A DNA stretch of 35,685 bases from positions 1 through 35,685 of the forward strand of contig CAMDKQ010000007.1 of NCBI GenBank assembly GCA_945901095.1, in the 5' to 3' direction. Within the stretch, counting starts at the first letter, position 1. Each line of letters opens with the position of its first letter. This document shows positions 1 through 35,685 of this stretch, in pieces. Made by a program: the position numbers and the translations under genes. The DNA is from Bifidobacterium breve (GTDB lineage: Bacteria > Actinomycetota > Actinomycetes > S36-B12). The notes under the pieces are model-generated. The model made no database searches, had not been told where the DNA came from, and worked only from the letters and a program-made list of their open reading frames with translations.

Positions 1-9
1 CGTCAGGCG

Positions 10-906
10 TCAGGACCAGCCGAGTGAGTCGGCAAGCTCTACTAGGTATCGGTAGCTGATGCGGCAGTCCTCGACAGGTCCTTGTCCCTCGGGCGGGTTC
101 TCGGTGAGGAAGCAGTCCTGCTCGATGGCGTACCAACCGCGGTAGCCCGAGTCTTCAAGTGCTCCGATGACTCCGGCGAGGTCGACGTCGCCTGTCCCCA
201 GCGGAAGGAATAGACCGTCCTTGACGGCAGCCCCGAAACTCACCTCCCCGGTCGAGATTCGGTTGGCCAAGGGCACCGAAATGTCCTTGAGGTGTACGTG
301 CGCAACCCTCGATGGGTCAGCCCTGACTACAGTCAATGGATCGATTCCTGCTGAGAGCATGTGCCCGGTGTCGACACAGAGTTTCACCCCGGAGTTGCTG
401 AGGAGACGATCTAGGTCGGATTGGTCCTCGATCACCGTTCCGATGTGCTGATGGAGAGCCGTCTGCAGGCCGTGCTCGGTTGCGATGGTGTCGACGAGTT
501 CTAGATTTTGGAAGAATGTCACCCACTCATCGGCATCAAGAACACCGCGCTTCTCGTATCCCAGGTAATCCCACACTGGTCCGAGGACGAGCACGTCGGC
601 GCCGGCGCGCTGGAATTGTCGGCAGGCCCGGCGGAGGTATTCAAGACTCTCGTCGAACATGCCTTGAAATGCCATGGCCATGGGGACCCAGCCTCCGACG
701 ACCAAGAGGTCGTGCTCCTTGAGGTAGGCGTCGAGTTCGTCGGGGTCAGAGGGCAGATACCCGTCGGGGCCGAGTTCAGTTGCATGAAGACCCAGGGAGG
801 TCATCTCTCGCACGTAGCGCTCCCGGGAAACCAAATAGCCCCATCCGGGTGACCCGTCGACACCCCAGGTGATTGGGGCAGCAGCGACGCGATCGATAAG
901 ACTCAC
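10..906 (-). CDS. IolE-like sugar phosphate isomerase/epimerase family protein (TIM barrel)
   Basis: This 298-aa protein belongs to the xylose-isomerase-like TIM-barrel family (AP endonuclease 2 fold). The N-terminal APITWGV resembles the PINWG start of myo-inosose-2 dehydratase (IolE). Later motifs fit the family's metal ligands: CVDTGHM, HVHLKD and the C-terminal AIEQD. Such proteins dehydrate, isomerise or epimerise cyclitols and keto sugars in the cytoplasm. The start is a GTG (904-906 read on the minus strand) preceded by a good AAGGAG ribosome site. It is divergent from the SDR gene, so the 200-bp gap between them probably holds both promoters. The fold is clear. The exact reaction is not: inosose dehydratase, 3-keto-sugar epimerase and isomerase activities all occur in this family. 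Confidence 0.85.
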   Translation of the reverse strand: MSLIDRVAAAPITWGVDGSPGWGYLVSRERYVREMTSLGLHATELGPDGYLPSDPDELDAYLKEHDLLVVGGWVPMAMAFQGMFDESLEYLRRACRQFQRAGADVLVLGPVWDYLGYEKRGVLDADEWVTFFQNLELVDTIATEHGLQTALHQHIGTVIEDQSDLDRLLSNSGVKLCVDTGHMLSAGIDPLTVVRADPSRVAHVHLKDISVPLANRISTGEVSFGAAVKDGLFLPLGTGDVDLAGVIGALEDSGYRGWYAIEQDCFLTENPPEGQGPVEDCRISYRYLVELADSLGWS

Positions 907-1108
907 GAGGTTTCTCCTTGCAGTCGATGGGCTCGGTGTATGTCGGAGCCTCAGGTCATTGCCACGATACTGCTGACAGTTTGCATTAGCAAGGAATCCA
1001 CCCGCTATATTGTCAACAGTCGGCCATCAATGGTCGGTGGGAACGCGCTTGGTCTCAGCAGCATGTTGACGCTCGCAAGAGTGTTCGTGCCCTCGTCAAG
1101 GAGGTCCA
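907..1108. promoter_or_regulatory. Divergent intergenic control region with a GntR-like candidate operator
   Basis: This gap separates the IolE-like gene from the SDR gene and should hold promoters for both. TTGTCAACAG at 1010-1019 fits the TNGTNNACN pattern of FadR/GntR-subfamily operators, though its last base is off. A similar and better site lies at 10877-10886. A related inverted copy (TGCTGACAG, 971-979) lies about 40 bp away. TATATT at 1006-1011 could be a plus-strand -10 box, but I see no convincing -35. An AAGGAGG ribosome site (1098-1104) precedes the SDR start. The operator reading is inference. Confidence 0.35.
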
Positions 1109-1891
1109 ATGAATCCTCAGCTGGAGTTGTTGGCTGGTCCACTTGCAGGCAGGGTCGCCATCGTCACGGGCGGATCCAGAGGCCTAGGCGAGGCGTACGT
1201 TCGGATGCTCGTTGAAGAGGGCGCGCGAGTGGTGGTAGCTGATTTGCTCGAGACTGAGGGAAGGGCACTTGTCGACCATCTCGGTGAGCGAGCAACCTTT
1301 CGGCGCTTGAACGTGACCGATCAGTCAAACTGGCAGGCATTGGTTGGTGAGGTGAGCACGGAATTGGGAGTGCCGTCCATTCTCATTAACAACGCTGGCG
1401 TGCACTCATTCGGGACGGTGATCGGCGATACCTACGAGAACTGGCGCCGAGTTCAGGACATCAATCTCAACGGACCATTCCTCGGCATCAACACCGTTGG
1501 CGCGGCGATGGCGAACGCTGGTAATGGCGGAGTCATCATCAACATCTCATCGACCTGCGGAATCATCGGATATGCGGATCAGGCTGCCTATGTCGCGAGC
1601 AAATGGGCGGTTCGAGGCCTGACAAAGGCGGCCGCACTTGATCTCGCCCCGTATGGCATCCGAGTGCACGTGGTAGTGCCCGGCCCCTTCTTGACGCCGA
1701 TGACCGAGCCCTTCCATGCAGAATTGACTGAGTTGGTGAAGTCCCAGCCAGTTCAGCGCATTGGCGATCCGCCCGAGGTGGCACGTCTGATTCGGTATCT
1801 CATTTTGGAGGCCACCTACTCAACTGGTTCGGAGTTCTTCGTCGATGGGGGAGCCATGACCGGCATGAGCCTTCCAACAGCGGGGGAGTGA
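1109..1891 (+). CDS. SDR-family NAD(P)-dependent oxidoreductase
   Basis: A classical short-chain dehydrogenase of 260 aa. It carries the Rossmann glycine motif TGGSRGLG (20-27), Asp45 at the end of strand beta-2 (suggesting NAD rather than NADP), NNAG (94-97), and the catalytic set Asn119, Ser148, Tyr161 and Lys165 (YVASK). It should oxidise or reduce a hydroxyl/keto group on a small molecule. Its place at the head of the plus-strand run suggests it oxidises the cluster's sugar- or cyclitol-like substrate. The ATG follows AAGGAGG by four bases, which fixes the start. The lipoyl gene begins 6 bp after its stop. Substrate is unknown; SDR sequence alone does not predict it. Confidence 0.88.
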   Translation: MNPQLELLAGPLAGRVAIVTGGSRGLGEAYVRMLVEEGARVVVADLLETEGRALVDHLGERATFRRLNVTDQSNWQALVGEVSTELGVPSILINNAGVHSFGTVIGDTYENWRRVQDINLNGPFLGINTVGAAMANAGNGGVIINISSTCGIIGYADQAAYVASKWAVRGLTKAAALDLAPYGIRVHVVVPGPFLTPMTEPFHAELTELVKSQPVQRIGDPPEVARLIRYLILEATYSTGSEFFVDGGAMTGMSLPTAGE

Positions 1892-1897
1892 CAAGGA

Positions 1898-2137
1898 ATG
1901 AGACGTGACGTAGCGCTTCCGCCCTTCCATGGCGAGCCAACGGATATCTACGTCGTTGAATGGCTGATAGGAATTGGCGAGGAGGTGGCCGAGGGGGCGC
2001 CGCTTCTCGTCGTCGAAGCAGACAAGGCGCAGGTGGAGATCCCGGCGCCGGCATCGGGGCGACTTGATTCCGTGCTCGTCCTTGCAGATGACCCGGTCAA
2101 GGTGGGTCAGGTCATCGCCATTTTGGAAGTCATGTGA
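1898..2137 (+). CDS. Stand-alone lipoyl (biotinyl/lipoyl-like) domain protein
   Basis: The 79-aa protein is essentially one lipoyl domain, with no E3-binding domain and no acyltransferase core. The modification site is visible as EADKAQVE, with Lys43 as the probable lipoylated residue at the hairpin tip. The second half (IPAPASG..., then KVGQVIAILEV) is typical of E2 N-terminal domains. In 2-oxoacid dehydrogenase complexes this domain accepts the acyl group from E1. A fused E1 lies two genes downstream, so the two are likely partners. A normal E2 exceeds 350 aa, so this is a minimal acyl carrier. The start ATG has GGGGGAG about nine bases upstream. Biotin in place of lipoate is less likely because the site is DKA, not MKM. 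Confidence 0.85.
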   Translation: MRRDVALPPFHGEPTDIYVVEWLIGIGEEVAEGAPLLVVEADKAQVEIPAPASGRLDSVLVLADDPVKVGQVIAILEVM

Positions 2138-3099
2138 TCGAGCCGATCGGTTTGGCGGTGATCGGCCCGGGATCCATTGCCGATGCACACCTAGGGGCAT
2201 TCGAACAGATAGGAGGTGTCGCGCCGCTCTGGTCTGTTGGTCGGACCTTGGAAGGCGCGAGACTCTTTGCTGATCGCTGGGGGTTTGCACACTTCGGCGA
2301 CTCGGCCGAGGATGCACTGGCAGATCCCAAGGTGAGCATGGTGCTCATCTGCTCCCCAAATGCCCTACACGCCGAGCAGGCTCGGGGAGCGATCCTGGCC
2401 GGAAAAGATGTCCTCCTCGAGATTCCGATAGCCATGAGCGGTGCGGATGCTCGGGAATTGGTGGAACTCGCTGATGCGACAAGGCGCCGTCTCTTTGCCC
2501 TTCATACGATGCGGTCCTTCGACGGCATCAGATACATGCGAAACCTCCTTGCATCCGGTGAAGACACCATCTCTCAGATCGTTGGATTCTTCGCGATTCC
2601 CAGGCGAAACAATGAGGGGTTCACTGGAACGCGGACGTGGGCTGACAATCTGCTTTGGCATCATGCGTGCCACCTTGTGGATGCGAGCCTGTGGGTGACC
2701 GAATCCGATGGCATAACCAATGAGTCCCTGCTGCAGGGACGAACTCATCCCGAATTCGGCGCAACGATGGATATCTCTATGTCATACATGCTCAATTCTT
2801 CGTCTTTCATGCTCAATACTTCGGTCCTCGTAACCCATGCCCTCACCTACAACGCATCGTCCCTTTGCTGGCAGATGCGCATGGTCGCGGACCGTGGTGA
2901 TTACCTCTTTGACGGTGGCACGCTCTACGGCGTCAATGGTGAGGTTCTCGTGGCTGGTGCCTCGGTCAGGGACCTGAGGGCTCAGAACTCGCAAATCCTC
3001 GGAGGGATGCGGACCGGGGAGCCAACTGATTTTGATGCACGCGGGGTGCTTCCAGCCATGGATTCACTAGATCTCCTGCAGAAGGCGAGCCATCCGTGA
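2134..3099 (+). CDS. Gfo/Idh/MocA-family oxidoreductase with an altered EKP motif
   Basis: This 321-aa protein has the N-terminal NAD(P) Rossmann fold (VIGPGSIADAH, GxGxIA at 11-16) and the alpha/beta substrate domain of the Gfo/Idh/MocA family. The family oxidises or reduces sugars and cyclitols, often at C1 or C3. The usual EKP motif, whose Lys contacts substrate and cofactor, reads EIP here (96-98), so Ile replaces the Lys. This makes the chemistry uncertain; it may be a divergent enzyme or a binding subunit. The GTG start overlaps the stop of the lipoyl gene (GTGA), implying translational coupling, and its own stop overlaps the next gene the same way. Confidence 0.82.
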   Translation: MIEPIGLAVIGPGSIADAHLGAFEQIGGVAPLWSVGRTLEGARLFADRWGFAHFGDSAEDALADPKVSMVLICSPNALHAEQARGAILAGKDVLLEIPIAMSGADARELVELADATRRRLFALHTMRSFDGIRYMRNLLASGEDTISQIVGFFAIPRRNNEGFTGTRTWADNLLWHHACHLVDASLWVTESDGITNESLLQGRTHPEFGATMDISMSYMLNSSSFMLNTSVLVTHALTYNASSLCWQMRMVADRGDYLFDGGTLYGVNGEVLVAGASVRDLRAQNSQILGGMRTGEPTDFDARGVLPAMDSLDLLQKASHP

Positions 3100-3842
3100 T
3101 CATCGATGCTTACACCCATTGCGGAATCGAGAAGTTCCGCCCCCTCCCGGAGGTTCAGGAGATGATGGCTGCTGTCGGGATAGACCGGGCGGTGCTCGCT
3201 CAGCATCTCGGTCAGTATGACAACTCCTACATAGCTAGTTGCGTGAAGTTGGCGCCGGATGCCTTCGCCGGGGTGGCCATGATCGACACTACGGATCCGG
3301 GGGCCCACGATGCCCTTACTGCGGTGATCGAAACCGGTGCCTTCCGCGGTCTACGGATGACCGCCGACATGTTGGCGGCCGCCCCCGTGATCGCCTCAGC
3401 GGCTATCGAGGCGGGGCTGAACGTCACCTTGTTCTGCCCTGACGGTACCGAGCCCATTGAGTCGGTTCTGCCACTGCTGGCGGCCGGCCCGGGGCGAATC
3501 GTGGTGACGCATCTGGGATCCCCCGCGGTTGAAAAGGGCGTATTGGTGCGGGGACAGGGGGTTTTGCGACTTGCGGCCGATGAGCGGGTCATGATCACGC
3601 TCTCGGGGGCGGGCATGGTCTGCGACTCACCACACCGGCCATTGCAGCAACTCGTTCGTGATGTCGTCTCGGGGTTCGGGCCGGATCGCGTGATGTGGGC
3701 ATCAAACTTTCCTGTGGTTGGTGATCCGGCAGCAGTGGCTGCGGATCTCGCATTGCTCACCAGCAATATCTGGGGTCTTTCTAAGGAGTCGATCAAGATG
3801 ATCAGTGGCGTGGTTGCTCAGCGCACGTGGTTCGATTCGTGA
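3096..3842 (+). CDS. Amidohydrolase-2-like TIM-barrel protein with degenerate metal motif
   Basis: A 248-aa member of the amidohydrolase-related (COG2159/COG3618-like) superfamily. The N-terminus reads IDAYTHCG where active members have DxHxH, so the first His is replaced by Tyr. VTHLG in the middle and MWASNFP near the end match family landmarks, the latter with Asn where many members have the catalytic Asp. Relatives open lactones or decarboxylate ring acids. The changed residues could mean a different metal arrangement or reduced hydrolase activity. The GTG start overlaps the upstream stop (GTGA, 3096-3099) and the gene overlaps the E1 gene by GTGA, so it sits in the same coupled string. 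Confidence 0.78.
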   Translation: MIIDAYTHCGIEKFRPLPEVQEMMAAVGIDRAVLAQHLGQYDNSYIASCVKLAPDAFAGVAMIDTTDPGAHDALTAVIETGAFRGLRMTADMLAAAPVIASAAIEAGLNVTLFCPDGTEPIESVLPLLAAGPGRIVVTHLGSPAVEKGVLVRGQGVLRLAADERVMITLSGAGMVCDSPHRPLQQLVRDVVSGFGPDRVMWASNFPVVGDPAAVAADLALLTSNIWGLSKESIKMISGVVAQRTWFDS

Positions 3843-6094
3843 ACGGGCTGGATGGGCTTGACTCGATGCTGGAGGTCGCGCCAGATCTGACCGCTCATCA
3901 GAACCTGCCCTGGGAGTCGTACCCCAACCTGATGCGGGTGGATGCGACCGTCGAAGGACTGGGCAAGGCCGAGGCTCAGTTCATGCTCTATGAATTGGCG
4001 CTTATCCGCAGACTTGAGCAGTGGCTAGTCGACCACGAATCACTTGTCCATGGTCCAGTGCACTCCAGCATCGGACAGGAGGCCGTTGCCATCGGAGCGA
4101 TTGCTGCACTGAAACCCGGGGACCAGATCGCCTCCACCCATCGCGCGCATCATCACGTGCTTGCTCAGGTGGTGACCAATGCCGTGCGAGCCTTGGGCGA
4201 CTTCGATCCAGCTGGAGCGGCCGCGACGCCGCAGCCGGTCACCTTGGCAATCCTGCAAACCTTGGCGGAGATACTCGGCTTGCGACAGGGTTTCGCGGGC
4301 GGGAGGGGCGGCTCCATGCACCTCGGCAGCATCGAGGCAGGAGTGCTTGGAACGAGTGCCATCGTCGGAGGCGGCATCCCCATGGCCACCGGAGCCGCGT
4401 TCAGCTTTGCCCAGCGGGGGACCGGCGGTGTAGCCCTTGCGTTCTTCGGTGATGGTGCCTCTTCGATCGGTGCCCTGCATGAATCCATGGCTATCTCCCG
4501 GGTCATGGCACTGCCGATGATCTTCGTTGTCGAGAACAACCTCTATTCAGTGGCCACGACGGTCGCAGAAACGGTCGGATTCCCGGACATTGCCATCCGG
4601 GCGTCTGGGCACGACATGCCGGGCATCATCGTCGATGGGATGGATCCTCTGGCCATGCGCGCCTCGGTAATGCGAGCGAGGGGGCACGCAGCAGCCGGAC
4701 TCGGTCCGGTACTCATCGAGGCGAAGACCTACCGGTACCTTCACCAGTCAGGGCGTCTGCCCGGGAGCGACTACCGATACCGCACCAAGGATGAGGAGGC
4801 GCTCTGGCAGGAGCGCGACCCCATCACTCATTTTCCGGCGGCACTCGCGGTCGCGGGTCTGGTCGACGCCGCCGCTGCCCGGCGTATCGAAGCCCGCGCA
4901 GTCGACGACCTAGCGCGGGTCCTGAGCGAGGTGATCGAGGAGGGTCCCGACGGACCGCGAATCATCGATACCGGCTGGCCTGATCCGCTTGACGCTCCTC
5001 GCGGAGTTCGATCTGACGCTTCTCGCGGGGTTCGATCCGCGGGGGAGAGGACTCCAGTTGACGGTGCATCGGAGCCGATGCTGCCAGTTGGTGAAGACGT
5101 GACGTTCCAAGAGGCGATCTCGCTTGTGACCGACCGCGCCATGCGGCGTGATCCTGAGGTCTTCGTCATCGGCGAGGAGGTCGGCCACCTTCGCGGAGGT
5201 GCCTATGGGACAACTCGGCATGCGTGCAAGAACTTTCCAGAGCGGGTCTTCAGTGCACCCATCTCGGAGAATGGATTCAGCGGGCTTGCACTCGGTGCGG
5301 CATTGCTCGGTATGCGCCCGATCGTCGAACTGATGTTCCCGGACTTTGCACTTGAAGCGGCTGATCAACTCTTCAATCACGTCCCGAAGGCCCGGCATAT
5401 GTTCGGCGGAAATATTGACGTACCAGTCGTCGTGCGAACCCGGACGGCGCAGGGACGCGGCTTCGGTCCGCAGCACAGCAGCGATCCAGCGGCTCTCTTT
5501 GCACTATTTCCAGGCTGGCGCATCATCGCGCCCTCGACACCGGCGGACTATGTCGGAATGTTCAACACGGCCATCAGCGGCGCTGATCCCGTCCTCATCA
5601 TCGAACACCACCGACTTTGGAACACGACTGGAGCGATCCCGGATCTCGATGCCCGGATTCCATTGGGCATTGGCAGGGTCGCGAGATCAGGAAAGGATCT
5701 GACCGTGCTCACTTGGTCTCACCCGGTGCACCGGGTGATCGCCATCGCCGAGCGACTGGCCGCCGAGGGGATCGATGTGGAGGTAATTGACCTACGGACG
5801 ATAGACCCAACTGGACTCGATGTGGATCTCATTGACGAGTCCGTCGCCCGTACCGGTGCCGCCATCATCGTCGAGGACGCGACTGCGTCGCACTCGATCG
5901 GACCCCGAATCTCGCAGTTGATCCACGAGCGGCATTTCGGGCGACTGCGTGCGCCGGTTCGACTCGTTACCGGGTTGGACGTCCCCACTCCCGTCTCAAG
6001 GGTGCTGGAGGAGGGTGTACTCCTCTCCGATGATGACATTGAGAAGGCGATTCGCGAACTTCGCACGGAGGTCGGAAGCGTGGAGAAACTCTGA
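3839..6094 (+). CDS. Fused 2-oxoacid dehydrogenase E1 alpha/beta (thiamine-dependent)
   Basis: About 751 aa from this start. Residues roughly 25-370 form an E1-alpha module with the thiamine diphosphate motif GDG (204-206) and the matching Asn in VVENN. Residues roughly 420-745 form an E1-beta module (VTFQEAISL, then GEEVGHL and the transketolase C-terminal domain). The enzyme should decarboxylate a 2-oxoacid and pass the acyl group to a lipoyl domain, as in pyruvate, acetoin or branched-chain complexes. The acceptor is probably the solo lipoyl protein two genes upstream; no E2 core or E3 is seen. The track starts at GTG 3827. I prefer GTG 3839 because it forms a GTGA overlap with the upstream stop, as at the two preceding junctions. 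ATG 3866 is a further option. The interdomain linker carries a 24-bp tandem repeat. Confidence 0.88.
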   Translation: MNGLDGLDSMLEVAPDLTAHQNLPWESYPNLMRVDATVEGLGKAEAQFMLYELALIRRLEQWLVDHESLVHGPVHSSIGQEAVAIGAIAALKPGDQIASTHRAHHHVLAQVVTNAVRALGDFDPAGAAATPQPVTLAILQTLAEILGLRQGFAGGRGGSMHLGSIEAGVLGTSAIVGGGIPMATGAAFSFAQRGTGGVALAFFGDGASSIGALHESMAISRVMALPMIFVVENNLYSVATTVAETVGFPDIAIRASGHDMPGIIVDGMDPLAMRASVMRARGHAAAGLGPVLIEAKTYRYLHQSGRLPGSDYRYRTKDEEALWQERDPITHFPAALAVAGLVDAAAARRIEARAVDDLARVLSEVIEEGPDGPRIIDTGWPDPLDAPRGVRSDASRGVRSAGERTPVDGASEPMLPVGEDVTFQEAISLVTDRAMRRDPEVFVIGEEVGHLRGGAYGTTRHACKNFPERVFSAPISENGFSGLALGAALLGMRPIVELMFPDFALEAADQLFNHVPKARHMFGGNIDVPVVVRTRTAQGRGFGPQHSSDPAALFALFPGWRIIAPSTPADYVGMFNTAISGADPVLIIEHHRLWNTTGAIPDLDARIPLGIGRVARSGKDLTVLTWSHPVHRVIAIAERLAAEGIDVEVIDLRTIDPTGLDVDLIDESVARTGAAIIVEDATASHSIGPRISQLIHERHFGRLRAPVRLVTGLDVPTPVSRVLEEGVLLSDDDIEKAIRELRTEVGSVEKL
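4991..5038 (+). repeat. Imperfect 24-bp tandem duplication in the E1 alpha/beta linker
   Basis: Two adjacent 24-bp units (4991-5014 and 5015-5038) differ at a few positions. They encode DAPRGVRS and DASRGVRS in frame. They lie exactly between the alpha-like and beta-like modules, so they extend an Arg/Asp-rich flexible linker without affecting catalytic residues. Confidence 0.85.
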
Positions 6095-6107
6095 TGCGGA
6101 GGTCCGA

Positions 6108-6269
6108 GTGAGCCCGAGAGCCCTGGCGCATCATTCACTGCGCGAACTTATCGTCGTCAACCTTCACCAGGCCATGGTCGACACCATCGAAGCACGCGAT
6201 GGATCTGCGATCCGAGAGTCGGTCAGTCCCGACCACGACCGTTTGCGCACGTTCATCAGTCACAAATGA
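6108..6269 (+). CDS. Small protein resembling the C-terminal tail of an FCD/GntR regulator
   Basis: A 53-aa ORF starting with GTG, five bases after GGAGG (6098-6102). The track merges it into a longer shadow ORF. It fills the gap between the E1 gene (stop 14 bp before) and the phosphotransferase gene (7 bp after). The stretch LHQAMVDTIEARDGSAIRES followed by H and R residues resembles the last helix pair of FCD domains in GntR-family regulators (HxxIvdAIeaRDxxaAr). No DNA-binding domain is present. It is either a decayed regulator tail that kept a start, or a genuine small protein of unknown role. The good ribosome site supports translation; the family assignment is by eye only. Confidence 0.5.
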   Translation: MSPRALAHHSLRELIVVNLHQAMVDTIEARDGSAIRESVSPDHDRLRTFISHK

Positions 6270-6276
6270 GGATTCA

Positions 6277-7353
6277 ATGAGTGATCACGGATTCGATGGT
6301 GTGCCTACAGCGGCCGAGGTTCTGCTAGATCTGGTGGATGCCGAACTTGTTCGAGGAAGCGGGGAGCTAACACCTCTCACCGGTGGCGTTTCCTGCGAGG
6401 TGTGGCGCATCGCTGCCGGCGACCTAGAAGCGGATGTCAGGGAGCGGAATCCACATGGCCTGGTTGTCAAGGCTCCCCTTGCGACCCTGCGCACGCCATC
6501 CCTTTGGCAGGCTGATATCTCGCGGGGATTCGCCGAGGCGATTGCCCTGCAATGCTTCGGCCAACTGACACCGAGCGCTGTTCCGCGAGTGGTGTGGCGC
6601 CATCCTGAGGTTCCCGTCCTTGTCATCGAGGCTGCGCCGCAGACGTGGCAGGATTGGCGCGAGCAGATGCTCAATGCCGAATCCGGATCGCCGGAGCTCG
6701 CTGGCGCACGACTTTCCGCCATGGCAACGCACCTTGGCGACACACTCGCAACGTGGCATGTGCGCACTCAAGACATCGATGAGCTTCCTGAGGTTCTGCG
6801 TAGCGGCGACCGGTTGCGGACCCTGCGCACCGATCCCTTCCACCGGGCAACAGCGCGGGAGGTACCGATGATCGGGTCGCGATTGCAGGAGTTGGCGACC
6901 GAGCTGGAGAGCGCGCGGACCTGTCTGGTGCACGGAGATTTCTCACCGAAGAACGTTCTTGTGAGCCCCCCGGAGGCCGTGGAATTGGAGGCTTGGATGC
7001 TGGATGCGGAGGTAGCACATGTTGGTGACCCTGCCCTTGACGTTGCCTACTTTTCAGCGCACCTCGCGTGCAAGGCCGTCGCAAGGCCGGAACTTGCGGG
7101 GCCATTAAACGTGGCCAGACAAGCATTCGAGGAGGCCTACCGCGCGCAAAGTTCACTCGTCGACGCGCGGCGATGGGATGAGCACACCGGCGCCATCCTC
7201 GCTGCGCGAATACGCGGTGTATCGCGTGTGTCATACCTTTCGGCGGAGGCCGAGGTCTTCGTTCTCGCGGAGGCATGCCAGTTGGTGGGCGGACAGGGCA
7301 CCTTGGACGAAACGTGGGCAGCTATTTCTCGCCGTGCGAGCGGGTCGACCTGA
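6277..7353 (+). CDS. Aminoglycoside phosphotransferase (APH)/choline kinase-like protein
   Basis: A 358-aa protein kinase-like-fold phosphotransferase. The catalytic loop LVHGDFSPKN (His219, Asp221) and the metal-binding LDAEVAHVGDP (Asp243) are intact. Relatives phosphorylate small hydroxyl compounds such as sugars, choline or antibiotics. In this cluster, activation of a catabolic intermediate is more plausible than drug resistance. The track start at 6199 lies inside the upstream small gene. ATG 6277 is preferred because it follows that gene's stop and a GAGG at 6268-6271. It faces the SMP-30 gene tail to tail. Substrate is unknown. Confidence 0.82.
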   Translation: MSDHGFDGVPTAAEVLLDLVDAELVRGSGELTPLTGGVSCEVWRIAAGDLEADVRERNPHGLVVKAPLATLRTPSLWQADISRGFAEAIALQCFGQLTPSAVPRVVWRHPEVPVLVIEAAPQTWQDWREQMLNAESGSPELAGARLSAMATHLGDTLATWHVRTQDIDELPEVLRSGDRLRTLRTDPFHRATAREVPMIGSRLQELATELESARTCLVHGDFSPKNVLVSPPEAVELEAWMLDAEVAHVGDPALDVAYFSAHLACKAVARPELAGPLNVARQAFEEAYRAQSSLVDARRWDEHTGAILAARIRGVSRVSYLSAEAEVFVLAEACQLVGGQGTLDETWAAISRRASGST

Positions 7354-7357
7354 TTTC

Positions 7358-7371
7358 GGCTAGCCCTAGCC
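7358..7371. terminator. Weak candidate bidirectional hairpin between convergent genes
   Basis: GGCTA-GCCC-TAGCC can form a 5-bp stem in the 12-bp gap between the phosphotransferase and SMP-30 genes, overlapping the latter's stop codon. There is no T-run on either side, so this is only a weak candidate. Confidence 0.25.
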
Positions 7372-8256
7372 CACGCTGAAGATCCGCTCGGGGACTCCAC
7401 GGGTCTGGGAGTCTACGACGAGGACACGGCCAGCGTCCGGTTCATCATCGAACACCGGGTAGTTGCCGCCACCGCCGATGGTGGTGATGAACATCGTCGT
7501 GAGGTCGGGCCCGCCGAAGGTTGGGCAGGTTGGCCTGCGCACCGGAAGTTCGTGTTGCTCCGTAAGGGTGCCTCCCTCAAATCTGGCTAGCGTCGACCCG
7601 TGAACGCACGCTATCCAGGTGCCGCCAGCTTGATCCATACAGGCGCCATCAGGGCCGCCCGCGAGATTTGAGCTCTGAAAGTCGATGAGCGGCGCGCCCT
7701 GTCCGCTGATCATCGGTGCGCCGGCGACGAGGTCGTCGTCAGCGAGCCAACACCGGCCGAGCAGGGTGTCGGCCCACTGCATACCCAAGGGTGTGCACGC
7801 TAGGCCGTTCGCTACCCCCACCCTGTCGACGACGAGGTCCCAAGTCCAGTCTGGGTGAACCCGGTAGAGGCTACCGATGAACTTGCGGTCGCTTGCGGGC
7901 ACGTGCATTGTTCCAACCCAGAAATCTCCGCTCGGGCTCACGCGGCCGTCATTCAGCCTGACAGTGGGATGAATGATCGGGAGAGACACCTTCCATACGA
8001 CCTCGCCGCTGGGCCAGTGGAGGAGGCCGATGCGCTGCTCGCTGGCGAGCACCAAGGTGTCTGGATCGGGGGTGAGGGCGATACTCCCTGGGCGACCCAC
8101 CGTCGTGACAGACTCGACGAGCTCACTCGCCCAGTGCCAACGATGCACCTGACGGCCATCGACATCCACCCAGGTGAGGTTGCCGGAGCGGTCGTCCCAT
8201 AGTGGGGATTCGCCAAGGATTGCTCGCGGACCGATCGCGCGAACGACGGTTGCCAC
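7366..8256 (-). CDS. SMP-30/gluconolactonase/LRE family protein
   Basis: A 296-aa six-bladed propeller lactonase of the SMP-30/regucalcin family. LGESPLWDD near the N-terminus supplies the first metal-ligand Glu (Glu16). VGVANGLA and the GPDGACMDQAGGTWIA segment match the Asn and Asp ligand regions. These enzymes hydrolyse sugar lactones made by sugar dehydrogenases, which fits the Gfo/Idh and SDR genes nearby. The GTG start (8254-8256) overlaps the stop of the upstream DMFase-like gene by one base, so it is the last gene of a three-gene minus-strand operon. The actual lactone is not known. Confidence 0.87.
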   Translation of the reverse strand: MATVVRAIGPRAILGESPLWDDRSGNLTWVDVDGRQVHRWHWASELVESVTTVGRPGSIALTPDPDTLVLASEQRIGLLHWPSGEVVWKVSLPIIHPTVRLNDGRVSPSGDFWVGTMHVPASDRKFIGSLYRVHPDWTWDLVVDRVGVANGLACTPLGMQWADTLLGRCWLADDDLVAGAPMISGQGAPLIDFQSSNLAGGPDGACMDQAGGTWIACVHGSTLARFEGGTLTEQHELPVRRPTCPTFGGPDLTTMFITTIGGGGNYPVFDDEPDAGRVLVVDSQTRGVPERIFSVG

Positions 8257-9872
8257 TAGTTCCCTCCCATGAATCGTTGCAGCACGTTGTGGGTGATGAT
8301 GCTGCAGGCGAGGTCACCACTGGCAAGGCTGGCCGGCCACTCAGTAGTACCAGCGCAGAAGACCATCCCAGATCCAGCCGGGTAGGACATTGAGGTGATC
8401 ATGCCGGCACCGTAACGGCACCGGTCGCGATGCTCGGGGGTGTCCGAGCCGTAGCGCAGCACCGCGATCCCAGCGAGGTCGCTTTCGAGTGGGTCGAACA
8501 TTGAGCCGGGATTGCCATGGTCCTCCTCGAATGCGACCGTTGGCGTGAGCGCGAGGATCTCCAGAGAGTCTGGAGTTCCGTCTGAACCCGTGGGATACGG
8601 CAGTCCGTTGACCATGGTGTAGTCGACTCCGTCGACCTCGTAGCTCACCAGGTTGCTGCCTGACCCGATGACCTCGCCGTAGTAGGCATCGAGCCCCTGG
8701 AACGCCCAGTGTCGCGGGCGGAAGATCGTGAAGCCGCGTGAGCCCCGGATCGATGCTCCGCCCCAGCCCGCGTACATGCCCCGGGTAGCGTTCCCTCCGA
8801 ACTCCGTGACAGGGGGACGGTTAATCGCCAACCCCTCGAAGGCCCCGGTGCGCTGTTCAACTGGTCCATTCCGTGAAGGATCCTCATCGGCCGCGAACTT
8901 GTAGCACTCAGTCGTCTGCGTTCGGTCATCGGCGCGGACCTGCCACATGATGTTGCCGCCGAAGCGGGCATGATGCCCGCCTCGGGCGAGATGGGTGGCA
9001 AGAGAAGCGCGGCCGCCCGCTGACCAGTACTCGTCGTGACCGCTCGTGATGACGCAGGTGTATCCGTCGAGTATTTGGGAATCGCGGTCCAAATCCCATT
9101 GGGTCACCACATCGAATGCGATGCCCTCTGACTCCAGCCACCTGGCCATGAGCCCGTCATACCTGGCCCAACCTGCGGAGGCGGACCAGTGAGCGTAGCC
9201 ATTGGCGAAGGCCCACTCGGTCCATTCGTGACGTACGGCCCAACCAATTGGGGGATTGATGACGGATCCGAATCGCGGGGCGCCAACCGGGCAGCGCACC
9301 TGTCCGCGGGACCATGGGCGCTGCAGGCTCAGGACCGGGGAGAAGGCTCTGGGGAATCGGTCGCGCAGAGCCGTGTATGAACTGGCTCCCCCCCAGTCGT
9401 TGTAGGCATTCCACGTGTAGGTCGACAGGATGAGCGCTAGGGGACTGCGGCGTTCAGGCGAGGCTCGTACTGCGAAGAATGCATCCTGGCTGACCTCCTC
9501 GCTCCCTCGTACAGCACGGGCGCATACGAGGTACCCGCCGGAAGGCCAGTCGTCACCGATCGTGAGTGCGAAGTTCGCTGGCCAGCCGCAGCCTGCGCTG
9601 GGTGCATCGGCGGGTGTGTCGATCCAAGCACCTTGCTGCGGTCCTAGCCGCGCCAGAACACGCGGCGTCGCACCGTCGTGAACGATCGTGATCTCGATTT
9701 CGTCGGCGTTCGTGCTGGTGTGGATACCCACGATCTCGCCGGGTTGGTAGGACGGTTGCCCCGCATAAGCCCAGACCTGCAGTCGTGAAGCGTCGGGGAC
9801 CTCTGACCACTGAACCTCCTGCCAGGTGCGCCACTGTCCACAAGCCAATGGTGGGCAGTCCCCATCCATCAT
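8256..9872 (-). CDS. N,N-dimethylformamidase large-subunit-like domain protein
   Basis: A 538-aa protein resembling the beta (large) subunit of N,N-dimethylformamidase and the many uncharacterised proteins sharing that C-terminal domain. Landmarks are STYTWNAYNDWGG (about 150-162), SGHDEYWS (near 284) and GGNIMWQVR (shortly after). In characterised DMFase the enzyme cleaves the amide of dimethylformamide with mononuclear iron and needs a small subunit; no small subunit is seen here. Its position between a lactonase and a lactonase-like amidohydrolase suggests hydrolysis of an amide or related bond in the cluster's substrate. Its ATG overlaps the upstream stop as ATGA (9869-9872). The domain assignment is firm; the function is not. 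Confidence 0.78.
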   Translation of the reverse strand: MMDGDCPPLACGQWRTWQEVQWSEVPDASRLQVWAYAGQPSYQPGEIVGIHTSTNADEIEITIVHDGATPRVLARLGPQQGAWIDTPADAPSAGCGWPANFALTIGDDWPSGGYLVCARAVRGSEEVSQDAFFAVRASPERRSPLALILSTYTWNAYNDWGGASSYTALRDRFPRAFSPVLSLQRPWSRGQVRCPVGAPRFGSVINPPIGWAVRHEWTEWAFANGYAHWSASAGWARYDGLMARWLESEGIAFDVVTQWDLDRDSQILDGYTCVITSGHDEYWSAGGRASLATHLARGGHHARFGGNIMWQVRADDRTQTTECYKFAADEDPSRNGPVEQRTGAFEGLAINRPPVTEFGGNATRGMYAGWGGASIRGSRGFTIFRPRHWAFQGLDAYYGEVIGSGSNLVSYEVDGVDYTMVNGLPYPTGSDGTPDSLEILALTPTVAFEEDHGNPGSMFDPLESDLAGIAVLRYGSDTPEHRDRCRYGAGMITSMSYPAGSGMVFCAGTTEWPASLASGDLACSIITHNVLQRFMGGN

Positions 9873-10804
9873 GTCCCGAGCGCGTAGAAGTCCTGAGCAG
9901 TGCCTGCGAAGAGCCGAGCCCGCTCGTCGGTGGTGAAGTCCGCAGTGATCTCGGAGAACGCGCGAAAGATGCTGGCGTAGTCGGAGTAGAGCTTGTCAAC
10001 GGGGAAGTTGCTCGCAAACATGCACCGATCGACACCGAAGATCTCGATGGTCTCCAAGACAATGGGTCGAATGCTGTCGGCTGTCCACTGGTGGTCCAGC
10101 ATCCCGAGACCTGAGATCTTGACGAACACGTTGGGCTGCGATGCCAGCGCACGCATACCGTCGCGCCACAACTGCATCGACGCCTCATCCCGATCGATAG
10201 GGAAGCCGGTGTGGTTGAGGGCCACGCGAGCGTCCTCATGCGACGCGACGAGGCCGGTTGCCTCCAGCATTTGGTTCGGCCAGATCTGCATATCGAAGCG
10301 CAGGCCCATCCGAGCCAAGAGCGCGAATCCGGAACGCCACTGTTCGCTGGACATGTGGTCGCCATGCTCAGCGAAGGAGCGTCCGGGCAAGGTATCCCAG
10401 TTGAGCATGTGACGGACGCCACGGAACCTTGAGAACTCGGCATGCGCCTCAAGCAAGCCCTGCACATTCGGACTCGACAGATCAGCGAAGCCAACGATCC
10501 CGGTCGGGAAGCCAGTTTCCTCCGCCTGTCGTGTCAGCCAGGCGGTTTCGCCCACCGGATTGGCAGGGTCGAACTCCGCCTGCACGTGAACCGAAGCCAC
10601 GAGCGGCAATCCGCTTGTATCCGCGAGGTAATCGGTCGCCTGGTAGTCGCGGCAGATGGCCTCATAGTCACCGACGAAGTTGATGATTCGCGGGTCGGCA
10701 TGGATCCATACGTGGTAGTCGTTCATGTCCCACAGATGATGATGGGCATCCGCGATAGGGGGGATGCTGGTCATGCTTGTTTGCTCCGGGCTTGTCATTG
10801 ACAT
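9869..10804 (-). CDS. Amidohydrolase family protein (L-fuconolactonase-like, COG3618)
   Basis: About 311 aa from the chosen start. The metal motif DAHHHLWD (Asp19, His21, His23) is intact, and the HMLNW and CMFASNFPVDKL landmarks match the COG3618 lactonase group, which opens sugar-acid and dicarboxylate lactones. The track start at 10864 adds 20 residues. I prefer ATG 10804 because GAGGAG lies four bases upstream (10809-10814 on the minus strand), and the longer start would intrude on the probable control region. It is the first gene of the minus-strand operon with the DMFase-like and SMP-30 genes. Unlike the amidohydrolase at 3096, this one looks catalytically complete. Confidence 0.83.
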   Translation of the reverse strand: MSMTSPEQTSMTSIPPIADAHHHLWDMNDYHVWIHADPRIINFVGDYEAICRDYQATDYLADTSGLPLVASVHVQAEFDPANPVGETAWLTRQAEETGFPTGIVGFADLSSPNVQGLLEAHAEFSRFRGVRHMLNWDTLPGRSFAEHGDHMSSEQWRSGFALLARMGLRFDMQIWPNQMLEATGLVASHEDARVALNHTGFPIDRDEASMQLWRDGMRALASQPNVFVKISGLGMLDHQWTADSIRPIVLETIEIFGVDRCMFASNFPVDKLYSDYASIFRAFSEITADFTTDERARLFAGTAQDFYALGT

Positions 10805-10876
10805 CGGTCTCCTCGAATTGACGCGGAGTGTTGTGAATCGGCTCAGTCCAGCAGTTCGCAACATGTAGATTGTTTA

Positions 10877-10886
10877 TCGTTAACAA
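10877..10886. promoter_or_regulatory. Candidate GntR/FadR-type operator in a divergent promoter region
   Basis: TCGTTAACAA fits TNGTNNACNA, the pattern of FCD-type GntR regulators such as gluconate GntR and UxuR/ExuR. It lies within the AT-rich gap between the minus-strand lactonase operon and the plus-strand VOC gene, and is framed by TTGTT...AACAA. A weaker version occurs at 1010-1019 in the other divergent gap of the cluster. A TATCCT box at 10901-10906 could be the plus-strand -10. No complete GntR gene is in the window. Confidence 0.4.
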
Positions 10887-10932
10887 ATTTATGCTGAGGC
10901 TATCCTAAAGTAGGGCCGAAAGGAGCACATTC

Positions 10933-11388
10933 ATGCAGGTTCGGGCGCTCAACCACATTGCCGTCACCGTGAGTGACACTCAGCGATCGCTGGACTTTTA
11001 TGTCGGAAAACTCGGCCTGATTCAGGTCGAGCAACATCACCTCCCCATGTCGTCGATCGACACGGTGTTTGGATTGACCAGTGCTTCGGGGACCTCGACC
11101 CGACTACAGGTGCCGGGGCAACCGGAGATCCTGATCGACATCATGGAACTCAGTGGTGCCCAAGACGGAACATCGGTGCAACCTCTCGGCTCGATCGGCT
11201 CAACGCACATGGCTTTCACCGTCGAGGACTTGCAGTCCGCAGTCGCAGAATTGCGGGCAAAGGGGGTGTCGTTCATTTCCGATCCAGTCACCTTCCATCT
11301 GACCGATGGCTCGGCGACGGTGTGCTTTATGCGTGACCCGGACGGCAATTACGTTGAACTCGAGGAAGTGCACGGCGGGGGCCACTGA
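10933..11388 (+). CDS. VOC-family (glyoxalase/bleomycin-resistance/dioxygenase fold) protein
   Basis: A 151-aa protein with the paired beta-alpha-beta-beta-beta modules of the vicinal oxygen chelate fold. LNHIAVTVSD supplies His8, STHMAFTVED a second His, and the C-terminal NYVELEEVHGG the metal-ligand Glu. The C-terminal RDPDGNYVELEE is a classic family ending. Members isomerise, epimerise or oxidise small metabolites. AAAGGAG (10919-10925) precedes the ATG, confirming the start. It opens the second plus-strand run, only 3 bp before the next Gfo/Idh gene. Substrate unknown; an isomerase or epimerase role in the catabolic pathway is a guess. Confidence 0.87.
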   Translation: MQVRALNHIAVTVSDTQRSLDFYVGKLGLIQVEQHHLPMSSIDTVFGLTSASGTSTRLQVPGQPEILIDIMELSGAQDGTSVQPLGSIGSTHMAFTVEDLQSAVAELRAKGVSFISDPVTFHLTDGSATVCFMRDPDGNYVELEEVHGGGH

Positions 11389-11391
11389 GTC

Positions 11392-12444
11392 ATGTCACGG
11401 TTGCGCTGGGGACTGCTCAGCACTGCGCGCATCAACGAGCGCTTCATTGATGCCGTCCGTCGCTCGGACCGGTCCGAACTGGTTGCGGTCGCGTCTCGAG
11501 ATGTGCAACGAGCGAAGGCGTACGCCAATCGCCACGATATCTATTCCTCATACGGCACCTACGAGGAGTTGGTCAAGGCGCCGGAGGTTGACGCGGTGTA
11601 TGTCTCGCTACCAAATCATTTACATGCCGAGTGGGCCATGCGACTATCCGAGGCTGGCAAGCATGTCTTCTGTGAGAAGCCGCTCGCACTCACCGTAGCG
11701 AATGTGGACGGGATGGCCCAGGCTGCTCAGCAGGCCGGGGTCGTCCTTCAGGAAGCCTCGGCAACGCGCTTTCATCGGCAGACCTCAGACATCGCGGAGA
11801 TCATCTCCTCCGGCCGGTTGGGCAGGATTTTGTTCTGTCACGCGACATTCGAATTCACGTTACCTGCGGCCGCGGATATTCGGCTCAATGCCGACATGGG
11901 CGGTGGCGCGTTGTGGGATGTCGGATGCTATCCGGTTGCCTTCTTTCAAGCGGTCCTTCGAGCGAACCCGATCAGCGCGTATGCGCGCGCGGTCACCGGG
12001 CGGACCGGTGTCGACCTAGCATTCAGCGGGTTGCTCGGATACGAGTCCGGCACTGCAGTGCAATTCACGGTGAGCATGGCAACTCCGATGGCCCGTCAGG
12101 CGCGAATTGTGGGTGAGCAAGGCAGCCTTGAACTTGACCAACCTTGGCTTACCAATACGGGGGCCGTGGCTACGGTGCGTCAGCAGTTGATGCGGTCGAC
12201 GGCTGGGGCAGGAACCTTTGGTGACGATCCTGATCAACTCGAAGAAGCGACGTGGGACTACGGACTCATTGATGCTTACTTCGATGAAGTGCGTGGGTTC
12301 GAGAAACTCGTTCTTGATGGTGAACAGTCGCCGTACCCCCTGTCGGACAGCCGGATGAATGTGCAGGTCATCACCGCCTTGCATGAGTCAGCACGGACGG
12401 GGCGCGAGGTCCTTATCGACCCCTCATCGATTACAAATGAATAG
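11392..12444 (+). CDS. Gfo/Idh/MocA-family oxidoreductase
   Basis: A 350-aa sugar/diol dehydrogenase of the Gfo/Idh/MocA family. The N-terminal WGLLSTARIN resembles the dihydrodiol/xylose dehydrogenase branch, where the cofactor loop reads GxxSTAxI. The catalytic EKP motif is intact (95-97, FCEKPLAL), followed by the substrate-domain helix with DVGCYPV. It probably oxidises a hydroxyl of a sugar or diol using NAD(P). It lies right after the VOC gene. It is the second of three Gfo/Idh paralogues in this cluster, and differs from the first in keeping EKP. Confidence 0.87.
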   Translation: MSRLRWGLLSTARINERFIDAVRRSDRSELVAVASRDVQRAKAYANRHDIYSSYGTYEELVKAPEVDAVYVSLPNHLHAEWAMRLSEAGKHVFCEKPLALTVANVDGMAQAAQQAGVVLQEASATRFHRQTSDIAEIISSGRLGRILFCHATFEFTLPAAADIRLNADMGGGALWDVGCYPVAFFQAVLRANPISAYARAVTGRTGVDLAFSGLLGYESGTAVQFTVSMATPMARQARIVGEQGSLELDQPWLTNTGAVATVRQQLMRSTAGAGTFGDDPDQLEEATWDYGLIDAYFDEVRGFEKLVLDGEQSPYPLSDSRMNVQVITALHESARTGREVLIDPSSITNE

Positions 12445-12489
12445 CGCTGACGCACGAAGGACCCGGGCAGATGCAAACCAAGGAGAATC

Positions 12490-13689
12490 GTGAAGGAGAA
12501 CCACTTCGACCAGTCCGCTTTGCCAAAGGACCGCCTTGGCTATGGAGTCATTGGCGCAGGGTGGATGGGGCATGTTCATGCGCGCGCGGTGGTTCGGCTG
12601 GCCCATCACTATGGGGATCTGTCACTGCGGCCGGTGCTGATGGCGGTGGCCGACACATTGCCTGAGCACCGGGATGCCTTCGTAAATCAACTCGGACCAG
12701 TGAGGGCATACGAGGACTGGCGGTCGATCGTGGACGATCCAGAAATCGGCATCGTCAGTGTGACCGTTCCGAATGCACTTCACGCGGAAATCGGTGAGGC
12801 GGTGGCCCGAGCGGGCAAGCACCTTTGGGTTGAGAAGCCGGTTGGGCTTGGTGCCGCCGATTGCCAGCGGGTAGTGAAGGCAGTACGCGCCGCCGGTGTA
12901 CAGGCCGCCGTGGGCTTCAACTACCGCAACTTCCCAATGGTTGAGCGGGCTCGCGAACTCATCGATTCAGGGGCAATTGGCACACCAACCCATGCGAGCT
13001 TCCGCACCCTTTCGGACTACGCGGCCGATCCCGGCGGGACCTTGTCGTGGCGGTACACCTACGCCCAAGGTGGCCATGGGATCCTCGCCGATCTTGGTTC
13101 CCACGGATTCGACATGATTCGCAACCTTCTTGGAGACATCGACGAACTTGTAGCGGACACCTCCACGTTCATCGACCGAAGGCCGATTGCCGCGCCTGGC
13201 TCGAGCCACTTCGCGACGGTGGATGTGCACGACGTGGGCATCGACTTCGGAGAGGTCGAGAATGAAGACTTTTTCTGCGCGATTGTTCGGATGGTCAATG
13301 GAGCGCAGGTCACCTATGAGGCTGGTCGCACAGCGGTCGGGGACCAGTGCAATTACGGATTCCAAGTTCACGGCTCGCAGGGTTCATTGAGTTGGGACTT
13401 TCGGCGCTCGGATGAATTGTCCATTTGTGTTGGAGACGGTTATCAGGGCCGGTCAACACAGGTTGCCTACGGTGGTCCGGGAGACGGTGAGTACGGACGA
13501 TTCCAGCCTGGGGCAGGAGTTGCCATCGGCTATGACGACTCCAAGGTCATTGAGTTGGCTCGTTTGCTGCAGTCGATAGCGCTCGGCAAACCCATTGGTG
13601 CCACGATTGAGGATGCCCTCTGGGCAGCACGGGCCAACGAAGCAGTGGTGGCTTCGGCAGCGACGCGGAGTTGGGAGAGTGTGAGATGA
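12490..13689 (+). CDS. Gfo/Idh/MocA-family oxidoreductase (inositol dehydrogenase-like)
   Basis: A 399-aa member with GAGWMG (22-27) and an intact EKP motif (115-117, WVEKPVGL), plus the conserved LADLGSHGFDMI helix that carries the family's catalytic His. Length and the GWMGHVHARA start match proteins annotated as myo-inositol 2-dehydrogenase or glucose-fructose oxidoreductase-like. It probably oxidises a cyclitol or sugar. The GTG start has AAGGAG about four bases upstream (12480-12485). Its stop overlaps the start of the hydroxyacid dehydrogenase (ATGA). Exact substrate not determinable. Confidence 0.87.
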   Translation: MKENHFDQSALPKDRLGYGVIGAGWMGHVHARAVVRLAHHYGDLSLRPVLMAVADTLPEHRDAFVNQLGPVRAYEDWRSIVDDPEIGIVSVTVPNALHAEIGEAVARAGKHLWVEKPVGLGAADCQRVVKAVRAAGVQAAVGFNYRNFPMVERARELIDSGAIGTPTHASFRTLSDYAADPGGTLSWRYTYAQGGHGILADLGSHGFDMIRNLLGDIDELVADTSTFIDRRPIAAPGSSHFATVDVHDVGIDFGEVENEDFFCAIVRMVNGAQVTYEAGRTAVGDQCNYGFQVHGSQGSLSWDFRRSDELSICVGDGYQGRSTQVAYGGPGDGEYGRFQPGAGVAIGYDDSKVIELARLLQSIALGKPIGATIEDALWAARANEAVVASAATRSWESVR

Positions 13690-14576
13690 CCGAGATGGCA
13701 TTGCTGCCCAGCGGCCTTGGAGAGGTGCCGAGTCCGATTCCCGTCGTCGTTTACGGCGAAGATATCAGCGCGGATGACCTGCAGCGAGCCACGTTTTTCG
13801 TGCCGATCTACATGGGTCCGGAGGCGAATCTCGCACTCATGAATCGAATGCCACGATTGCACACCTGCCAGATGTTGACAGCAGGATTTGAAAACGCCCT
13901 GCCGCACTTGCCCAGCGGCGCGAGGCTCTACAACGCCGCGGGAGTGCATGATGCCAGCACGGCGGAATTGGCCGTTGGCCTGATCATTGCGAACCTTCGC
14001 GGTATTGATGAGGCGGCTCGCGATATGAAATTGGGGATGTGGCGGCACCGGCAACTTCCCGCACTGGCGGACAAGCAGGTGCTGATCATCGGTGCGGGGG
14101 GTGTCGGTGAGGCTATTCGCCGACGACTTGAGCCATTCGAGGCAGAAATCATTATGGTCGGACGCACTGCGCGCGCGGGCGTGAGTGCGAGCAGCGAACT
14201 AGACGCCCTGCTTCCCCTTGCGGATGTGGTGATCTTGGCGATCCCCTTGGACGACGTGACAACCGGCATGGTGGATGCCACGTTCCTAGGCCGAATGAAG
14301 GACGGGGCGTTGCTCGTGAACGTGGCGCGAGGTCGAGTCGTGCGTTCAGACGACCTACTTGCAGAACTCGCATCCGGGCGGATTAGGGCGAGCCTAGATG
14401 TCACTGATCCCGAACCCCTTCCCGTAGAGCACCCCCTGTGGAGCGTCCCTGGCCTACTGGTGACCCCGCATCTGGGGGGAAACTCATCTGCATTCCTGCC
14501 ACGCGCTCGCCGGCTCGTCGAAGGTCAACTCGACAGACTCGGTCGAGGTGATCCGCTGATAAACCAGGTGTCATGA
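13686..14576 (+). CDS. D-isomer-specific 2-hydroxyacid dehydrogenase family protein
   Basis: A protein of about 296 aa with the NAD-binding motif GAGGVG (136-141) and the catalytic triad of the family: Arg215 in NVARGRVV, Glu243 in DPEPLP and His262 in TPHLGG. It should interconvert a 2-oxoacid and a D-2-hydroxyacid in the cytoplasm. In this cluster it could deliver the 2-oxoacid used by the fused E1, which is inference. The track begins at TTG 13671. I prefer ATG 13686, which overlaps the upstream stop as ATGA and has GGGAGA upstream. It is the last gene before the ilvB control region. Confidence 0.87.
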   Translation: MTEMALLPSGLGEVPSPIPVVVYGEDISADDLQRATFFVPIYMGPEANLALMNRMPRLHTCQMLTAGFENALPHLPSGARLYNAAGVHDASTAELAVGLIIANLRGIDEAARDMKLGMWRHRQLPALADKQVLIIGAGGVGEAIRRRLEPFEAEIIMVGRTARAGVSASSELDALLPLADVVILAIPLDDVTTGMVDATFLGRMKDGALLVNVARGRVVRSDDLLAELASGRIRASLDVTDPEPLPVEHPLWSVPGLLVTPHLGGNSSAFLPRARRLVEGQLDRLGRGDPLINQVS

Positions 14577-14651
14577 GCAGGACAGGTTGGCAACGCCCGT
14601 CCGGAACAAATCTGGGCCGCCGGGCGAATATGGCATAGGCACGTCGTTCGG

Positions 14652-14687
14652 ATGACAGGGAGTCGAAGTGCCGCTAGTGTATGTTGC
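14652..14687 (+). promoter_or_regulatory. Predicted promoter of the ilvB leader transcript
   Basis: ATGACA (14652-14657), a 17-bp spacer and TAGTGT (14675-14680) form a reasonable sigma-70-type promoter. The leader-peptide GTG at 14688 lies seven bases after the -10 box, so the transcript could start at or next to the start codon, making it leaderless. Confidence 0.5.
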
Positions 14688-14726
14688 GTGGCAAAGAATC
14701 TTGTAGTTATTTGGCGCGCGGGCTGA
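14688..14726 (+). CDS. ilvB operon leader peptide ([12 protein letters not shown])
   Basis: A 12-codon ORF starting with GTG and ending TGA, too short for the ORF track. It encodes Leu-Val-Val-Ile in a row (14700-14711), the three amino acids made by the downstream IlvBNC pathway. The control codons lie just before a hairpin whose 5' arm overlaps the end of the peptide gene, and a terminator follows. Candidate ilvB leader peptides with terminators are known in other Actinobacteria, so this matches an established type. When charged Leu/Val/Ile tRNA is scarce the ribosome should stall on these codons and favour read-through into ilvB. Confidence 0.8.
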
Positions 14727-14780
14727 CATACGTCGACCGGCGCGCCGCCCTCCGTTACCCAGCCGGGTCGGGGGGTTTTT
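14713..14780 (+). terminator. ilvB attenuator: pause hairpin plus intrinsic terminator
   Basis: GGCGCGC (14713-14719) pairs with GCGCGCC (14740-14746) as a long first hairpin. A second stem pairs CCCTCCG (14748-14754) with CGGGGGG (14769-14775), encloses a small ACCC/GGGT stem, and is followed by TTTTT (14776-14780), an intrinsic terminator. CGACCGG in the 3' part of hairpin 1 is nearly complementary to CCGGGTCG in the terminator's 3' half, so a competing antiterminator is possible. The structure ends 67 bp before ilvB. Folding was done by eye. Confidence 0.75.
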
Positions 14781-14847
14781 CATTGGGACGGTCACGCGTC
14801 AGCGACTGGATCAAGTATCACCGACACGAGAGATTGGCGACAACAGG

Positions 14848-16590
14848 ATGGGCGAGCAGATAACCGGGGCGCAGAGCCTGGTCTATGCGCTGGAGACGGC
14901 AGGGGTCACCGACGTGTTCGGTATCCCAGGAGGGGCAATCCTTCCCTTATACGACCCGCTGATGGACTCGTCATCGATTCGGCACATTCTCGTCCGTCAC
15001 GAGCAGGGCGCCGGTCACGCGGCGGAGGGCTACGCCTATGTGAGCGGCAAGGTCGGCGTATGCATGGCGACGAGCGGACCAGGGGCCACCAACCTCGTCA
15101 CGCCCCTTGCCGATGCGAACATGGATTCGGTGCCGATGGTCGCGATCACCGGGCAGGTGCCAAGCCCATCAATTGGGACCGATGCCTTCCAGGAGGCCGA
15201 TATCCGAGGCATCACGATGCCGATCACGAAGCACAGTTTCCTCGTGACGAACCCCGACGATATCCCCCGTGCGATCGCCGAGGCCTTCCATCTGGCCTCG
15301 ACGGGTCGCCCTGGCCCCGTGCTCGTCGATGTGTCAAAGGACGCCCTTCAGGGGAGTACGACGTTCGTATGGCCGGCGAGTCTGGACTTGCCTGGGTATC
15401 ACCCCGTCACTCGTCCCCACGCGAAGCAGATTCGCGAGGCGGCCCGAATGATCATCGAGGCCAAGTCGCCTGTGCTGTATGTCGGCGGCGGTGTCATGCG
15501 CGCTCGGGCATCGCAGGCGCTCATGCGCCTCGCGGAACTCACCGGGATCCCGGTGGTCACGACCCTCATGGCGCGAGGTGCCTTCCCTGACTCGCACCCC
15601 CTGCATCTGGGCATGCCAGGTATGCACGGGACGGTCGCAGCCGTCGGAGCGCTACAGAAATCCGATCTACTCATCACCCTCGGTGCGCGATTCGACGACC
15701 GGGTCACCGGAAAACTCGCCACCTTCGCGCCCGATGCAGCGATCATCCACGCCGACATAGACCCGGCCGAGATCGGGAAGAACCGCGACGCCGATGTTCC
15801 GATCGTCGGAGACCTTGGTGAGATCATTCCGGATCTCGTCACGGCCATCGAGGCCGAATATGCCGCTGGTCGCCGCGGAGACTACGAGGCCTGGTGGTCG
15901 GTCGTTGGCCGCTGGCGCGAGACGTACCCCCTCGGCTACGACTTGCCCGACGACGGATCGCTTTCACCGCAGTACGTCATTGAGCGTCTCGGAGTGATCT
16001 CTGGCCCTGAGTCCATCTACGCTGCGGGCGTCGGCCAGCATCAGATGTGGGCGGCTCAGTTCGTCAAATACGAGCGCCCAGACAGTTGGATCAACTCAGG
16101 TGGCCTCGGCACCATGGGCTTTGCAGTGCCGGCCGCCATGGGGGCAAAGGTTGGAGCGCCGGATCGCACCGTGTGGGCGGTCGATGGGGATGGCTGCTTC
16201 CAGATGACGAATCAGGAACTCGTCACGTGCGCGATCAACGACATCCCGATCAAGGTCGCGCTCATCAATAACAGCAGCCTTGGCATGGTGCGCCAGTGGC
16301 AGACCCTGTTCTACAACGAGCGCTACTCGAATACCGATCTCCACTCGCACCGGATTCCGGACTTTGTGAAGCTCGCTGATGCCTATGGCTGCCATGGTCT
16401 GCGCTGCGAATCACCGGAGGAGGTTGACGCGACGATCGAGAAGGCGATGGGCATGAATGACGCTCCGGTCGTCATCGACTTTGTTGTGCATCGAGATGCG
16501 ATGGTGTGGCCGATGGTGGCCGCGGGCACGAGCAACGATGACATCATGGTCGCCCGATCGATGGCTCCGCAGTGGGGAAGTGACGACTGA
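14848..16590 (+). CDS. ilvB: Acetolactate synthase (AHAS) large subunit
   Basis: A 580-aa thiamine-dependent enzyme that makes 2-acetolactate from pyruvate, or acetohydroxybutyrate from pyruvate plus 2-oxobutyrate. This is the first common step of Val/Leu/Ile synthesis. The catalytic Glu lies in [14 protein letters not shown] (Glu52). The thiamine motif [10 protein letters not shown]...NN is near residue 445-475, and the FAD region and SLGMVRQWQ also match AHAS. Length is normal. The ATG at 14848 has only a weak ribosome site. Expression should depend on the upstream Leu-Val-Val-Ile attenuator. Its stop overlaps the ilvN start (TGATG), consistent with 1:1 subunit production. Confidence 0.97.
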
Positions 16591-17114
16591 TGTCCAGGCA
16601 TACGCTCTCGGTCCTCGTTCAAGACCAGCCGGGTGTTCTCGCTCGCGTTGCTGGCCTATTCTCGCGTCGCGGCTTCAACATCGAGTCGCTGGCCGTCGGC
16701 CCGACCGAGATCCCATCAGTCTCTCGAATGACGATCGTCGTCAATGTCGAGGGACTCGTACTCGAGCAGGTCACGAAACAGTTGAACAAGCTCATCAACG
16801 TTCTGAAGATCGTCGAACTCGATGAGGCCTCGTCTGTGCAGCGCGAGATCATGCTGGTGAAGGTGAAGGCCGATGCTGAAACCCGCTCGCACATCTTGGA
16901 GACCGTGCAGCTCTTTCGAGCTAAGGTCGTTGACGTGGCGAGCGATGCGGTGACGATCGAGGCGACCGGCAAGCATGAGAAGCTAGAAGCACTGCTTCGT
17001 GTCCTTGAGCCCTACGGCATCAAGGAACTCGTGAAGTCTGGCCTAGTGGCGGTGGGCCGGGGTCCGCGCTCGATCACTGATCGATCGGTCCGGTCGCTCG
17101 ACCGAACGGGCTGA
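16590..17114 (+). CDS. ilvN: Acetolactate synthase small (regulatory) subunit
   Basis: This 174-aa protein carries an N-terminal ACT domain (about 4-78, starting HTLSVLVQDQPGVLARVAGLF with NIESLAVGPTE) and the C-terminal AHAS small-subunit domain. It binds valine and gives feedback inhibition and activation of IlvB. The ATG overlaps the ilvB stop by one base. Length is typical of actinobacterial IlvN. The gene is followed 69 bp later by ilvC. Confidence 0.96.
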   Translation: MSRHTLSVLVQDQPGVLARVAGLFSRRGFNIESLAVGPTEIPSVSRMTIVVNVEGLVLEQVTKQLNKLINVLKIVELDEASSVQREIMLVKVKADAETRSHILETVQLFRAKVVDVASDAVTIEATGKHEKLEALLRVLEPYGIKELVKSGLVAVGRGPRSITDRSVRSLDRTG

Positions 17115-18212
<1,098 letters not shown>

Positions 18213-18282
18213 CGGGCTGGTGATGTTCATCGCAATTGGCGTTCTCGGCGAACGATGAATCGTGGGGTGCCCGAGCCACCGG

Positions 18283-18294
18283 TAGGCTCCGTGG
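18283..18294 (+). promoter_or_regulatory. Leaderless-type promoter of serA (TAGGCT-N6-ATG)
   Basis: TAGGCT (18283-18288) sits six bases before the serA ATG, and no ribosome site is present. This is the geometry of a leaderless transcript starting at the A of ATG. No good -35 is visible. The same TAGGCT-N6-start arrangement precedes the FAH-family gene at 31095. Confidence 0.5.
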
Positions 18295-19878
18295 ATGACC
18301 AAGCGCCGTGTCCTCATTGCCGAAGAGCTCTCCCCAGCGACCGTTGAGGCCCTCGGCCCCGACTTCGAGATCATCGAATGTGATGGGGCGGATCGGGCGT
18401 CGCTGCTGTCGGCGATCACGGATGTCGATGCGATCCTCGTGCGGTCAGCGACCCTCGTTGACGCCGAGGCGATCGCGGCAGCGAAGTGCCTCAAGGTCAT
18501 CGCTCGCGCTGGTGTGGGGCTTGATAACGTTGATGTGAAGGCGGCGACGCAGGCCGGAGTGATGGTCGTGAACGCGCCGACTTCGAACATCGTTTCAGCT
18601 GCTGAACTGGCGGTCGCCCTGCTGCTGGCGTGCGCGCGCAACGTGGTGCCGGCGAGCGAGGCGCTGCACCGCGGTGAGTGGAAGCGTTCCAAGTACACCG
18701 GCGTTGAGGTCTCCGACAAGGTTGTCGGCATCGTCGGTCTAGGCCGCATTGGCATCTTGGTGGCCCAGCGGCTCAGTGCGTTCGGGGTCCAGCTCATTGC
18801 CTACGACCCATATGTCCAGCCGGCCCGGGCGTCACAACTTGGGGTCCGAATGGTCACCCTTGACGATCTTCTCGTCGAAAGTGACTTCATCACCGTCCAC
18901 CTCCCCAAGACGCCGGAAACGGTCGGATTGATCGGCGATGCTGAACTTCGAAAGGTCAAGCCGACCGTCCGCATCATCAACGCGGCCCGCGGAGGTATCG
19001 TCAATGAGGCTGCCCTCTACGAGGCGCTCGTCGATGGCCGGGTGGCGGGGGCAGGTCTTGACGTTTATGCCAAAGAGCCATGTACCGATTCGCCGCTGTT
19101 CACCCTGGAAAACGTGGTGGCGCTCCCGCACCTAGGCGCGTCCACGGATGAGGCCCAGGAGAAGGCGGGCATCTCGGTGGCTCGATCGGTCCGCCTTGCG
19201 CTCGCTGGCGAACTCGTACCGGATGCGGTCAACGTTCAGGGTGGGCAGCTTGCCGACGCAATTAAGCCGCTGCTTCCGTTGGCTGAGCAGATCGGATCGA
19301 TTGCCTGTGCCCTGGCGAGCGCTGCCGTGCAACGGGTTGATGTTGAGGTCCTTGGTGACATTGTGGACCACGATGTCCGGGTCTTGGAACTCTCCGCTCT
19401 CAAAGGTGTTTTTCAAAAATTGGTCCACGATCCGGTCTCGTTCGTGAACGCCCCCGTCCTCGCCGAGCAGCGTGGTGTCGAGGTCGCGATGACCACCGAC
19501 CGTACGAGCGCGGATCACAGATCCGTTGTTCGCGTCATTCTGACCCTCACCGATGGACAGAAGGTGAGTGTTGCTGGCACCGTGACCGGTGCGCGCCACA
19601 CGTCCAAGGTCGTTGGCGTCGATGGCTTCGAGGTCGATGTTCCCGTAAGCGATCACATGGCCTTCTTCCGCTATCACGATAAGCCAGGTGTCGTGGCGGT
19701 GGTGGGGGGAGTTCTCGGTGACGCCGGCATCAATATCGCCGGTATGCAGGTGGCGCGTGACGACTCAGGTCTGGCCCTCATCGTGCTCACGGTTGACTCC
19801 CCGATCCCGGCTGGCGCGATCGCCACGATCACCGAGCGGATCGCCGCGCATTCCGGGCGTGCCGTCGACTTGATCTAG
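18295..19878 (+). CDS. serA: D-3-phosphoglycerate dehydrogenase
   Basis: A 527-aa long-form (type I) SerA that oxidises 3-phosphoglycerate with NAD as the first step of serine synthesis. The order is a catalytic/NAD module with VGLGRIG, the catalytic Arg in NAARGGIVNEAAL, Glu in YAKEPC and His in LPHLGAST. It is followed by the allosteric substrate-binding domain (about 315-450) and a C-terminal ACT domain (FFRYHDKPGVVAVVGGVLGDAG) for serine feedback. The start lacks a ribosome site and appears leaderless. Placement after ilvC is common in Actinobacteria. Confidence 0.96.
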   Translation: MTKRRVLIAEELSPATVEALGPDFEIIECDGADRASLLSAITDVDAILVRSATLVDAEAIAAAKCLKVIARAGVGLDNVDVKAATQAGVMVVNAPTSNIVSAAELAVALLLACARNVVPASEALHRGEWKRSKYTGVEVSDKVVGIVGLGRIGILVAQRLSAFGVQLIAYDPYVQPARASQLGVRMVTLDDLLVESDFITVHLPKTPETVGLIGDAELRKVKPTVRIINAARGGIVNEAALYEALVDGRVAGAGLDVYAKEPCTDSPLFTLENVVALPHLGASTDEAQEKAGISVARSVRLALAGELVPDAVNVQGGQLADAIKPLLPLAEQIGSIACALASAAVQRVDVEVLGDIVDHDVRVLELSALKGVFQKLVHDPVSFVNAPVLAEQRGVEVAMTTDRTSADHRSVVRVILTLTDGQKVSVAGTVTGARHTSKVVGVDGFEVDVPVSDHMAFFRYHDKPGVVAVVGGVLGDAGINIAGMQVARDDSGLALIVLTVDSPIPAGAIATITERIAAHSGRAVDLI

Positions 19879-19917
19879 TGGGCCGGCGCTGAGCACACCT
19901 GGCGCGGCTGCCTGGGC

Positions 19918-19929
19918 CATGATGAGCCC
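19918..19929 (+). promoter_or_regulatory. Candidate leaderless promoter of the EamA gene
   Basis: CATGAT (19918-19923) lies six bases before the GTG start at 19930, with no ribosome site. It matches four of six -10 consensus bases. Confidence 0.35.
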
Positions 19930-20841
19930 GTGACCGACCAAGCGGCAGTCGTGCGAGTTGGACTCGCGTGGGCGCTCCTCGGTGTCGTCCTGTTCTCGTT
20001 CTCGGTTCCGCTGACGAAGGTGGCGGTGGGCGGATTCAGCCCATTCTTCACGGCAACGGGGCGCGCGGTCATCGCCGGATCCATCGCGGGCCTGTTCCTT
20101 CTGGTGTGCCGGGTTCCCTGGCCGCAGCGATCCTCGATCCGTCCGCTCGTGTTCACCATGATTGGTGCAGTGTTCGGGTGGCCGATCCTCATGGCCCTTG
20201 CGCTCGAGCGAACGACTGCTGCGCACGCTGCCGTCATCGCGGCGTTCATGCCACTCACGACCGCCCTGTTCGCAGTCATGAGGTCCAAGGAGCGAGTCTC
20301 CCGGCAGTTCTGGTGGGCGGCTTCCGCTGGCACGCTTGCCCTTGTCGTATTTGCGCTGTCAAAGGGTGGCGCGGAGGGAGGCGACTTCGCCGCGGACTTG
20401 CTCATCGTCGGCGCGGTGCTGTCATCGTCATGGTGCTACGTGGAGGGTGCGGCCATCACGAGGGTGATGCCGGGGTGGCAAGTCATCTCGTGGGTGGTGG
20501 TGCTCGCACTCCCGGTGACAGTGCCAGCATCCCTCATCTTGTGGTGGCTCACCGGTGGTTCCTACGACACGAGTGCTGCCGAATGGTGGTCGCTCGTGCT
20601 CCTCGGCGTCTCTTCTATGTACCTCGGCTTCTTCGCTTGGTATCGAGGGTTGTCGCTCGCCGGAGCAGCGCATGGAGGGCAGGTACAGCAACTCCAGGCG
20701 CTCCTTACCCTGCTGTGGTCAGCACTGCTTCTGGGCGAGCAGGTGTCAGTCGGCACGATCCTCGCTGCCGTGGCAGTCATTGGCTGCGTCGTTTGGGCTC
20801 AGCGAAGCCGCGGTACGGTGACGACTGTGCCCGAGGAGTAA
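19930..20841 (+). CDS. EamA/DMT-superfamily permease
   Basis: A 303-aa integral membrane protein with about ten hydrophobic segments arranged as two EamA repeats (roughly 10-150 and 160-295). A typical feature is the end of the second repeat (YRGLSLAGAAHGGQVQQLQALLTLLWSALLLGEQ). Drug/metabolite transporters of this type often export amino acids or other metabolites. Its place between serA and two ABC exporter genes, inside an amino-acid locus, makes amino acid efflux plausible but unproven. The GTG start seems leaderless. Confidence 0.87.
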   Translation: MTDQAAVVRVGLAWALLGVVLFSFSVPLTKVAVGGFSPFFTATGRAVIAGSIAGLFLLVCRVPWPQRSSIRPLVFTMIGAVFGWPILMALALERTTAAHAAVIAAFMPLTTALFAVMRSKERVSRQFWWAASAGTLALVVFALSKGGAEGGDFAADLLIVGAVLSSSWCYVEGAAITRVMPGWQVISWVVVLALPVTVPASLILWWLTGGSYDTSAAEWWSLVLLGVSSMYLGFFAWYRGLSLAGAAHGGQVQQLQALLTLLWSALLLGEQVSVGTILAAVAVIGCVVWAQRSRGTVTTVPEE

Positions 20842-20899
20842 CGAGCGCAACGGTGCCAGTAGGCGGTGACGATGACCGCAGGGGAGGGGAGGATTCGGA

Positions 20900-22660
20900 A
20901 TGACGCTGCTTCTGCGCGAGTACTTGCGTCCCCATCACGCGGTGCTCGTCCTCGTCAGCGGACTGCTCCTCATCCAGGCGTTCACGAGCCTCTACCTACC
21001 CAACCTCAATGCTGACATCATCAACAACGGTGTCATCAAGGGTGATGTTCCCTACATCCTGCGCGTGGGGATGATCATGCTCGCGGTTTCAGCCGCTCTC
21101 CTCGTGGCCTCGGTTGTGACGGTCTACTACAGCGCGCGAACCTCGATGCGACTCGGACGCGATATTCGGGCGAGCCTGTTCAGGAGAGTCGAGTCGCTGT
21201 CGCTCAGCCAAGTTCACTCGGTCGGCGTTCCCTCGCTCATCACTCGAAGCACGAACGACGTGCAGCAGATCCAGATGCTTGTCATGACGGGCCTGACCAT
21301 GATGATCCTCGCTCCAGTCATGGCTATCGGCGCCATCATCATGGCCATCCGAGAGGATGCCCAACTCTCCCGGATCCTGTTCGTCATCATCCCGGTCATG
21401 CTTGCGGTGATTACGGTGATGGTGGTTCGAACGATGCCGCTGTTCAAGGCCATGCAGTTGAAGATCGACCGGGTGAACCAGGTCCTGCGTGAGAATCTCA
21501 CGGGGATCAGGGTGGTGCGCGCCTTCAATCGCACCGAGACAGAGCGGGCGCGCTTCGCCGAGGCAAATGCGGGTCTCACGGACACGTCGCTCAAGGTGAC
21601 CATGATGTTCGCCATCATGATGCCGGTGCTCATGCTCATCATGAACATGTCATCGGTCGCGGTCATCTGGTTCGGCGGGCACCTTGTTGATAGCGGTGAC
21701 ATGCCTATTGGGAACCTCTCTGCGTTCCTCGCCTACATCATGCAGATCCTCTTCTCGGTGATGATGGCGGTGATGACCCTCATGATGATCCCTCGGGCAG
21801 CTGCGTCGGCTGAGCGGATCAACGAGGTGCTTGGAACTCAGCCCGACATGCTCGATCCTCCTTCCGCTGAGTGCCGAGAGGGTCTGTGGTCGGCGCGGGC
21901 GGAGTCGAACCTCGGGCAGGGGCGCATCGAGTTGGTGGGGGTGGGGTTCCGCTATCCGGGGGCGCAGGCGAGCGTCGTTCAGGACGTGTCACTTGCCTTC
22001 GTGCCGGGTCAGGCAACCGCGATCGTCGGCGGCACCGGGTCAGGGAAAACTACCCTGCTCAACCTCATCCCGAGACTTCTGGATACGACCGAGGGGAAGG
22101 TTTTCGTCAATGGTGTTGACGTACGTCACGTTCCGATGGAGGAACTGTGGCAGGGCTTCGGGATCGTTCCTCAGAAGTCATTCCTGTTCTCTGGAACTGT
22201 TGCGAGCAATATCCGATTCGGCAGGCCGGATGCGACCGATGACGAGATCTGGTGTGCACTTGAGATTTCGCAGGCGGCCGACTTCGTCAGGCGGATGCCC
22301 GATCAACTTGGATCGACAATCGATCAGGGTGGGGCGAATCTTTCGGGCGGTCAGCGCCAGCGGCTCTCGATAGCCCGTGCCGTAGTTCGTAGACCGGCGG
22401 TCTACCTCTTCGACGATAGTTTCTCGGCGCTGGACTACTCCACCGATGCCCGCCTACGCGCGGCTCTTGCCAAGGAGACGACCGGGTCAACCATGATCAT
22501 GGTTGCGCAGCGTGTCAGTTCGATCATGCATTGTGACCAGATTGTGGTCATGGACTACGGGCGGGTGGTCGGTATTGGCACGCACGCTGATCTCATTGGC
22601 TCCTGTGAGACCTACCGGGAGATCGCCCTCTCGCAGGCTGAATTGGGTAGTCCGGTATGA
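20900..22660 (+). CDS. ABC exporter half-transporter, degenerate-site subunit
   Basis: A 586-aa half transporter: six membrane segments (about 15-320) followed by a nucleotide-binding domain. Walker A is GGTGSGKTT, the signature LSGGQRQRLS is canonical, and Walker B ends YLFDDSFSALD, with Asp where the catalytic Glu should be. This is the pattern of the TM287/BmrC-type partner in heterodimeric exporters. It overlaps the next half transporter by ATGA, so the two almost certainly form one complex in the membrane. GGGGAGG precedes the ATG. Substrate unknown (drugs, lipids or peptides). Confidence 0.92.
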   Translation: MTLLLREYLRPHHAVLVLVSGLLLIQAFTSLYLPNLNADIINNGVIKGDVPYILRVGMIMLAVSAALLVASVVTVYYSARTSMRLGRDIRASLFRRVESLSLSQVHSVGVPSLITRSTNDVQQIQMLVMTGLTMMILAPVMAIGAIIMAIREDAQLSRILFVIIPVMLAVITVMVVRTMPLFKAMQLKIDRVNQVLRENLTGIRVVRAFNRTETERARFAEANAGLTDTSLKVTMMFAIMMPVLMLIMNMSSVAVIWFGGHLVDSGDMPIGNLSAFLAYIMQILFSVMMAVMTLMMIPRAAASAERINEVLGTQPDMLDPPSAECREGLWSARAESNLGQGRIELVGVGFRYPGAQASVVQDVSLAFVPGQATAIVGGTGSGKTTLLNLIPRLLDTTEGKVFVNGVDVRHVPMEELWQGFGIVPQKSFLFSGTVASNIRFGRPDATDDEIWCALEISQAADFVRRMPDQLGSTIDQGGANLSGGQRQRLSIARAVVRRPAVYLFDDSFSALDYSTDARLRAALAKETTGSTMIMVAQRVSSIMHCDQIVVMDYGRVVGIGTHADLIGSCETYREIALSQAELGSPV

Positions 22661-24627
22661 GCATGCATGGGCCCGGGGGCGGGGGGCGACCTAGCGGCCC
22701 GATGGCGGGCGGACCCGGCATGGGATTGGCGCCGGCGGCGCAGAAGGCTACTGACTTCAATGCGGCGATTCGTCGAATCGCGGCTCGCCTTCACCCGGAG
22801 CGATGGCTCATCACGGCCGTTTTCGTCCTCGGAAGCGTGAGTGTGTTTCTGGCGGTCCTCGGTCCCAAGCTGCTCGGCAATGCTACGAACGTCATCTTCG
22901 CGGGCGTCATCTCGTCGCGAATTCCAATCGGGATGACCCAGGATCAGGCCATTGAGGCCATGCAGGCATCCGGCGATGACAGTCAGGCCGCGATGGTCGG
23001 CGCAATGACGCTGAACCCGGGCGCGGGAGTCGACTTCGGTGAGTTGGCGAGGATCATCTCGCTCGTCGCTGTCGTCTACTTTGTGAGTGCGGTTCTTTCC
23101 TGGGCGCAGAACGCCCTCATGGCGGGGGTGACGCAGCGAACGATCTACCGCTTACGGGAGGAGGTCGACCACAAACTCGGGCGCCTGCCACTCAAGTACT
23201 ACGACTCGACCCCTCGGGGGGACCTGCTGAGCAGGGTAACCAACGACATCGACAACATTGCGACAACGCTTCAGCAGACGCTCACCCAACTCGTGACGTC
23301 GATCCTTACGGTCATCGGCGTGTTGGCGATGATGGTGTGGATCAGTCCGTTGCTCGCCATCATCTCCGTCCTCACTGTGCCGCTCTCATTCTTCGTGGCG
23401 ATGCTCATCGCTAGACAATCAAAGCCGCACTTCGTGGCACAGTGGTCCTGGACGGGCAAGGTGAACTCGCATGTGGAGGAGACCTTCTCCGGACACGAAT
23501 TGGTCCGGGTGTACGGTCACAGACATCAGGCGATCGTCGATTTCGACGCGGCGAATGAGCGGATGTACGAGAGCAGTTTCCGTGCCCAGTTCATCTCGGG
23601 TCTCATCCAACCTGCACTCACCTTCGTCTCAAACCTTAACTACGTCGCGATTGCCGTGTTCGGAGGACTTCGCGTCGCCAGCGGGACGATGTCGCTCGGC
23701 GATGTGCAGGCGTTCATCCAGTACTCGCGCCAGTTCTCAATGCCGATTATGCAGATCGCCGGAGTGGCAAACCTGCTCCAATCGGGCGCTGCTTCAGCCG
23801 AGCGGGTGTTCGAGATCCTCGATGCTCCCGAGGAGTTACCCGACAGCACCTCACCCGCCCGCATCGTCGATCCCACTGGACGAATCCGCTTCGAGAACGT
23901 CCGCTTCCGTTATCTCGACGACGTCCCCCTCATCGAGGATCTCAGCCTCGACGTGGAGCCGGGGCAGACCATCGCGATCGTCGGACCGACCGGAGCAGGA
24001 AAGACAACCCTCGTGAACCTGCTCATGCGCTTCTACGAGGTGCAGTCCGGCCGGATTCTCATCGACGGCGTCGACACCCGCGATGTGACCCGAGAGGATG
24101 TGAGACGTTGCTTCGGAATGGTCCTTCAGGATGCATGGCTGTTCGAGGGCACGATCTTCGACAACATCGCCTACGGTGCGCAGAATCCGACGCGTGAGGA
24201 GGTCGAGCGAGCAGCGCGGGCGTCATTCGCGGAGCACTTCATTCAGACCCTGCCCGACGGGTACCAGTCCAGGCTCACCGATCTCGCGGAAAACGTAAGC
24301 TCGGGTGAGCGTCAACTCCTCACCATTGCTCGGGCATTCCTTGCCGATCCGGCGGTCCTCATCCTGGACGAAGCGACGAGTTCGGTCGACACGCGCACCG
24401 AAGTGCTCATCCAGCGGGCGATGGCCGAGCTCCGGCGAGGGCGAACGAGCTTCGTCATCGCTCATCGGCTCTCGACCATTCGGGCGGCTGATGTCATCCT
24501 CGTTATGGTCAAGGGCAGCATCATCGAGCAGGGCTCCCACGAGGAACTCATGGAGCGCAAGGGTTTCTACTACGAACTGTACGAAAGCCAATTCGCGCAG
24601 AGTTCCGACGAGGTCGTCGCGGGCTAG
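22657..24627 (+). CDS. ABC exporter half-transporter, catalytic-site subunit
   Basis: A 656-aa half transporter with a Gly/Pro-rich N-terminal extension (about 35 residues), six membrane segments and a nucleotide-binding domain. Walker A is GPTGAGKTT and Walker B LILDEATSSVD keeps the catalytic Glu. The signature is altered to VSSGERQLL. This complements the upstream partner: one ATP site would combine two degenerate halves and the other two intact ones, as in TM287/288 and BmrCD. It converges on leuA with only 7 bp between stop codons and no visible terminator. Confidence 0.92.
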   Translation: MSMHGPGGGGRPSGPMAGGPGMGLAPAAQKATDFNAAIRRIAARLHPERWLITAVFVLGSVSVFLAVLGPKLLGNATNVIFAGVISSRIPIGMTQDQAIEAMQASGDDSQAAMVGAMTLNPGAGVDFGELARIISLVAVVYFVSAVLSWAQNALMAGVTQRTIYRLREEVDHKLGRLPLKYYDSTPRGDLLSRVTNDIDNIATTLQQTLTQLVTSILTVIGVLAMMVWISPLLAIISVLTVPLSFFVAMLIARQSKPHFVAQWSWTGKVNSHVEETFSGHELVRVYGHRHQAIVDFDAANERMYESSFRAQFISGLIQPALTFVSNLNYVAIAVFGGLRVASGTMSLGDVQAFIQYSRQFSMPIMQIAGVANLLQSGAASAERVFEILDAPEELPDSTSPARIVDPTGRIRFENVRFRYLDDVPLIEDLSLDVEPGQTIAIVGPTGAGKTTLVNLLMRFYEVQSGRILIDGVDTRDVTREDVRRCFGMVLQDAWLFEGTIFDNIAYGAQNPTREEVERAARASFAEHFIQTLPDGYQSRLTDLAENVSSGERQLLTIARAFLADPAVLILDEATSSVDTRTEVLIQRAMAELRRGRTSFVIAHRLSTIRAADVILVMVKGSIIEQGSHEELMERKGFYYELYESQFAQSSDEVVAG

Positions 24628-24634
24628 GCGCCCG

Positions 24635-26425
<1,791 letters not shown>

Positions 26426-26429
26426 CTAA

Positions 26430-26461
26430 GCCTGTGACCGGCAAAGGTGCCTGTGACCGGC
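26430..26461. repeat. Perfect 13-bp direct repeat in the leuA leader
   Basis: GCCTGTGACCGGC occurs at 26430-26442 and again at 26449-26461, a 19-bp period. In the leuA transcript each copy reads GCCGGTCACAGGC. Its GCCGGT is complementary to ACCGGC (26487-26492) in the loop of the preceding hairpin, which would allow a pseudoknot or kissing contact. Actinobacterial leuA leaders are known to contain a conserved pseudoknot, and this could be its local version. Confidence 0.65.
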
Positions 26462-26468
26462 GAACGAC

Positions 26469-26511
26469 AAAACCCGCGACGAGGAGGCCGGTGGTCTAGG
26501 CCTCGCCGCGG
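26469..26511 (-). terminator. leuA leader hairpin with short T-run (attenuator candidate)
   Basis: On the minus strand CCGCGGCGAGG (26511-26501) pairs with CCTCGTCGCGG (26484-26474), 11 bp with one G-T wobble, followed by G and TTTT (26472-26469). The 5' arm lies inside the leader peptide gene, directly after its Leu codons. A shorter alternative stem GAGGCC/GGCCTC is possible. The T-run is short, so termination may be partial. Confidence 0.55.
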
Positions 26512-26537
26512 CAGCGAAGGAGGAGGGCTCGCGTCAT
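26496..26537 (-). CDS. leuA leader peptide (MTRALLLRCRGEA)
   Basis: A 13-codon ORF on the minus strand, ATG to TAG, too short for the track. It contains three consecutive Leu codons (CTC CTC CTT). It ends within a strong hairpin, about 107 bp before the leuA start. TACAGT at 26547-26552 sits nine bases upstream, so the transcript would have almost no 5' UTR. Leu-rich leader peptides upstream of leuA are the expected sensors of leucyl-tRNA charging. Confidence 0.75.
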   Translation of the reverse strand: MTRALLLRCRGEA

Positions 26538-26546
26538 GATGCGGTG

Positions 26547-26552
26547 ACTGTA
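26547..26552 (-). promoter_or_regulatory. Predicted -10 box of the leuA leader transcript
   Basis: TACAGT on the minus strand fits TANNNT and places the transcript start two to three bases before the leader ATG. The -35 region is poor (GTGAAC with a short spacer). Confidence 0.4.
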
Positions 26553-26635
26553 GCAGGTGTCGGGCGGGTTCACGTCTGTGCAGGAGGCAGGTTTTTGCAG
26601 GAGGCTGGTTTGCGTATCGGGCAGTTGATGTCTGG

Positions 26636-26647
26636 TAGAGATGTTTC
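26636..26647 (+). promoter_or_regulatory. Candidate leaderless promoter of the PPOX gene
   Basis: TAGAGA (26636-26641) lies six bases before the ATG at 26648, and there is no ribosome site. The last base departs from TANNNT, so this is weaker than the serA case. Confidence 0.3.
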
Positions 26648-27061
26648 ATGACCGCATCCACCGCCCTGGACATCCTCGGCTCGGCTAAGTACATCTCCCT
26701 GACGACCTATCGCGCGGACGGCACCGCAGTCGCGACTCCGGTTTGGCTCGCTCGTAGCGGCGATGCCCTCATCCTCATCACTGATCCGAACTCCGGCAAG
26801 GTGAAGCGGTTGCGAAGCAACCCCGCGGTCCTAGTCTCCCCATGCGATATGCGTGGTCGCGTAAAGCCCGGGGCTGTGGTCGCGTCGGGGGTTGCGAGCC
26901 TTCAGGATGCGGAGCAGACGGAGGTGAGCGTGGCTGTCATCACCCGTAAATACGGGTTGCTTGGACGAATCCTCACCCACATGAGCGAGCGGAGGGCGCG
27001 CAAGTCAGGGAGCGGTGGGGTCGCGCATTGTGGAATCACGGTCAGGCTCACGGCTGACTGA
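26648..27061 (+). CDS. PPOX-class F420-dependent oxidoreductase-like protein
   Basis: A 137-aa split-barrel flavin/deazaflavin-binding protein of the pyridoxamine-phosphate-oxidase-like family, close in pattern to mycobacterial PPOX F420-dependent enzymes. Landmarks are [22 protein letters not shown], then [22 protein letters not shown], and a basic C-terminus. Members bind F420, FMN or haem and reduce assorted small molecules. It starts 111 bp from the leuA leader ATG in the opposite direction. No direct link to leucine synthesis is evident. Cofactor choice cannot be proven from sequence alone. Confidence 0.82.
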
Positions 27062-27091
27062 TCCGGGGATGTGTTGCCATTCGGCGACAAC

Positions 27092-27104
27092 TACTCTTCT
27101 GTTC
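27092..27104 (+). promoter_or_regulatory. Candidate leaderless promoter of leuB
   Basis: TACTCT (27092-27097) lies seven bases before the leuB ATG and no ribosome site is present. No -35 at a normal distance is clear. Confidence 0.35.
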
Positions 27105-28166
27105 ATGTCACGCACACTGAACCTTGCACTCATTCCCGGCGACGGCATCGGGACGGAGGTTGTGGCCGAGGCCATGAAGGTCCTCCTTGCGATCGCTCCG
27201 CTAGCTGAGGTCACCGTCGAGACGACCGAATACGACCTTGGTGCGCGTCGCTACAACGCGACCGGCGAGTTGCTGCCGGATTCGGTGGTGGAGGAACTGC
27301 GCGGCTACGACGCCATCCTGCTCGGTGCGATTGGTGACCCGTCCGTGGCTCCAGGGATTCTCGAGCGGGGGGTACTGCTCCCGCTCCGCTTCGTCATGGA
27401 CCATCACGTGAACCTGCGCCCCGTGAAGCTGTACCCGGGCGTGACAGGGCCGATCGCTGGTAAGGGTCCTGCAGAGATCGACTTCGTTGTCTGCAGGGAG
27501 GGGACCGAGGGCCCATATGTGGGTTCAGGCGGCGTCCTTCGCAAGGGGACCGTCCATGAGGTCGCAACCGAGGAGAGCATCAACACAGCATTCGGTGTCG
27601 AACGGATTGTGCGCGATGCATTCGAGAGGGCAGGCCGGCGGCGCGGCAAGGTCACCCTCGTGCACAAGACGAATGTGCTCGTCCACGCTGGGTCCCTGTG
27701 GCAGCGGACCTTCGATCGCGTCGCCAAGGATTACCCCGACATCGCCACCGACTACTGCCACGTGGACGCCGCGTCAATGTTTTTCCTCACGAACCCCGAG
27801 CGCTTCGATGTCGTCGTCACCGACAATCTGTTCGGCGACATCCTCACCGACATCGGGGCCGCGATCGGCGGGGGCATCGGCCTTGCCGCGAGTGGCAATA
27901 TCGACCCGAGCCGTGCGAATCCGAGCATGTTCGAGCCCGTCCATGGGTCGGCGCCGGACATCGCCGGACAGGGCAAGGCCGATCCGACCGCGACCGTCAT
28001 GTCACTTGCAATGCTCCTCGACCACGTCGGCCTCGCCGATGCATCGGGATGGGTCGAGACCGCCGTGGCCGCCGACCTAGCGACCCGGGGAAGTGCGGTT
28101 CGGTCGACGAGCGAGATTGGCGATGCACTTTCTTCGGGCGCTGTCGCAGCGTCGGGTCTAGGCTGA
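27105..28166 (+). CDS. leuB: 3-isopropylmalate dehydrogenase
   Basis: About 353 aa. It oxidatively decarboxylates 3-isopropylmalate to the precursor of leucine with NAD, and in the citramalate route also handles 3-methylmalate toward 2-oxobutyrate. The N-terminal [13 protein letters not shown] and the C-terminal [19 protein letters not shown] plus [16 protein letters not shown] are the family signatures, including the metal Asp residues. The track start at 27015 adds 30 residues that lack homology and overlap the PPOX gene. ATG 27105 is where homologues begin. Confidence 0.95.
28159..28164 (+). promoter_or_regulatory. Candidate -10 box for ilvE inside the leuB 3' end
   Basis: TAGGCT overlaps the last codons and stop of leuB, 43 bp before the ilvE start. 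It is the same hexamer as at serA and the FAH gene. Here a ribosome site (GAGGAG, 28196-28201) is present, so the transcript would be leadered. Confidence 0.25.
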
Positions 28167-28207
28167 GCCCAAGGGCACTTGTGGAACCTTTCGATGAGGA
28201 GTCGAGC

Positions 28208-29362
28208 ATGAGCGCGGTGGCTGAAGAGGGCGTGGCTGAACATGGCACGGCTGAACATGGCACGGCACTGTGGCCAATCGCGATCACCGAGAACGCGTCG
28301 CCCGTCACGTCCGTGCGTCGGGCTGAAATCCTTGCCAATCCCGGATTTGGGCGCTACTTCACCGACCACATGGTCACCGCACAGTGGACATCGGATCATG
28401 GATGGCACGAGGCTGAACTCGTCCCGTACGGGCCGATCAGCCTTGACCCTGCGACGAGTGTTCTCCACTACGGTCAAGAGATTTTCGAAGGGCTGAAGGC
28501 ATATCGCCACGCTGATGGTTCGGTCAAGACCTTCCGACCGATGCGTAATGCCGCCCGATTCGCCGCCTCGGCCCGGCGTCTGGCGATGGCGGAGCTTCCA
28601 GAGGAATTGTTCCTCGGGTCGATCGAGGCGCTCGTTCGTCAGGATCGCGCCTGGGTTTCCGGGGAGGACGAGCGATCGCTCTACCTGCGTCCGTTCATGA
28701 TTTCCACCGAGGTGGGTCTTGGTGTACGGCCAGCCAACTCCTACCAGTACCTGCTCATCGCCTCACCGGCGGGCGCATATTTCCCCAACGGGATTAAGCC
28801 AGTCTCGGTATGGCTCTCCGACGACTATGTGCGCGCGGCACCGGGTGGAACCGGCGAGGCAAAATGCGGCGGAAACTACGCTGCGTCCCTCGTGGCGCAG
28901 GCTGAGGCCGCGCAGCATGGCTGCGATCAGGTGGTCTGGCTCGATGCGGTCGAACGGACCTGGATCGAGGAGATGGGCGGCATGAATCTCTACTTCGTGC
29001 GGGGCTCCGGTGATTCCGCACGGCTCGTCACTCCTCGACTCACCGGCTCGCTCCTTCCCGGCATCACCCGGGATTCACTCCTTACCGTGGCGATGGACCA
29101 CGGCATCCGTGCCGACGAGGAGCCGATCAGTGTCGGCGATTGGCGTGACGGATGCCAGAGCGGCGAAATAACCGAGGTATTCGCCTGCGGCACGGCTGCG
29201 GTCATCACGCCTGTTGGCCACGTGAAGTCGCGGCAGAGCGGCGCCTGGTCGATCTCAGGCGGGCTGACCGGGCCGGTGACAACGCTGCTTCGTCAGGCAC
29301 TCCTCGACGTTCAAACAGGCGCTGCGCCCGATCCCCACAACTGGATGCACACCATCTGCTAG
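28208..29362 (+). CDS. ilvE: Branched-chain amino acid aminotransferase
   Basis: A protein of about 384 aa, fold-type IV, PLP-dependent. It transaminates the 2-oxoacids to Val, Leu and Ile. Matches include [14 protein letters not shown], the [10 protein letters not shown] region, [15 protein letters not shown] with the PLP Lys, and [15 protein letters not shown] 28208 has GAGGAG six bases upstream. A short tandem repeat encodes [15 protein letters not shown] near the N-terminus, before the conserved part. The ilvE stop TAG doubles as the first bases of the -10 box for the cimA leader. Confidence 0.96.
28220..28264 (+). repeat. 15-bp tandem repeat in the ilvE 5' coding region
   Basis: Three 15-bp units run from 28220: one diverged (GCTGAAGAGGGCGTG) and two identical (GCTGAACATGGCACG). 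They encode [10 protein letters not shown] and AEHGT. Because each unit is a multiple of three, copy changes would keep the frame. Confidence 0.85.
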
Positions 29363-29371
29363 GTTTAGGCT
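29360..29371 (+). promoter_or_regulatory. Predicted leaderless-type promoter of the cimA leader
   Basis: TAGGTT (29360-29365) begins with the ilvE stop codon and lies six bases before the leader GTG at 29372. The transcript would start at the GTG. No clear -35 is seen, so read-through from ilvE may also contribute. Confidence 0.4.
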
Positions 29372-29401
29372 GTGCATTACATCACCATCATTATTTCCTA
29401 G
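29372..29401 (+). CDS. cimA leader peptide (MHYITIIIS)
   Basis: A nine-codon ORF, GTG to TAG, not in the track. Four of its codons are Ile (ATC, ATC, ATT, ATT) in the run I-T-I-I-I, with a Thr codon among them. Its stop codon is the first base of a perfect hairpin, and an intrinsic terminator follows before cimA. CimA makes citramalate for isoleucine, so isoleucyl-tRNA starvation should stall the ribosome here and relieve termination. The architecture copies the ilvB leader, but the codons are specific to Ile. Confidence 0.8.
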   Translation: MHYITIIIS

Positions 29402-29453
29402 CGCGTCGACCACCGGTCGACGCGCAGCCCTTCGCATCCGCGGGGGGTTTTTT
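29401..29453 (+). terminator. cimA attenuator: perfect hairpin plus intrinsic terminator
   Basis: GCGCGTCGACC (29401-29411) and GGTCGACGCGC (29415-29425) form an 11-bp perfect stem. Next, CCCTTCGC (29428-29435) pairs with GCGGGGGG (29440-29447) around ATCC, with two G-T wobbles, followed by TTTTTT (29448-29453). The core CGGGGGG-T-run-CAT and the CGTCGACC arm are shared with the ilvB attenuator, suggesting common origin. It ends 31 bp before the cimA ATG. Confidence 0.8.
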
Positions 29454-29484
29454 CATGTGCAGAGCACCGCACGAAAGGCGCATC

Positions 29485-31077
29485 ATGAGTCGTCCAGATG
29501 GATTCCACGTGTTTGACACGACCTTGCGCGATGGCGCCCAGCGGGAGGGCATCTCGTTCTCGGTCCACGACAAGCTTGCCGTTGCACGGCTTCTTGACGA
29601 GTACGGGGTCGGATTCATTGAGGGCGGCTGGCCGGGTGCGATGCCGAAGGACACTGAGTTTTTCGCGAGGGCGCAGTCCGAGTTGACCCTGCGCAACGCC
29701 CAACTCGTGGCATTCGGTGCCACCCGTAAGGCGGGCGTGAAGGTAGAGGAGGACCTTCAGGTACGAGCGCTGCTGGACTCGGGGGCGCCGGTGGTGACGC
29801 TCGTGGCGAAGTCCGATGTTAGGCATGTCTTGGAGGCGCTGAAGACCACGCTGGACGAGAACGTCGCGATGGTGAGTGACACTGTGCGGTTCATCGTTGG
29901 CGAAGGCCGGCGCGTATTCGTCGACATGGAGCACTTCTTCGACGGCTACAAGCACGATCCCGACTACGGGGTCCGACTGCTCGTCGCGGCATTCGAGGCG
30001 GGTGCCAGCGTCGGCGTCCTCTGCGATACGAACGGCGGCATGCTTCCGAGTGGTATCCATGCGACGGTCAACGATGTCCGTGAGCGTTCCGGCGTCCGGA
30101 TCGGGATTCACTGCCAAAACGACACGGGCTGCGCGGTCGCGAACACGATCTCGGCGGTTGAGGCCGGTGCCACCCATGTTCAGTGCACCGCCAATGGCTA
30201 TGGGGAGCGCACGGGCAACGCCGACCTGTTCCCGGTTGTTGCGAATCTCGAACTCAAGCTCGGCATTGAGTGCCTACCGGAGGGCAATCTGCGAGAGACC
30301 GTCCGGGTATCGCATGCGATCGCCGAGATCACGAACATCGCGCCCGATACCCATCAGGCCTATGCCGGCGTCTCGTCATTCGCGCACAAGGCGGGGCTCC
30401 ATGCGAGCGCCCTAAAGGTGAATGCCGAGCTTTACAACCACATTGACCCGGCACTCGTCGGCGGCAACCAGCGGGTCCTCATCACAGAGATGGCTGGTCG
30501 GGCATCTGTTGAGCTCAAGGGACGCGAGCTTGGCTACGACCTCTCCGAGGACCCAGAGCTCCTCACGAGGGTCGTTGAGCAGGTGAAGGAACTCGAGTCC
30601 AAGGGGTGGACGTTTGAGGCGGCTGATGCGTCGTTCGAACTTCTGCTTCGCGGGGAGGATGGCCTCGCCAAGGCGTTCGAGGTCGAGTCCTGGCGCACTA
30701 TCGTCGAGCAGTTGCCCGACGGTGCAGTGAAGAGCGAGGCGACGGTCAAGGTCTACGCAGGCGGCGAGCGCATTATCTCGACGGCCGAAGGGAACGGGCC
30801 GGTGAATGCGCTGGACAAAGCCTTGCGCGCCGCGGTCATGCAGATCTACCCGGAGCTCGAGGCCCTGAGGCTGGTCGACTACAAGGTTCGAATCCTTGAG
30901 GGCGCAACGGGAACGGGAGCGGTCACTCGAGTCCTCGTCGGCACGACCGATGGCACGAGCGAATGGTCCACCGTTGGAGTCCACGAGAATGTCATCGCGG
31001 CGTCTTGGCGAGCGCTCGAGGATGCAGTGATGTTCGGGCTGCTGAGGAATAAGCGTGCGTCCGAGGAGCCTGCCTGA
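29485..31077 (+). CDS. cimA: (R)-citramalate synthase
   Basis: About 530 aa, matching the long CimA type in length. It condenses acetyl-CoA with pyruvate to citramalate, giving 2-oxobutyrate for isoleucine without threonine deaminase. The catalytic barrel has FDTTLRDGAQREG, FIEGGWPG, and the metal motif GIHCQNDTGCAVAN followed by NGYGERTGN. The C-terminal LeuA-dimer domain is the expected isoleucine-feedback site. The track start at 29152 lies inside ilvE. ATG 29485 (SRPDGFHVFDTT) is the real start, with GAAAGG upstream. Expression is probably controlled by the Ile leader just upstream. Confidence 0.95.
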   Translation: MSRPDGFHVFDTTLRDGAQREGISFSVHDKLAVARLLDEYGVGFIEGGWPGAMPKDTEFFARAQSELTLRNAQLVAFGATRKAGVKVEEDLQVRALLDSGAPVVTLVAKSDVRHVLEALKTTLDENVAMVSDTVRFIVGEGRRVFVDMEHFFDGYKHDPDYGVRLLVAAFEAGASVGVLCDTNGGMLPSGIHATVNDVRERSGVRIGIHCQNDTGCAVANTISAVEAGATHVQCTANGYGERTGNADLFPVVANLELKLGIECLPEGNLRETVRVSHAIAEITNIAPDTHQAYAGVSSFAHKAGLHASALKVNAELYNHIDPALVGGNQRVLITEMAGRASVELKGRELGYDLSEDPELLTRVVEQVKELESKGWTFEAADASFELLLRGEDGLAKAFEVESWRTIVEQLPDGAVKSEATVKVYAGGERIISTAEGNGPVNALDKALRAAVMQIYPELEALRLVDYKVRILEGATGTGAVTRVLVGTTDGTSEWSTVGVHENVIAASWRALEDAVMFGLLRNKRASEEPA

Positions 31078-31082
31078 GTCGA

Positions 31083-31094
31083 TAGGCTCCGCTC
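31083..31094 (+). promoter_or_regulatory. Leaderless-type promoter of the FAH-family gene (TAGGCT-N6-GTG)
   Basis: TAGGCT (31083-31088) lies six bases before the GTG start at 31095, right after the cimA stop, with no ribosome site. The arrangement matches that of serA. Confidence 0.5.
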
Positions 31095-31886
31095 GTGCGT
31101 ATTTGCCGAGTTTCTGTTGATGGCGACCTGTTCTTTGCCCTCATCGAGGGGTTGTCGGACGCAGGGGAGATCGGTGAGGGCACCCTCGTTGCACTGCTTG
31201 ATGGTCACCCGTTCGGCGAACTGGCCCCAGAGGGACGCATCCTGAAGGCGTCCGATGTGCGATTCATCGCCCCGGTGCTGCCGAGCAAGATCATCGCCGT
31301 CGGGCGCAATTACGCGGCCCATGCAAAGGAAATGGGGAACGAGGTTCCCGTGTCCCCGATGATCTTCCTCAAGCCGAGTACCTCGATCATCGGCCCGGGT
31401 GAGCCCATCGCTCTCCCCTGGCAGTCCGAACAGGTCGAGCACGAGGCTGAACTCGCCGTGGTGATCGGCAGGCTCTGCAGTGACGTGCCGGTTGACCGCG
31501 TGCCCGAGGTCATCCTCGGCTACACATGCGCCAATGACGTGACCGCTCGCGACCTGCAGAAATCCGATGGTCAGTGGGGCCGGGCTAAGGGTTTCGACAC
31601 GTTCTGCCCCCTCGGGCCCTGGATCGCGACCGATCTCGAGGCCGACGCTGCTTCGATTGCCTGTCACGTGAATGGCGAGGTCAGGCAGGAGGGCTCGACA
31701 GGTGACATGGTGTTCGACGTAGCCGAACTGGTGTCGTGGATAAGTTCGGTGATGACCCTGTTGCCGGGGGATGTCATCCTTACAGGCACCCCGGCTGGAG
31801 TGGGCCCGATTCGGGCCGGAGATGAGGTATCAGTGACGATCGCAGGTGTGGGGACGTTGACGAATCCGGTGATTGACCGTGGCTGA
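31095..31886 (+). CDS. Fumarylacetoacetate hydrolase (FAH) family protein
   Basis: A 263-aa FAH-fold protein. [25 protein letters not shown] with the Glu metal ligands, and [11 protein letters not shown] with the Asp ligand are all intact. The family hydrolyses, decarboxylates or tautomerises 2-oxo acids and diketones. This gene next to gltX is a conserved actinobacterial neighbourhood, and its true substrate there is unsettled; oxaloacetate handling is one possibility. The GTG start seems leaderless, and its 3' end overlaps gltX by 8 bp. Confidence 0.9.
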
Positions 31887-33378
31887 CGCAACCGGGGCAG
31901 GGGAACGGGTTCGCGTCCGATTCTGCCCATCGCCTACTGGCAACCCGCACGTCGGGATGATTCGCACCGCTCTGTTCAACTGGGCCTTTGCGCGTCACAT
32001 GCAGGGGACCTTTGTCTTCCGTATCGAGGACACCGATTCGGCCCGCGACAGTGAGGAGTCCTACGACGCCCTCCTCGATGCGCTGCGCTGGTTGGGCCTC
32101 ACCTGGGATGAGGGCCCCGAGGTGGGGGGTGCCCACGGTCCCTACCGACAGTCCCAACGGCTCGACATCTATGCGGACGTCGCTGCGCGACTGCGTGATG
32201 CAGGCTATGCCTACGCGTGCTACTGCTCCCAGTCCGAACTCGAGGAGCGACGCGACCTCGCCAAGGCGGAGGGCCGAACACCGGGATATGACGGGCAGTG
32301 CCGGGATCTCACGGACACCGAGGCTGCTGCCTATATCGCCGAGGGCCGCGACTTCGTCCTTCGATTCAAGATGCCGGACCGCGACTGCACCTGGGATGAC
32401 CTCGTCCGGGGTGAGATCACCTTCGGCAAGGAGCACGTACCCGACTACGTGCTCGTCCGCGGGAATGGCGAGCCGCTCTATACGCTCGTAAACCCGGTTG
32501 ACGATGCGCTCATGCGGATCACGCACGTGCTGCGCGGCGAGGACCTACTGTCGTCGACGCCGCGCCAGATTGCCCTCTACGAAGCCCTCGCCGCCATCGG
32601 AGTGAGCGATGGCACGACGCCTCGATTCGGACATCTGCCCTATGTCATGGGGGAGGGGAACCGAAAGCTTTCGAAGCGTGATCCCGAGTCGGCGCTGCAG
32701 ATGTACCGGGATCACGGCTACCTGCCAGAGGCGTTGCTCAACTACCTCGCTCTGCTCGGCTGGTCGATGGGCGACGACCAGGAATTCTTTAGCAAGGAGC
32801 AGATGGCCGAGCGCTTCACCTTGAACCGGGTGAATCCCAACCCGGCCAGGTTCGACCTGAAGAAGTGCACGGCCATCAACGGCGATTGGATCCGCGCCCT
32901 AGGTGACGATGACCTGATCGATCGAATCGTGCCCTTCCTCGTGGAGGCACACGTCATCGACTACCCGCCGACCGCTGGCCAGCGGGGTGTCCTTCGGGCG
33001 GCTGTGCCGCTCGTTCAGGAGCGGATGGAAACCCTGAGCCAATCGGCCGGAATGCTCGCTTTCCTCCTGGTGCCGAACGAGCGTTTCGAGATGGACGTCA
33101 CTGACGCGCAGGCCGTGCTCTCACCTGAGTCCACCGTGGTGATCGATGCCGCGGTAGCGGCACTCAACGGCCTTGATGCGTGGACGACAGCTGGCATCGA
33201 GGAGGCCCTTCGCACCGCGCTCATCGATGGCCTCTCGCTGAAGCCCAAGGTAGCCTTCGGTCCCGTGCGCGTTGCCGTGACTGGGCGCCGGGTGTCGCCC
33301 CCGCTCTTTGAGTCGATAGAGATCCTTGGCAAGGAGGTCACGATCGCCAGACTTGGAGCGGCTCGCCGGACGATCTAG
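31879..33378 (+). CDS. gltX: Glutamyl-tRNA synthetase
   Basis: About 499 aa, a class I synthetase that charges tRNA-Glu, and tRNA-Gln too when the amidotransferase route is used. [22 protein letters not shown] carries the HIGH-like motif and [10 protein letters not shown] the KMSKS-like loop. The C-terminal anticodon-binding region follows. The track starts at TTG 31873. GTG 31879 is at least as likely; both lie inside the FAH gene, implying coupling. It is the last intact gene before the decayed mobile segment. Confidence 0.96.
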
Positions 33379-33618
33379 GTGTCCCCTCTAGTCCACCGGC
33401 GCCGAGTAATCGGGGTGAACCAGGGACGCAAGATTGAGCCAAGCATGTGGTTGCTGCATGTGAGTTTTAGGGCATGGGGTCATCGGTAGCCCTGCTGATT
33501 CTGGTGTCAAGCCCGTACCATCAGCCCCGAGTACCACACGCATAACGCATGCAGCGCAAGGACTATTCCCGCAGTCCCGCGTGTAAAAACTTTGTCACCG
33601 GCTGTCACCGGTCTCCCC
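33379..33618. other. Intergenic boundary between core genes and mobile remnant
   Basis: The 240 bp after gltX hold no tRNA or clear terminator that I can recognise. A short direct repeat (GTCACCGG, twice in about 20 bp) lies just before the integrase remnant. An attachment site would be expected near here, but I could not define one by eye. Confidence 0.4.
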
Positions 33619-34698
33619 ATGGCGAACGGTGATGACGGGAGTTCAGTAATGGCATATGCAGTGAAGCGTGCCGGTGGGTACGCAGGGTATTACCGGGCCC
33701 TCCCGGCGGATGAGTACCCCGCGATCAGCACCCTGGGTCCCGGGCTCTATCCGTCGAGCAGTGGCTGGTCGACGTTCGCGGGCTCATGCCGCCCACGATC
33801 ATTCATTACGAGAACGAGATCCGCAACCACGTCCTGCCGCTCATCGGCCACCTGCCGGTGGCGTCGCTCATGAAGCGGAAGATGACGGAGATGTTCGAGA
33901 TGCTGGAGCGGCAGGGGCTGGGCGCGCACACGCGGATCCAGTGCAAGTGCGCGGTCGGGCGGTCGCTGCGACCGCTGGTCCCAGACCTGCTCCCGTTCAA
34001 CCAGACCCACGGGATCATCATCGACTCGCCGCCCGGGGAACCGTTCCGTCTGCTCACCCGGAGGACTTCGCGAAGATCTGGGCGCACCTGTAACAGGAGG
34101 AGGGGCGCTGTTCGCGGCGATCCTCGTCTCGACCGGAGCGCGCTACGGGGAGGCCGCGGAGATCCGGGTAAGGGACGTGAACTTCCGGACCAACGAGTTC
34201 TCGATCAGTCGCAGGCTGGTCCAGATGGGCGGCAAGAACAACGACGGGTCGCGGTTCGCCGTCTTCGACGAGACCAAGGCCGGGAAGAAGTACGGGCGTA
34301 CGATCGTGCTTCCACAGCAGGTCGCGGACGACCTGCGCCAATGGATCGAGGGCAACGGGCTGACCGAGTTCGCCCTCATCTTCCCGCCGAGGCTCATCGC
34401 AACCGAGAAGCGGGCGGTCGACCTCGGCAGGACCGGCAAGTCGTTCACGTCAGCCGGTCGCACCTACCACCACGGCACCCCCTACGGGGACACCGGCAGC
34501 GGGTGCCGCTGCGCGCAATGCCTGCTCACCGGCCACACGGCCGACGACCACTGGCGAGACATCTGGTACGCGGCGTGTGATGCGTCCGGCATCGGGTGGC
34601 GCCCGAGGATCCACAACTGCGGGCATGCCAGGTATCGACTCTCTGTGGCGTCCGTCGGGGCAGGAACACGGGTCGTGGGATTGCCCGTTGCCGGATAG
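33619..34698 (+). pseudogene. Tyrosine recombinase (phage-type integrase), frameshifted remnant
   Basis: Coding homology moves through all three frames. The N-terminal piece MANGDDGSSVMAYAVKR starts at 33619. A second frame from about 33750 reads WLVDVRGLMPPTIIHYENEI, an integrase SAM-like domain. A third near 34060-34090 reads PEDFAKIWAHL and then stops (TAA, 34091). The catalytic part resumes with LVSTGARYGEAAEIRVRDV (34123 on), carrying the first catalytic Arg. The box II region reads IHNCGHARYR where active enzymes have HxLRH, and no nucleophilic Tyr follows. The C-terminal piece includes HGTPYGDTGSGCRCAQC, a Cys-containing insert. At least three frameshifts plus a stop show it is dead. 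Confidence 0.82.
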
Positions 34699-34904
34699 CT
34701 GTGATTAGCATCGCGGAGGACGATTCCGCGCATCCCGGTGAGGAGCGGGGTGACGTTTGCAACTTCGACCGCGTGCAGGTGCCGGTCTGCGGACACTGGC
34801 CCGGGTTCACCCGCCGATTCAACGGCGCGCGTGACCCACCTCGCCACTAAGAGCGACAACACCGACAGCATCCACATCCTGCGGGCGGACTGGGGTCTGC
34901 AGGG
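34699..34904. other. Unassigned stretch between integrase and polymerase remnants
   Basis: About 200 bp with no recognisable gene on either strand. Short ORFs here in the track look like chance frames. The minus-strand ORF that runs through it loses homology here. Confidence 0.4.
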
Positions 34905-35430
34905 CGATCGTATGGACGGCTCGCCGCCGACGACCTTGACCATGTCGATGTCTGCGTACTGCTTGGCGACGTCCTTGCGACCGAACCCGTATTCCTTGGA
35001 GGAGTCGATGAGGAAGCCCGCGATCATGGTGTCTGCGTTCGACCCGACCGGAATGCCACCGATGTACTTGGCGACGCTGCCGAGGTCGAAGGACAGGTTG
35101 TGTCCGACCTTGAGGATCGACGGGTCAAGAAGCAGCAGCTTGGGTGCCTTGAACACCTGCGTACGACTCAACTGTGCGGGGGCAGGAGTGGACATCTTGA
35201 CCTCGTTTGCTGTGAGGGTCGAGTAGTCGGACGGCCGCAGCGGGAGGCCCTTGGCTTCGCGGATCTTCCCGGAGTCCTTGAGAGGGTACTTGGACTCGAT
35301 GTAGTCACCGTTGAGGTGGCCCATGGGGATGACGAATGATTGAGTGGAGGAGGCGACGCTGATCCACACGACGGTGTTGCGCCACGTATCGAGCCGGGTT
35401 TCACTGTGGGAGTCGAACGCCGGGAACGGT
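34905..35430 (-). pseudogene. Fragment of a phage-type DNA polymerase 3'-5' exonuclease domain
   Basis: The minus-strand ORF contains LDTWRNTVVWISVAS, then VIPMGH, later LKVGHNLSFDLGSVAKYIGG and ADTMIAGFLIDSSKEYGFGRKDVAKQY. These match the DnaQ-like exonuclease domain of family A polymerases (VGHNxxFD and the ADTMIAxxLxD box). The first motif reads FDSHSE rather than a clean DxE, and no polymerase domain follows; downstream the ORF is only antisense to the integrase remnant. It is therefore a decayed piece of a phage-type polymerase gene, not a working enzyme. The track ORF 34482-35537 is longer than the homologous part. Confidence 0.65.
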
Positions 35431-35537
35431 GAGATCGTTGCTGTAGGCGACGCCGACGACACGCCCGCCGCGGCGAAGGAAGGCTGCGGTGCGGTGCAGC
35501 GTGCCGCAGACGGAGCGACCATCCTCGAGGCTGACAA

Positions 35538-35685
35538 CTAGTGGTCTGTCTTTGAATTGATCTGGCGGTTTAGTGTGGCGCGGTCTCGTTGGACTGTTTC
35601 GATGACGGCGGTCGCGGTACGCGAGCCACTTGGTGATCTCGGGGGTCTTGTGGGCGGAGAGGTTGCCCGTGATGACGTGGACGGC
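35538..35685 (-). mobile_element. IS630-family transposase remnant, internally deleted and cut by the window edge
   Basis: On the minus strand the sequence reads AVHVITGNLSAHKTPEITKW, matching the second-Asp region of IS630 DDE transposases (usually DNLSAHKT). A Gly stands where the catalytic Asp is expected. A few residues later, in another frame, VIETVQRDRATLNRQINSKT followed by DH and a stop matches the family's C-terminus. The segment normally between them, with the third catalytic residue, is missing. The element is non-functional and continues beyond the window. Confidence 0.7.

Follow-up and report, generated by a model that had tools for sequence, protein, structure and literature searches.

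The leuA gene in the window, a 35,685-nucleotide stretch of Bifidobacterium breve DNA, is preceded by a leader that almost certainly belongs to the LEU element family (Seliverstov 2005). The element is of a known type and carries a duplication specific to its lineage. On balance, we favour a view of the LEU element as one member of a wider Actinomycetes class of attenuators, with pseudoknot leaders, that serve branched-chain amino acid genes. In such a class the P1 helix and pseudoknot would be kept, and the sensor codons re-specified for each target: Leu for leuA and leuC, Val/Ile/Leu for a new small protein and leuB-ilvE, and Val for a stand-alone LeuA domain. The ribosome would serve as the sensor, with the pseudoknot arm doubled in the window's genus. 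The mechanism of the LEU element has been a standing question since 2005, and the match between codons and target bears directly on it.

Organisation of the leuA leader

The original prediction described a Leu-triplet leader, an 11-bp hairpin and a loop, ACCGGC, complementary to the GCCGGT within both copies of an exact 13-bp repeat. All of these were found, on the minus strand (Table 1). One of the 11 bp of P1 is a G-U pair and the UAG stop codon of the leader ORF sits within the P1 loop. The end of the copy 1 arm is 67 nt from the leuA ATG. A UUUU sequence follows P1 in the window and is not conserved among relatives. Pattern matches elsewhere in the window, with two mismatches allowed, were at chance level and were discarded.

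Scanning identified no σ70 consensus promoter pair. A TGCTAC or TGGTAC motif, similar to TACAGT, is located ~10 nt ahead of the leader start in most family members. Given this motif, the TACAGT sequence of the window and the published leaderless leader of S. lividans, transcription would start ~0–3 nt ahead of the leader ATG, so that the transcript would be near-leaderless. No intrinsic terminator was seen in a scan of the minus strand. Thus, the Rho-independent terminator with a U-run overlapping the leader, by which classical terminator attenuation is recognised, is absent. This agrees with the contrast drawn previously between the leuA leader and a simple terminator design.

Table 1. Features of the leuA leader and their positions in the window.
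Feature	Coordinates	Strand	Basis
Putative −10 element TACAGT (TGCTACAGT)	26547..26552	−	Read from sequence
Leader ORF MTRALLLRCRGEA*, ATG at 26537, stop TAG 26498..26496	26496..26537	−	Sequence; frame and Leu run kept in relatives
Leu codons CUC CUC CUU (n=3); first six bases complement the leuA Shine-Dalgarno	26517..26525	−	
P1 5' arm CCGCGGCGAGG	26501..26511	−	Covariation
P1 loop segment ACCGGC, 5' arm of pseudoknot helix	26487..26492	−	
P1 3' arm CCTCGTCGCGG / CCUCGUCGCGG	26474..26484	−	Covariation
13-bp repeat GCCGGTCACAGGC (RNA GCCGGUCACAGGC), no mismatch, spacing 19	26461..26449 and 26442..26430	−	
Unit 1 of 19-nt tandem duplication (TTCGCCGGTCACAGGCACC)	26446..26464	−	
GCCGGU copy 1, conserved pseudoknot 3' arm, 12 nt past P1	26456..26461	−	In essentially every homologue
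Unit 2 of 19-nt tandem duplication (TTTGCCGGTCACAGGCTTA)	26427..26445	−	
GCCGGU copy 2, additional arm for the pseudoknot, 31 nt past P1	26437..26442	−	Three species of genus only
GACGAG, could pair with CUCGUC of P1 3' arm in alternative fold	26406..26411	−	MFE; weak comparative support
GAGGAG, leuA Shine-Dalgarno; base stem with CUCCUC of Leu codons	26395..26400	−	
leuA, 2-isopropylmalate synthase, 584 aa	24635..26389	−	Pfam HMGL-like, IPMS_D2, LeuA_dimer; NCBIfam

Assignment to the LEU element family

Comparison with the actinobacterial leuA pseudoknot element, as originally proposed, matched the window leader to that element. The leader precedes leuA on the coding strand, has a short ORF with a Leu run and a conserved pseudoknot, can pair its Leu codons with the leuA Shine-Dalgarno in a base stem, has no obvious terminator, and is homologous to a published member. 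Neither the window nor any of ten relatives matched an Rfam 15 family at gathering score. A permissive search gave a lone sub-threshold match near the element, which was unrelated. Our covariance model, R1, was built from 15 family members. With it, the element was found in all 80 good genomes from the order, in 250 of 268 from the class and in 41 of 302 in a phylum-wide sample. Three matches (L173–L175) were judged false or partial and were left out. Another match (L170) encodes MRFGLLLLSCRGEGL, identical to the published S. lividans LeuL1 peptide. Hence, the R1 model is tied to a named published member. A covariance model of the LEU element would close a gap in Rfam.

P1 and pseudoknot helices co-vary

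Sequence comparison supports an H-type pseudoknot, formed by the loop ACCGGC and the first GCCGGU, that is conserved and co-varies across the class. Among 80 distinct order-level sequences, 98.7% of cells in the P1 helix were paired and 5 pairs had changed on both sides. The equivalent values for the loop:GCCGGU helix were 95.5% and 2 pairs. Together, P1 and the loop:copy 1 helix had 97.6% of cells paired and 7 both-side changes; 0 of 500 shuffles scored as high. Conservation with compensatory changes argues that the two helices are not due to chance.

In the whole class (117 distinct elements) the loop scored 17.44 with its own arm and 15.48 with permuted partners (sd 0.18), and in the 43 elements with a loop lacking CCGGC the scores were 16.62 and 13.14 (sd 0.38); these permutation tests, and those of covariation, are inflated by the relatedness of the sequences. 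Some elements have full replacements of loop and arm (GGACCGACC/GGUCGGUCC, UCAGCCG/CGGCUGA and GAUCGGCC/GGCCGAUC) that would be hard to explain other than by pseudoknot pairing. The third pseudoknot loop is ~9–14 nt long in most elements; for the window it is 12 nt with copy 1 and 31 nt with copy 2. Two elements of genus g8, in the window's family (L152 and L153), have an insertion of ~18 nt in the P1 loop (CCTAGGGGTCCCGCATAGGGGCCTGAGCCGGCCC) that could form a small hairpin.

The second pseudoknot arm is part of a tandem duplication

A switch, or a duplicated pseudoknot arm, had been put forward to account for the repeat. The second of these was borne out: the extra GCCGGU is the product of a 19-nt tandem duplication, and the loop pairs with the first GCCGGU in the class-wide co-varying pseudoknot. 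The two-copy form is confined to three species of the genus, namely that of the window and two congeners (G001 and G003). The fourth species of the genus to have an element (G004) and the closest species of the sister genus have a single copy, and both leaders are shorter by about one unit. Overall, 3 of 109 leuA elements have the second GCCGGU arm. A scan for the two-arm pattern in all GTDB r220 contigs, among which the window's own genome is possibly not included, recovered only G001 and G003 (L035 and L036). No other relative checked, whether in the 109 leuA elements or in GTDB r220, has copy 2, which speaks against two competing repeats acting as a switch. The original prediction was to be refuted by homologues that keep the leader and have lost the repeat together with the loop complementarity. 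Only the first of these losses was seen; the repeat is absent from homologues but the complementarity is kept. Six-base recurrences in two further leuA elements (L068 and L091) involve other arm sequences (GGCCGA and GCCGTC), not the ACCGGC/GCCGGU type, and are probably incidental.

Among the three species, unit 2 varies in 5 of its 19 columns but in 0 of the 6 arm columns (chance ~0.11 by hand calculation). All six copies of the arm hexamer are identical. With six bases in three close species, invariance of the copy 2 arm would be a weak sign of selection. The two 19-nt units of the window have the derived bases CACAGGC in common, which suggests homogenisation of the tandem repeat.

We consider it highly improbable that the two copies of GCCGGU make up a genuine two-position switch, with the loop bound to either arm and a different output in each state. 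Certainly, both arms complement the loop exactly, both are invariant in the two-copy species, and third loops of 12 and 31 nt make either pairing sterically possible. The modelled energies for the rest of the leader are also close, being −44.6 kcal/mol with arm 1 engaged and −43.4 kcal/mol with arm 2 engaged, values that leave out the pseudoknot helix (~−10 by duplex) and loop costs. However, a single copy suffices elsewhere, a congener and the sister genus included; copy 2 is not significantly conserved; and the derived bases common to the copies look like repeat homogenisation. Neutral slippage, with no regulatory effect, has a slightly better than even chance of being correct. The tandem duplication is restricted to close species and has signs of concerted change, although the identity of the hexamer in every copy, and the location of the repeat inside a regulatory leader, count against slippage. 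The 19-nt tandem duplication is recent, and copy 2 most likely serves as a spare arm, neutral or with a slight tuning effect, and not as a new switch. The doubled arm is a small natural variant for testing the role of the pseudoknot.

Two local hairpins were rejected. A GGCA-CCUU-UGCC hairpin between the repeats occurs in the window only and is absent from both congeners. An AGCC/GGCU hairpin sequestering the arm is present in relatives and broken in the window.

Leader codons follow the target gene

Second R1 matches were fetched from several families and the downstream gene was classed by tblastn. Four leader codons at homologous positions were compared. At least three were Leu codons in 135 of 138 leuA elements and 8 of 8 leuC elements (143 of 146 jointly), and none of the 146 had at least two Val/Ile codons. 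Conversely, for elements upstream of leuB, behind which ilvE often lies, or of a stand-alone LeuA_dimer, at least three Leu codons were found in 0 of 37 and at least two Val/Ile codons in 36 of 37; the groups are drawn from few lineages, and independent codon changes are few, perhaps two. Examples of the codons before leuB or LeuA_dimer are FVLI, VVIL, VRIL and LLVV. P1 is identical in type in the Val/Ile elements. The leuB-type pseudoknot co-varies on its own (17.97 versus 14.21 permuted, sd 0.39, 31 elements). For LeuA_dimer elements the loop:arm score was 21.25 versus 20.17 permuted (n=6), and for leuC elements there was no permutation excess (13.06 versus 12.97, n=8); in both groups the test is weak, the sequences being alike or few. 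No description of the Val/Ile variants was found in the literature searched.

The leuC loci with Leu codons (L074, L157, L158, L080, L090, L199, L204 and L210) are mostly from family f15. At the LeuA_dimer loci (L161/L221, L171/L222, L280, L283, L285 and L288) the codons are Leu-Val-Val, and the protein encoded downstream is a stand-alone LeuA allosteric domain (PF08502) of ~130–145 aa. The leuB group (L208/L218, L202/L220, L167/L223 and L247–L301) comes from families f14, f97 and f11, and has 100–330 nt between the element and the next ORF. A small conserved ORF of ~27–60 aa was found between the element and leuB at 28 of 31 loci (L251, L258, L263, L264, L270, L276, L202 and others) by a motif-guided search in which a few calls are doubtful. 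Examples of its sequence are MYDMYPEWGP...LDLRDNGGERPDDN and ...QEAMDRRDNGGETGH. Four examples had no Pfam or NCBIfam match.

In passages of PMC1262725, the authors who described the LEU element put forward a protein after setting aside both classical attenuation and a riboswitch. Leader codons that follow the target favour ribosome-mediated sensing over this proposal, and we regard such sensing as quite likely. A protein binding the LEU fold, with the leader peptide being secondary, is improbable. It was proposed, in the same passages, from phylogenetic profiles and a codon-mutation result, and the primary sequence of the core is strongly conserved. However, the codons of paralogous elements that retain P1 and the pseudoknot match the target, a match that a protein site would not need. 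The match of codon to target in these paralogous elements is a natural experiment on the LEU mechanism. It predicts that swapping the codons would change the amino acid sensed.

Possible masking of the leuA Shine-Dalgarno and a proposed model for control

In the window, the leuA Shine-Dalgarno, GAGGAG, is perfectly complementary to CUCCUC, the first six bases of the Leu codons. The probability of the Shine-Dalgarno being unpaired was 0.03 in the unconstrained fold and ~0.49 with the Leu codons masked as by a stalled ribosome. Across elements, the mean duplex energy of Leu codons was −9.18 kcal/mol with the element's own Shine-Dalgarno, −8.68 kcal/mol with those of other elements and −5.69 kcal/mol with shuffled versions; the difference between own and other is ~4 standard deviations, on related sequences. 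Because any Shine-Dalgarno is complementary to CUC/CUU codons for Leu, these values give the base stem modest support. In 104 of 118 elements, CUU is the third Leu codon.

The unconstrained minimum free energy fold of the window leader is an alternative hairpin arrangement with the same base stem. It lacks P1 (−58.7 versus −54.4 kcal/mol, with an energy model that does not include the pseudoknot); in 68 of 109 relatives, the equivalent fold retains P1. The P1 3' arm pairs with the sequence ahead of leuA only slightly better than permuted controls do (−11.84 versus −10.99, sd 0.18). A protector hairpin of the 1:2 type (CUUCGC/GCGAGG) was dropped by eye; the fourth codon varies (CGC, AGC or GGC), breaking the pairing.

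As a whole, these features are probably best explained by a leader-peptide and pseudoknot attenuator acting on leuA. We lean towards leuA translation as the output, with translational attenuation favoured because the Leu codons of the window complement the leuA Shine-Dalgarno. Both this output, translation and not transcription, and the following order of states are what we infer. The transcript would begin at or just ahead of the leader ATG. With no ribosome on the leader, CUCCUC would pair with GAGGAG and leuA would be poorly translated. Under a shortage of leucyl-tRNA, a ribosome would stall on CUC CUC CUU and cover the run, freeing the Shine-Dalgarno. In the stalled state P1 and the pseudoknot, between loop ACCGGC and GCCGGU copy 1, could still form downstream. 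With ample leucyl-tRNA, the ribosome would reach the UAG in the P1 loop and release, allowing the base stem to re-form.

Ribosome-mediated control might instead act on transcription, through Rho-dependent or pausing-based attenuation, and not on initiation of leuA translation. We consider this rather unlikely. The minus strand has no intrinsic terminator, as is also true of the S. lividans leuA leader (PMC8079986), and the Shine-Dalgarno of the window is matched exactly by the Leu codons. Conversely, C. glutamicum leuL is reported to be a transcriptional attenuator (PMC8709942), and the next ORF of leuB-type elements is too far away for simple Shine-Dalgarno masking. The Val/Ile variants before leuB mostly have no anti-Shine-Dalgarno run. 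Hence, given also their distance from the next ORF, masking by codons cannot be the output for every member. In S. coelicolor, mutations of the leuA Leu codons had effects inconsistent with classical attenuation (Craster 1999, cited in a passage of PMC1262725), which count against a simple attenuation model.

Comparison with known systems

The ilvB-II motif of Corynebacterium (PMC10272879) resembles the window leader in that a structured leader holds a uORF whose codons include ones for branched-chain amino acids. It differs in its two stem-loops and intrinsic terminator, the absence of a pseudoknot, and its target. The C. glutamicum leuL leader (MTSRANLLLLRRGGSQRS) is, by description, alike in placing a Leu-run leader peptide ahead of leuA and attenuating expression; there, attenuation of leuA is reported as transcriptional (PMC8709942). 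The S. lividans leader leuL1 is reported to be transcribed leaderless and has no terminator (PMC8079986). It shares with the window a Leu-rich leader ahead of leuA, but the sequence has diverged (39 bits to the R1 model) and the second arm is absent.

The closest counterpart is the LEU element itself. As described in passages of PMC1262725, it has the same Leu-run leader ORF, P1 and pseudoknot, and the same position upstream of leuA. It also has the base stem between Leu codons and Shine-Dalgarno, and no obvious terminator. The alternative fold described there, sharing that stem, may have its counterpart in the unconstrained fold of the window leader. Placement of this architecture ahead of leuC, ahead of leuB(-ilvE) with Val/Ile/Leu codons, or ahead of a stand-alone LeuA_dimer with Val codons is absent from those passages. 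The window differs from the element described there in its second pseudoknot arm, derived from the 19-nt tandem duplication.
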